Below are positions 1 to 44,519 of a stretch of 44,519 nucleotides of DNA, piece by piece. The stretch lies in NCBI RefSeq assembly GCF_902826855.1, contig NZ_CADEGK010000012.1:1-44519 (forward strand), read 5' to 3'. Position 1 is the stretch's first letter. Each line of letters opens with the position of its first letter. The notes under the pieces were generated by a model that was not told the origin of the DNA, searched no databases, and saw only the letters and a list, made by a program, of their open reading frames with translations. The DNA is from an uncultured Phenylobacterium sp. GTDB taxonomy: Bacteria > Pseudomonadota > Alphaproteobacteria > Caulobacterales > Caulobacteraceae. Position numbers and translations under genes: made by a program.

Positions 1-135
1 GAGGAACAGCGGGCCCTCGACCGCGTCGGCCAGAGCGGCCACGTCATGGCCCGCCAAGTGCAGCCGCCCGTCCACGAACCTAAGGTCCGGCCGGGTCCAC
101 CAGAAGTCCGCGCCCGGCGCCGGCCCAACGCTCAT
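1..135 (-). CDS. PLP-dependent decarboxylase-like protein, N-terminal fragment (runs off the window)
   Basis: The first 45 codons of a minus-strand gene are visible; the rest lies before base 1. The start ATG (135-133) overlaps the TGA of the SET-domain gene in an ATGA junction, so the two are translationally coupled. The N-terminus (W-W-x-R-P-D near residue 12, then H-D-V-A-A-L-A near 29 and G-P-L-F-L at the edge) resembles the opening of fold-III PLP enzymes of the Orn/DAP/Arg decarboxylase family, where a short strand and V-x-x-L-A helix precede a G-T-P-x-F/Y-V-Y segment. The PLP-binding lysine lies outside the window, so the family call is an inference from a short fragment. Confidence 0.55.
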   Translation of the reverse strand, partial: MSVGPAPGADFWWTRPDLRFVDGRLHLAGHDVAALADAVEGPLFL

Positions 136-557
136 TCCAGGCTCGCCAGATAGGTCCGGCCGTCCTCGTCGGGCTCCTCCGCCCGGCCGGTGATCCAGTG
201 GCGGCAAGCCGCCGCGCCGCAGTGGCAGGCAAACTGCCGAAAGAGCACGTCCTCGGTCGCCGCGTAGTCAATGGTCAGGAGGTCGCCCGCCGCGATGTCC
301 CGCAGCGCCACCAGTTCGGAGCGCCCCATGTCCAGCCGGCAGTCCGGGTCGCAACTGTGCGACAGGAAGCCGATCACCTTGGTTTCGGCGATATGCCGCC
401 CTGGCGCCACCTGCAGGGTGTGCTGTTTCAGGTCCGGTCCGACCACCCCGGTGAAATGGTGGATCACCTCGCCGGCCCGCCGCGCGACAAGCGTGCGGAC
501 GCCCCGGCCGTGGGGCCCGGAGGTATGCCACACCTGAAGCTGGTCGATTTCATCCAT
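132..557 (-). CDS. SET-domain protein-lysine N-methyltransferase
   Basis: A 141-residue single-domain SET protein. The SET signature is clear: F-L-S-H-S-C-D-P-D-C at about 64-73 (the N-H-S-C-x-P-N-like SAM and lysine-channel motif), G-D-L-L-T-I-D-Y at 91-98 with the active-site Tyr98, and a post-SET cysteine cluster C-H-C-G-A-A-A-C at 111-118 that would bind zinc with a SET cysteine. Family members transfer methyl groups from SAM to protein lysines. The usual Asn of N-H-S-C is Ser here. The gene is coupled by an ATGA overlap to a decarboxylase-like gene, so the substrate may be that pathway's protein rather than chromatin; this is inference. No signal peptide is seen, so it is probably cytoplasmic. 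Confidence 0.85.
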   Translation of the reverse strand: MDEIDQLQVWHTSGPHGRGVRTLVARRAGEVIHHFTGVVGPDLKQHTLQVAPGRHIAETKVIGFLSHSCDPDCRLDMGRSELVALRDIAAGDLLTIDYAATEDVLFRQFACHCGAAACRHWITGRAEEPDEDGRTYLASLE

Positions 558-633
558 GACGTGTGTTGTCCCACCGCCGCGCCCCCGCGGCTCTCGACTC
601 TCTGCGACCGGAAGATGTCTGATCGGCGGTTCG

Positions 634-1065
634 TCAGGAAGCCGACCCGGGCGAATAGGTCCTCGAAAAGCGCAAGTGATTGCGCCCGGCGCTGTGCTCG
701 TAGGCCACGGTGTCCATCAGCGTCCTGACCAGGTGGATCCCCAGACCGCCGATGGGCCTGTCCTCGACCGAGCCGGTAGTGTCCGGGACGGGCGCCGCGG
801 TGGGGTCGAAAGCCCGGCCATCATCGCTGACCTCGACGGCGATCCGGCCGTCGGAGACTTGCAGATCGACCTTCACCGCTGGTGCGGTCCCGCCCTCGCC
901 GCCGTGGTTCAGGAGGTTGGCCAACACCTCGTCGAGGGCGATCAACACCGGGGCGATCGCGGTGAGGGGCGCGCCGGCGGCCTCCAGGTGCGCCTCGATG
1001 GCGTCCATCAGCGCAGATAGGCCCGCGCGACCGTCGGAGAGCGTTCCGGAGAAGTCCGATTCCAT
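634..1065 (-). CDS. RsbW-like anti-sigma/switch serine kinase (HATPase_c_2)
   Basis: A 143-residue GHKL ATPase of the RsbW/SpoIIAB type. Visible motifs are the N-box L-D-E-V-L-A-N-L-L-N-H at about 44-54, the G1 box D-D-G-R-A-F-D-P at 81-88 and the G2 region G-G-L-G-I-H-L-V near 106-113. These kinases phosphorylate a serine on a STAS antagonist and bind a sigma factor or other target. The chosen ATG at 1065 fits the family; a GTG at 1101 would add 12 residues but has no ribosome site. The gene is divergent from the STAS gene at 1160, with 94 bp between starts. No sigma factor gene is nearby, so the output partner is unknown. Confidence 0.88.
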   Translation of the reverse strand: MESDFSGTLSDGRAGLSALMDAIEAHLEAAGAPLTAIAPVLIALDEVLANLLNHGGEGGTAPAVKVDLQVSDGRIAVEVSDDGRAFDPTAAPVPDTTGSVEDRPIGGLGIHLVRTLMDTVAYEHSAGRNHLRFSRTYSPGSAS

Positions 1066-1159
1066 ACCGCCCGCCTGCCACGGGACCTTGCGGGAAGCCA
1101 CCGCACAAGCTTAGTCAGGTGGCCGGATATCTCAACGTCTGGCGACGAGGTCTGGTGAG

Positions 1160-1492
1160 ATGGACATCCGTGAAGAGACCCGCGGCGATGTCCTGGTGGT
1201 GACCGCCGCCGGTCGCCTGGATTCCAACACCGCCGCGGTGCTGGAGGCCGTGCTGCCGGCCCGCGCGCAGGCCACCCCCAAGCTCGTGCTCGATCTCTCG
1301 GGCGTGCCCTACGTCAGCTCCGCCGGCTTGCGCATCCTGCTGATGGGCGCCAAGGCGGCCCGTGCGGCGGGCCACAAGCTGGTCCTTGCGGGCCTCTCGC
1401 CCTCGGTGCGCGAGGTGTTCGACATCTCCGGCTTCACCAGCATCTTCGCCATCGAACCGGACGTGGACGCGGCCCTAGCCGGGCTGGGCTGA
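1160..1492 (+). CDS. STAS-domain anti-anti-sigma factor (RsbV-like)
   Basis: A 110-residue single STAS domain. The hallmark is L-V-L-D-L-S-G-V-P-Y-V-S-S-A-G-L-R at about 42-57, which holds the phosphorylatable serine (Ser53 or Ser54) at the start of helix 2. In partner switching the unphosphorylated form binds and sequesters the RsbW-type kinase, and a PP2C/SpoIIE phosphatase regenerates it. The genes for the kinase (634-1065) and a SpoIIE phosphatase (7001-8665) lie in the same locus. Its 3' end overlaps the convergent gene at 1475 by 18 bp, so the two transcripts would be antisense there. Confidence 0.92.
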   Translation: MDIREETRGDVLVVTAAGRLDSNTAAVLEAVLPARAQATPKLVLDLSGVPYVSSAGLRILLMGAKAARAAGHKLVLAGLSPSVREVFDISGFTSIFAIEPDVDAALAGLG

Positions 1493-2728
1493 GGCCGCCT
1501 TCAGCACCGCCAGGACCCCGTTCGCCGCCAGCAGCGCCGCCAGGTCGTCCGCGATCGCCGCGGCCGAGAGCCCGGTCGCCTGCGCCACATAGGCGGCCGC
1601 CTTGCCGTCGTTGTCGCCATCCAGCAGGGCCAGGTTCGTCACCGGCGGTTCGCCGGCCCAGTCCGTCCAGGCCACCCGGCTGAGCGCGAAGGCGGCCTGT
1701 CCCTGCGCCACCCGCGCCCCCGCAACGCCGTCCAGCAGCGCACGTTCGAAGAACCGGCGCGCGGCCAGCGCCCGCGCCAGGGCCTCGGCCGGGGTCGCCC
1801 CGGCGCACTCGCCCAACACCAGGCCGGCGCGCCCGCCTGCGCTCGCCAGCGCGTAGAATGTTCCCGCCGGGGCCGTCCCCAGCATCCGAACGGCCAGGTC
1901 CGCGCCCCCGGCCTGCGTGGCCAGCGGCGGGAAGGCGGTCTCGCGGAACGCCGCCACCGCAACGGCCTCGTCGCGCCTGCGGTCGCGCATGGCCAGCTCG
2001 CGGGCTCCCCGGGCGAGGCGGCCGTCGACGCCGGTCCTCATCAACCGGACCGCGTGGGCCAGGTCGCGGGTCTCCCGGATGCCGAACGCGGCGTCGCTCT
2101 CCGCCACCGCTCCTTCCAGCCGGCCGTTCGCCTGGATCGCATCGATCGCGGCCCGGTTGCGGCCGAGCTCGCCGCGTATGCGGCCGGCCACCATCCAGGC
2201 GAGACCGAAGCCTACGATGGCCGCGGCTGCCACCAGGCCGGCGATCAGCCGCTCCAGGCCCGCCACCTGGGCGTACAGCGGTTCCGCGTCGATCTGGGCG
2301 ATCACATAGCGGCCGCCGGAAGCCGGGGCGACGGCGGTCGCCAGGTGGCGGCCCGCGGCGTCCGTGGTGATCGGCAGAGCGGTCGGCCTGACCGGATGCG
2401 GGAGGCGGGGGGGCCCGACTGCGCCGCCACGCCCGGCGATGCGCACCGGCGGTCCTTCGCCGGCCACCACGTAGAGTCCCACCAGGCCGGCGACGTTGGT
2501 CCCGGCGGCCACGAACGCCGCATCGCGCCGTGGGTCGGCGAGGATCTTCGCCAGGTCATCGTATCCGGACGCGAAGGCCGCCGTGGTCACCGCCGCGGCG
2601 ACGGCCTGATCCTCCAGGCCCTGCGCGGCCTCCGCCCGCTCCCAGAAGTAGAGCAGCGCCCCGTTGATGCCGGCCAGCAGCAGGAACAGTGGGGCCACCA
2701 ACAGCAGGAAGGTCTGGCGCAGGCTCAT
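1475..2728 (-). CDS. Membrane sensor with degenerate SpoIIE/PP2C-like domain
   Basis: A protein of 417 residues. The start ATG (2728-2726) overlaps the stop of the CNB gene (ATGA). TM1 lies at about 5-28, an extracytoplasmic region at 29-160, TM2 at about 165-188, then a HAMP-like linker. The C-terminal 170 residues follow the layout of the active SpoIIE protein encoded at 7001: a linker ending F-P-P, a strand, then G-T-F-Y-A-L where the active enzyme has G-G-D-L-Y-D, and G-E-C-A-G-A-T-P where it has G-D-V-S-G-K-G-V-P. Both metal-binding aspartates are missing, and no F-T-D-G-V-x-E or D-D-I-A segment is found, so I infer a pseudophosphatase. A plain HAMP-sensor annotation would also fit the N-terminal half. 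Confidence 0.8.
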   Translation of the reverse strand: MSLRQTFLLLVAPLFLLLAGINGALLYFWERAEAAQGLEDQAVAAAVTTAAFASGYDDLAKILADPRRDAAFVAAGTNVAGLVGLYVVAGEGPPVRIAGRGGAVGPPRLPHPVRPTALPITTDAAGRHLATAVAPASGGRYVIAQIDAEPLYAQVAGLERLIAGLVAAAAIVGFGLAWMVAGRIRGELGRNRAAIDAIQANGRLEGAVAESDAAFGIRETRDLAHAVRLMRTGVDGRLARGARELAMRDRRRDEAVAVAAFRETAFPPLATQAGGADLAVRMLGTAPAGTFYALASAGGRAGLVLGECAGATPAEALARALAARRFFERALLDGVAGARVAQGQAAFALSRVAWTDWAGEPPVTNLALLDGDNDGKAAAYVAQATGLSAAAIADDLAALLAANGVLAVLKAASAQPG

Positions 2729-3108
2729 GTCGCCGCCGCCGGGTCGCGCAAACCGACCACGAACTCCGGGCATTCGCGCGCGATGGTGAAGACGTGCGGC
2801 TTGGCGATGACGATGGCGCTCAGGCCCTGCGGTCCCGCCACGTAGTCGTCCCCCGCGGCGAGGCCGAACAGCAGCCCCGGCGCGTCGAACACCGCCGGGG
2901 CGGCCCGGCCGGCGGTCTCCGCGACGCCTTCGATCACCACGAACAGGTGCTCGGCCACCTGTCCGCCCGCCAGGATCACCCGGCCCGGCGGATAGTCGCG
3001 CAGCCGCGCGTGGCCGGCGATCAGCAGCAACTCGAGGTCGTCCAGCCGCGTGAACGGCTCGACGGTCCTCAGCGCGAAGAGGGTGCGGACGGTCTCGGCG
3101 CCGATCAT
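2725..3108 (-). CDS. Cyclic nucleotide-binding domain protein (stand-alone CNB)
   Basis: A 127-residue single-domain protein. The start is the ATG at 3108, overlapping the previous gene's stop (ATGA); its own stop overlaps the next start the same way. The fold reads as a cNMP-binding beta-roll: F-T-R-L-D-D-L-E-L-L near 18-27, a Y-P-P-G-R-V-I-L-A-G-G strand-turn near 39-49, H-L-F-V-V-I-E-G-V-A near 54-63 and G-L-L-F-G-L near 77-82. The canonical G-E-x-S followed by R-x-A phosphate-binding cassette is not obvious, so ligand binding is doubtful. There is no DNA-binding domain. Its place between two membrane sensors suggests an accessory or scaffold role in the locus (inference). Confidence 0.78.
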   Translation of the reverse strand: MIGAETVRTLFALRTVEPFTRLDDLELLLIAGHARLRDYPPGRVILAGGQVAEHLFVVIEGVAETAGRAAPAVFDAPGLLFGLAAGDDYVAGPQGLSAIVIAKPHVFTIARECPEFVVGLRDPAAAT

Positions 3109-4307
3109 CGACCGGCCTCCCAGGAGAACACCCGCTGGCCGACCTCCACGCCCCCGGCGGTCTGCGTCAGCACGACGGGCCGTTCGCCCAGCACACGGGC
3201 CGTGCGCGCCCTGCGGTCCAGCACCACCACGGTCCCCTCGGCTAGCGCAGTCCAGTCCTTGGCCAAAGCCGGTTCCGCCTCGATCCGCTCGGCGAGCGCG
3301 CGCATGGCCCGTCGCTGCAACAGCGCCGCCGCGTCGGTCCCCTCCGGCGAGATCCACACCGCCAGCAGGTCCTCGGTGTCGACCAGGGTGACCATGTCCG
3401 GTTCACCGGCCAGCACCTCGGCCAAGACCGCGAAATTCCGCCTCCGGTCCTCCGCCAGCATCTCCCCCCAGGCGGTGCGCATTCGCGCGATGAGGGCGGT
3501 GGCGAGGTCGGCCAGCGCCTGGCGCAGACCGGTCACTTCGCGCGGCGCCGCGCCGCGGCCGGGCGGGTTACGGTCGCCGGCCGCGATCCGCAGCGCATCG
3601 GCCTTCAGGGCCTCGATCGGCCGGGCCACGCCGCGCATGATCGCCAGCGTCACCAGGGCGCAGGCGAGCAGCGAACCGACGCCGATCAGGGCGCTGGCGA
3701 ACAGCGCGTTCTGGGTGGCCACCTGGATGACGCCGATGTTCACGTCGGCCCCCACCGTGGCCACGATCCGCCCGTCGCTCCCGCGGGCGGGGGCCGCGGC
3801 GGTCTTCAACAGGCCCCATTGCTCCTGGTACTGGATCGGCGAGGCGTAGATCGCCCCTCGGGCGGTGACGGCGCGCAGGCCCGCCATGGTGTCGGCCGGC
3901 AGCTCATCCTCTGTGCCGATCGGCGAGTGATCCTCGCCCTGGGTGGAGTCGAGCACATAGATGACGCCCTTGGTCCCGCCGATCACCTGGGAATAGAGGT
4001 AGGTCAGGCCGAGCTCGCGGCGGATGCGCCGCATGGGTTCCACGTTGCGGAGGTAGCGCGGATCCTTCTCCACCACGTCGGGCGGCGCGCCCGCGCGCGC
4101 CTGAGCGATCAGCCAGTCATGATCGGCCGGGTCGATCAGGGCGGCGGTGAGCGCGCTGGTGGTGGTCAGCTTGCGGGCGAAGCCGTCCAGGATGGTGTCG
4201 TAGAGGCGGTTGTAGACCACCGCCCCCAGCGCGATCGCCACCACCACGATCGCCGGGGTGAACGTGCGCCACAGGAGGGCCTGGATCGTGATCCCTTCAG
4301 GCCGCAT
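3105..4307 (-). CDS. HAMP-domain membrane sensor protein
   Basis: A protein of 400 residues. The chosen ATG (4307-4305) overlaps the end of the NTT-like gene by 11 bp; longer in-frame starts would run deep inside that gene. TM1 lies at about 13-36. An extracytoplasmic sensor of about 150 residues follows, with L-T-Y-L-Y-S near 100 and a D-G-R-I-V-A-T-V-G-A-D-V end strand near 180-191. TM2 lies near 200-222, then a HAMP segment beginning R-G-V-A-R-P-I-E-A-L. The sensor resembles that of the SpoIIE protein encoded at 7001 (E-L-Q-Y-V-Y-T and Y-V-V-G-A-D-I). The last 130 residues match no catalytic domain I recognise. Confidence 0.78.
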   Translation of the reverse strand: MRPEGITIQALLWRTFTPAIVVVAIALGAVVYNRLYDTILDGFARKLTTTSALTAALIDPADHDWLIAQARAGAPPDVVEKDPRYLRNVEPMRRIRRELGLTYLYSQVIGGTKGVIYVLDSTQGEDHSPIGTEDELPADTMAGLRAVTARGAIYASPIQYQEQWGLLKTAAAPARGSDGRIVATVGADVNIGVIQVATQNALFASALIGVGSLLACALVTLAIMRGVARPIEALKADALRIAAGDRNPPGRGAAPREVTGLRQALADLATALIARMRTAWGEMLAEDRRRNFAVLAEVLAGEPDMVTLVDTEDLLAVWISPEGTDAAALLQRRAMRALAERIEAEPALAKDWTALAEGTVVVLDRRARTARVLGERPVVLTQTAGGVEVGQRVFSWEAGR

Positions 4308-6930
4308 AGGCCCGCCCGTCGCGCGCCCGCAGCATGGTGAGCGCCAGGTCCGGATAGCGCGCCGCCACGTCGTCGATGTCCGCCTTCGAGAGCCACATCG
4401 AAGGGCCGGGCAGGACCAGCTCGACAGGCCGGCGGCCAAAAGGCTGCGGCATCGCCCGCTCGGCCAGCACCACCAGCGCCTCCAGGGAGGCGCTGGCGAA
4501 CTCCGGGATGGCGCGGAGCGCGGCTGCCAGGTCGACCACGGTGGGACCGGCCTCCAGGGACAGGAGCGCAGCCAGGCTGTCCCGGTAGACGGCCGCCAGG
4601 CCGGGCTTCAGCGCGCCGCGCAGATGCGCGGCCAGCGCCTCGGCGGGCAGGTGATCCCGCAGCGCCTGGGCTGCGGCGACGGCCTCCAGCGCATTGCCCT
4701 CCTCGATCGCCGCTTTCAACAGCGGCGCGACGTCTCCCCCGCCCGCGAAGGCCTCCGTCGCCGGCCGGCGGGCGATCAGCGGCTCCAGGCGGTGGTAGGT
4801 GGCGTTGTCGACGCCGCTGGCGATGGCCTCAATGGCGTTGCCGCGCACCTTGGGGTTGGCGGAGTGCAGCGAGACGATCAGGAGGTCGAAGTCGGGGACC
4901 AGGCCGCCCAGGGCCAGCAGTTCCAGGGTGAAATCGACCGAGCCGGCGATCCGCTCGCGGTAGGCCCGGGCCAGCAGGGACATCGCCGGCGAGGGCTCCG
5001 GCTCGGCCTCCAGCCGCTCGGCGATACTCAGGCGCGGGCCGGTCTCGCCCAACTCCTCGTCCACCAGCCGCGAGAGCTGCGACAGGAATTGGGCGTGGCT
5101 GAGAGCGCTCAGCGCGCGGGCCGCCACGGCCCGCGCCCGATACGGCGCCTGGTAGGCGCTCAGCACCTGCATCAGGCGGGGGATCGCCGCCTCGCCGAGA
5201 TCGACCATCAGCGCTTCGACGGCCCGCAACTCGCGGGGGCTGAGCCGCGCCGCCGCCGCCAGCACCTGCGGGATCGCCTCGACGTCGCCGATCTGGGCCA
5301 GCAGTTGCAGGATGGTCTGGCGGCTCTCGCGGTCCATGCGCGGGAGGTTGTCGATCAGCGGCGCCACCAGGCCGATGTCCCCCGGCCCGACCACGCTGAC
5401 CAGCGCCTGCAGGGCGTACTTGCGCTGCGAGATCGACGGATCGGCGAGCTTGGCGGCGAAGGCGGCGGTGGCGTCCGACGCATCCGTCTCGATGGCGTCA
5501 TGGACGCTCGGCCGCTCGGACTGCCGGTGCAGCAGGGCCCGCGCCGCCGCCGCAGTGGCCGAGTCCGTCTCGGCCGCCTTCTCGCGCAGCAGCGCCTGGC
5601 CGTCGGCGTCGAAGACCGGCGTACGCAGGTCGGCCTCGCCGAAGTTGAGCCAGCCGCGGCGCATGTTGGCCTCCATAGCCGCCGGGTAGACGGCCCGCAG
5701 CGCCACGACCACGGCCACCAGGCCCGCGGCCGCCAACAGCCCGATCCCCGACAGCTCGCGGATGTCCAGCTGCCTGGCGAACAGCAGCAGGAATGCGCCG
5801 GACACCAGGCTGGCCAGGGGCTCGCCCATGCCCTCGACGATGGTCCGGAACGGCCGCTTCACCTGGCTGGGCGCGGCGTTGAACATCAGGTTCTGGTTGT
5901 TGTAGTCGATCGAGGTCAGCACGCCGTGGTAGGCGAAGAAGGCCCCCAGCGCCGCGCCCGTCCCGCCCTGGAGGAAGAAGAACGCGAACACCGCGAAGTA
6001 GGTGACCGGCAGGATCAGGGCGACGTTCCTCACCCCCAGCCGCGTGACCAGCCGGTTGAACAGGAACAGGCAGACCAACAGGTTGAAGATGCTGGCCGCG
6101 CCGTAGAGCCGGCCGAACAGCGCCGCCAGCTCCGCCTCCGAGCGCCCGGCCTGCAGCACCGAGGAATACTGGAACTCCGCCAGGTTGGTGAGCAGCAGGG
6201 TCATGAACAGCGCCAGGGTCAGCAGCGAGGCGTAGCGCGAGGTGCGGAAGGTGCGGATCACCAGCACGAGCTGGCTCTTCACGTCGCGGACCTCGTCCTC
6301 GAGGTCGGTGTCGCTGTCGGCGATCCGCTTCCAGCGTCGCCGGATCAGCCGCGCCACCGGCAGGGTCGCCGCCGCCACGCCGGCCCAGACCAGCAGGAAG
6401 ACCGGCATCGGGATGAATGCCGCGAAGCTGCCGACCACCAGCGCCCCGATCGCCGTGCCGAGGGCGCAGAAGGCGGCGAACAGCGGGAACAGCCGCTTGG
6501 CGTCCTGGATGTCGAAATAGGCGTCGGTGAAGGTCCAGAACAGCGAGTAGAGGCCGATGTACCACATGGCCAGGTACAGCTTCAGCGCATAGTAGCCGTA
6601 AGTCTTCCACTCCGCCGGCAGCGGCGCCGAGAGCAGCGCCCAGCCGATCAGCCCGCCCGCCCCCAGCAGCACCAGGGTCAGGTCGATCACCCGGCCCGGC
6701 GAAAAGCGCACCTGCAGGTAGGAGAAGATCGCGGTGTAGACGACCATCACCACCGGCGTGAGCAGGAAGATGATCGGCAGCTTGCCCGGGCCCACATTGC
6801 TCAGGAACGCCGCGTCCCCGGCGCTGAAGCCGATGCCCAGGCCCACCTGCAGCATCAGGCCGAACAGCCCGAACTGCAGCAGCTTAGGCCACTCGCCGGC
6901 CTCGACCTTGAAGAGGCGATTGAAGAGGAT
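4297..6930 (-). CDS. NTT-family (ATP/ADP translocase-like) membrane protein with C-terminal HEAT repeats
   Basis: About 877 residues. The first 430 or so form 11-12 hydrophobic segments in the MFS-like NTT (Npt1/Npt2) pattern. From about 480 the protein becomes alpha-solenoid, with repeated A-x-x-A-L/L-x-x-L-G helix pairs typical of HEAT repeats. NTT proteins of intracellular bacteria swap ATP for ADP; free-living bacteria carry HEAT-fused relatives with no settled role. The first ATG/GTG/TTG is at 6855, but NTT-like coding (G-E-W-P-K-L-L, then a helix) continues 25 codons upstream. An ATC at 6930-6928 lies 8 nt from a GGAGG (6943-6939), so I place the start there. This is the first gene of a four-gene coupled operon, divergent from the SpoIIE gene. 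Confidence 0.85.
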   Translation of the reverse strand: MLFNRLFKVEAGEWPKLLQFGLFGLMLQVGLGIGFSAGDAAFLSNVGPGKLPIIFLLTPVVMVVYTAIFSYLQVRFSPGRVIDLTLVLLGAGGLIGWALLSAPLPAEWKTYGYYALKLYLAMWYIGLYSLFWTFTDAYFDIQDAKRLFPLFAAFCALGTAIGALVVGSFAAFIPMPVFLLVWAGVAAATLPVARLIRRRWKRIADSDTDLEDEVRDVKSQLVLVIRTFRTSRYASLLTLALFMTLLLTNLAEFQYSSVLQAGRSEAELAALFGRLYGAASIFNLLVCLFLFNRLVTRLGVRNVALILPVTYFAVFAFFFLQGGTGAALGAFFAYHGVLTSIDYNNQNLMFNAAPSQVKRPFRTIVEGMGEPLASLVSGAFLLLFARQLDIRELSGIGLLAAAGLVAVVVALRAVYPAAMEANMRRGWLNFGEADLRTPVFDADGQALLREKAAETDSATAAAARALLHRQSERPSVHDAIETDASDATAAFAAKLADPSISQRKYALQALVSVVGPGDIGLVAPLIDNLPRMDRESRQTILQLLAQIGDVEAIPQVLAAAARLSPRELRAVEALMVDLGEAAIPRLMQVLSAYQAPYRARAVAARALSALSHAQFLSQLSRLVDEELGETGPRLSIAERLEAEPEPSPAMSLLARAYRERIAGSVDFTLELLALGGLVPDFDLLIVSLHSANPKVRGNAIEAIASGVDNATYHRLEPLIARRPATEAFAGGGDVAPLLKAAIEEGNALEAVAAAQALRDHLPAEALAAHLRGALKPGLAAVYRDSLAALLSLEAGPTVVDLAAALRAIPEFASASLEALVVLAERAMPQPFGRRPVELVLPGPSMWLSKADIDDVAARYPDLALTMLRARDGRAYAA

Positions 6931-6938
6931 GTGGGCGC

Positions 6939-6943
6939 CCTCC
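6939..6943 (-). promoter_or_regulatory. Ribosome binding site (GGAGG) pointing to a non-canonical ATC start
   Basis: On the minus strand GGAGG is followed by 8 nt and then ATC (6930-6928), in frame with the NTT-like gene. No ATG, GTG or TTG occurs in this frame between the upstream TAG (6960-6958) and the ATG at 6855. The site decides the start choice for that gene. Confidence 0.55.
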
Positions 6944-7000
6944 GCGGGCTTTATGGACTAGCCTGGATTCGCGGATGATTGGGGCGGGCGCGCAAGCCGG

Positions 7001-8665
7001 ATGAACGAGCTCACCGGAGAAAACCCCCTCGCAGGCGAACAGCCGAGCCACCGTCGCCGGTTCGGCTTGAAGTCCCAGCTCCTGCTCCTGCTGTTCACAC
7101 TGAACGTGGTCGCCGCCGGCGCCTACTCGGCCGTGCTCTACGAGGTCGACCGCACCGAGATCATCGCCGGCATCGACGGGCGGCTGAAGACCGCGGCCCT
7201 GGCGGTCGCCGAAATGGCCCCCGGCGCCTACCACGTGCGGGTCACCGGCCCGGGCTCGATCACGACCGACGAGTATGACCGCCTGCAGCGCCAGCTCTCG
7301 CGCTTCGCCGACGGCGCGGAGCTGCAGTACGTCTACACCTACATGCGCTTCGGACGGGAGATCCGCACCGTCTCGACCAGCGCCACGCCGCGGGAGTGGC
7401 AGGCCAACACCCGCATCCGGTTCTTCGCCCACTACCGGGAGGCGCCCCCCAAGCTCCACCAGACGTTCGCCGACGGGCGGCCGAGGTTCGACGAGTACAA
7501 GGACGAGTTCGGCGCCTTCCGCTCGATCTACCTGCCCATGAAGGCCCCCGACGGGCGGACCTACGTGGTGGGCGCCGACATCCCCCTGGGCACCGTCCGC
7601 GAGCGCCTGAGTGACGCACTGAGGACCTCGATCGCGGTCGGCGTGGCCATGTTCGGCCTCTCCATGGCGCTGGGCTGGCTGCTGGTCGACCGCATCATCG
7701 GGCCGCTCATCCGGCTCACGGCCTTCACCCGCAATATCGGCCAGCGCAACTTCCAGCCGGACGAGACCGAGACCGCGGCGCTCAGCAAGATCAGCCGCAG
7801 CCGTCCCGACGAGGTCGGTAGCCTGGCCGAGGCCATGACGGCGATGATCGCGCGCCTGCAGCGCTACCTGGTGGAGATGCAACAGGCCACCGCGGCGCGC
7901 GAGCGGGTCGAGGGCGAGTTGTCCGCCGCACGCGACATCCAGGCCGGCATGCTGCCCCGGACCTTCCCGCCGTTCCCCGACCGGCGGGACGTGGACGTCT
8001 TCGCCCTGCTGGAATCCGCCAAGCAGGTGGGCGGTGACCTCTACGACTATGCCCTGATCGACCGCGACCGGCTGTTCTTCGTGGTCGGCGACGTGTCCGG
8101 CAAGGGCGTGCCGGCGGCGCTTTTCATGGCCATGACCACCACGCTGTTCAAAGCCGCGGCGCTGGGCGCGCTGACCACGGGCGAACTCATGGCCCGGGTG
8201 AACGCCGAACTGGCCCGCGACAACGCCGCCCAGATGTTCGTCACCGCCGTCTGCGGCATCCTCGACCTTGCGACCGGCGACGTGCAGTACTCCGACGGCG
8301 GCCACGAGGCGCCCTTCGTCCGCCGCGCCGATGGCCGGCTGGAGCGGCTGCCGAAGCTGCCCGGCATGGCGCTGGGCATCTTCGACGACACCACCTTCGA
8401 GACCGGCCGCTTCCAGCTCGCGCCGGGCGACGCCCTGGTCCTGTTTACCGACGGCGTCTCCGAAGCCGCCAACCTCGACGACGACCTGTTCACCGTGGGC
8501 CGCATCGAGACCGCGCTCGCGGCCACCCGCCCGGTGATCGACGCGCGCGGCCTGGCGCAGGGCCTGGCCGAGGACGTCAGGGTGTTTGTCGGCGAGGCCG
8601 CCCAGTCCGACGACATCGCCATACTGGTGGTGCGGTACGAGGGGCCGGCGCGGCGTGGCCCCTGA
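7001..8665 (+). CDS. SpoIIE/RsbU-type PP2C phosphatase with periplasmic sensor and HAMP domain
   Basis: A protein of 554 residues. TM1 lies at about 24-46, an extracytoplasmic sensor at 47-205 (E-L-Q-Y-V-Y-T-Y-M near 107, D-G-R-T-Y-V-V-G-A-D-I near 185), TM2 at about 208-230, HAMP at about 231-285, then a short coiled linker with A-R-D-I-Q-A-G-M-L-P near 307-316. The PP2C domain runs to the end with all metal-binding motifs: G-G-D-L-Y-D near 344, G-D-V-S-G-K-G near 363, F-T-D-G-V-S-E-A near 483 and S-D-D-I-A near 537. Such enzymes dephosphorylate STAS antagonists, here most likely the protein at 1160-1492. No clear Shine-Dalgarno precedes the ATG. The gene is divergent from the NTT operon. 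Confidence 0.93.
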   Translation: MNELTGENPLAGEQPSHRRRFGLKSQLLLLLFTLNVVAAGAYSAVLYEVDRTEIIAGIDGRLKTAALAVAEMAPGAYHVRVTGPGSITTDEYDRLQRQLSRFADGAELQYVYTYMRFGREIRTVSTSATPREWQANTRIRFFAHYREAPPKLHQTFADGRPRFDEYKDEFGAFRSIYLPMKAPDGRTYVVGADIPLGTVRERLSDALRTSIAVGVAMFGLSMALGWLLVDRIIGPLIRLTAFTRNIGQRNFQPDETETAALSKISRSRPDEVGSLAEAMTAMIARLQRYLVEMQQATAARERVEGELSAARDIQAGMLPRTFPPFPDRRDVDVFALLESAKQVGGDLYDYALIDRDRLFFVVGDVSGKGVPAALFMAMTTTLFKAAALGALTTGELMARVNAELARDNAAQMFVTAVCGILDLATGDVQYSDGGHEAPFVRRADGRLERLPKLPGMALGIFDDTTFETGRFQLAPGDALVLFTDGVSEAANLDDDLFTVGRIETALAATRPVIDARGLAQGLAEDVRVFVGEAAQSDDIAILVVRYEGPARRGP

Positions 8666-8761
8666 TCAGCGGTAGATGGCGCTGCCCCGCGCTCATCAGG
8701 AACGACGCCGAGCCGCTGCTGCCAGAGGGAGAGATGCGGACCTGGCGACGGCCGCACGGGC

Positions 8762-9349
8762 CTACCCCCCCGGCCGGCGGATCATCGGGTAGATGCCGGG
8801 GAAGTCGCCTGGCTGGACGAAGCCCATGACCTCGAAGCCGTAGCGTTCGTAGAGCGGGACGTTCTTGGGGTTCGAGCTTTCGAGGTAGGCCATCACGCCG
8901 TCCTCGTCGCAGCGCCGCAGGGATTGCTTGAGGATCGCCGAGCCGAGACCGCGGCCCTGCCGCGCCGGGTCGACGCCGATCATCGCCAGGTACCAGTGCG
9001 GCTCGTCCGGATGGTAGGCGGCCATGGTCTCGCCCACCTCGCCCAGCACCGGCAGCTTCTCCGGCCGGGCCAGTTCGCCGATCACCGCGAGCATCGCGGC
9101 CTGGTCCGATTCGACGCCCGGCGGCAGCCACAGCGCCGCGGCCGCCCCGTCCTCGGCGAGCCACGCCGTTCCCTGCGCCAATCCGGCCCCGCCCATCGCC
9201 ATCGCGAACCGACGGAAGCCCGCGAAGAGCGCCTCCGGCGTATCCAGCAGGTAGCGCAGGCACGGGTCCGAGGCGAAGGCCAGCATCAGGGTGTTGAGCA
9301 CCGCGTCCTGCTCGGACGCCTCGGCGACGCGAACCTCAGGTGGGCTCAT
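8762..9349 (-). CDS. GNAT-family N-acetyltransferase
   Basis: A 195-residue single GNAT domain. The acetyl-CoA pyrophosphate loop is clear as R-Q-G-R-G-L-G-S-A at about 134-142, preceded by the strand W-Y-L-A-M-I-G-V-D-P. The C-terminal V-P-L-Y-E-R-Y-G-F-E-V strand near 165-175 is also standard. The substrate cannot be deduced. The ATG (9349-9347) overlaps the TGA of the cyclase-like gene (ATGA), making this the third gene of a Crp-cyclase-GNAT operon. Confidence 0.9.
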   Translation of the reverse strand: MSPPEVRVAEASEQDAVLNTLMLAFASDPCLRYLLDTPEALFAGFRRFAMAMGGAGLAQGTAWLAEDGAAAALWLPPGVESDQAAMLAVIGELARPEKLPVLGEVGETMAAYHPDEPHWYLAMIGVDPARQGRGLGSAILKQSLRRCDEDGVMAYLESSNPKNVPLYERYGFEVMGFVQPGDFPGIYPMIRRPGG

Positions 9350-10221
9350 GGTTTGGCTCCCAGCTTCGCCGCCGGCCGGTCGCGGCCGTGCACTTTCTTC
9401 AGATAGAGCCGCATGTCGTCGATCACCTTGCGCAGTTCGGCGGCCGGCGTCGGCTTGGCGCTGACGGCGGCGGCGATCAGCGGGTCGGTCTCGATCTCCC
9501 AGGGCAGGAAGGCCACCTTCTCCGAGGCCGCGTGCATCCAGATGATCGGATAGGCCCGTCCGAACATCACGCCCTTCAGCGGCTCACGGCCCATCAGGTA
9601 CAGCGCCGCGTCGCCGGCGTTGCGCGAGTCCAGCAGCACTTCCAGCACGTCCAGCGACAGCACCATGATCCCCGGCTTGGCGAACTTGGTGATTCGGAAG
9701 CCGAGGTCGATGTCGGGGCCGATGTAGTCGAGATAGGCCCCCTGGCCGCTGGAAAGCTCCGGCACCTCGATCTCTATGTTCGCGCCGTCGAAGTCGGCGA
9801 ACCAGGCGGTGGCCTTCAGCCGCATCGGCATCTCGGCGAAGTGCCGCGCCTCGTACAGCGACATGGCGCGCAGCACGGCGATCAGGGTCGACGTCAGCTC
9901 CTCGGGCGTCTGCGGGGTGGTGACGAACAGCACCTCGTCGCCCATCACCTTCCACACGTCGATGGCCGGCGTGGCGTCGTCGTCCAGGAACTGAAAGCCG
10001 ATCTGGCCGGCCACCATCAGCGGGAAACTGGTGAAGAAGGTGCGGAAGATATCCAGCCAGCCATCCGAGCTCTGGCCGGTGAACCGCGCCTTGAACTCGG
10101 TGGACCCCACCATGTCGACCGACAGGAACAGACGAAGCAAGGACGCCCCCGGGGCAGCGTGGGGCCCGCGCCGGCCCCGTTCGCGTCTGTACGCGACCAC
10201 GCCGGGGCGGGCCAGCCGCAA
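9346..10221 (-). CDS. Class III nucleotidyl cyclase-like protein
   Basis: The reading frame opens with TTG at 10221, two bases after the Crp-family gene ends. The first 27 codons are Arg/Pro-rich and unlike a domain, and a second TTG at 10140 fits the domain start better. The core carries cyclase-homology features: L-F-L-S-V-D-M-V-G-S-T (first metal Asp, as in F-x-D-I-x-G-F-T), K-V-M-G-D-E-V-L-F-V (second metal Asp) and Y-I-G-P-D-I-D-L-G-F-R-I near the position of the transition-state Asn-x3-Arg pair. There the Arg is kept and the Asn appears to be Asp. It may make a cyclic nucleotide or be a degenerate sensor. It has no membrane segment. Confidence 0.7.
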   Translation of the reverse strand: MRLARPGVVAYRRERGRRGPHAAPGASLLRLFLSVDMVGSTEFKARFTGQSSDGWLDIFRTFFTSFPLMVAGQIGFQFLDDDATPAIDVWKVMGDEVLFVTTPQTPEELTSTLIAVLRAMSLYEARHFAEMPMRLKATAWFADFDGANIEIEVPELSSGQGAYLDYIGPDIDLGFRITKFAKPGIMVLSLDVLEVLLDSRNAGDAALYLMGREPLKGVMFGRAYPIIWMHAASEKVAFLPWEIETDPLIAAAVSAKPTPAAELRKVIDDMRLYLKKVHGRDRPAAKLGAKP

Positions 10222-10223
10222 CC

Positions 10224-10946
10224 TCAGCGGTCGCGCTGCTCCAGTTCCAGGTAGGCCGGATCGAACTCTGCGAGCGCGACGAGACCTGGCCAGTCAAGGA
10301 TCTCGATCTGCTCGCCTCGCCAGCGCACGAGGCCCCGGCTCCGCAGTTCACCGACCACCCGGTTGGCATGGACCAAGGACATACCGAGCGTGTCGCCCAG
10401 CTCGCCCTGGGTCAACGGCAGGCGGAAGCACCTGCCGTCGTTCAGCCCGCCGACCTCGAGGCGGGTCAACGCCTCGCACAGCAGGTGCGCCAGCCGCTGC
10501 AGCGCCGAGCGCTGGCCCGCGCCCAGCAGCCACTGGCGCTGGATGGCCGCGTCGATGACCGTGGTGAGCCAGAGCAGCCGGGTGAGATGCGGCAGCGTTT
10601 CGGTGATGACGCGCAGGTTGGCGTGCGGGATCACCGCCAGCCGGCAGGCCGTCAGCGCCAGGGCCGAGTAGTCCATCCGCTTCAAGGTGAAGCCCTGCAG
10701 GTCGATGAAGTCGCCACCAATGTGCAACGACTGGATGCGCCGCCGCCCGCCCCCCAGCGTCGCTGAGCGGCAGGCCCAGCCGCTCAGCAGGAGGTGCACG
10801 CTGTCGGTCACCTGGTGCTCGCGCACGATCTCCGCGTCGGCCTCGATGGTGACCTGATGGCTGATCGCCGCCGCCAGCGCCTGGCGCTCGGCCTCGGTGA
10901 TGACCGGGTCGCGACGAAGCAGGCGGCGGAACAGCAGATCAGGCAC
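10224..10946 (-). CDS. Crp/Fnr-family transcriptional regulator
   Basis: A 240-residue protein with an N-terminal cNMP-type beta-roll (V-H-L-L-L-S-G-W near 50, H-I-G-G-D-F-I-D-L-Q-G-F near 75-86) and a C-terminal winged helix (L-T-Q-G-E-L-G-D-T-L-G-M-S-L-V-H-A-N-R-V near 180-199). The G-D-F-I-D-L sequence replaces the cAMP-binding G-E-x-S cassette, so cAMP is probably not the ligand. The chosen start is GTG at 10946, preceded by GGAG at 5-nt spacing; a longer frame extends upstream but would cross the divergent stress promoter. It heads an operon with a cyclase-like and a GNAT gene and is divergent from the KGG-hemerythrin pair, which it may regulate (inference). Confidence 0.9.
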   Translation of the reverse strand: MPDLLFRRLLRRDPVITEAERQALAAAISHQVTIEADAEIVREHQVTDSVHLLLSGWACRSATLGGGRRRIQSLHIGGDFIDLQGFTLKRMDYSALALTACRLAVIPHANLRVITETLPHLTRLLWLTTVIDAAIQRQWLLGAGQRSALQRLAHLLCEALTRLEVGGLNDGRCFRLPLTQGELGDTLGMSLVHANRVVGELRSRGLVRWRGEQIEILDWPGLVALAEFDPAYLELEQRDR

Positions 10947-10947
10947 C

Positions 10948-10972
10948 GGAACTCCGATCACGGGGCGGCGTT
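10948..10972 (+). promoter_or_regulatory. EcfG/SigT-type general stress response promoter
   Basis: GGAAC (10948-10952), a 16-nt spacer and CGTT (10969-10972) match the alphaproteobacterial EcfG consensus GGAAC-N16/17-CGTT exactly. The start point would fall near 10980, giving a leader of about 24 nt with AAGGAGGG at 10991 before the ATG at 11004. It overlaps the start of the divergent Crp/Fnr gene. Confidence 0.85.
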
Positions 10973-11003
10973 GGGACGAGGCGCCGTACAAAGGAGGGTT
11001 CCG

Positions 11004-11324
11004 ATGCCGCGCGGGGATAAGTCCAAATACACCGACAAGCAGGAACGCAAAGCCGATCACATAGCCGAAAGCTACGAAAACAAGGGCGTTTCTGACAAGG
11101 AGGCCGAGCGCCGAGCCTGGGCCACAGTCAACAAGGACGACGGCGGCGGCAAGCAGCCCGGAGGCTCGGGACGGGGCAGAGACACCGGCCACCCCGCTGC
11201 CAAGAAGGGTGGCGAAAAGGGCGGCAAGGCCTCGGCCAGCCGCTCCGCCGCCGAGCGCTCCGCCTCCGCGAAGAAGGCGGCTGCAACCCGCAAACGCAAC
11301 GCCGACCACCACGCATCACACTGA
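11004..11324 (+). CDS. Lys-rich KGG-type small protein (often annotated plasmid stabilization protein)
   Basis: A 106-residue, highly basic protein. The N-terminal half (M-P-R-G-D-K-S-K-Y-T, then K-A-D-H-I-A-E-S-Y-E and A-E-R-R-A-W-A-T-V-N-K) matches the conserved core of proteins that databases name plasmid stabilization proteins. The C-terminal half is a disordered Lys/Ala/Gly/Ser tail like histone H1-type DNA-binding tails. The ATG at 11004 has a strong AAGGAGGG site 5 nt upstream. It lies directly behind an EcfG promoter and ahead of a hemerythrin gene, so a stress role, perhaps nucleoid protection, is more likely than plasmid maintenance (inference). No toxin partner is present. Confidence 0.85.
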   Translation: MPRGDKSKYTDKQERKADHIAESYENKGVSDKEAERRAWATVNKDDGGGKQPGGSGRGRDTGHPAAKKGGEKGGKASASRSAAERSASAKKAAATRKRNADHHASH

Positions 11325-11346
11325 CCAAACCCATTGGGAGAGCAGC

Positions 11347-11868
11347 ATGGCCACCACACAGAAATCATCGTCCGCCAAGACGCGCCGCACCCGGCGCACG
11401 GGCCGCCGTGACCCGCTCGCGATCACTCTGCTGAAGAAGGATCACCGCGAGGTCGAAGGCTGGTTCGACGAATACGAGCAGCTCGAGGACGACAGTGAGA
11501 AGCTGGAGCTGTTCAACAAGATCGCCCTGGCGCTGAAGGTCCACACGACGATCGAGGAAGAGATCTTCTACCCCGAGGAGCGCGCCGATGTCGAAGAAGA
11601 CATGCTGGACGAGGCTTACGTCGAACACGACGGAGCCAAGAAGCTGATCGCCGAGATCGAGGCGATGAAGCCCGCGGACCAGTACTACGACGCAAAGGTC
11701 AAGGTCCTGGGCGAATACATCAAGCACCACGTCAAGGAAGAGGAACAGCCCGGCGGCATCTTCGCTCAGGCCAAGAAGGGTGACGAAGACCTCGAGGCCA
11801 TGGGCGAGCGTATGAAGGCCCGCAAGGAAGAACTGATGGCCGAAATGGGCGGCAAGAAGCCCAACTGA
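11347..11868 (+). CDS. Hemerythrin HHE-domain protein
   Basis: A 173-residue protein with a basic N-terminal leader (about 1-24) and a four-helix HHE domain. The iron ligands are visible as K-K-D-H-R-E-V near 31-37, H-T-T-I-E-E-E-I-F-Y-P-E near 64-75, E-H-D-G-A near 91-95 and H-H-V-K-E-E-E near 125-131. HHE proteins bind a diiron centre and take part in O2, NO or oxidative-stress sensing and defence. It lies 22 nt after the KGG-type gene, with GGGAGAG before the ATG, and should be co-transcribed from the EcfG promoter. A strong terminator follows. Confidence 0.93.
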   Translation: MATTQKSSSAKTRRTRRTGRRDPLAITLLKKDHREVEGWFDEYEQLEDDSEKLELFNKIALALKVHTTIEEEIFYPEERADVEEDMLDEAYVEHDGAKKLIAEIEAMKPADQYYDAKVKVLGEYIKHHVKEEEQPGGIFAQAKKGDEDLEAMGERMKARKEELMAEMGGKKPN

Positions 11869-11876
11869 TCCGGCGA

Positions 11877-11905
11877 GGGCGGCGGCGCGGCGCCGCCGCC
11901 CTTTT
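11877..11905 (+). terminator. Rho-independent terminator after the hemerythrin gene
   Basis: A perfect 12-bp GC stem (11877-11888 with 11890-11901) is followed by TTTT at 11902-11905. It begins 9 bp after the hemerythrin stop and ends the EcfG-driven operon. Confidence 0.85.
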
Positions 11906-11937
11906 CGGGTGAGCCATAGTCCGCCTGGCTTCCTTGC

Positions 11938-13392
11938 TCACCCTGCCAGCAGATCGCGTCCCGCCCAGCACGCGTGGGTCCCCGACGAGATGCGGTGAGG
12001 CAGCAGGATCCGGCAGACCGGCCCGGCGGCGATATCCTTGGCGTCGACCACGATGCACTCGGAACGGTCTGCCGCCATATCGGTGATGAAGCTCACCAGG
12101 TAGCCGTCGTCCTCATCGCGGCCGCCCACCCGCGGCGCGAACGGCGCCTCGGAGCCATAGCGGCCCTCGCCGAAGCTCAGATCTTGCGATGCGCCGGTCT
12201 CCAGGTCGTGCTTGACGATCCCGGTGAACAGGAACCATCCCGGCTTGGCGGTGGTCGAATAAAGGTAGCGGCCCTTGGTCCCGGCGATCTTCTGGTTGAA
12301 GGTCCCGAACTCCAGGATGCGGTCGTCCAGCGGCCCTTCCTTCACTTCGCCCGTCCTCAGGTTGAAGCGCCAGCGGTACAGCCGGGGCTTCATGGAGTGC
12401 TCGTCGAGATAGGCCATCATCTGGCCGAGCTTGCGCGGGAAGCCCTCCAGGGCGGGCGGCTCCGGGTCCTCCTGGAAATAGCCGTCCAGGACGATCTCAT
12501 CGCCCTCTTCGTAGGCGTTCATCCAGTGCAGCACGTAGCACGGCTTGGCCTCGAACCAGCGGATGTCCTGCGGCTGGCCGTAGCGTGGAATGATCGCGAA
12601 GCGGGTGGGCAAATCCCGGTGGAAGCGGGCGGCGTGATAGCCCTTGGGCAGGAGCTCCGGGTCCCAGAACAGCGGCAGGTCGTTCAAGATCGAATAGTTC
12701 TTCGTGAACGCCATGTCGTGCGGCAGCCGCGGCCCCGGCAGCGGGATCGGCACGTAGTGTTTCAGGCGGTTGTCCGGGCCGACGACGCCGTAGTGCATGT
12801 AGGGCGCCTGCTTGGAGTAGTTGAAGAACAGCAGCTCCCCGGTCGCCTCGTCGACTTTCGGATGCGCCGAGATGCCGTCCGCCGGGACCCAGCCCTCGGC
12901 TCCGAGGGTCTCCAGGCTGAGCGGGTCCAGCCGGTAGCCCTCGCCGCACTGGTAGAAGGTCGAGAGGATCTTGCCGGCGTGCACCACCACGTCGGTCGAG
13001 GAGGAATCCTTCAGCGACCCCTGCGCGCCCCACCCCGGCCGGGTGGACTTGCTGGGATGTTCCGCCAGGCCCGCCCACAGCGCCGCGCCCGCGGCGGCTT
13101 CGGCCTCGAAGCCTTTGGTGCGCACGAAGCGATTGCGGTAGCGGGCCTTGCCGTCGCGAAACGCCATGGCGTGGATCATCCCGTCCCCGTCGAAGGGATG
13201 GTAGAGGCCGATCGGCGCATGCACCGGGTTCTCGGTGTTGCGAACATAGACGCCCTCCAGGTCGGCCGGGATCTCCCCGATCACCGTCAGGTCGTCCGCG
13301 TCCCATTCCTCGAAGGTCGGCGTCCAGGCGCCGGTCATGTAGGGGTGGTCGGTGTCCCCGAGGGTCGATGGGACCCGGTTGACGAGGGCCAT
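11938..13392 (-). CDS. Carotenoid cleavage oxygenase family protein (RPE65/lignostilbene dioxygenase type)
   Basis: A 484-residue protein, full length for the family. Four histidine contexts suit the non-heme Fe(II) site of the seven-bladed propeller: I-S-A-H-P-K near 178, P-H-D-M-A-F near 227, C-Y-V-L-H-W-M-N-A-Y-E near 297 and S-G-T-H-A-C-W near 475. The early G-V-Y-V-R-N-T-E-N-P segment and Y-H-P-F-D-G-D-G-M-I-H-A-M near 64-76 are also typical. Members split double bonds of carotenoids, apocarotenoids or stilbenes with O2. The substrate is not deducible. No signal peptide is seen. The ATG is at 13392. Confidence 0.94.
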   Translation of the reverse strand: MALVNRVPSTLGDTDHPYMTGAWTPTFEEWDADDLTVIGEIPADLEGVYVRNTENPVHAPIGLYHPFDGDGMIHAMAFRDGKARYRNRFVRTKGFEAEAAAGAALWAGLAEHPSKSTRPGWGAQGSLKDSSSTDVVVHAGKILSTFYQCGEGYRLDPLSLETLGAEGWVPADGISAHPKVDEATGELLFFNYSKQAPYMHYGVVGPDNRLKHYVPIPLPGPRLPHDMAFTKNYSILNDLPLFWDPELLPKGYHAARFHRDLPTRFAIIPRYGQPQDIRWFEAKPCYVLHWMNAYEEGDEIVLDGYFQEDPEPPALEGFPRKLGQMMAYLDEHSMKPRLYRWRFNLRTGEVKEGPLDDRILEFGTFNQKIAGTKGRYLYSTTAKPGWFLFTGIVKHDLETGASQDLSFGEGRYGSEAPFAPRVGGRDEDDGYLVSFITDMAADRSECIVVDAKDIAAGPVCRILLPHRISSGTHACWAGRDLLAG

Positions 13393-13437
13393 GGGCTGCT
13401 CCGCGCGACTTGCGGCGAGAGACTAGCGCAGTCCGGC

Positions 13438-13689
13438 TCAGGCGTCGTGGGGCCGTGGCGTGTGGGCGACGTGGAAGCTTCCGGAATGCGACAGCACGAT
13501 CCAGTCGCCGACGTGGGCGACCACCGGCCCCTGGGGCGTGCGCACCTGCACGGCGGTCGCCTCGGCCACCGACTGGGCCTCTTCACCCAGCCATTGCCAG
13601 AGCACCGCCCAGTTCTTCCGGTCATGGGCCGGCGGCACCCGCAGCGCGGCGCCATGATCGAACGGAGGATGCAGTTGGATGACGCGCAT
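13438..13689 (-). CDS. Small hypothetical protein
   Basis: An 83-residue frame starting at ATG 13689 with GAAGG just upstream. It has no membrane segment. The middle reads Q-V-R-T-P-Q-G-P-V-V-A-H-V-G-D-W-I-V-L-S, a beta-rich V-G-D-W-I/L pattern like that in the small protein at 36663-36887 (V-T-V-G-D-L-V-S-V), so both may be small barrel-like proteins. It lies upstream of the carotenoid oxygenase gene on the same strand, with 45 bp between. I do not recognise a function. Confidence 0.6.
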   Translation of the reverse strand: MRVIQLHPPFDHGAALRVPPAHDRKNWAVLWQWLGEEAQSVAEATAVQVRTPQGPVVAHVGDWIVLSHSGSFHVAHTPRPHDA

Positions 13690-13764
13690 GGCCTTCAGGG
13701 AATCACAAACTCTGACCGCGGCAGTTGCGCGCTGCTTCGGTCACCAAGACCTTAACCGCACGCT

Positions 13765-13777
13765 CTCGTATGACGAG
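13765..13777. promoter_or_regulatory. Candidate operator palindrome upstream of the XRE gene
   Basis: CTCGT-ATG-ACGAG forms a 13-bp interrupted palindrome in the 210-bp gap between the divergent small protein (start 13689) and the XRE regulator (start 13900). It could be a site for the regulator itself. Nothing beyond symmetry and position supports this. Confidence 0.25.
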
Positions 13778-13899
13778 CATGCCCCCCGCGGGAAATCGCC
13801 CGAGGGCTGAAAAAGCTTTGCGGTTCCGCGACAAAGGACTTTAGTCGACAACTTGGGCTTGCGGCGCGGAGGGGGAACACCGCGCAGGGAGGATTGAAA

Positions 13900-14322
13900 A
13901 TGTCGGAGGTGTCCACCAAGGCGCCGGATCCAATGGACATCGCACTGGGAGCCGCGGTGCGCATTCGCCGACGGACCATCGGGATGTCGCAGGAGGCCCT
14001 GGCCGAACAGTGCGGGGTCAGTTTCCAGCAGATCCAGAAATATGAGAACGGCGCGAACCGCATCTCCTTCTCACGGCTGGTGCAGATCAGCCGCGCGCTC
14101 CGCTGCCGGGTCACCGACCTGATGGATGTGTTCGACGGGGCGGACAAGGAGACCGCCGAGGACCTCGATCTGCTCACCCGCATGCGCACGCCGGGCGCAC
14201 TGGAACTGCTGTCGGCCTTTGAAAAGCTGGCCCCGGAGGTGCGCAGCTCCCTGGTCCACCTCGTTCGCACCCTGGTCGCCCAGGCTGCTGAGGCGAATGC
14301 CCGGGAACCGGTCGCGGCCTGA
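13900..14322 (+). CDS. XRE-family helix-turn-helix transcriptional regulator
   Basis: A 140-residue protein with a Cro/C1-type HTH at about 13-68: A-L-G-A-A-V-R-I-R-R near 17, M-S-Q-E-A-L-A-E-Q-C-G-V-S-F-Q-Q-I-Q-K-Y-E-N-G near 29-51 and the I-S-F-S-R-L helix. The remaining 70 residues are helical and may dimerise. The ATG at 13900 is preferred over a TTG at 13894 because GGGAGG lies 7-8 nt before it. No toxin-like gene is adjacent, so it is probably a chromosomal regulator of the kind common in Caulobacterales rather than an antitoxin. Confidence 0.9.
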   Translation: MSEVSTKAPDPMDIALGAAVRIRRRTIGMSQEALAEQCGVSFQQIQKYENGANRISFSRLVQISRALRCRVTDLMDVFDGADKETAEDLDLLTRMRTPGALELLSAFEKLAPEVRSSLVHLVRTLVAQAAEANAREPVAA

Positions 14323-14348
14323 CTCCGGGTTGCCGGCCTCAGCCTTCA

Positions 14349-14375
14349 CTCTCCTCACCCTTCGGGGGAGGAGAG
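14349..14375. terminator. Hairpin with UUCG loop between convergent genes
   Basis: CTCTCCTC (14349-14356) pairs with GAGGAGAG (14368-14375); inside it CCC-TTCG-GGG closes with a stable UUCG tetraloop, and one A bulges. It lies in the 62-bp gap between the XRE gene and tlpA, which converge. No T-run follows on the plus strand. It also resembles the arms of the intergenic repeats at 34891-35010 and 22894-23467, so it may be a solitary repeat copy. Confidence 0.5.
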
Positions 14376-14384
14376 GCCGACCGC

Positions 14385-15005
14385 CTATCGCCCCGCCAGC
14401 GCGTTGTCGACCAGGGCCCGGGCCTCGGGGCTGGTCCAGTCGGCATCGCCGGAGACGCGCGCTTGCTCCAGGCCGTCCTTGCCATAGATCACCGTCGTGG
14501 GCGCGCCCTGGCCGTTCAGCCGGAACAGAAGCTTCATCGCGGGGTCGTGGTAGAATTTCAGCGGGTCGTTCGCCGCGATGAACAGCGCCGCCTGCGCCGC
14601 CTTCTCCGGGTTGTCGATGGAAACCACCACCACCTCGACAGGCTGGCCCTTGTAGGCGGCCGCCAGCCTGGCGAGGGTCGGCATCTCGGCCTTGCAGGGC
14701 GCGCACCAGGTGGCCCAGGCGTTCAGGACCACGACCTTGCCCTTGAAGTCGGCGATCTTCACCGGCTTGCCGGCCGCGTCGCGGAACGCGTAGTCGGGCG
14801 CCGGCCTCGGCTCGCTGGGCGTCGTCAGCTTGTCCGCGAAAGCGCTCTTCGGGATCGGCACCGTGGCCACCACCGGCGCCGTCTTGGTGGATGACTGGCC
14901 GATGATGTAGACAGCCCCCGCGACGCCCACCACAGCGGCGCCGACTATGGCCCACGTCAGCAGCCTTCCCCTGGGCTTCGCAGGCGCCTCTGGACTTTCG
15001 CTCAT
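14385..15005 (-). CDS. TlpA-family thiol-disulfide oxidoreductase
   Basis: A 206-residue membrane-anchored thioredoxin-fold protein. TM anchor at about 16-36 ([15 protein letters not shown]), then a periplasmic TlpA domain with the redox motif W-A-T-W-C-A-P-C near 97-104 and the cis-Pro context G-A-P-T-T-V near 168-173. Such proteins reduce disulfides in the periplasm, for example during cytochrome c or copper-protein maturation. The start ATG (15005-15003) abuts the argH ATG, giving CATATG, so no base separates the two divergent genes and the promoter must lie inside argH. Confidence 0.93.
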
Positions 15006-16439
15006 ATGACCGACCACTCCTCTGACCCGCCCGCCCGGCCCGCGCCCAGTTCCGCGCCCGTGGGACAGGCTATGTGGGGCGGCCGGTTTTCCGGCAAGCC
15101 GGCCGAACTGATGCAGGCGATCAATGTCTCCATCGGCTTCGACCGCCGCCTCGCGCCGCAAGACCTCGCGGGGTCCAGCGCGCACGCGGCGATGTTGCAA
15201 AGCGTGGGCGTCATTTCAAGCGAGGACGCAGCCGCCATCCAGGGCGGTCTGCAGCAGATCGAGGCCGAGATCGCCGCCGGGACATTCCCGTTCCGCGAAG
15301 AGTTCGAGGACATCCACATGAATGTGGAAGCCCGGCTGCGCGAGCTGATCGGCCCGGCCGCCGGACGACTGCACACCGCGCGCTCGCGCAACGACCAGGT
15401 CGCGCTGGATTTCCGCATGTGGGTCCGTGAGGCTTGCGAGCGGTCCCTGGGCCAGGTCCAGGCCCTGCAGCTGGCGCTGCTGGCCAAGGCCGAGGCCCAC
15501 GCCGACGCGGTGATGCCGGGCTTCACCCACCTGCAGCCGGCCCAGCCGGTGACCTTCGGCCACCACCTTATGGCCTACGTCGAGATGTTCGGCCGCGACG
15601 CCACGCGCTTCCAGGACGCCGCCCTGCGGATGAACGAAAGCCCGCTCGGGGCGGCCGCACTGGCGGGATCGCCGTTTCCGATCGATCGGCAGATGACCGC
15701 CGCCGCGCTCGGTTTCGCGCGGCCCACCGCCAACTCCCTGGACAGCGTCGCGGACCGCGACTTCGCCCTGGAAGCCCTGGCCGCCGCCACCATCTGCGCC
15801 ACGCACCTGTCGCGGCTTGCCGAGGAGATCGTCATCTGGATGACGCCGCAGTTCGGCTTCATCAAGCTGTCGGACGCCTTCACCACCGGCTCGTCGATCA
15901 TGCCGCAGAAGAAGAACCCCGACGCGGCCGAGTTGGTGCGCGCCAAGGTTGGCCGCCTCCTGGGATCGTTCACCCAGCTCACGGTGGTGATGAAGGGCCT
16001 GCCGCTGACCTATTCGAAGGACATGCAGGAGGACAAGGTCCCCACCTTCGAGGCCTTCGACGCCCTGGAGCTCAGCCTCCTGGCCATGGCCGGCATGGTC
16101 GGTGACCTGGAGCCCAACCGCGAGAAGATGGCGGCGGCCGCGGGCGCCGGCTACTCCACCGCCACCGACCTCGCCGACTGGCTGGTCCGAGAGCTGGACC
16201 TGCCGTTCCGCGACGCCCACCACATCACCGGGGCGGCGGTGAAGCAGGCCGAGGCCGCCGGCGTCGCCCTGGGCGACCTGCCACTGGCCAAGCTGCAGGG
16301 GCTGGACAACCGCATCACCGCGGCGGTCTACGAGGTGCTCACGCCGCAGGCATCGGTCGCCAGCCGCAAGAGTTATGGTGGGACCGCCCCGGACCAGGTC
16401 CGGGCGCAGGTCGCACGTTGGAAGGAGTTGCTGGGATGA
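15006..16439 (+). CDS. argH: Argininosuccinate lyase
   Basis: A 477-residue protein of the fumarase/aspartase superfamily that splits argininosuccinate into arginine and fumarate, the last step of arginine synthesis. Signatures are M-W-G-G-R-F near 23-28, H-T-A-R-S-R-N-D-Q near 121-129, T-H-L-Q-P-A-Q-P near 173-180 and the signature loop [11 protein letters not shown] near 295-305. The 22-residue N-terminal extension is usual in alphaproteobacteria. The start is back to back with tlpA. The stop overlaps the next start (ATGA), beginning an argH-lptM-lysA operon. Confidence 0.97.
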
Positions 16440-16723
16440 GCCGTCGCTTAACCGTCATCGGATGCGCCATGGTCCTGGCAGCTGGCCTGGCCGGCTGCGG
16501 CAAGGTGGGCGACCTGGAGCGTCCGGGGCCGCTGTTCGGCGCCAAGGGCAGGGCCGCCGATGCGCCCCCGCCGCAGGACCCGACCCGCCCCGTCGAGACC
16601 GTCGACCCGCGCGACCGCTCCACCGACAACCTGCCGGCGCGCGCGGCGCCGATCCCCGGCTCCGGCGCGGTCAGGCCCCCGCCGCCCGGCGCGCTGCCCG
16701 ACCCGTTCCTCAATCCGCAATGA
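16436..16723 (+). CDS. LptM/YifL-like small lipoprotein
   Basis: A 95-residue lipoprotein. Signal peptide 1-20 ends in the lipobox L-A-G-C with Cys21, followed by G-K-V-G-D-L-x-x-P, close to the C-G-x-x-G-x-L-x-x-P motif of LptM (YifL). The rest is Pro-rich and disordered. LptM helps mature the LPS transporter LptD in enterobacteria. In E. coli yifL sits by dapF, and here it sits between argH and lysA, the same lysine/DAP neighbourhood. The ATG overlaps the argH stop, and its stop overlaps the lysA ATG. Confidence 0.85.
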
Positions 16724-18000
16724 ACCACTTCGATCTGGTCGAAGGCGAGGGCGGCGGCGAACTCTACTGCGAGGGCGTTCCGCTGAGCCGGATCGCCGAG
16801 GCGGTCGGCACGCCGGTCTATGTCTATTCCACCGCCACCCTGGAGCGGCACTACACCGTCCTGCGCGACGCCCTGGTCGGCGCGGGCCTGAAGGACCCGC
16901 TGATCGCCTACGCGGTGAAGGCCAATTCCAACGTCGCGGTCCTGCGCACCCTGGGGAACCTGGGCGCCGGCGCGGACACCGTGTCCGAAGGCGAGATCCG
17001 CCGCGCGCTGGCCGCCGGCATCCCCGGCGAGCGCATCGTCTTCTCCGGCGTCGGCAAGACCGAGGGCGAAATCGCGTTCGCCCTGGCCCACGGCGTGGCC
17101 GAGATCAACGTCGAGGCCGAGCCGGAGCTCCACCTGGTCAACCGCGTCGCCCAGCGGTTGGGGACCCGCGCCGAGGTAGCTATCCGGGTGAACCCCGACG
17201 TCGAGGCGGGCGGCCACGCCAAGATCTCCACCGGCAAGGCAGACAACAAGTTCGGCGTCTCCCTGTCCGAGGCCGAGCGACTCTACGCCAACGCCGCCAA
17301 CATGGCCGGCGTCCGCCCGGTCGGCGTCGCCTGCCACATCGGCAGCCAGATCACCGACCTGGCCCCCATGGAGGCCGCCTTCGGCAAGATGCGCGGCCTG
17401 GTCGAGCGCATCCGCAAGGAGGGCCTGACCGTCGAGCGCCTCGACCTGGGCGGCGGCCTGGGCGTGCCCTACTTCAACCAGCCCACCCCGCCGACGCCGG
17501 CCGACTACGCCGCCATGATCGGCCGCGTGACCCAGGGCCTGGACATCCGCTTCGCCTTCGAGCCCGGCCGGATGATCGCCGCCAACGCCGGCGTCCTCCT
17601 CGCCCGGGTGATCCTGGTCCACGAACGGCCCGAGGGCCGCCGCTTCCTGGTTATCGACGCGGCCATGAACGACCTGCTCCGCCCGGCCATGTACGACGCC
17701 TACCACGACATCCGCCCGGTCAAGCCGCGGCCGGGCGAGCCGCTCCCCTATGATGTGGTGGGCCCGATCTGCGAGACCGGCGACACCTTCACCCGCGATC
17801 GCGTCCTGCCGCCGCTGGAGGCCGGCGACCTCGTGGCCTTCATGACCGCCGGCGCCTATGGCGCGGCCATGTCCAGCGAGTACAACTCCCGCCTCCTGGT
17901 CCCCGAGGTGCTCGTGAAGGGCGACCAGTTCGCCGTGGTCCGGCCGAGACCCACCTACGACGACATGCTGGCCAGGGAGGCGCCCGCGCCGTGGCTATAG
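16720..18000 (+). CDS. lysA: Diaminopimelate decarboxylase
   Basis: A 426-residue fold-III PLP enzyme that decarboxylates meso-diaminopimelate to L-lysine. Key motifs: the PLP lysine in Y-A-V-K-A-N-S-N near 64-71, H-I-G-S-Q near 206-210, D-L-G-G-G-L-G near 244-250, E-P-G-R near 284-287 and the C-E-T-G-D segment near 350-354 that supplies the second-subunit cysteine. The start ATG overlaps the TGA of the lipoprotein gene. The 3' end overlaps the convergent GNAT gene by 6 bp. Confidence 0.97.
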   Translation: MNHFDLVEGEGGGELYCEGVPLSRIAEAVGTPVYVYSTATLERHYTVLRDALVGAGLKDPLIAYAVKANSNVAVLRTLGNLGAGADTVSEGEIRRALAAGIPGERIVFSGVGKTEGEIAFALAHGVAEINVEAEPELHLVNRVAQRLGTRAEVAIRVNPDVEAGGHAKISTGKADNKFGVSLSEAERLYANAANMAGVRPVGVACHIGSQITDLAPMEAAFGKMRGLVERIRKEGLTVERLDLGGGLGVPYFNQPTPPTPADYAAMIGRVTQGLDIRFAFEPGRMIAANAGVLLARVILVHERPEGRRFLVIDAAMNDLLRPAMYDAYHDIRPVKPRPGEPLPYDVVGPICETGDTFTRDRVLPPLEAGDLVAFMTAGAYGAAMSSEYNSRLLVPEVLVKGDQFAVVRPRPTYDDMLAREAPAPWL

Positions 18001-18462
18001 GTCGATGTGCATGAACTGGCTGAAGTCGCTGGCTTCGTAGTCGCCGAACAGCCCGCCACTCACGAACCCCCGCGCCCGATAGAGCGCCAGCGCCGGCTCG
18101 AACGACGGCCCGCGGCCGGTCTCCAGGCTGAGCCGCGCCATCCCGCGCCGCCGCGCCTCACCGATGATGTGTTCGAGGATCGTCGCGCCCACGCCTTGCC
18201 GCAGGTGGTCCGGGTGGGTGCGCATGGACTTGATCTCGCCCGCGCCGCCGTCCCCGAGGTCCTTCAGCGCCCCGATCCCGGCGATCGCCCCGCCACGCCA
18301 GGCGCTCCACAAGGTCACGCCCGGCGCCGTCAACCCCGACAGGTCGAGCGCGAACACGTGGCCGGCCGGCGTGTTCTCGTGCATTCCGGCGAGATGCAGC
18401 GCCACGAGCTCGCGCGTCGCCTCCCCGGAGAGGTCGTCCGGCCGAATCTCGAGCGCGCTCAA
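17995..18462 (-). CDS. GNAT-family N-acetyltransferase
   Basis: A 155-residue GNAT protein. Acetyl-CoA loop R-Q-G-V-G-A-T near 88-94, with I-K-S-M-R-T-H-P ahead of it and A-L-Y-R-A-R-G-F near 128-135. The start is TTG at 18462, overlapping the TGA of the phosphoribosyltransferase gene (TTGA), so it relies on translational coupling. It resembles the YiiD/PhnO-like small acetyltransferases. The substrate is unknown. Confidence 0.88.
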   Translation of the reverse strand: MSALEIRPDDLSGEATRELVALHLAGMHENTPAGHVFALDLSGLTAPGVTLWSAWRGGAIAGIGALKDLGDGGAGEIKSMRTHPDHLRQGVGATILEHIIGEARRRGMARLSLETGRGPSFEPALALYRARGFVSGGLFGDYEASDFSQFMHIDL

Positions 18463-18986
18463 TCCATGGCGCCCACGTACGGCAGGCCGCGCATCTTGCC
18501 GGCCACGTCCATGCCGTAGCCAACCAGGAACCGCCCCGGCGCCTCCCAGGCCACGAAGTCAGGGGCGATGGCGCGCTCAGTCGGCCAGGGCTTCGACGCG
18601 AACACCGCGGTGAGCACCTCGCTGGCCCCGGCGTCGCGGACCAGCCGCGCGGCCTCCGAGAGCGACAGGCCGGTGTCGAACACGTCGTCCACCACCAGCG
18701 CCTTGCGGCCGGCCACCGGACGCTGCAGATCCGCGCGCACCTCGCACCGCCCGCTGGACTGGCGCTCGTCCTTGTAGGAGGCCAGCCACAGGGCGTCGAA
18801 GCGCACCATCCGGCCCCTCCTGGCCAGCGCGCGCGTCAGGTCGGCGGCGAACCATAGGCCGCCGGTCAGCAGGCATACCGCCACCGTCTCGTCGTCGATC
18901 CGCGGCGCGATGCGCTCGGCCACCGCCTCCACCAGGGCCGCCACCTCGGCCTCCGAGATCAGGACGGTGGGTTGCGGCTCACTCAT
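18459..18986 (-). CDS. Purine phosphoribosyltransferase (Hpt-like)
   Basis: A 175-residue type I PRTase. The PRPP-binding loop V-V-D-D-V-F-D-T-G is at about 112-120, the early L-L-T-G-G strand near 40-44 and an F-L-V-G-Y-G-M-D-V-A-G segment near 154-164, typical of hypoxanthine/guanine PRTases. It would salvage purine bases to nucleotides with PRPP. The ATG at 18986 overlaps the zinc-ribbon gene by 8 bp and the stop overlaps the GNAT start, so three genes form one operon. Base preference cannot be read from sequence. Confidence 0.88.
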   Translation of the reverse strand: MSEPQPTVLISEAEVAALVEAVAERIAPRIDDETVAVCLLTGGLWFAADLTRALARRGRMVRFDALWLASYKDERQSSGRCEVRADLQRPVAGRKALVVDDVFDTGLSLSEAARLVRDAGASEVLTAVFASKPWPTERAIAPDFVAWEAPGRFLVGYGMDVAGKMRGLPYVGAMD

Positions 18987-19818
18987 GGTGCGGCAGGGCG
19001 TCAGGCGAGCCGGGGGGCAGGGCCTGGGCCTCGACCGGCGCGGGGTCATGGCTCTCGGCGGCCTGGGGCGCATGGGCGTCCGCGCCATGCCCCTTGGCGG
19101 TACGATTGAAGCCGATCTCGAGATTGTCCGCCCCGAGCGGCGGATCGGGCAGGTTCCAGGCGAAGTAGCGCACGCCGCCGGGGGGCACCCGGGCGTTCGT
19201 CACACTCAGGTCGTACACGGCCAGCACAGCCTTCTCGTCGCCCAGCAGGCTGACCCGCACCGCCGGCGCGTCGATCGGCGCCTTGCTCACATTGCGGATG
19301 GCGCCCGTCACCGCCATCACCGGCCGCCCGGCCAGGAACGTCGGCTTCCACGCCACACCCTCGAACGTCAGCCCCAGCGTGTTCACCGGCAGGCCGATGG
19401 CGGCGAACAGCGGCGCCGTGGCCGGGATCAGACCCGCCACCTGCTGGCGCAGCGCCACGACCGCGCTCAGGCTGACAGCCAGCAGTCCCAGGACCGTCAC
19501 CCCGATCGCAAGGCGCCGCGAACCGCCCTTGGTCTTGGGTTCGTTCTTAGGTTTGGGCGATGCCGCCGCGGGGACAAACTCCAGGTCGTCCGAGCCAGCC
19601 GCCAGCGTCGTGTCCCCGGGCTCCGGGGCCGGCAGCGGCTCGGCGAGCTCAGCGGAGGGGGCGGGCTCGACAGGCTCGGATTCGGCTTCCTCGGCGCTCT
19701 CCGGCAGGGCCCGCCAGCGGTTGCCGCAGCTGGAGCACTTCACCGAACGGCCGGCCGCCGGAATGCGGTCGTCGTCGACGAAATAGCTGGTGGCGCACTC
19801 TGGGCAGGTCAGTATCAT
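18979..19818 (-). CDS. Zinc-ribbon membrane protein (MJ0042-type zinc finger, DUF3426-like C-terminus)
   Basis: A 279-residue protein. The N-terminal zinc ribbon has C5-x2-C8 and C28-x2-C31 with the M-I-L-T-C-P-E-C opening of the MJ0042 family. An acidic Glu/Pro/Ala linker follows (about 40-95). One membrane segment lies near 104-126. The periplasmic end has an immunoglobulin-like strand pattern (A-V-T-G-A-I-R-N-V-S near 180, G-G-V-R-Y-F-A-W near 230) as in DUF3426. Such proteins often neighbour ftsEX in alphaproteobacteria; the function is not established. It is divergent from ftsE with a 57-bp gap. Confidence 0.88.
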   Translation of the reverse strand: MILTCPECATSYFVDDDRIPAAGRSVKCSSCGNRWRALPESAEEAESEPVEPAPSAELAEPLPAPEPGDTTLAAGSDDLEFVPAAASPKPKNEPKTKGGSRRLAIGVTVLGLLAVSLSAVVALRQQVAGLIPATAPLFAAIGLPVNTLGLTFEGVAWKPTFLAGRPVMAVTGAIRNVSKAPIDAPAVRVSLLGDEKAVLAVYDLSVTNARVPPGGVRYFAWNLPDPPLGADNLEIGFNRTAKGHGADAHAPQAAESHDPAPVEAQALPPGSPDALPHHE

Positions 19819-19820
19819 GA

Positions 19821-19872
19821 GGCCGAATCGGACGCTCCAGCACCCTCACCTCCGAGGTCGCCGATTTCGGCC
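19821..19872. promoter_or_regulatory. Imperfect inverted repeat with GANTC site in the ftsE divergent promoter region
   Basis: GGCCGAATCGG (19821-19831) and CCGATTTCGGCC (19861-19872) are inverted copies differing by one inserted base, spanning almost the whole gap between the divergent zinc-ribbon and ftsE starts. The left arm holds GAATC (19825-19829), a GANTC methylation site of the CcrM type used for cell-cycle control in Caulobacterales. A regulatory role is inferred. Confidence 0.35.
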
Positions 19873-19875
19873 CCC

Positions 19876-20664
19876 ATGTCCAGAAACGCCAACGACGACA
19901 CCGGGCGCCCCGACACCGGACGCCCCGACATCGGGCGACCCGACACCGGGGACACGACCGCGGGCGAGATCCTGCGTCTCTCGGACGTATCCATGCGGTA
20001 CGGACGCGGACCGGATGTGCTGAGCGACATATCGCTATCTTTGCCACGCGGCTCTTTCCACTTCATCACCGGGCCGTCCGGGGCGGGCAAGAGCTCGCTC
20101 CTGAAACTGATCTACCTTGCAGCCCAGCCCTCCTCGGGGACGGTGCGGCTGTTCGGCGAGGACGTGGCGCGGATGGACGCCAAGGACCTGCCGCGGACGC
20201 GCCGCCGGATCGGCGTCGTCTTCCAGGACCTGCTGCTCCTGGACCACCTGTCGGCCTTCGACAACGCCGCCCTGCCGCTGCGCGTGGCGGGCCACAAACC
20301 GGCGGAATATCGCGCAGACGTCACCGAACTGCTGGCGTGGGTCGGGCTGAAGAACCGCATGCACGCCATGCCGCCCACCCTGGCCGGCGGCGAGAAACAG
20401 CGCCTCGCGATCGCCCGCGCCGTCGTCAACCGCCCGGAGATCCTGCTGGCCGACGAGCCTACGGGCAACGTCGACCACGAGATGGCGCTGCGCATCTACC
20501 GCCTGTTCGTGGAGCTCAACCGGCTTGGAACGACGGTGATTATCGCCACCCACGACCAGGATCTGATCGCCCGCGCCGGCCGCCCGGTGCTCTACCTCGA
20601 CAAGGGCCGCCTGAGACCCCTCCCGCCCCAGGGCCCGCAAGCCAGTGGGTCGGCCAGTGTCTGA
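19876..20664 (+). CDS. ftsE: Cell-division ABC ATPase FtsE
   Basis: A 262-residue ABC ATPase. Walker A G-P-S-G-A-G-K-S near 67-74, Q-loop V-F-Q-D near 116, a signature modified to L-A-G-G-E-K-Q near 170-176, Walker B I-L-L-A-D-E-P-T near 191-198 and the switch His in A-T-H-D near 224. FtsE with FtsX links peptidoglycan hydrolase activation to constriction. The N-terminus carries about 30 extra residues with a D-T-G-R-P repeat before I-L-R-L-S. The ATG at 19876 has no clear ribosome site. The stop overlaps the ftsX start. Confidence 0.95.
   Translation: MSRNANDDTGRPDTGRPDIGRPDTGDTTAGEILRLSDVSMRYGRGPDVLSDISLSLPRGSFHFITGPSGAGKSSLLKLIYLAAQPSSGTVRLFGEDVARMDAKDLPRTRRRIGVVFQDLLLLDHLSAFDNAALPLRVAGHKPAEYRADVTELLAWVGLKNRMHAMPPTLAGGEKQRLAIARAVVNRPEILLADEPTGNVDHEMALRIYRLFVELNRLGTTVIIATHDQDLIARAGRPVLYLDKGRLRPLPPQGPQASGSASV
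19897..19950 (+). repeat. 15-bp tandem repeat at the 5' end of ftsE
   Basis: About 3.6 copies of a 15-bp unit encode D-T-G-R-P, D-T-G-R-P, D-I-G-R-P and a partial D-T-G, all in frame. The copies differ by one to three bases. The multiple-of-three period keeps ftsE open, so copy number could vary without breaking the gene. Confidence 0.85.
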
Positions 20665-21547
20665 GAGCTTCGACCCCGCAAAGTGGCGCCCCGCAGCCTT
20701 CCTCCCGGAGCAGGATGCGCGCGACCCGGCGCTGATCTTCGTGATCGCGGTGCTCTGCTTCCTGGCCTGCCTGACCGGGCTGGGCGTCATTGCGGGCGAC
20801 CGCGCCGCCCACGGCTGGGCCGGGCAGCTCCGCGGCGAGGCTACGGTGATCGTCCGCGCGCGCGGCGGCGAGACCCCGGATGCGGCGGCCGCCCGCGCGG
20901 CCGAGGTGCTGGCCGGCGTGCCCGGCGTCGCCGAGGCCCGGGCCCTGGAGAAGGAAAAGGCCTACGAACTGATCAGGCCCTGGTTGGGCGACGTCACCGA
21001 CCTGGAGGACCTTCCGGTTCCGCGCCTGGTGGCCGTCACCCTTGACCGCGGCGGCCCAGCCACGGCCGGCAGCTTGGACCGCGCGCTGAAAGGCGAGGGA
21101 GTCGACGCCGTGGTCGACGACCACCAAGTCTGGATCAAGGACATCCGCGGCGCGGCGTCGGTCGTGCGGGCGACCGGCGCGGCCATCTTCATGCTGATCG
21201 CGCTGGCTGCGGCCGCCATGGTCGCCTTCGCCACCCGCGCGGGCCTGGCGGCGCGCCGCGACGTGGTCGAGGTGCTGCATCTCACCGGCGCCGAGGACGG
21301 CCAGATCGCCAACCTCTTCGAGCTGCGATTTGCGCGCGTGGCCGCGGTCGCCGGCGCCATCGGCGCGCTCGCGGCGGCGATGGTCGGCGCGACCCTGCGT
21401 ATGATCGGCGGCGGGGAGGGAATCACACCGGCGCTGCCGGTCGCCTGGCTGGACCTGGCGGCCGTCCTGCCCTGCCCGCTGATCGCCGCCCTCGTCGCCG
21501 CGGTCGCCGCGCGCGTGACCGCCCGGAGGCTGATAAGAGACCTCTGA
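20657..21547 (+). CDS. ftsX: Cell-division ABC permease FtsX
   Basis: A 296-residue protein of the FtsX/LolC-type permease fold: TM1 near 26-48, a periplasmic domain to about 165 (the hydrolase-interaction region), then TM2 at about 172-194, TM3 near 220-242 and TM4 near 262-285. The cytoplasmic segment V-V-E-V-L-H-L-T-G-A near 204-213 is the coupling helix for FtsE. GTG at 20657 is chosen because it gives an 8-bp overlap with ftsE and an M-S-E-S-F start; GTG 20645 would add four residues. Confidence 0.93.
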   Translation: MSESFDPAKWRPAAFLPEQDARDPALIFVIAVLCFLACLTGLGVIAGDRAAHGWAGQLRGEATVIVRARGGETPDAAAARAAEVLAGVPGVAEARALEKEKAYELIRPWLGDVTDLEDLPVPRLVAVTLDRGGPATAGSLDRALKGEGVDAVVDDHQVWIKDIRGAASVVRATGAAIFMLIALAAAAMVAFATRAGLAARRDVVEVLHLTGAEDGQIANLFELRFARVAAVAGAIGALAAAMVGATLRMIGGGEGITPALPVAWLDLAAVLPCPLIAALVAAVAARVTARRLIRDL

Positions 21548-21548
21548 G

Positions 21549-22193
21549 ATGAAGTCCGTCGCCGCCTTCCTGGTCGTGGCGCTGATCTGGTTCAGCGGCC
21601 TCCTGGCCTTCGCCGCCCGCGTGCGCGACCAGACCCCGGCGCCCTTGCCGGCGCCGGCTCAGGGCATCGTGGCGCTCACCGGGGCCGGCTCCAGCACGCG
21701 CATTTCCGAGGCCGTAAGCCTGCTGGAGGATGGCTACGGCCGCCGCGTCCTCGTCTCCGGGGTCAATCCGGTCGCCACCCGTGACGATATCCGCGACCTC
21801 TCCCGCGCCGTGCGCCGGCTGTACGACTGCTGCGTGGACCTGGGGTTCACCGCAGCCGATACGGTCGGAAACGCACGCGAGACCACCGCCTGGGCCCAGG
21901 CCATGCGCTACGATCGCCTGATCGTCGTTACCGCCGACTTCCACATGCCCCGCGCCATGCTGGAGCTGAACGCGGTGCTGCGCGGCACGGGCATCACGGC
22001 CCAGGCCTACCCCGTGGCCACGCCGGCCCTGAAGGCCCGCGACTGGTGGCGGCGCCCCGGCGCGGCACGGCTGATGGTGGTGGAATATTGCAAGTACCTG
22101 GCAATCCTCGTCCGCGAGGGCGTGCTGGGGTTGGGTCCCCGCGCCGCCCCGGTGGCTCAGCAGAAGAGCCTGCAACAAGAGGCGACCTCGTGA
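21549..22193 (+). CDS. YdcF/ElyC-family (DUF218) protein
   Basis: A 214-residue protein with one N-terminal membrane helix (about 5-23) and a DUF218 domain. Signatures: G-I-V-A-L-T-G-A-G-S-S-T-R near 38-50, V-L-V-S-G-V-N near 66-72, A-R-E-T-T-A-W-A near 112-119 and T-A-D-F-H-M-P-R-A near 131-139. Relatives ElyC and SanA affect envelope and lipid-carrier homeostasis in E. coli. It follows ftsX by 1 nt and its stop overlaps the plsC GTG, so it belongs to the ftsE-ftsX-ydcF-plsC operon. Confidence 0.9.
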   Translation: MKSVAAFLVVALIWFSGLLAFAARVRDQTPAPLPAPAQGIVALTGAGSSTRISEAVSLLEDGYGRRVLVSGVNPVATRDDIRDLSRAVRRLYDCCVDLGFTAADTVGNARETTAWAQAMRYDRLIVVTADFHMPRAMLELNAVLRGTGITAQAYPVATPALKARDWWRRPGAARLMVVEYCKYLAILVREGVLGLGPRAAPVAQQKSLQQEATS

Positions 22194-22894
22194 TCGTCCT
22201 GCGCTCCCTGACCTACGTGGCCCTGTTCTACCTCTGGACCGCGGCGGTCGCGATCATCGGCACGCCGACCCTGCTGGGCCCACGCCGCGTGACCCTGGCG
22301 ATGTTTCATTTTTGGGGTCGGGGCGTAATAGGCATGCTGCGGATCTGCGGCATCCGCGTGGAAGTGCGCGGGCGCCAGTTCATCCCCACCGGTCCGGCCC
22401 TGGTCGCCCCCAAGCACCAGTGCATGCTGGATGTCTTCGCCCAGTTTACCTACCTGCCGCGCTCGGCCTTCGTGATGAAGCAGGAACTCGCGCGGATCCC
22501 CTGGTTCGGCTGGTACGCCAGGAAGGCCGGAGCCATCGTCATCGACCGTGATGGCGGCGCAACCACCATGCGCCAGGTGATCCGCGAGGGCATCGAGCTG
22601 TTCAAGAGCGGGGCGCAGGTGGTGATCTTCCCGGAAGGCACCCGCAAGGCGCCCGGCGCGCCGCCCGACTACAAGCCCGGCATTGCCGCTCTCTACCGCG
22701 AACTCGACGTCGCGGTCTCCCCGGTCGCAACCAACGCCGGCGTCCATTGGCCTGCCCACGGCTTCATCCGCCGCCCCGGCCTCATCGTCTTCGAATACCT
22801 CGAACCCATCCCACCCGGCCTGAAACGCGCCGAATTCATGCGCGTCCTGGAGGAGCGGATCGAGACAAAGTCCACGGAGCTGATGGGGCTCTAA
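22190..22894 (+). CDS. plsC: 1-acyl-sn-glycerol-3-phosphate acyltransferase (PlsC-like)
   Basis: A 234-residue protein with an N-terminal membrane helix (about 5-25). The catalytic H-x4-D motif appears as K-H-Q-C-M-L-D near 71-77, and the substrate motif F-P-E-G-T-R near 147-152. It would add the second acyl chain to lysophosphatidic acid in phospholipid synthesis. The GTG start overlaps the ydcF stop (GTGA). The TAA stop shares its last base with the left inverted repeat of the DUF559 element, so the element sits immediately at the gene's 3' end. Confidence 0.93.
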   Translation: MIVLRSLTYVALFYLWTAAVAIIGTPTLLGPRRVTLAMFHFWGRGVIGMLRICGIRVEVRGRQFIPTGPALVAPKHQCMLDVFAQFTYLPRSAFVMKQELARIPWFGWYARKAGAIVIDRDGGATTMRQVIREGIELFKSGAQVVIFPEGTRKAPGAPPDYKPGIAALYRELDVAVSPVATNAGVHWPAHGFIRRPGLIVFEYLEPIPPGLKRAEFMRVLEERIETKSTELMGL

Positions 22895-23348
22895 TTCCCT
22901 CCCTTAATGGGGAGGGACAGACCGCGAAGCGGTAGGGTGGGGCAGTGGGGCCGGAGCGCCGTGCCCCACTTCCATCACCCGCTTCCTGGCCGTCGCGGGT
23001 CGATCGCGACGCGTCCAAGACCAATAGGATGTGGTCCATCACCCCGCCGAGATCGCCTCGTACGTCACTGGCCCAGAAACGCAAGACGCGGAAGCCATGC
23101 CTCACCAACACCCGGTCGCGTACGAAGTCGTGCTCGGATTGCGGGTCGTCGGCATGCTGTCCGCCGTCCACCTCGATCACGACCCGCCGGGTGTAGCAGA
23201 CGAAGTCCAGATAGTAGCCGCGGAATGGCGCCTGGCGACGAAAGCGGAAGCCCCGATCGCGCAGGCGTTTCAGGCGGCTCCACAGCGCGACTTCCGGCTC
23301 GCTCATGTGGGTGCGAAATTCCCGCGCTCGAACGATCTCTGGTCTCAT
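22836..23348 (-). CDS. DUF559 PD-(D/E)XK endonuclease-like protein
   Basis: A 170-residue frame starting at ATG 23348. Residues 12-112 form a DUF559 (Vsr-like) domain: E-P-E-V-A-L-W near 17-23, R-F-R-R-Q near 35-39, Y-L-D-F-V-C near 46-51 with the catalytic Asp, and V-I-E-V-D-G-G-Q-H near 57-65 giving the E-x-D...Q core. Family proteins are predicted nicking or mismatch-type endonucleases with no settled role. The domain ends near 115; the last 55 residues read through the inner repeat, the left 27-bp inverted repeat and 58 bp antisense to plsC. A LexA-type box lies 11 nt upstream of the start. Confidence 0.88.
   Translation of the reverse strand: MRPEIVRAREFRTHMSEPEVALWSRLKRLRDRGFRFRRQAPFRGYYLDFVCYTRRVVIEVDGGQHADDPQSEHDFVRDRVLVRHGFRVLRFWASDVRGDLGGVMDHILLVLDASRSTRDGQEAGDGSGARRSGPTAPPYRFAVCPSPLREGIRAPSAPWTLSRSAPPGRA
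22894..22920 (+). repeat. Left 27-bp inverted repeat of the DUF559 element
   Basis: A perfect inverse of 23441-23467. Each arm is itself a hairpin (CCCTCCC, TTAAT, then GGGGAGGG). Confidence 0.9.
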
Positions 23349-23359
23349 CGCCAGACTAT

Positions 23360-23374
23360 GTTCCTGTTTTGTTC
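23360..23374 (-). promoter_or_regulatory. LexA (SOS) box upstream of the DUF559 gene
   Basis: GTTC-N7-GTTC on the plus strand (GAAC-N7-GAAC in gene direction) matches the alphaproteobacterial LexA operator exactly. It lies 11 bp upstream of the DUF559 ATG, within an AT-rich patch (about 23355-23395) that would hold the promoter. Binding is inferred from the motif. Confidence 0.6.
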
Positions 23375-23440
23375 GAAATACAAATCTACCTTTTGCCGCG
23401 CTCCGACCCCAACTTCCCCACCCTGCTCGCCTTCGGCGAG

Positions 23441-23467
23441 CTGTCCCTCCCCATTAAGGGAGGGAAT
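23441..23467 (-). repeat. Right 27-bp inverted repeat of the DUF559 element
   Basis: A perfect inverse of 22894-22920. The last four codons and the stop of the chaC-like gene lie in or at this arm. Confidence 0.9.
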
Positions 23468-23993
23468 GCTGGGGCCCCTCCACCATCCCCAGCAGCTTTT
23501 CCATCGCCACATCCCGCACGCCCATCTCGCGCAGGTGTTCCACCAGGTCGCGCAGGTAGTCGACGTTCCGGCCCGACAGCCCGGCCGCCCCGGCGATCAG
23601 CTCCGCTTGCCGGTCCAGGCTGAGCGCACCGGCCCATTGCGGGTGGCGCACGTCGGACAGGAAGCAGGTGGCCTCTACCCGCCGGCCATCGTCCAGCCGC
23701 ACGTGGCGGCGGGCCTCGATGTAGGTCTCGGTCGGCTGCTCGCGCTCCAGCAGATAGGCGTAGGTCCCCGCCCAGTCGTCCTCCGCCACAAGATACGCCG
23801 CGCCCCGGCAGGCCCCGCCGGGCGCCAGCCCCAGCACCAGGCCCGGGCGCTCATAGGTCCCGCGGTGGTGGACGGAATAGATGCAGAAGGCCCGGCGTCG
23901 TCCGTGTAGGGTGGCCCCGCGCCGCTCCGTGAACGGGAAGCCCGGCCGCCACATCAACGACCCGTAGCCGAAGACCCACCGTTCCGACCCCAT
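23454..23993 (-). CDS. Gamma-glutamylcyclotransferase, ChaC-like
   Basis: A 179-residue protein of the ChaC/GGCT fold, which cleaves gamma-glutamyl peptides such as glutathione to 5-oxoproline. The substrate loop is W-V-F-G-Y-G-S-L-M-W near 5-14, and the catalytic Glu is probably in the A-Y-L-L-E-R-E segment near 85-91. The ATG at 23993 puts the first strand at the N-terminus as in relatives; an alternative ATG at 24020 would overlap the divergent DUF2125 start. The C-terminus ends inside the right inverted repeat of the DUF559 element, so the last few residues are repeat-derived. Confidence 0.9.
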   Translation of the reverse strand: MGSERWVFGYGSLMWRPGFPFTERRGATLHGRRRAFCIYSVHHRGTYERPGLVLGLAPGGACRGAAYLVAEDDWAGTYAYLLEREQPTETYIEARRHVRLDDGRRVEATCFLSDVRHPQWAGALSLDRQAELIAGAAGLSGRNVDYLRDLVEHLREMGVRDVAMEKLLGMVEGPQHSLP

Positions 23994-24018
23994 CCCAGCC
24001 CCAGCCACCGAACCTGCC

Positions 24019-25071
24019 ATGTCTGTGCCTGATCCCACGCCGCCCCGCAAACTGAGCCGCTGGCCGCTGTACGGCGTGCTCGCCGCCTTGGTGGTCATCG
24101 TCGCCGGCTGGAGCGCCGCCTGGCTGTGGGCGCGCGGGGAAGCGGTCACCCGCATCGACGCCGGGGCCGTGGCCCTGCGCAAAGCCGGCTATGACCTGGC
24201 CTGGAAGGACCGCAAGGTCACCGGCTACCCTTTCCGCCTCAACGTAAGGCTCAGCGATCCGCACATCCGCGACCGCTCCGGCTGGGCGCTGGAGGCGCCG
24301 CGCCTGGAGGCGCAGGCCTTCCTGCACGCGCCTGCCAACTGGATCGTCGCCGCGCCAGACGGCCTCACCTTCACCCGTCCCGCGGGCGGCCCCGTCGTGG
24401 TGAAGGGCCGGCTGATCCGCATGAGCCTGAGCCATCTCACCGACACGCCCCCCAATATCTCGTTCGAAGGAACCGGCCTCAGCTTCCAGCCGGCAGCCGG
24501 CGCCACGCCCTTCGGCCTCACCGCCGCCGAGCGAGTCGAGATCCACGTGCGTCGCGCGCCTGCCGAACTGGGTGACGAAGCTGGGCTCTGGGTGTCGGTC
24601 AAGGACGGCAAGGCGCGACTATCGGGTCTGCTGGAGCGCATCGCCGGCGACAAGCCGATCTCCATCGAGTGGGACAGCCGGCTCTCCGAGGCCGGGGATC
24701 TGCGCGGCGCCACATGGGCCGAGGCTGTGCGCAACTGGACCAACGCCGGCGGCCGTATCAGCGTGAAGCGGGCGGGCCTCACCGCCGGTGACGCGCTCAT
24801 AGGCGTGAATTCCGGCCACTTGACCGTCGGAACGGACGGGCGCTTGCGCGGCGTGCTGGATCTCTCGCTGCGCCAGGCGCCGCGCGCGTTCAGCGCGATA
24901 CAGGCCACCGGCGCCGCGCCGCCGGCCGCGGCCGAAGCCGCCGCCGCCATCGTGGCGGCGCGCCAGGGCAATGAGGACATCGCTCGCGCCAGCTTGAATT
25001 TCGAGGCCGGCCAGACCACCCTGGGCCCCATCGCGCTCTGGCGGGCGCCAAAAGTCTACGAGGCGCCCTGA
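24019..25071 (+). CDS. DUF2125-domain membrane-anchored protein
   Basis: A 350-residue protein with one N-terminal membrane anchor (about 14-37), followed by W-A-R-G-E-A and a beta-rich periplasmic domain. The G-Y-P-F-R-L-N-V motif near 75-82, with D-L-A-W-K-D before it, is characteristic of DUF2125, a family restricted mainly to alphaproteobacteria and without known function. The stop TGA overlaps the next gene's ATG by one base. Confidence 0.88.
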   Translation: MSVPDPTPPRKLSRWPLYGVLAALVVIVAGWSAAWLWARGEAVTRIDAGAVALRKAGYDLAWKDRKVTGYPFRLNVRLSDPHIRDRSGWALEAPRLEAQAFLHAPANWIVAAPDGLTFTRPAGGPVVVKGRLIRMSLSHLTDTPPNISFEGTGLSFQPAAGATPFGLTAAERVEIHVRRAPAELGDEAGLWVSVKDGKARLSGLLERIAGDKPISIEWDSRLSEAGDLRGATWAEAVRNWTNAGGRISVKRAGLTAGDALIGVNSGHLTVGTDGRLRGVLDLSLRQAPRAFSAIQATGAAPPAAAEAAAAIVAARQGNEDIARASLNFEAGQTTLGPIALWRAPKVYEAP

Positions 25072-25694
25072 TGGCTTCGCTCTACGACCGCTTCTTCCTG
25101 CCCCGGCTCTTAAAGTGCGCCTGTTCCGCGCCGCCGATCGCGAAGCAGCGCCAGAAGGTCGTGCCCGGCGCGCAGGGCCGCGTCCTGGAACTGGGCATCG
25201 GCATGGGCCTGAACCTGCCCTTCTACGACGTCGACCGGGTGGAAAGCGTCACCGGGGTCGACCCTGCTCCGGAATTGCGGGCCATCGCCGAGGCCGCGCC
25301 GCGAGACCCTCGTCTCACGGTCCGCGTCGAGGAGGGAACGGCCGAGGCTCTGCCATTCGGCGACGCCAGCTTCGACTGCGTGGTCTGCACCTTCACGCTG
25401 TGTTCGGTCCGCGACCCCGCCCGGGCGCTCTCCGAGGCGCGTCGCGTGCTTCGGCCTGGCGGCCGCTTTCTGTACTGCGAGCATGGCCTGTCGCCCGAAC
25501 CCGGGATCGCCAAATGGCAGCGGCGCATCGAGCCGATCTGGAAGCGGATCTCAGGCGGCTGCCACCTGAGCCGGCCGGTCACCACGGCGATCGAGGCCGC
25601 GGGCTTCAACGTCGCCCGCCACGACAGCATGTACCTGCCCCGCGCGCCTCGGATCGCGGGCTGGAACGAATGGGGCGAGGCTGTTCCGGCCTAG
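25071..25694 (+). CDS. Class I SAM-dependent methyltransferase (UbiE/METTL7-like)
   Basis: A 207-residue protein. SAM motif I is V-L-E-L-G-I-G-M-G-L-N near 38-48, the acidic post-I residue lies in V-T-G-V-D-P near 60-65, motif II region F-D-C-V-V-C-T-F-T-L near 101-110 and motif III L-R-P-G-G-R-F near 128-134. The N-terminus with C-A-C-S near 16-19 and the late G-C-H-L-S-R-P near 163 match a bacterial group related to METTL7. The acceptor is unknown. The ATG overlaps the DUF2125 stop. The stop TAG overlaps that of the convergent gene at 25691. Confidence 0.9.
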   Translation: MASLYDRFFLPRLLKCACSAPPIAKQRQKVVPGAQGRVLELGIGMGLNLPFYDVDRVESVTGVDPAPELRAIAEAAPRDPRLTVRVEEGTAEALPFGDASFDCVVCTFTLCSVRDPARALSEARRVLRPGGRFLYCEHGLSPEPGIAKWQRRIEPIWKRISGGCHLSRPVTTAIEAAGFNVARHDSMYLPRAPRIAGWNEWGEAVPA

Positions 25695-25879
25695 CCGGCG
25701 ACCGGGAAGGCGAAGGCGCGGAAGCGGCTGGGCAGGCGCATGGCCGCCCGGGTGGCCTCGCGGACGTTATCGAAATGAGCGGCGGCCTGGGCCACATCGG
25801 TCCACACGACCTTGGCGCCGTCCGCCAGATACTCCAGCCCGTCGATCTTCGTGCGGGCCACCACAACGGAAGTCGCCAT
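25691..25879 (-). CDS. Small hypothetical protein
   Basis: A 62-residue frame starting at ATG 25879 with GGAGAG 6-7 nt upstream. It begins M-A-T-S-V-V-V-A-R-T-K-I-D-G-L and contains a helical centre (V-A-Q-A-A-A-H-F). It has no membrane segment and no recognised domain. The good ribosome site and clean amino-acid composition argue that it is real. It lies on the strand opposite to its two flanking genes. Confidence 0.6.
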   Translation of the reverse strand: MATSVVVARTKIDGLEYLADGAKVVWTDVAQAAAHFDNVREATRAAMRLPSRFRAFAFPVAG

Positions 25880-26024
25880 CAGCGTCTCTCCATCGACGGT
25901 GTTCCGTTCTGGCCCACCTGAGGCGTTGCGTCCCAAGGCCCGTGCCAGCAGGGCGAATTCGCAAACCTCGCCGAATCGCCGCTGACTGAACAATGAGCCG
26001 CATAACAGAGCGAAGGGACGCGCC

Positions 26025-26252
26025 ATGCCGCAGGTCTCCTACACGGTCGACTTCATCGAAGGCGTCTGGAAGGTCGGCCTGAACGGCAAGCACTTCGGCC
26101 CGTATTCGAGCCTCGAGACCGCTGTGGCCGCCGCCAGCAAGGCGGCGCACAAGGCCGAGGCGCAGGGCTATGAGGCGACCCTGACGATCAACACGCTGCC
26201 GGATGAGCGCGCCGAGACGGCCGGCGCGGAGCGCGGTCGCGACGCCGCATGA
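26025..26252 (+). CDS. DUF2188-like small protein
   Basis: A 75-residue protein. The core Y-T-V-D-F-I-E-G-V-W-K-V near 6-17, G-K-H-F-G-P-Y-S-S near 21-29 and an A-A-S-K-A-A-H-K-A-E-A-Q-G helix match the layout of DUF2188 (strand, strand, helix, strand). Function unknown. It converges on the tRNA-Met gene 17 bp downstream. Confidence 0.8.
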   Translation: MPQVSYTVDFIEGVWKVGLNGKHFGPYSSLETAVAAASKAAHKAEAQGYEATLTINTLPDERAETAGAERGRDAA

Positions 26253-26269
26253 GTCGCGCGAGGGTCCCG

Positions 26270-26346
26270 TGGTGGCTGGAGACGGACTTGAACCGTCGAC
26301 CTGTGGGTTATGAATCCACCGCTCTAACCAGCTGAGCTACCCAGCC
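26270..26346 (-). tRNA. tRNA-Met (anticodon CAT, elongator type)
   Basis: A 77-nt gene with the CCA end encoded (26272-26270). The acceptor stem G-G-C-T-G-G-G pairs with T-C-C-A-G-C-C (one G-U), the D arm is GCTC...GAGC and the T arm GACGG-TTCAAGT-CCGTC. The anticodon loop is TTCATAA with CAT at 26312-26310. The 1-72 pair is G-C and the anticodon stem lacks the three G-C pairs of initiator tRNA, so it is an elongator. A tRNA-Ile2 with modified C34 uses the same anticodon and cannot be fully excluded. Confidence 0.93.
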
Positions 26347-26373
26347 GCGGCGGGGCCCTCGCGCGAGGCGCGG

Positions 26374-26402
26374 GTTATAGGGGCGAAGCCGCCACGCTTC
26401 AA
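26374..26402 (-). promoter_or_regulatory. Sigma-70-type promoter of tRNA-Met
   Basis: On the minus strand TTGAAG (26402-26397), a 17-bp spacer and TATAAC (26379-26374) form a strong promoter. Transcription would start near 26367, about 20 nt before the tRNA. Confidence 0.75.
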
Positions 26403-26406
26403 GGGA

Positions 26407-26435
26407 TTGGGCGCGGGCCCGCAACGGGCTAGGCT
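26407..26435 (+). promoter_or_regulatory. Candidate promoter of the glycosyltransferase gene, likely leaderless transcript
   Basis: TTGGGC (26407-26412), a 17-bp spacer and TAGGCT (26430-26435, inside GCTAGGCT) lie back to back with the tRNA promoter. The predicted start near 26442 is only about 4 nt before the ATG at 26446, where no ribosome site exists. Confidence 0.5.
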
Positions 26436-26445
26436 GTCGCTTGCG

Positions 26446-27474
26446 ATGAGCGTCCTGCACCTCCTGGGAACGGCCGGCGAAGGCGGCGCGGAAACCTATT
26501 TCGTCGATCTCCTGAAGGCGCTGAAACGGGCCGGCGTCAGCGAGGCCGCGGTCATCCGCGGCAACGCCGGGCGCGAGGCGCAGCTGAAACGGGCCGGGGT
26601 GCCGGTCAAGGTGCTGCGCTTCGGCGGGCCCATCGACATCCTCACCAAGCCCGCCGCAGCCGGCTTCGCGGCCGTGCAGAAGACGACCGTGGCGCTGGCC
26701 TGGATGAACCGCGCCGCGCGCCATACGCCGCGCGGCCCGTGGGCCCGTATCGGGCGGCTCGGCGGCTACTACTCTCTCAAGTACTACAAGGGCTTCGACC
26801 ACCTGGTGGCCAACACCGAGGACATCGCCGACTGGATCGTCGGCCAGGGCTGGCCGGCCGGCAACGTCAGCTGCATTCCCAACTTCGCCGCCGCCCCGCC
26901 CGAGGCTCCCCCTGTCGACCGCGCCAGCGTCGCCACGCCGCCGGACGCGCCTCTGCTGCTGGCCATGGGCCGCCTGCATGAGAACAAGGCCCACGACGTC
27001 AGCCTGCAGGCGCTCACCCAGCTCCCGGACGCGTTCCTGTGGATCGCCGGCGCCGGTCCGCTGGAGGCCAAGCTGAGAGCGATGGCCGAGGTCCTGGGGG
27101 TCGCCGCGCGCGTCCGTTTCCTGGGATGGCGCACCGACGCCTCCGCGCTCTACCGCGCCGCCGACGTCTGCGTCTTCCCCTCCCGCTACGAGCCGCTGGG
27201 CAATGTGGTGATCCAGTCCTGGGCTCACGGCCTGCCGGTGGTCGCCGCCGCCGCGCAGGGCCCCGCCGCCCTGATCCGCGACGGCCAGGATGGCCTGCTG
27301 GTCCCGGTGGACGACGCCCATGCCCTGGCGGCGGGCGTACGCCGCCTTCTGAGCGACCCGGCCCTGCGCACCCGCTTCGCCGCCGCGGGTTCCGCACGTG
27401 TCGAGGCCGAATTCTCCGAGTCCGCCGTCGTGGCGCAATGGAAGGCGCTCTTCGCCGATCATGGAGCCGCCTGA
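26446..27474 (+). CDS. GT4-family glycosyltransferase
   Basis: A 342-residue GT-B glycosyltransferase. The N-domain opens H-L-L-G-T-A-G-E-G-G-A-E-T near 5-17. The C-domain starts at L-L-L-A-M-G-R-L-H-E-N-K near 168-179, with the donor-binding segment V-F-P-S-R-Y-E-P-L-G-N-V near 244-255, including the E-x7-E-like motif. It probably adds a sugar from a nucleotide donor during surface polysaccharide assembly. The stop overlaps the asparagine synthetase ATG (TGATG), so the two are coupled. Confidence 0.93.
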   Translation: MSVLHLLGTAGEGGAETYFVDLLKALKRAGVSEAAVIRGNAGREAQLKRAGVPVKVLRFGGPIDILTKPAAAGFAAVQKTTVALAWMNRAARHTPRGPWARIGRLGGYYSLKYYKGFDHLVANTEDIADWIVGQGWPAGNVSCIPNFAAAPPEAPPVDRASVATPPDAPLLLAMGRLHENKAHDVSLQALTQLPDAFLWIAGAGPLEAKLRAMAEVLGVAARVRFLGWRTDASALYRAADVCVFPSRYEPLGNVVIQSWAHGLPVVAAAAQGPAALIRDGQDGLLVPVDDAHALAAGVRRLLSDPALRTRFAAAGSARVEAEFSESAVVAQWKALFADHGAA

Positions 27475-29168
27475 TGTGCGGCATCGCCGGGATGCTGGGC
27501 GGCGACGCCAGCGTCGTCGGGCCGATGATCGGCGCGCTGACCCACCGCGGCCCCGACGGCGTCCGGATCGAGGGCGGGCTCGCCCACGCGCGGCTGTCGA
27601 TCATAGACCTCGACAGCGGGTGGCAACCGCTGCGCGCCGCCGGGGCCACCGTCGTCGGCAACGGCGAACTCTACAACTACATCGAGCTGGCCGCCGAGTT
27701 CGGCCTGGGCGGCGTCCTCGCCACGGGTTCGGACTATGAGCCCTTTCTGCATCTCGCCGCCCGCGAGGGCCCGGCCGCCATCGGCCGCCTGCGCGGCATG
27801 TACGCGCTGTGCCTGGTCGGTCCTGACGGCCGCACGGTGCTGGCCCGCGACCCCTTCGGCATCAAGCCGCTCTACATCCTTGAGCAGGACAGCGCCGTCG
27901 CCTTCGCCTCCGAGCCCCGCGCCTTCTTCGCCGCCGGCCTGCTCAATCCCACGATCGACGTCGAGGCCGCCCACCAGCTCCTCGACCTCAACTACACCCT
28001 CGGCGAGCGCACCCTCTTCGCCGGGCTCCGCCGCCTGGCGCCCGGCGAGGTGGTCGAGGTGCGGGGTGGGCGGATCATCGGCAGCCACCGCAGCGCGCCG
28101 TTCGCCCGTTCTCTCCCCCGCGACGTGGGGGAGGCAGGGCTGCTTGGTCAGCTCGACGCGGTTCTCGAAGACAGCGTCCGCGTCCATCAGCGCGCCGATG
28201 TCCCCTACGGCCTGTTCCTCTCCGGCGGCATCGACAGTGCGACCATCGCCACCCTCATGGCCCGGCTCAGCGAGCGCCCGGTCACCGCCTTCACCTGCGG
28301 CTTCGACGCCCCCAGATCCCAAAGAGGGGGCGCGGCCGACGAGCGGGCCGCCGCCGAAGCCGTCGCCAAAGCCCTCAACCTCGACTGGCGCGAGACCACC
28401 TTCGGCGAGGCCGACTTCTGGCGGATCCTGCCGCAGGTGGCCTGGGCGTTCGACGACCCGACCGCCGACTACGCCACCCTGCCGACCTACAAGCTGGCCG
28501 AGGCCGCCAAGGGGACGCTGACCGTGGTGCTGACGGGCGAGGGCGGGGACGAACTGTTCGCCGGCTACGGACGCTACCGCCGCGCGCTGCGCCCTGCCTG
28601 GCTGGGCGGCCGTCCCGCCGAGCCCCGCGGCGCGTCGCCCGCCACCCTGGCCGCCTGGCGGGACGCCGCGCGCCCGCCGCCCGGTCTCACCCGCCTGCAA
28701 CAAGCCCAGTGGGCCGACATCGCCACCTGGCTCCCGAACGACCTTCTGCTCAAGCTCGACCGCTGCCTGATGGCCCACGGGCTGGAGGGCCGCACGCCCT
28801 TCCTCGACCGCGAAGTCGCCGCCTTCGCCTTCGCCCTGCCCGACCGGTTCAAGATCCGCGGCGGCCACGGCAAGTGGCTGCTGCGCAAATGGCTGGAACG
28901 CGCCTGCCCCGCCGCCCGGCCGTGGGCCAGGAAGCAAGGCTTCACCGTCCCGGTCGAGGCCTGGATAGCGCCCCGCGCCGCCGACATCGCCGCCCGCATC
29001 GGCCGGATCGAGGCCGTCCGCCAGGTGCTGGGCGACGAGGCCGCCGGCCGAATGGCCGCCCCGGGCCGCCGCTGGCCGCTGCTGTTCTTCGCCGTCTGGG
29101 CGTTGATCCACCTCGAAGGCGCGCAACCGAATGGTGCCCTCGCCGCTCTGATGGGAGACGGAGGATGA
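27474..29168 (+). CDS. asnB: Asparagine synthase (glutamine-hydrolysing) family amidotransferase
   Basis: A 564-residue AsnB-type protein. The glutaminase domain has Cys2 (M-C-G-I-A-G), H-R-G-P-D near 24-28 and the R-L-S-I-I-D loop near 40. The synthetase domain has the PP-loop F-L-S-G-G-I-D-S near 246-253 and [11 protein letters not shown] near 352-362. It makes asparagine or amidates a polymer precursor; its coupling to a glycosyltransferase suggests surface polysaccharide work. Two hairpin-encoded stretches, at about residues 213-220 (domain linker) and 279-287, look like in-frame repeat insertions. Confidence 0.93.
28113..28133 (+). repeat. Palindromic repeat inside asnB (domain linker)
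   Basis: CTCCCCC (28113-28119) and GGGGGAG (28127-28133) form a hairpin encoding S-L-P-R-D-V-G-E-A. It looks like the arms of the intergenic repeats elsewhere in the window and falls between the two AsnB domains, without breaking the frame. Confidence 0.5.
28307..28332 (+). repeat. Second palindrome inside asnB
   Basis: CGCCCCC (28307-28313) pairs with GGGGGCG (28326-28332) across a 12-nt loop. It encodes A-P-R-S-Q-R-G-G-A, at a place where related enzymes pass directly from the C-G-F strand to the D-E-R-A helix. Confidence 0.4.
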
Positions 29169-29170
29169 TC

Positions 29171-30412
29171 ATGAAGTCCCTGACGCTCGCCGCGGCCGCC
29201 GCCGCCCTCGCCGCCTGCAATTCCGCGCCAGGCCAGGCCCAGTCCGGCAAGGCCCAGTCAGCGGGCGACGCCGCAGCGGCCGTGGAAACCAGGCCCCCCA
29301 ACGGCAGGAACCAGACGCCGGCCTTCCCCGGACAGACCCGCGCGCCGCAGGTGAAGGCCAATGTGGCCTATGAGGTGACCGACGTCGTCGGCGGACTCGA
29401 CCACCCCTGGGGCCTGGCCTTCCTGTCCGACGGAGGCCTCCTGATCACCGAGCGCGCCGGGCGTCTGCGCCTCTTTGCGAACGGCAAGCTGTCGGCGCCC
29501 ATCGCCGGCGTCCCCGCCGTCGACGCCCGCGACCAGGGGGGTCTCCTGGGCCTCACCCTCGACCCGGCCTTCGCCGCCAACGGCCTCGTCTACCTGGCGT
29601 TCTCCGAGCCGAAGGGCGCGACCAACAACGCTGCTGTCGCCCGCGGCAGGCTCGTGACCACCGCAGGCGCGCCGCGCCTGGAGAACGTCACCACAATCTG
29701 GCGCCAGACCCCCGCCCTCGCCTCCACCAAGCACTTCGGCGGTCGGCTGGTCTTCGGCCGCGACGGGACGCTGTTCATCACCGGCGGCGAACGCTCGGAC
29801 ATGGAAGGCCGCGTGCAGGCCCAGCGCATGGACGGCACGCTGGGCAAGATCGTGCGCATCAAAGCCGATGGCTCGATCCCGGCCGACAACCCGTTCGCGG
29901 GCAAGGCCGGCGTACGCCCCGAGATCTTCTCGATCGGCCACCGCAACGTCCTGGGCGCGGCGTTGCACCCGCGCACCGGCGAGCTCTGGGCGGTCGAGCA
30001 CGGGCCGCGCGGCGGCGACGAGCTCAACATCGTGCGCAAGGGCCGGGACTATGGCTGGACCACCATCACCTACGGCATCGAGTACCAGGGCGGCCCGGTC
30101 GGCGCCGGCATGACCCAGAAGGCCGGGATGGAGCAGCCGATCTACTACTGGGACCCGGTGATCGCGCCCGGCGCCATGGCCTTCTACGACACCGACCTCG
30201 TCCCGGCCTGGAAGGGCAGCCTATTCGTCACCGGCCTGGGCCCCAAATACCTCGCCCGCCTCACCCTGGACGGCGACAAGGTGGTGGGCGAGGAGCGGCT
30301 GCTCACCGAACTCGGCGAACGCCTGCGCGACATCGTCGTAGGCCCCGACGGCGCCCTCTACATCACCACCGACGAAGGCCGCGGCCGCGTGATCCGCGTG
30401 GCGCCGAAGTAG
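29171..30412 (+). CDS. PQQ-dependent sugar dehydrogenase family lipoprotein (YliI/Asd-like)
   Basis: A 413-residue protein. A lipoprotein signal runs to L-A-A-C near 15-18, followed by a Gln/Ala-rich linker and a six-bladed propeller of the glucose/sorbosone dehydrogenase type. Landmarks: H-P-W-G-L-A-F near 78-84, G-L-L-G-L-T-L-D-P near 123-131, G-H-R-N-V-L-G near 257-263 and E-H-G-P-R-G-G-D-E near 277-285. Such soluble aldose dehydrogenases oxidise sugars with PQQ and Ca2+ in the periplasm. ATG 29171 has GGAGG 6 nt upstream; ATG 29165 overlaps the asnB stop and would add two residues. Confidence 0.92.
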
Positions 30413-30413
30413 G

Positions 30414-31364
30414 TCAGGCCGGCTGGCCGACTTTCCCGTACCTGGCGCCAAGCGCCGCGGTCACCGCCTCGAACTCCTCGATGGTCTCGCGGATGATCTG
30501 CGCCACCGGCTTCACCTCGTCGATCCGCCCCGCCACCTGGCCGGACAGAGCGATCGCCGCCTCCATGTCGCCGCCGAAGTAGAGATCCAGCGCATTGCCG
30601 AACTCGGCCATGATGTTGGCCGGCGGGTTCAGCTCGAAGGCGGTGGTCTTCTGCGTACGCAGGGCCCGAAGCGCCGGCCCCGGCCCCTGGCGGTTCAGGA
30701 ACACCGTGTCGGTCTCCTTGGCCCCCAGGATCATGTCCTTCCAGTTCTGGTGCACCGGGCTCTCGGCGGCTGAGACCATGCGGGTGCCCATCTGCACGCC
30801 CTCGGCCCCCAGCGCGAACGCCGCCGCCATCGACCGCCCGTCGGTGATCCCACCCGCCGCGATCACCGGCACACCCACCTTCGAGCATACCAGCGGCAAC
30901 AGCACCATGGTGGCCACGTCGCGGCTGTTCTTGAACCCGCCGCCCTCGCCGCCCTCGACCACCAGCCCGTCGACGCCGGCCTCGATGGCCTTCAGGGCCG
31001 CCGCCAGCGACGGCACCACGTGGAACACCGTCAGCCCCTCGGCCTTCAGCGCCTCGCAGTACTTGTTCGGATCGCCCGCCGAAGTGGTGACGAACTTGAC
31101 CCCCTGATCGGCCACGAACCGCACGATGTCCGGGTCGCGCACGAAGGCCTGGGCGACGTTGATGCCCCAGGGCTTGTCGGTCAGCCCCCGCATCTTCTTG
31201 ACCTCCTCGCGCACCTCGTCGAGGCGCCCGGACGAGGTCTCGATGATCCCCAGCCCGCCGGCATTGGAGACGGCGCTGGCCAGCTGCGAGCGGGCGATCC
31301 AGCCCATCGGAGCCTGGACGATCGGGTATTTCACGCCGAGCAGCTCGGTGATGCGGTTCTTCAT
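30414..31364 (-). CDS. Nitronate monooxygenase / 2-nitropropane dioxygenase-like FMN enzyme
   Basis: A 316-residue TIM-barrel flavoprotein. Typical features are I-V-Q-A-P-M-G near 15-21, V-E-G-G-E-G-G-G-F near 135-143, I-A-A-G-G-I-T-D-G near 168-176 and G-A-E-G-V-Q-M-G-T-R near 186-195 (FMN phosphate loop). Members oxidise nitronates or act as enoyl-type reductases; the H-G-G-H-G-type catalytic segment reads E-G-G-E-G-G here, so class I NMO chemistry is uncertain. AGGGAGA precedes the ATG. It converges on the sugar dehydrogenase gene with one base between stops. Confidence 0.9.
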   Translation of the reverse strand: MKNRITELLGVKYPIVQAPMGWIARSQLASAVSNAGGLGIIETSSGRLDEVREEVKKMRGLTDKPWGINVAQAFVRDPDIVRFVADQGVKFVTTSAGDPNKYCEALKAEGLTVFHVVPSLAAALKAIEAGVDGLVVEGGEGGGFKNSRDVATMVLLPLVCSKVGVPVIAAGGITDGRSMAAAFALGAEGVQMGTRMVSAAESPVHQNWKDMILGAKETDTVFLNRQGPGPALRALRTQKTTAFELNPPANIMAEFGNALDLYFGGDMEAAIALSGQVAGRIDEVKPVAQIIRETIEEFEAVTAALGARYGKVGQPA

Positions 31365-31431
31365 GCGGGTCTCCCTAAGGGGCGGAATAGAGCGCGATGC
31401 CGCCAGGGAAATCCACCACCCCTCTCTTGCC

Positions 31432-31555
31432 CGTCATCCCCGGGCTTGTCCCGGGGACCCATAGACTCCGGGGTCGTGGGGTTCGCGCGCGCTCGCGCGC
31501 CGCGAACCTCCAGCGCCTGCGTTTGTGGATGGCCGGGACAGGCCCGGCCATGACG
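31432..31555. repeat. Inverted pair of REP elements (BIME-like), 124 bp
   Basis: The left unit starts GTCATCCCCGGGCTTGTCCC and the right unit is its inverted relative (palindromes at 31438-31456 and 31531-31549). A third GC-rich hairpin (31481-31507) lies between them. The gap separates two minus-strand genes (NMO and the LhgO-like oxidase). Such units are widespread in alphaproteobacteria as REP sequences. Confidence 0.85.
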
Positions 31556-31575
31556 AGCAGAAGGGGGGAGAAAGT

Positions 31576-32688
31576 TCAGAGCCCCAGCCGCCCCGCCACC
31601 TCGTCCCCGATCGCCATGGACGACGTCAGCCCCGGGCTCTCGATCCCGAACAGCGCGACCAGCCCCTCCAGCCCGTGCGCCTGCGGCCCGTCGATGCGGA
31701 AGTCCGGCTGCGGCTCGCCCGGCCCGTGCAGCTTGGGGCGGATGCCGGCGTAGTCGGGGCTGAGCGCACCGTCCGGCAGCGCCGGCCAGAACCGCCGGAT
31801 GTACTCATAGAACGCCCCCGAGGCCCCCGGATCGACCGAATAGTCCGGCGCGTCCACGAAGCTGAGGTCCGGCCCGAAAACCGCCTGGCCGCCCAGGTCC
31901 CGGCGGTAGTGGGTGCCCAGCGCGCCGGGGATCGGCGGCGGATAGACCAGGTGGCGGAAGGGCGCCTTGCCGGTGAGCCGGAAGTACATGCCCTTGCCGT
32001 AGTGGCCCTGGGGGATGGTCGCCACCGGGAAGCCCTCAATCGTCGCCGCCACCGTCTGCGCCGACAGGCCCGGGGCGGTGACCAGGTAGCGGCACGTCAG
32101 CACCGTCGGATCGGCGCCGCCGGCGCGCACCTCGAAGCCGCCGCCCTCCAGCGGGGTCGCGCCCTCGAAGGGGGTCGATTTCACCACCGCGCCGCTCGCC
32201 GCCTCGATCTCGCCCTCCAGCGCGAGCATGAAGGCGTGGCTCTCGAGCACCCCGCTCTCGGCCGACAGCAGCGCCCCCTCGCAGCGCAGTTGCGGCTCCA
32301 GCGCCAGGGCCTGCGCCTTGGTGAGCCGCGACATCCCCTCGACGTCGTTTTCCAGCGCCTGGGCCCAGATGGCGTCCAGGCGCGCCACCTGGTCGGGCTC
32401 CTCGGCCACCACCAGCTTGCCGCACTTGTCGTACTCGACGTGGTGGCTGTCGCAGAAGGCGTACATCAGCCGGCGGCCCTCCACGCAAAGCCGCGCCTTC
32501 AGCGAGCCGGTCGGATAGTAGAGGCCGCCGTGGATCACCTCGGAGTTGCGCGACGAGACGCCCTGGCCGATCGCCGCATCCGCCTCCAGCACCGCCACCA
32601 CCAGGCCGCGCCGGCTGAGCGCATAGCCGCAGCCCAGGCCTACGACGCCCGCCCCCACGACCACCGCGTCGAAATCGAAATCGGCCAT
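31576..32688 (-). CDS. FAD-dependent oxidoreductase, L-2-hydroxyglutarate oxidase (LhgO)-like
   Basis: A 370-residue protein of the DAO/GlpO superfamily. The FAD dinucleotide fold is V-V-V-G-A-G-V-V-G-L-G near 9-19, ending V-L-E-A-D near 33-37; S-S-R-N-S-E-V-I-H-G-G-L-Y-Y near 46-59 is characteristic of the LhgO group. The C-terminal G-I-E-S-P-G-L-T-S-S near 348-357 contacts FAD. It would oxidise L-2-hydroxyglutarate to 2-oxoglutarate or a related 2-hydroxy acid. The substrate is inferred from family resemblance. Confidence 0.9.
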   Translation of the reverse strand: MADFDFDAVVVGAGVVGLGCGYALSRRGLVVAVLEADAAIGQGVSSRNSEVIHGGLYYPTGSLKARLCVEGRRLMYAFCDSHHVEYDKCGKLVVAEEPDQVARLDAIWAQALENDVEGMSRLTKAQALALEPQLRCEGALLSAESGVLESHAFMLALEGEIEAASGAVVKSTPFEGATPLEGGGFEVRAGGADPTVLTCRYLVTAPGLSAQTVAATIEGFPVATIPQGHYGKGMYFRLTGKAPFRHLVYPPPIPGALGTHYRRDLGGQAVFGPDLSFVDAPDYSVDPGASGAFYEYIRRFWPALPDGALSPDYAGIRPKLHGPGEPQPDFRIDGPQAHGLEGLVALFGIESPGLTSSMAIGDEVAGRLGL

Positions 32689-32717
32689 GGCCTCCGGCCT
32701 AACGTCCGCCGGGGCGA

Positions 32718-32740
32718 TTGGGAAGCATCGGTGCTAGAAC
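32718..32740 (+). promoter_or_regulatory. Candidate housekeeping promoter of the TPR gene
   Basis: GCTAGAAC (32733-32740) is an exact match to the Caulobacter -10 consensus GCTANAWC. TTGGGAA (32718-32724) lies 8 bp upstream as a poor and close -35. The TPR gene start is 33 bp downstream. Confidence 0.45.
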
Positions 32741-32772
32741 GCGCTCTTACGACTAAGGGACGGGAGGCGCCG

Positions 32773-34047
32773 ATGACGGTGACGGACATCCACGGCCACG
32801 TGCTGAGCGGCGCGAGCCCGCAGGCGGCCGAGCACTATCAGCAGGCGCTGGACGCCTACCACCGCTACGGCGGCAAGCCGATGAAGCACCTGGCCCGGGC
32901 GCTGGCCGACAGCCCGGGGTTCGTCATGGCCCACCTGCTGAAGACCTACATGACCGGCGTCGGGACCGACCCGCCCACTCAGGCCATCGGGCGCGCCGCC
33001 TTGGCCGACGCCCGCGGGCTGCCCGCCGACAGCCGCGAACAGGCCCACCGCGCCGCCGCCGAAGCGCTGCTGGGCGGGCGTACCCGCGCCGCCGGCCGCA
33101 TTCTGGAGGACATCGCGGTCGAGCATCCCCGCGACCTGCTTGCTCTTCAGGCCGGTCAACTGGTCGACTTCCTTACCGGCGACGCGCGCATGCTGCGCGA
33201 CCGCATCGCACGCGCCCTGCCCGCCTGGTCCGAGGGCATGCCGAACCATCACGCGCTGCTCGCGATGCACGCCTTCGGCCTGGAGGAGACCGGCGATTAC
33301 GCGCGCGCCGAGGCGGCAGGCCGCCGCGCCATCGAACTGGAGCCTCGCAACGGTTGGGCCCAGCACGCCGTCGCCCATGTCTGTGAGATGCAGGACCGCC
33401 GGTCCGACGGCGTCGGCTGGATGCGCGGCAATCCCTGCGCCTGGAGCGACGACAGCTTCTTCGCCATCCACAATGCCTGGCACCTGGCGCTCTTCCACCT
33501 GGGGCTGGACGAGATCGACGAGGTGTTAGCCCTCTACGACGGGCCGATCTACGGCGAACGCTCCACCATGCCGTTCGACATGGACGACGCCGCCGCCCTG
33601 CTCTGGCGGCTGAGGCTGCGCGAGATCGATGTCGGCGACCGGTGGAGCATCCTGGCCGACGCCTACGCCGCCCAGCCGCGCGGCCAGTCCGCCTTCGACG
33701 ACGTCCACGCGATCATTGCCTTCGTCGGCGCGGGTCGCGACGCCGAGGCCGGGGCCGCCCTGGCCGACATGTCGACCGCAACGCTGCTCACCAACGACAA
33801 CGCCGCCGTCACCCGCGACATCGGCTTGCCGGTCGCCCAGGCGATGGTCGCCCACGGCCGCGGCCGCCACGGCGAGGCGGTCGATCTGCTGCGCGAGGTT
33901 CGCAACGGCGCCGCGCGCTTCGGCGGCAGCCACGCCCAGCGGGACCTCCTGGACCTCACCCTGATCGACGCCGCCCGCCGCGACGGCCAGACCGCCCTGG
34001 AACGCGCCCTGCTGGCCGAACGTGAAGCCGCAAAGCCGGTGGCCTGA
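32773..34047 (+). CDS. Tetratricopeptide repeat protein, TTC38 family
   Basis: A 424-residue all-helical protein of the TTC38 (tetratricopeptide repeat protein 38) type. TPR-like helix pairs are seen at about 20-55, 150-215 (A-M-H-A-F-G-L-E-E-T-G-D-Y-A-R-A-E), 220-280 (H-A-V-A-H-V near 198; N-A-W-H-L-A-L-F-H-L near 237-246) and 355-420. The repeated W/H-rich A-V-A-H-V and H-N-A-W-H segments are family marks. No signal peptide or enzyme motif is seen. The role is unknown. GGGAGG precedes the ATG. Confidence 0.88.
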   Translation: MTVTDIHGHVLSGASPQAAEHYQQALDAYHRYGGKPMKHLARALADSPGFVMAHLLKTYMTGVGTDPPTQAIGRAALADARGLPADSREQAHRAAAEALLGGRTRAAGRILEDIAVEHPRDLLALQAGQLVDFLTGDARMLRDRIARALPAWSEGMPNHHALLAMHAFGLEETGDYARAEAAGRRAIELEPRNGWAQHAVAHVCEMQDRRSDGVGWMRGNPCAWSDDSFFAIHNAWHLALFHLGLDEIDEVLALYDGPIYGERSTMPFDMDDAAALLWRLRLREIDVGDRWSILADAYAAQPRGQSAFDDVHAIIAFVGAGRDAEAGAALADMSTATLLTNDNAAVTRDIGLPVAQAMVAHGRGRHGEAVDLLREVRNGAARFGGSHAQRDLLDLTLIDAARRDGQTALERALLAEREAAKPVA

Positions 34048-34055
34048 CGGGCTCA

Positions 34056-34082
34056 GCCGGCGGCGGCCCCTCGGCCGCCGGC
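34056..34082 (+). terminator. GC hairpin after the TPR gene
   Basis: A 9-bp stem, 34056-34064 with 34074-34082, begins 8 bp after the TPR stop. No T-run follows, so it is a weak or Rho-assisted terminator candidate. Confidence 0.4.
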
Positions 34083-34207
34083 GCTGCCCCCTGTAACGCG
34101 AGTTCGACAACCCTCAGGGGAATCTCAGCCTTCCAAGCTTGACGGTTCTCGGGGCGCACCTACCGTCGTGGTGTCTGCGCGCCACCCTTCGTTGAAAGAC
34201 CACCTGT

Positions 34208-34834
34208 ATGAAGACCCTCAAGCGCGTAGCGACGGCCATGATCATGGCCGGCGCCACCCTCGGCGCGGCCGCGTCGAACGCCGCCATCATCACCCGGACC
34301 TACGCCTTCGAACTCAGCGATTTCCAGATCGCCCTGGGCTCGAACGCGCCGCCGCTGTCGGAAGTCAGCGGCGTCGTCACCCTGACCTTCGACGACGCGC
34401 TCAGCTTCTCCGGCCAGACCACCGGCATCAGCATCGCCGACTACGTCGGCCCGGCGCTGGGCTCGACCCTGGCGTTCTCCAGCTTCGGCGGCCCGGGCGA
34501 CTCGCACGGCATCGCGATCGGCGGCCTCGCCAGCGGCGTCGGGCTGATCGCCTCGGGGAGCAGCGACTTCGTCCTGCAAGTGGAGTTCGCCGACGCCAGC
34601 TACGACAACCCTTTCCTGCCGATGTGCAGCTCGGGTTTCACCTGCGGCTCGGCCGCTCCGACCACGTTCGCCAGCGGATACACGATCTCCGGGACGAGCG
34701 GCGGCTGGCTCGCCGCCGCCGGTTCGGTCAGCGTGGTCCCAGTGCCCGAACCCTCGTCGTGGGCCCTCATGATCCTGGGCTTCGGCGGCATCGGCGCGGT
34801 GCTGCGGCGCCGGCCGCAGGTCGCCACGGTCTGA
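34208..34834 (+). CDS. PEPxxWA-CTERM sorting domain protein
   Basis: A 208-residue exported protein. Signal peptide about 1-22 (K-T-L-K-R then M-I-M-A-G-A-T-L-G-A-A-A), a Gly/Ser/Asp-rich beta domain, then a C-terminal sorting signal: V-P-E-P-S-S-W-A-L-M near 180-189, a hydrophobic stretch and R-R-R-P near the end. This is the PEPxxWA variant seen in Caulobacterales and sphingomonads and is recognised by an exosortase, which is not encoded here. A TTGACG at 34139-34144 could be a -35. The function of the mature domain is unknown. Confidence 0.93.
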   Translation: MKTLKRVATAMIMAGATLGAAASNAAIITRTYAFELSDFQIALGSNAPPLSEVSGVVTLTFDDALSFSGQTTGISIADYVGPALGSTLAFSSFGGPGDSHGIAIGGLASGVGLIASGSSDFVLQVEFADASYDNPFLPMCSSGFTCGSAAPTTFASGYTISGTSGGWLAAAGSVSVVPVPEPSSWALMILGFGGIGAVLRRRPQVATV

Positions 34835-34890
34835 GGGACGAACGCTAGGCATCCTCGCGCGACATCCTGGCCGTGTTGTCGCGCGGCCCG

Positions 34891-35010
34891 GTCCCTCTCT
34901 CCTCACCCGTAGGTGAGGGGGACCGCGGAACGCGGTGGAGGGCGAACGCCGCCGCAGCGACCTCTCCTGCAAGCCCGGCACACCACCCTTCGAGCGGTCC
35001 CTCCCCCTCC
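34891..35010. repeat. Inverted pair of REP-like elements, 120 bp, without a gene inside
   Basis: The left unit (from 34891) has a CCTCACC-CGTA-GGTGAGG hairpin (34901-34918), then an ACCGC...GCGGT hairpin and GGAGGG. The right unit (34981-35010) is an inverted relative ending CTCCCCCTCC. The order of parts matches the arms of the DUF559 element at 22894-23467. It fills most of the 243-bp gap between the PEP-CTERM gene and the serine hydrolase gene. Confidence 0.7.
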
Positions 35011-35077
35011 GGTGATGAGAACGATGGCGAGCGGCCCACGCGCCTTCTATAGCTTCGCAGGTAGCGAGGAGTGGGCG

Positions 35078-36256
35078 ATGAGGAAGCTGTTCGGTCTGGC
35101 GGTGGCCTTGGCGGCGCTTACCGCAACCGCCCACGCCCAGGTTCCGCTCGACCCCGGCTCGGACGGGCGCATCGCCAGCATCCTGACCTGGCGAGGTGAG
35201 AAGCAGGCGGCCGGCTTCCGCAGCATCGAGACCATCTACAAGACCCACACCATCCGCCGCGGCGATCGGGTCCATCCCCTGCCGGTCGCCGCCCGCCAGA
35301 TCGCGCCCACGTTCAGTTACGGCGGCCAGACCTGGAGCGTCGACGACTACATGGCCGCCTACCGCGTCTCCGGCGTGCTGGTGCTGAACGACGGGGAGAT
35401 CGTGCTGGAGAAGTACGCCCTCGGCCGCAAGCCCACCGACCGCTGGACCTCGTTCTCGGTCGCAAAGTCGGTCACCTCGACCCTGGTCGGCGCCGCGGTC
35501 CAAGACGGCAGCATCAAGAGCATCGACGACCCGGTCACCCGCTACATCCCCGAACTCGCCGGCTCCGGCTACGAGGGCGTCAGCGTACGCCAGATGCTGA
35601 TGATGAGCTCGGGCGTGAAGTGGAACGAGGACTACGTCGACCCCAACTCCGACGTCGCCAAGGCCGGCGGTACGGTCACCGAGCCGGGCGTCAACCCGAT
35701 GGTCAGCTACCTGCGCAAGCTGCCCCGCGCCCACCCGCCGGGAACCGTCTTCAACTACAACACCGGCGAGACCGACCTGGTCGGCGTGCTGGTCTCCAAG
35801 GCCACCGGCAAGACTCTCGCCGACTACGCGTCCGAAAAGCTCTGGAAGCCCTACGGCATGGAGCAGGATGCCGTCTGGATGACCGATCCCGGCGGCCAGG
35901 AGCGCGGCGGCTGCTGTATCTCCATGACGCTGCGCGACTACGGCCGCGTCGGCCAGTTCATCCTCGATGGCGGCAGGGCGGGGGGCAAGCAGGTGCTCCC
36001 GCCGTGGTGGATCGGCCAGGCGACCACGAAGCAGATCGCCAGCCCCGGCGGCGGCTACGGCTACTTCTGGTGGCTGCGTCCCAGCGGCGCCTACGAGGCG
36101 TCCGGCATCTTCGGCCAGTCGATCACCACCTTCCGCGACGAGCGGCTGATCGTCGTGGTCAACTCCGCCTGGCCGGCGGCCGTCGGCAACGAACTCTTCG
36201 CCGCGCGCAGCGCGTTCATCGAGGCGGCGCGCCAGGCCGCGAAGGAGATGCGATGA
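35078..36256 (+). CDS. Serine hydrolase, beta-lactamase/esterase (class C fold) family
   Basis: A 392-residue exported protein with a signal peptide cut after A-H-A near 20. The catalytic S-x-x-K is in S-F-S-V-A-K near 125-130 and the tyrosine motif in F-N-Y-N-T-G-E near 225-231. The third motif region is G-I-F-G-Q-S near 344-349. Such enzymes hydrolyse esters, amides or peptides; beta-lactam hydrolysis cannot be assumed. The ATG at 35078 is preceded by GCGAGGAG. Its stop overlaps the YccF start (ATGA). Confidence 0.93.
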   Translation: MRKLFGLAVALAALTATAHAQVPLDPGSDGRIASILTWRGEKQAAGFRSIETIYKTHTIRRGDRVHPLPVAARQIAPTFSYGGQTWSVDDYMAAYRVSGVLVLNDGEIVLEKYALGRKPTDRWTSFSVAKSVTSTLVGAAVQDGSIKSIDDPVTRYIPELAGSGYEGVSVRQMLMMSSGVKWNEDYVDPNSDVAKAGGTVTEPGVNPMVSYLRKLPRAHPPGTVFNYNTGETDLVGVLVSKATGKTLADYASEKLWKPYGMEQDAVWMTDPGGQERGGCCISMTLRDYGRVGQFILDGGRAGGKQVLPPWWIGQATTKQIASPGGGYGYFWWLRPSGAYEASGIFGQSITTFRDERLIVVVNSAWPAAVGNELFAARSAFIEAARQAAKEMR

Positions 36257-36621
36257 ACCTGCTCCTCAACATCCTCTGGTTCATCTTCGGCGGGTGGATT
36301 TCAGGCACGCTGTGGATCCTCGCCGGCATCATCCTCGCGGTCACCATCATCGGCCTGCCGTGGACACCGGCGGCGTTCCGCCTTGCCAGTTTCAGCTACT
36401 GGCCGTTCGGCCGGATCGTCGTCGACCGCGATGTGGGCGTTCCGAGCGGCTGCCTGAACATCCTGTGGTTCGTGCTCGCCGGCTGGTGGCTGGCCCTGCA
36501 CCACATCATCCTGGCTGTCCCGCTGGCCATCAGCCTGATCGGCATCCCGTTCGCCTGGCAGCACGTGAAGCTGGCGGTGCTGTCCCTCACCCCCGTCGGC
36601 AAGGCGGTGGTGGAGGTCTAG
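36253..36621 (+). CDS. YccF-domain inner membrane protein
   Basis: A 122-residue membrane protein with two copies of the YccF unit: N-I-L-W-F-I-F-G-G-W near 6-15 and N-I-L-W-F-V-L-A-G-W-W near 69-79. Each is followed by a long hydrophobic helix ending I-G-L/I-P near 36-39 and 97-100. The role of YccF proteins is unknown. The ATG overlaps the upstream hydrolase stop, with AAGGAG 7 nt before it. Confidence 0.92.
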   Translation: MNLLLNILWFIFGGWISGTLWILAGIILAVTIIGLPWTPAAFRLASFSYWPFGRIVVDRDVGVPSGCLNILWFVLAGWWLALHHIILAVPLAISLIGIPFAWQHVKLAVLSLTPVGKAVVEV

Positions 36622-36662
36622 GGCTTGCGCGTCCCTACCCCCGAGCCCTGTAGGCGATGGAG

Positions 36663-36887
36663 CTAGGCTGCGGCCGCCATCGCCGGCGCGCCGCGCCAGC
36701 GGAACAGGGCCAGGGGCATCTCGCGCAAGCCGCCGTCGCGCTCGCCGTTCAGCCAGACGTGGCCGGGGGTCACCTTGGCGACGCGATAGATCGGCATGCC
36801 GCCGGCGTCCACCGACACCAGGTCACCGACCGTCACCGGCTCGGCGGCCGTGTGATCCAGGAGCATCCAGTCAACTGAACGGTACAT
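36663..36887 (-). CDS. Small hypothetical protein
   Basis: A 74-residue frame from ATG 36887 (a TTG at 36902 would add five residues). It reads as a small beta protein: V-T-V-G-D-L-V-S-V near 18-26, G-G-M-P-I-Y-R-V-A near 29-37 and H-V-W-L-N-G near 43-48. There is no signal or membrane segment. It has some likeness to the small protein at 13438-13689. Function unknown. Confidence 0.65.
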   Translation of the reverse strand: MYRSVDWMLLDHTAAEPVTVGDLVSVDAGGMPIYRVAKVTPGHVWLNGERDGGLREMPLALFRWRGAPAMAAAA

Positions 36888-37056
36888 CGTCTCTGCTTTC
36901 AATCCCGACCGACTACGAGTGGCGGACGGTGATTAACGCTAGGCTATCGCGAGTGAGGGTGGCCTGAGCTTGGCCTTTAGGCGCCGTTCATGTGCAAGAC
37001 CCGTGCAAGGGAAGAGACTGGACAATCGGCCGTCCTTGGGGCCGTTTGGTGCGGCG

Positions 37057-37509
37057 ATGAGCCGCCCCCCCGTCCGATTGGCCGCCTGCCTGCTGCTGCT
37101 CGCGAGCCTCGCGTCCGCCGGAACCCTGCGCGCCCAGGACCGCGCGCCCTCGGTTCGGCTCCAGAAGGCCGGCTGGACCCTGGTGACCGCCAGCGAGGAC
37201 GTGTTCGTGTACATGCGCGCCGCCGCGGCCGCCCAGGCCGGCCTGCGCCGCGTCTGGACGGTCTACGATTCGGCCGGTCCGCGGATCCGCGACGGCTTCA
37301 CCTTCCGCTCTGTGCGCAGCCTGGGAGAATACGACTGTAGGCGTCGCCTCTCGCGGGTCATCCACGAGACCTTCCACGACGCGCCCGGGCTGACCGGAAA
37401 GTCCTGGCAGTCCCCGAAGTTCATCCCAACGCCCTGGGCCGCCGCCGAGCCCGAGTCCGTGGGTGCGCTCCGCATGGCGTTCGCCTGCCGCGCCCTCAAC
37501 GACACCTGA
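37057..37509 (+). CDS. Surface-adhesin protein E-like secreted protein
   Basis: A 150-residue protein with a signal peptide cut after L-R-A-Q near 27. The mature part has W-T-L-V-T near 39-43, R-R-V-W-T-V-Y-D near 65-72, then F-R-S-V-R-S-L-G-E-Y-D-C-R-R-R near 83-97 and a C-terminal C-R-A-L. This pattern (strand, v-W-x-l-x-d, then R-S-x-x-x-x-E-Y-D-C) is that of the Adhesin_E family, which has many bacterial members that are not adhesins. Two cysteines (about 94 and 145) may form a disulfide. Confidence 0.75.
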   Translation: MSRPPVRLAACLLLLASLASAGTLRAQDRAPSVRLQKAGWTLVTASEDVFVYMRAAAAAQAGLRRVWTVYDSAGPRIRDGFTFRSVRSLGEYDCRRRLSRVIHETFHDAPGLTGKSWQSPKFIPTPWAAAEPESVGALRMAFACRALNDT

Positions 37510-37521
37510 GCGGGAGGACTC

Positions 37522-38298
37522 GTGGAACAGCGCGACACCTTCGATGCGGTGGCGGAGATCTACGCGGAGGTTCGGCCGGGCTACCCGCGCGCCCTGTTCG
37601 ACGACCTCGCCGCCCTGGCCGGCCTGAGCCCGGACGCCGCGGTGCTTGAAGTGGGCTGCGGCGCCGGCCAGGCGACCGGCGACCTCGCGGCCCGCGCGCG
37701 CCGGGTCGTCGCGCTCGACCCTGGTCCGCAGCTGATCGTCCAGGCGCGGGCCAAGGTCGCGGCCGCCAACGCCGAGTTCGTCGTCTCGACCTTCGAAGCG
37801 CTCCAGGCCGAACCCGAAGCCTTCGACCTCGTCGCCTCCGCCCAGGCCTGGCACTGGGTCGATCCCGCCGTGGGGTTCGCCAAGGCCGCCCAGGCCCTGA
37901 AACTCGGCGGCGCCCTGGCCATCTTCGGCCATGTGCCGATGCCCACGCCGGCCGGGTTCGTCCCGGCCTTCGAACGCGCCTTCCAGCGCCATGCGCCCGG
38001 CGCGTGGGGCCACCCGCCGTCCCAGGCCTGGTACCTGCCGGCCGGACCGGTCGCCGGCATAATCCAGGCCAGCGGCCTGTTCGGACCGGCCATCCACCGC
38101 GCCTACCCCTGGACCTGGCGCCTCGATCCGGAGACCTACAAGCGCTACCTGCGCACCGAGTCCGGCTTCAACGTGCTGCCCGAAGGTGCGCGGTTCGCCC
38201 TGTTCGACGAACTTGCCCAGGCCATCGCCGACCACGGCGGCGTCATGGATGCGCCCTGGGAGACGCATCTCTACGTGGCCCGCAAAAGCCCGGCGTGA
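37522..38298 (+). CDS. Class I SAM-dependent methyltransferase
   Basis: A 258-residue protein starting at GTG 37522 with GGGAGGA upstream. SAM motif I is V-L-E-V-G-C-G-A-G-Q-A near 41-51 and the acidic residue lies in V-A-L-D-P near 64-68. The A-Q-A-W-H-W-V-D motif near 110-117 is typical of the Methyltransf_11 group related to trans-aconitate and yeast Crg1-type enzymes. The acceptor is a small molecule that cannot be named. The stop overlaps the next GTG start. Confidence 0.92.
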   Translation: MEQRDTFDAVAEIYAEVRPGYPRALFDDLAALAGLSPDAAVLEVGCGAGQATGDLAARARRVVALDPGPQLIVQARAKVAAANAEFVVSTFEALQAEPEAFDLVASAQAWHWVDPAVGFAKAAQALKLGGALAIFGHVPMPTPAGFVPAFERAFQRHAPGAWGHPPSQAWYLPAGPVAGIIQASGLFGPAIHRAYPWTWRLDPETYKRYLRTESGFNVLPEGARFALFDELAQAIADHGGVMDAPWETHLYVARKSPA

Positions 38299-39107
38299 GC
38301 GCCGACCCCTTCCAGCCCTGGCTTGCCCGTTGGGCGCTAAAGCCCGACGGCGAGGGGTTCACCACCAACTGGGGCAGCCGCCTTCTCCCTGTTCGCCGTG
38401 AGAGGGCGCCCGCCATGCTGAAGATCGCCGGCCACGAGGAAGAGCGTCGCGGCGGGGCGTTGATGGACTGGTGGGGCGGGATTGGCGCCGCTCGTGTGCT
38501 GGCCCGCGAAGGCGACGCCATCTTGCTGGAACGCGCGATGGGGACCAGGAGCCTGGCCGCCATGGCGCGCGAGGGTCACGACGACGAGGCCACCGTAATC
38601 CTCTGTGAGGTCGCCGCCGCCCTGCACGCGCCGCGCTCGCAGGCGCCGCCCGATACGCTCGTCCCGCTCGACGCCTGGCATCGGTCGCTGCGGGTGGCGG
38701 CCGCCCGCGACGGCGGCCCCTTCGCCGCCGCCCTGCCTCGCGCCGAGGCGCTGCTGGCGGATCCCCGCGACGTGGTGGTGCTGCACGGCGACTTCCACCA
38801 CGAAAACGTCCTGGACGGCGGGGACCGCGGCTGGCTGGCCATCGACCCCAAGGGCCTGATCGGCGAGCGCGGCTTCGAATACGCCAACCTGTTCCGCAAT
38901 CCCGACGCCGAGATCGCGCTCGATCCCGCCCGGATGCGCCGTCGCGCGGAGATCGTCGCCGCCGCTGCCCGCCTGGAGCCGCGGCGCCTCCTGCAGTGGG
39001 TCCACGTCTACGCCGTCCTGGGCGCGGCCTGGAGCCTGGAGAGCGGCCACGACCCTGCGCCGGGCCTGGCCATCGGCGCCCTGGCCGCAGCCCAACTGGA
39101 GCCCTGA
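38295..39107 (+). CDS. Aminoglycoside/streptomycin 6-kinase-like phosphotransferase (APH family)
   Basis: A 270-residue kinase-like protein. The Brenner motif V-L-H-G-D-F-H-H-E-N-V near 161-171 and I-D-P-K-G near 181-185 (magnesium Asp) are intact. The N-lobe lysine is in M-L-K-I near 41-44, and W-W-G-G near 59 precedes G-A-A-R-V-L. The layout is like APH(6) streptomycin kinases, but chromosomal members often phosphorylate other small molecules, so resistance is not implied. The GTG start overlaps the methyltransferase stop (GTGA). Confidence 0.88.
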   Translation: MSADPFQPWLARWALKPDGEGFTTNWGSRLLPVRRERAPAMLKIAGHEEERRGGALMDWWGGIGAARVLAREGDAILLERAMGTRSLAAMAREGHDDEATVILCEVAAALHAPRSQAPPDTLVPLDAWHRSLRVAAARDGGPFAAALPRAEALLADPRDVVVLHGDFHHENVLDGGDRGWLAIDPKGLIGERGFEYANLFRNPDAEIALDPARMRRRAEIVAAAARLEPRRLLQWVHVYAVLGAAWSLESGHDPAPGLAIGALAAAQLEP

Positions 39108-39150
39108 AGCGGCTGCGGAACGCGAGGCCGCCCAAAGCCTTACCGTTGGC

Positions 39151-40050
39151 ATGACCAGCAGAGGCCGCGCCTTTCCCACCACCGCCTGGCTGGGCGCCCC
39201 GCTCGCCCGCCTGCAACGGCGCTTCGAAGCTCACCCTTGGACGGCGGTCCTCGAGGCCGCCGCCCGCGCCGGCTACCTGGCCCGCGGCGCCGTCTACCTC
39301 AGCGTCGGCGTGATCGCGCTGCTGGCGGCGCTTCGTCTCAGTCCGCGCGCCGAAGGTGCGGTGGGCGCCCTTCAGGCCTGGGGCGAGTGGCCGGCCGGCC
39401 TGGCGCTGATCTGGCTGGTGGGCGTCGGCCTCTACGGCTTCGCCGGTTGGAGGGCGCTGCAGGCGATCTTTGACGTCGACCGCTGCGGGCACACCGCCCG
39501 TGGCCTTGCGAACCGCGCCGGTCAGGCGGTGAGCGGCATCGCCTACGCCGGCCTGGCGATCTCCGTCTTCGGACTGCTCGACGCCATGGAAGATCTGCAC
39601 GAGCCCGACGACCAGGCAGCCACCGGCGCCTTGGTGGCCCGCGTTCTGGACCTGCCGTTCGGGCCACTGATCGTGCTCGGCATGGGGCTGTTCATCCTGG
39701 CCTCGGGCGTCGGCAGCGTCGTGCGCGCCTCCCTGGACCACTTCCGCCGCAACCTGGACTGTGAACCGCAAACCCGAGCCTGGGCCGGGAGCCTGGCGCG
39801 GATCGGCTATTTCGGCCGAGGCGTCGCCCTGCTGCCCGCCGGCCTGCTGCTGGCCAGCGCCGGGCTGCACGCGCGGGCGTCAGACGCGCGCGGCCTCGGC
39901 GGCGCGCTCGAGCTGCTGATCACCTGGCCTTTCGGGCGCACAATGCTGGGCCTGACGGCGGCAGGCCTCATCGCGTTCGGCCTATTCGCCGTCGTCGAGG
40001 CCTGCCTGCGTCCGATGCGCCTGGCGCGCGCCCTGCCTCAGGTGGACTGA
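39151..40050 (+). CDS. DUF1206 membrane protein
   Basis: A 299-residue protein with six membrane helices in three pairs, each pair opening with an A-R-x-G-Y-x-x-R/S-G-x-x-Y-type motif: R-A-G-Y-L-A-R-G-A-V-Y near 39-49, A-G-Q-A-V-S-G-I-A-Y near 121-130 and R-I-G-Y-F-G-R-G near 216-223. This internal threefold repeat is the DUF1206 hallmark. Function unknown. No clear ribosome site precedes the ATG. The 3' end overlaps the convergent acyl-CoA dehydrogenase gene by 13 bp. Confidence 0.92.
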   Translation: MTSRGRAFPTTAWLGAPLARLQRRFEAHPWTAVLEAAARAGYLARGAVYLSVGVIALLAALRLSPRAEGAVGALQAWGEWPAGLALIWLVGVGLYGFAGWRALQAIFDVDRCGHTARGLANRAGQAVSGIAYAGLAISVFGLLDAMEDLHEPDDQAATGALVARVLDLPFGPLIVLGMGLFILASGVGSVVRASLDHFRRNLDCEPQTRAWAGSLARIGYFGRGVALLPAGLLLASAGLHARASDARGLGGALELLITWPFGRTMLGLTAAGLIAFGLFAVVEACLRPMRLARALPQVD

Positions 40051-41246
40051 GTGGTGTCCGGAAGGCCCAGGATGCGCTTGGAGATGATGTTGTTCTGGAT
40101 CTCCGAGGACCCGCCGTAGATCGACATCGCCTTGCCGAACAGCCAGCTCCGCACGCTCTCGATCTCGTCGGCTTTGAAAGCCTCGCCGCTCCAGCCCAGG
40201 CCCTGGTGGCCGTAGATCTCCAGCGTCAGCTCGGACCGCGTCTGGGCCACCGAGGTCATCGAGTTCTTCAGCACCGAAGCGGCGTTGCCCGGGTTATTGT
40301 TGCCCTTGGCCTCCGCCATCGCCCGCGCCAGCGTCAGGCTGTGCACGCGGGCATCCATCAGATGCTTCGACAGCCGCGTGCGCAGGTCGGAGTCCGCCAG
40401 CCGTCCCTGCCCGTCCACGCCGACATATTGCTTGGCGACCTCCTGAAGCGGCGTCGGCGCGGCGCCGCCCCCGCCTGCGCCCGTCTGACTGGCCCGCTCG
40501 TGCTGCAGCAGCCGCTTGCCGACCGTCCAGCCCACGTTGAGCTGTCCCAGGAGCGCATCCCGCGGCGCCTTCGCATCCGTGAAGAACGTCTCGCAGAACG
40601 GCGAGGCCCCCGCGATCAGCGGGATCGGCCGCACCTCGATCCCAGGCTGGTGCATGTCGATCAGCATGAAGGAGATTCCCTCGTGCTTCTTGGCGGACGG
40701 ATCGGTACGTACAAGTGCTCCGCACCAGTCCGAATATTGCGCGCCGCTTGTCCAGATCTTCGAACCGTTGATGGTCCAGCCTTCGCCGTTGTCGACGGCC
40801 TTGGTCTGCAGGGCCGCCAGGTCCGACCCGGCGTTGGGCTCGGAATAGCCGATGCACCACTGCACCTCGCCGCGGATGATCGGCGGCAGATGCTTCTTCT
40901 TCTGGTCGTCGGTGCCGTAGTCCATGATCGTCGGGCCGACCATGGTGATGCCCATGCCGAACATCAGCGGGTTGAAGGCGCCGACCCGGTTCATTTCCTG
41001 GCTCAGCACGCGCGCCTGCTGCGGCGAGAGGCCGCCGCCGCCGTATTCCGCCGGCCAGGTCGGGGTCGCCCAGCCCTTGGCGCCGATCGCCTTGCGCCAC
41101 TTGTTGAGATCGGGATCCTCGACCCGCACCTCGCTGGCGGCCAGCCCGGCCTTGCTCTTCAGTGTCGGCGGGAAATTGGCCTCCAGCCAGGTCCGCGCTT
41201 CCTGCCGGAACGCTTCCAGGTCGGTGTCTGCGCCAAAGTCGGCCAT
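40038..41246 (-). CDS. Acyl-CoA dehydrogenase family protein
   Basis: A 402-residue FAD enzyme that alpha,beta-dehydrogenates acyl-CoA thioesters. It has W-P-A-E-Y-G-G-G-G near 62-70, the FAD/substrate segment W-C-I-G-Y-S-E-P-N-A-G-S-D near 126-138, W-T-I-N-G-S-K-I-W-T-S near 153-163 and the C-terminal I-Y-G-G-S-S-E-I-Q-N-N-I near 382-393. The sequence is like the FadE groups linked to steroid, terpenoid or branched acyl degradation, but no other genes of such a pathway are nearby. The start ATG at 41246 has AGAGGA upstream. Confidence 0.94.
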   Translation of the reverse strand: MADFGADTDLEAFRQEARTWLEANFPPTLKSKAGLAASEVRVEDPDLNKWRKAIGAKGWATPTWPAEYGGGGLSPQQARVLSQEMNRVGAFNPLMFGMGITMVGPTIMDYGTDDQKKKHLPPIIRGEVQWCIGYSEPNAGSDLAALQTKAVDNGEGWTINGSKIWTSGAQYSDWCGALVRTDPSAKKHEGISFMLIDMHQPGIEVRPIPLIAGASPFCETFFTDAKAPRDALLGQLNVGWTVGKRLLQHERASQTGAGGGGAAPTPLQEVAKQYVGVDGQGRLADSDLRTRLSKHLMDARVHSLTLARAMAEAKGNNNPGNAASVLKNSMTSVAQTRSELTLEIYGHQGLGWSGEAFKADEIESVRSWLFGKAMSIYGGSSEIQNNIISKRILGLPDTTQST

Positions 41247-41371
41247 GGTCTCAGATCCTCTCGTCAGGGCCGCGAGCCTACCCCTCGCCGCCATCGCCGC
41301 AACCCTAGGCGGATGACGCCACGGGAGCGAAGACCCTTCCATCCCGCCACTGCTCGGCTCTACACAGCGCG

Positions 41372-42043
41372 ATGAACCCCTGGATCCACCTCGACACCGC
41401 CCAGATTCCCGGCGGCGGTGAGCTGAAGCTCATGCAGCGCGGTGGCGACTACTCGATCATGTCGGGCGCCTTCGAGCTGATGAACAGCCGCCTTTACGGC
41501 TCAGAGGTCGCGCTGGCCGACCTTGCCTGGGCGAAGATGGCCGAGCGCGAGCGCCCGCGCATCCTGATCGGCGGCCTCGGCATGGGGTTCACCCTGCGTG
41601 CGGCGCTTGCCGCCCTCCCCAAGGCCGCGAAGATCGTCGTCGCCGAACTGGTCCCCGAGGTGATCGACTGGGCGCGAGGGCCTCTGGCAAGCCTCTACGG
41701 CGACAGCCTCGACGACCCGCGAGTCAGGCTCTTGCAGACCGACGTCGCCCCCCTGATCCGCGACGCGAACCCGCCCTATGACGCCATCCTGATGGACGTC
41801 GATAACGGCCCCGACGCCCTGGGCCGCGACGCCAATGACGACCTCTACTCCATGGCAGGTCTCGCCATGACCCGGCGTGCGATCAAGCACGGCGGCGTCC
41901 TGGCCGTCTGGTCCGCCGGCCCCGACCAGCCCTTCGCCGGCCGCATGCGTCGCGCCGGCTTCGCCGTCGAGGAACACCGCGTCGGCGCCAGCCCCTCGGG
42001 CAAGGGGCCGAGGCACATCATCTGGGTGGGCATGGCGCGTTAG
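41372..42043 (+). CDS. Spermidine synthase-like (polyamine aminopropyltransferase-like) protein
   Basis: A 223-residue Rossmann protein. G-G-L-G-M-G-F-T near 67-74 is the nucleotide loop, followed by an acidic strand end V-V-A-E-L near 89-93 and D-A-I-L-M-D-V-D-N-G-P near 134-144, as in spermidine-synthase-like SAM enzymes. The catalytic Asp context of true spermidine synthases (Y-D-V-I-x-x-D-x-x-D-P) is altered to L-M-D-V-D-N-G, so it is more likely a methyltransferase-like relative. The ATG has no ribosome site, consistent with a leaderless message. Confidence 0.85.
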   Translation: MNPWIHLDTAQIPGGGELKLMQRGGDYSIMSGAFELMNSRLYGSEVALADLAWAKMAERERPRILIGGLGMGFTLRAALAALPKAAKIVVAELVPEVIDWARGPLASLYGDSLDDPRVRLLQTDVAPLIRDANPPYDAILMDVDNGPDALGRDANDDLYSMAGLAMTRRAIKHGGVLAVWSAGPDQPFAGRMRRAGFAVEEHRVGASPSGKGPRHIIWVGMAR

Positions 42044-42804
42044 GGGCCGTAGCTCACCGCCATCCCCGCCCGCACGTCCTGCTGCACGCCGTACTGCGGG
42101 AACGGATAGCGAAAGCCGTTCTTGCTGAGCGCCCGCATCCCAGTAATCGCTTTCACGAGATACTCGGGCGGCAACGCCATCAGCATCTCGTCGTCCAGCA
42201 CCCGGCCATAGCGGCGCTCGGCGAAGCAGGGGATCGAGAGGCTAGGCTCACGCTTGCTCAGCGCCCGGCCCCAGCTGTCGGCGCAGGCGCTCTCGCCGAC
42301 TACGCCCCAGTCGAACTTCTTGTAGCCCGACCACTGCAGCCCGTTGATGAAATAGATCATCGCCCCGGGCGTGGCGTAGAACAGCGCGATGTCGGGGTCG
42401 CCCAGCTTGCCCGCCGCCAGTGGTCCGATGGCCAGGGCGTCGTACTGGCCGTCCGGCACGCAGTGCATCGCCGCCTGGTGGGCCGAGGCGTCGTCGATCG
42501 TCTCGAACCACACCCCGGTCATGTGCTTGCCGGACTTCCATTCGTCGGTCTTGGCGCCGCCGAGGCCGACCACGGCCCTGCACTGCGACCCCACGAGATC
42601 CTCCGAGGTCACCCCCACCGTCCAGCCCAGCCGCGAGGCCTGGCCGACCAGCTGGTCCAGGGTGTGCACCGCCGTGGGCCGGCGGATGCGCGGGATGGCC
42701 TCCATGTCGGCGCGGTCGGCATAGAGCTTCATGCCGAATGGGATCGAGCGCAGCTTCAGCAACTGCTCCAGATCGGCGACGATCGTGGGCCAGTCAAAGT
42801 CCAT
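42040..42804 (-). CDS. DUF169-domain protein
   Basis: A 254-residue protein of the DUF169 family. It has an early L-K-L-R-S-I-P-F-G-M-K-L near 16-27, a cysteine in V-G-S-Q-C-R-A-V-V-G-L near 69-79, A-L-A-I-G-P-L near 120-126, and late cysteines in S-A-C-A-D-S near 169-174 and I-P-C-F near 192-195. The function of DUF169 is unknown. The ATG at 42804 is preferred to 42819 because GGAGG sits 8 nt before it. The stop overlaps the convergent gene's end by 4 bp. Confidence 0.88.
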   Translation of the reverse strand: MDFDWPTIVADLEQLLKLRSIPFGMKLYADRADMEAIPRIRRPTAVHTLDQLVGQASRLGWTVGVTSEDLVGSQCRAVVGLGGAKTDEWKSGKHMTGVWFETIDDASAHQAAMHCVPDGQYDALAIGPLAAGKLGDPDIALFYATPGAMIYFINGLQWSGYKKFDWGVVGESACADSWGRALSKREPSLSIPCFAERRYGRVLDDEMLMALPPEYLVKAITGMRALSKNGFRYPFPQYGVQQDVRAGMAVSYGP

Positions 42805-42923
42805 CGGGGCATCCTCCATCGCCGCATGGCGCCCACACGCTGCGACCTGCCGCGGCGGAGCGCAAGGCCTCGACCCAGTCGAACGCCAAGCGCTACTATA
42901 CCGCCGTGATCCGGGAGGAGACG

Positions 42924-43829
42924 ATGAGCGAAACGTTGCCGCGCCGCGCGCGCAGTCCCGCCGAGATGGGCGCGCTGTCCGGCAAGATGTTCGTCCCGGC
43001 CGAAATCAGTGCGTCGATCGCCGCCTACCGGCCGCGCCCGACCGACGTGGTCATCTCGCCCTATGGCAAGTGCGGCACAACCTGGCTGCAGCAAATCTTC
43101 CACACCCTGCGCACCGGCGGCGACATGGACTTCGACGACATCTCCCGCGTCGTGCCGTGGATCGAGACCGCCACTCTGCTGGGTATCGACCTGGAGGCGC
43201 CGCAGCGGGCCGAGCCGCGCGGCTTCAAGAGCCACCTCGCCTATGACGCCATCCCGCCGGGCGCCAAGGCGATCTGCAGCCTGCGAGACCCCAAGGACGC
43301 CCTGGTCTCCTTCTATCGCTTCATGGAAGGCTGGTTCTTCGAGCCCGGCGCGGTCTCGATCGACCAGTTCGGGGAAGGGTGGGTCAGCCGCCCCATGCTG
43401 GGCTCCTACTGGGGCCACCTGCTCAGTTGGTGGAAGGTCCGCCACGACCCGGCGGTCCTGCTGCTTTCCTATGAGCAGATGGTCGCCGAGCCCGAGGCCA
43501 GCATCCGCCGGGTCGCCGCCTTCTGCGACATCCCGTTGGACGACGCCCTCCTGGCCACGACGCTGGAGCGCTCCTCCATCGGCTACATGCTGGCCCACAA
43601 GGACGTCTTCTCCGACCCGATGATGCGCCGCGCATCTGAGGTCCGCTGCAATCTCCCGCCCGGCAGCGACTCGGCCAAGGTGCGCAGGGGCGGCGTCGGC
43701 GGCCACGCGGACGAACTGTCGCCCGAGCTTTCCGCCGCGCTCGACGTCAAGTGGCGGGAGCTTGTCACGCCGGTGACGGGCTTCGCCGACTACGCCGCTC
43801 TGGAGGCGGCGCTGCGGGCGGGGGCCTAA
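42924..43829 (+). CDS. PAPS-dependent sulfotransferase
   Basis: A 301-residue cytosolic-type sulfotransferase. The 5'-phosphosulfate loop is P-Y-G-K-C-G-T-T-W-L near 46-55, the 3'-phosphate region is S-L-R-D-P-K-D-A-L-V-S near 120-130 and the C-terminal R-R-G-G-V-G-G-H near 257-264 corresponds to the R-K-G-x-x-G-D-W loop. It would move sulfate from PAPS to a hydroxylated small molecule or lipid. GGGAGGAG precedes the ATG. No sulfate-activation genes are in the window. Confidence 0.92.
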   Translation: MSETLPRRARSPAEMGALSGKMFVPAEISASIAAYRPRPTDVVISPYGKCGTTWLQQIFHTLRTGGDMDFDDISRVVPWIETATLLGIDLEAPQRAEPRGFKSHLAYDAIPPGAKAICSLRDPKDALVSFYRFMEGWFFEPGAVSIDQFGEGWVSRPMLGSYWGHLLSWWKVRHDPAVLLLSYEQMVAEPEASIRRVAAFCDIPLDDALLATTLERSSIGYMLAHKDVFSDPMMRRASEVRCNLPPGSDSAKVRRGGVGGHADELSPELSAALDVKWRELVTPVTGFADYAALEAALRAGA

Positions 43830-43871
43830 GCCGAGGTCGCCGCGGCGTTGGCGCGCCTGTACACGGGGTCC

Positions 43872-44369
43872 ATGGCGAACCGCCCGAAGTCCTGCGGACC
43901 CTGCAGCCTGTGCTGCAAGGTCTTCGCCGTGGAAGAGCTCCAAAAGCCGATGGGCGTGATGTGCGCCCACTTCGGTCCGGGCCGCGGCTGCACGATCTAC
44001 GCGGACCGGCCGCGGGCCTGCCGCTCGTTCGAATGCGTCTGGCTGATGGACCCGGAGATGCCGCACCGCTTCCGCCCGGACCAGACCAAGGTGGTCCTCG
44101 ACCAGGACGCGGACGGGACCCGCCTGATCGCACGCTGCGACCCGGCCAACCCGCAGGCGTGGCGTCGCAATCCGATGTACGCCGCGTTGAAGGGCTACGC
44201 GGCTCAGACCTGGGGGACCGGCAAGCTGGTGCTGGCGGTGGCCGGGCGACAAACATGGCTCGTCGCGCCGCAGGAGAATGTGGACCTCGGCGAGATCGAT
44301 CCGGACTCGGCCCTGCAGGTCGTGGAGACCGACGGCGCGATCAAGGTCAGCGTCCTGCCAGCTCCCTGA
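43872..44369 (+). CDS. YkgJ-like cysteine-cluster protein
   Basis: A 165-residue protein. The N-terminal cysteine cluster C-G-P-C-S-L-C-C near 8-15, then M-C-A-H-F near 30-34, G-C-T-I-Y-A-D-R-P-R-A-C near 39-50 and F-E-C near 53-55 match YkgJ-type zinc/iron-chelating domains. The downstream part is a beta-rich tail without recognised motif. The ATG at 43872 begins close to the cluster, as in relatives; an upstream start at 43848 has no support. Confidence 0.88.
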   Translation: MANRPKSCGPCSLCCKVFAVEELQKPMGVMCAHFGPGRGCTIYADRPRACRSFECVWLMDPEMPHRFRPDQTKVVLDQDADGTRLIARCDPANPQAWRRNPMYAALKGYAAQTWGTGKLVLAVAGRQTWLVAPQENVDLGEIDPDSALQVVETDGAIKVSVLPAP

Positions 44370-44466
44370 TCGGCGGCTACCTCGAACCGCTAGGCTTCTG
44401 CCTTCGCGGGCCCGACGGACGCGTCCTTCACGTGACCCGCCGCGAATCTGTTGGGTGACCCGTGGG

Positions 44467-44519
44467 CTAGGCGGACACTGTCTCCCGCGCCTCCAACTTC
44501 TCCCAGTCCTTCCACAACC
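44467..44519 (-). CDS. C-terminal end of an unidentified protein (runs off the window)
   Basis: The final bases hold a minus-strand frame ending in TAG (44469-44467), with the last residues D-W-E-K-L-E-A-R-E-T-V-S-A. The charged helical ending and position suggest a real gene that starts beyond 44519. Too little is visible to name it. Confidence 0.45.
   Translation of the reverse strand, partial: LWKDWEKLEARETVSA

Follow-up and report, generated by a model that had tools for sequence, protein, structure and literature searches.

Proteins that join an ATP/ADP-carrier-family (NTT) membrane domain to HEAT repeats are known from cyanobacteria, Chlamydia and oomycetes; the available excerpts of a 2017 survey give their functions as unknown (PMC5381601). 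In the NTT-HEAT-cNBD proteins described there, a C-terminal HEAT region follows the NTT domain, and a cyclic-nucleotide-binding (CNB) domain is either fused to it or specified by a gene just a few nucleotides distant. Partner switches lacking any known sigma factor have also been described, in the accessible portions of two further papers (PMC3999984, PMC8256260). Among partner switches, the RsbU/CT589/RsbW/RsbV system of Chlamydia trachomatis combines a membrane SpoIIE-type phosphatase, equipped with a periplasmic sensor and a HAMP domain, with a paralogous membrane partner lacking metal ligands, a kinase and STAS proteins (excerpts of PMC4552016, PMC11619594); its RsbW binds the main sigma factor (PMC4552016), and the species also has an uncharacterised NTT-HEAT protein (PMC5381601). 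RbaV/RbaW/RbaY of Rhodobacter capsulatus is an alphaproteobacterial STAS/kinase/PP2C switch with overlapping rbaV and rbaW genes and no cognate sigma factor found; its phosphatase is a response-regulator fusion, and the available text describes no NTT, HAMP sensor, CNB or cyclase genes alongside it (PMC3999984). Similarly, the outputs of BtrUVW, SypA/SypE (PMC8256260) and SiaABC (PMC7647112) are given, in the portions available, as unknown or as something other than simple sigma release, and no ATP/ADP-carrier-family member is described there.

Here we examined a 44,519-nucleotide stretch of an uncultured Phenylobacterium sp. contig (NZ_CADEGK010000012.1; hereafter the window), which shares features with each of these systems. 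Its positions 1-10221 encode, in order, a PLP-decarboxylase-like protein, a SET protein, an RsbW-like kinase, a STAS protein, a membrane pseudo-phosphatase, a small CNB protein, a HAMP sensor, an NTT-HEAT protein, a SpoIIE phosphatase and a class III cyclase-like protein. The original prediction placed the unit at 634-8665; re-examined gene calls bore out its genes and coordinates, but that span was too short, omitting the conserved decarboxylase and SET genes on one side and the cyclase-like gene on the other. As also predicted, the four operon genes overlap start to stop: NTT-HEAT and HAMP sensor by 11 nt (4297-4307), HAMP sensor and CNB by 4 nt (3105-3108), and CNB and pseudo-phosphatase, earlier labelled SpoIIE-like, by 4 nt (2725-2728). 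Overlapping reading frames, a likeness to rbaV-rbaW, are also present in the corresponding Sphingomonas block. Unlike the published NTT-HEAT-cNBD arrangements as excerpted, this one has the HAMP sensor interposed between NTT-HEAT and a CNB protein with a degenerate cassette, the pseudo-phosphatase gene comes next, and partner-switch, SET and decarboxylase genes are added. The block encodes no sigma factor. The pairing of an NTT-family protein with a phospho-switch had been proposed as new. Its two ingredients, NTT-HEAT beside CNB and sigma-less switches, were already in print; a literature search found no publication joining NTT-HEAT/CNB to a partner switch.

The relay proteins retain the motifs claimed for them, with key residues invariant in family alignments. 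In the RsbW-like serine kinase (634..1101, minus strand; HATPase_c_2, E 4.1e-25) the N, G1 and G2 boxes are kept, and Asn52, D-x-G (83-85) and GGxG (108-111) are invariant across 14 rows including the C75 paralogue. Its best PDB profile match is RsbW (6m36), with SpoIIAB also among the best solved relatives; matches to the RsbW/SpoIIAB family models fall below equivalog cut-offs. The RsbV-like STAS protein (1160..1492, plus strand; STAS, E 2.6e-19) carries Ser54, within YVSSAGLR, in 15 of 15 rows, and the SpoIIE-type phosphatase (7001..8665, plus strand; SpoIIE, E 2.1e-48) carries Asp346, Asp364, Asp484, Asp537 and Asp538 in 17 of 17, the C75 paralogue being one row in each case. The latter protein also possesses a periplasmic sensor and a HAMP domain (24.1 bits, just below the cut-off of 25); its profile matched PDB entries in the phosphatase region only and none in a sensor domain. 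A tree of SpoIIE sequences did not settle the direction of transfer.

Domain labels given to the operon proteins (TLC, HEAT_2, HAMP and cNMP_binding) were supported by family alignments; every single-sequence match lay below its cut-off. The NTT-HEAT protein (4297..6930, minus strand) joins a probable ATP/ADP-carrier-family membrane domain (roughly residues 1-440) to C-terminal HEAT repeats. Its upstream end was moved from 6855 to about 6930 because conservation runs that far, the start there probably being a rare codon. Its TLC match scored 17.8 bits (cut-off 21); the window protein matches the NTT-HEAT-cNBD protein of a distant genome (G300; E 1.4e-24), which itself passes TLC. Likewise, HEAT_2 was weak in the single sequence (13.6 bits, cut-off 27.7; E 0.083), and profile matches at residues ~500-640 reached E 4.8e-26, mostly to designed alphaRep proteins of HEAT type, with some natural proteins (6veh and 5n3u among them).

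The HAMP sensor (3105..4307, minus strand) has a periplasmic and HAMP region in common with the SpoIIE protein (BLASTP E 3e-7; hhalign 96%) and no recognisable output domain; its HAMP domain scored 13.9 bits against a cut-off of 25. For the small CNB-fold protein (2725..3108, minus strand; cNMP_binding 19 bits, cut-off 27.5) the fold was supported and the phosphate-binding cassette, marked by a Glu and an Arg, has been lost: the family alignment conserves neither cassette residue, and among the PDB matches listed 58 of 60 end at or before residue 71, ahead of the cassette. In the Sphingomonas block, the orthologues of NTT-HEAT, sensor and CNB are annotated as an MFS transporter, a HAMP domain-containing protein and a Crp/Fnr family regulator, respectively. 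The remaining operon product (1475..2728, minus strand), whose gene shares 18 nt with the 3' end of the STAS gene, matched no Pfam or NCBIfam model. It has the architecture of the SpoIIE protein, as its earlier label implied, but not the metal-ligand aspartates: its phosphatase domain is degenerate, with two aligned metal-ligand motifs replaced and an unrecognisable C-terminal half, and hhalign gave moderate homology to SpoIIE (60%, E 8.7e-5).

Also conserved at the block's edges are three further genes. A SET-domain protein resembling protein-lysine methyltransferases (132..557, minus strand; PF00856, E 1e-7) is the sole SET match in the source genome at E ≤ 0.001. Its stop codon overlaps (ATGA) the start ATG at 133-135 of a PLP decarboxylase-like gene (1..135, minus strand; diaminopimelate/ornithine decarboxylase fold). 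The contig boundary leaves an N-terminal piece of this gene, which matches the Sphingomonas decarboxylase at 37.5 bits; a full-length decarboxylase gene adjoins SET in 13 other loci. A TorF-like porin gene adjoins the decarboxylase in six loci and in the detached G229 copy, and adjoins the cyclase-like gene in Sphingomonas. The third gene, u9346 (9346..10221, minus strand), had no Pfam match, yet by profile comparison its product is a divergent homologue of class III nucleotide cyclases. Aligned with eight class III domains (hhalign) it scored 31.5, with a probability of just 23%; 200 column shuffles peaked at 24.3 and eight other families reached no more than 19.8. Class III cyclases appeared in the PDB search at E 0.025, 0.66 and 0.73, ranked under two designed proteins. 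Asp29, Lys84, Asp88, Asp158 and Arg169 are invariant in an 11-row alignment, in which the Asn position of class III cyclases is an invariant Asp165; all six are candidate catalytic positions. A comparison of alignment A2 with one cyclase sequence yielded no match, and two AlphaFold models from two-sequence alignments were too poor to use (mean pLDDT 34.8 and 45.4). An anti-phage (Pycsar-like) reading of u9346 was rejected, with none of the five window proteins tried, of ten in the unit, matching PADLOC. A GNAT gene at 8762-9349 was likewise rejected as a member, occurring among the neighbourhood loci read only in L024, L025, L032 and L034 (L003 is the same contig as L024).

In genome comparisons covering Pseudomonadota, the same gene order recurs among relatives within Phenylobacterium, in a second genus of the family and on one Sphingomonas plasmid, the megaplasmid of Sphingomonas paeninsulae YZ-8, which holds the whole block. 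Of 101 genomes of the genus, 15 carry the pseudo-phosphatase; NTT-HEAT turned up in the same set, within a draw of 299 family genomes that did not necessarily contain every one of the 101. Cognate RsbW, scoring at least 196 bits, occurred in 14 of the 101, all of them carriers. Relay and NTT operon lie side by side in 15 of 17 carrier loci, the exceptions being G229 and G136. In G229 the block is split into two distant halves, both kept: NTT operon, SpoIIE and cyclase-like gene on C29, and STAS, RsbW, SET and decarboxylase on C4. In G136 the NTT operon and SpoIIE are present, and no cognate RsbW or STAS occurs anywhere in the 99%-complete assembly; because the contig breaks off within the pseudo-phosphatase gene, and hence within the unit, loss and missing sequence are indistinguishable there. 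At another locus (G038) the 3.5 kb available up to the contig end lacked the cyclase-like gene. SET and STAS matches in the non-carrier G074, and a SET match in G354, were rejected as unit members, being weak against the unit models and in other contexts.

Given the matching presence within the genus, the intact Sphingomonas block and the retention of both halves in G229, this roughly ten-gene block behaves as one functional unit, and the predicted joining of relay and NTT operon into one conserved unit was sustained. Co-occurrence within one genus partly reflects shared ancestry. The original prediction had looked to relay-free NTT-like operons in related genomes as counter-evidence: none was demonstrable among the family carriers read, whereas in more distant Pseudomonadota RsbW and STAS were absent near NTT-HEAT in 5 of 5 loci read (G300, G334, G354, G472 and G978; G334 and G472 lie at contig ends, with one flank seen only). 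NTT-HEAT thus does not generally need them. These relay-free loci, and the lack of a cognate RsbW in G136, are what would be expected if a sigma-less switch and the NTT operon were independent neighbours, adjacent by history only. We disfavour this account as highly improbable, and reject chance neighbourhood, on the three observations above, with the Sphingomonas NTT still ~55% identical to that of the window.

Taken as a unit, the block is one that, judging by the domains it encodes, ties a protein-phosphorylation switch to an ATP/ADP-carrier-family membrane protein. We propose a single membrane-coupled partner-switching system, a mechanism to which, in full, we assign a probability of about one half. 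The four co-translated proteins would form a membrane complex receiving input through the NTT-like domain and the HAMP sensor, with the HEAT repeats as docking scaffold and the pseudo-phosphatase and CNB protein as non-catalytic adaptors. In the original prediction the input was hypothesised to be nucleotide or energy sensing; both this and any transport by the NTT domain are putative. SpoIIE activity may be set by the complex; the phosphatase and the HAMP protein have homologous sensors. SpoIIE would then dephosphorylate STAS, the unphosphorylated STAS would hold RsbW, and RsbW would free another partner, perhaps a unit member such as the cyclase-like protein, or a sigma factor elsewhere.

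A classical RsbVWU arrangement is possible but on balance unlikely. In it, RsbW would be an anti-sigma factor acting on a sigma factor encoded at another locus, perhaps the housekeeping sigma factor as Chlamydia has it, with the NTT operon serving as input module. The kinase's best solved relatives and the C. trachomatis precedent, where RsbW binds the main sigma factor and RsbU/CT589 pairs an active with a degenerate enzyme (PMC4552016, as excerpted), are consistent with it, as are 15 Sigma70_r2 matches in the genome. None of these lies on this contig, in agreement with the predicted lack of a sigma factor at the locus, and on this ground we rejected assignment to an ordinary RsbVWU with its own sigma factor; no sigma factor is annotated inside the Sphingomonas block; and, according to the accessible text, hunts for a cognate sigma factor failed in the alphaproteobacterial Rba system (PMC3999984). 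A Sphingomonas sigma gene beside FecR and TonB-receptor genes falls outside the block.

Also doubtful, and slightly more so, is that transport comes first, with NTT-HEAT a true nucleotide transporter whose activity or genes the switch controls on a periplasmic signal, and porin, decarboxylase and SET belonging to the same pathway of uptake and use. The adjoining porin genes would fit, and constraint on the protein seems strongest in the membrane domain (163 of 217 invariant columns fall in residues 1-440, two gapped rows depressing the count for the HEAT half). Against this, carriers within the genus, whose genomes measure 3.8-5.8 Mb, are presumably free-living, the window NTT domain matched no carrier of solved structure in a PDB sequence search while a single-domain NTT did (9j3n), and the operon's signalling-type proteins would be superfluous for a transporter. 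A more speculative extension of our proposal, which we consider improbable, makes NTT-HEAT a nucleotide-responsive transceptor and not a nutrient importer: its carrier-like membrane domain would read a nucleotide, and the signal, passing via the HEAT scaffold, degenerate CNB and pseudo-phosphatase, would gate SpoIIE/STAS/RsbW onto a non-sigma enzyme of the block, with the atypical class III cyclase and the SET methyltransferase as the likeliest candidates.

The block places an NTT-HEAT protein inside a recognisable phospho-signalling pathway, and does so in a genus that is not pathogenic. As these proteins are widespread without a known job, and one is here tied to a switch, the block offers a concrete route to their role; because one carrier, Sphingomonas paeninsulae YZ-8, is a named strain whose plasmid is completely sequenced, deletions and biochemical work look practicable. 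The unit also encodes both active and dead versions of similar parts (phosphatase, sensor and nucleotide-binding fold), providing a direct test case for pseudo-enzymes setting partner switches. Should the NTT-HEAT protein prove to be a transceptor, this would be the first function for the family, including its members in Chlamydia, cyanobacteria and oomycetes.

The original prediction had joined a partner-switching relay and an NTT operon into one locus (634-8665); this unit proved real and conserved, with its edges drawn too narrowly. In the 4.9 Mb Phenylobacterium genome, whose contig C12 forms the window, the minus strand carries a PLP decarboxylase-like gene cut by the contig end (1-135), followed by genes for SET (132-557), an RsbW-like kinase (634-1101), a pseudo-phosphatase (1475-2728), CNB (2725-3108), a HAMP sensor (3105-4307), NTT-HEAT (4297 to about 6930) and a cyclase-like protein, u9346 (9346-10221). 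STAS (1160-1492) and SpoIIE phosphatase (7001-8665) genes lie on the plus strand, and a GNAT gene between SpoIIE and u9346 is an inconstant member across loci. The genes from NTT-HEAT through HAMP sensor and CNB to the pseudo-phosphatase form a four-gene operon with overlaps of 11, 4 and 4 nt; SET and decarboxylase overlap by 4 nt, and STAS and pseudo-phosphatase are convergent, sharing 18 nt. The NTT protein is 78% identical to that of its nearest named relative among the matches, a MAG of Phenylobacterium, a genus of the Caulobacteraceae. Its conserved N-terminus (6840-6951) lacks an ATG, GTG or TTG start, showing ATC there with GGAGG upstream; ATT (or TTG two codons further) stands at the start position in another locus (L024:11340-11435), and GTG at about this position in 9 of 16 loci shown. 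NTT-HEAT may possibly be under rare-start control. Another decarboxylase in the window with the same fold as the unit's (16375-18000; 126.7 bits to the decarboxylase of the Sphingomonas unit described below) is perhaps the housekeeping lysA, and the unit's own copy is therefore likely a paralogue acting on another substrate. The unit is often flanked by a gene for a TorF-like porin, which adjoins the decarboxylase in loci L026, L027, L028, L029, L030, L036 and L158 and also occurs at the border of the Sphingomonas block (L085:6762-7409).

Searching the NTT protein in 299 genomes drawn from the family gave matches in 19, of which 16 carry NTT-HEAT: 15 belong to the genus, including the source genome, and one, G038, to another genus. 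The remaining three are not carriers; G018 and G283 have NTT-sized reading frames (449 and 432 residues), and in G260 a short match is confined to the HEAT part. Together with a Sphingomonas plasmid, these carriers provide 17 loci, all of which possess NTT-HEAT, HAMP sensor, CNB and pseudo-phosphatase, if partially for the NTT in G232 (truncated to 66 codons by a contig end) and the pseudo-phosphatase in G136 (cut by a contig end). SpoIIE is present in 16/17 loci, the exception being G232, where the contig ends, and the cyclase-like gene in 15/17, missing again at the G232 contig end and from the 3.5 kb remaining to the contig end in G038. STAS, RsbW and SET adjoin the operon in all loci except those of G136 and G229 (15/17), with SET and decarboxylase inverted in G232.

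These two exceptions bear on whether relay and operon are merely independent neighbours, a reading we consider very improbable. Its probability is raised slightly by G136, where the NTT operon was found without a cognate RsbW, and where neither cognate RsbW nor STAS was found elsewhere in the 99%-complete assembly; as the contig ends inside the pseudo-phosphatase, this absence reflects either loss or a missing stretch. Against independence stands G229, in which the STAS, RsbW, SET and decarboxylase half lies on a separate contig, C4, and is absent from the 5.3 kb read past the pseudo-phosphatase on C29. That both halves persist despite lying apart is the strongest sign that they are functionally linked.

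Within the relay, RsbW keeps its N, G1 and G2 boxes, STAS its Ser54, and SpoIIE its Asp346, 364, 484 and 537/538. The pseudo-phosphatase aligns to the SpoIIE protein from the first membrane helix until just inside the phosphatase domain (hhalign 60%, E 8.7e-5); in the window its ligand motifs read GTF and GEC in place of GDL and GDV, and in its final hundred or so residues the remainder of the domain is not recognisable. HAMP sensor and SpoIIE share a periplasmic and HAMP region (BLASTP E 3e-7; hhalign 96%), and the sensor, whose tail is poorly conserved, yielded no recognised output domain in domain searches. The CNB profile matches cyclic-nucleotide-binding structures, 58 of the 60 matches listed extending only to residue 71; its cassette region is strongly conserved, yet different. 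In NTT-HEAT, 163 of 217 invariant columns fall in the membrane half, a distribution in which gapped rows (L036, L037) depress the HEAT-half count.

Pfam gave no match for u9346 or for three relatives tried. A family alignment, including plasmid-borne relatives from Leptospira, Mycolicibacterium and Tistrella, was collinear with eight class III cyclase domains and scored 31.5 against them. Shuffling its columns 200 times gave at most 24.3, reversing it gave 16.4, and eight unrelated families reached no more than 19.8; the hhalign probability was just 23%, and the unit's own proteins alone scored 25.9. Asp29, Lys84, Asp88, Asp158 and Arg169 occupy what we take to be the metal, base-specificity and transition-state positions of class III cyclases, and Asp165 replaces the usual Asn. 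In a PDB profile search, the best natural proteins were class III cyclases, at E of at least 0.025 and below two designed proteins. We take u9346 to be a divergent homologue of class III cyclases and a putative enzyme. Distant relatives on two plasmids, from Leptospira and Mycolicibacterium (L090:3484-4924 and L089:5438-7002), each immediately follow an ImmA/IrrE peptidase gene, a context unrelated to the unit.

Across 101 genus genomes, the pseudo-phosphatase profile matched 15, identical to the 15 with NTT-HEAT as counted in the family draw, which need not contain all 101. A profile of RsbW that combines carrier rows with a paralogue on contig C75 of the source genome separated two score groups. 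The first, at 196-231 bits, is found in 14 genomes, every one a carrier, with G136 the only carrier to lack it; the second, at 84-150 bits, is found in 26. On C75 (L043:13751-18899) the second RsbW-like kinase accompanies a SpoIIE that differs at its N-terminus and a further STAS, neighbours read in the source genome and G136 only. Second-group RsbW occurs in 15/15 carriers versus 11/86 non-carriers (Fisher p 2.6e-11, a statistic that ignores kinship), an association that may represent clade membership.

The 850 kb Sphingomonas paeninsulae plasmid NZ_CP032828, the sole NTT match at E <= 0.001 among 72,556 plasmid records, carries the whole block from cyclase-like gene to decarboxylase with order and orientation kept. 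In all 7 genes compared, the plasmid-borne version is closer to the Phenylobacterium copies than is the version in G038, a member of the same family as Phenylobacterium. A SpoIIE tree including the C75 paralogue grouped G038 and Sphingomonas weakly (support 0.301), with a long G038 branch, so that the similarity ranking could stem from more rapid divergence of the G038 copy. Given its patchy distribution, the block has likely moved horizontally, in either direction.

Five further NTT-HEAT-cNBD loci (G300, G334, G354, G472, G978) were read from overlapping sets of genomes drawn from the phylum (398), the class (385) and G300's class (48), none matching the unit's RsbW, STAS or SpoIIE models, with G334 and G472 at contig ends and read on one flank only. 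In G300 (L072:4484-12994), a PLP decarboxylase and the genome's only SET match share the strand of the NTT-HEAT-cNBD fusion, and a PP2C phosphatase and a class III cyclase-FHA protein are divergent from it, a neighbourhood that recalls the unit without RsbW and STAS. A class III cyclase also lies immediately upstream in G978. Thus, where the relay is absent, NTT-HEAT still has a cyclase nearby in 2/5 loci, and phosphatase, SET and decarboxylase in one, though these numbers are small.

According to Major and colleagues, NTT-HEAT and NTT-HEAT-cNBD proteins form a widespread, monophyletic group whose function is not known, and cAMP feedback is their suggestion (PMC5381601). In Chlamydia, RsbU has a paralogue, CT589, without metal ligands (PMC4552016), and RsbU is reported to sense alpha-ketoglutarate and phosphoenolpyruvate (PMC11619594). 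Partner switches without identified sigma factor or target have been described in Rhodobacter, Bordetella and Vibrio (PMC3999984, PMC8256260). In searches of open-licence literature for partner switches tied to NTT or another nucleotide transporter, and for NTT-HEAT function, no title or abstract beginning among those listed linked the two. Energy sensing, also part of the original prediction, is a guess as a label for the unit; judged by its sequence, we file the block as a putative new variant of partner-switching system, with NTT-HEAT as its constant partner.
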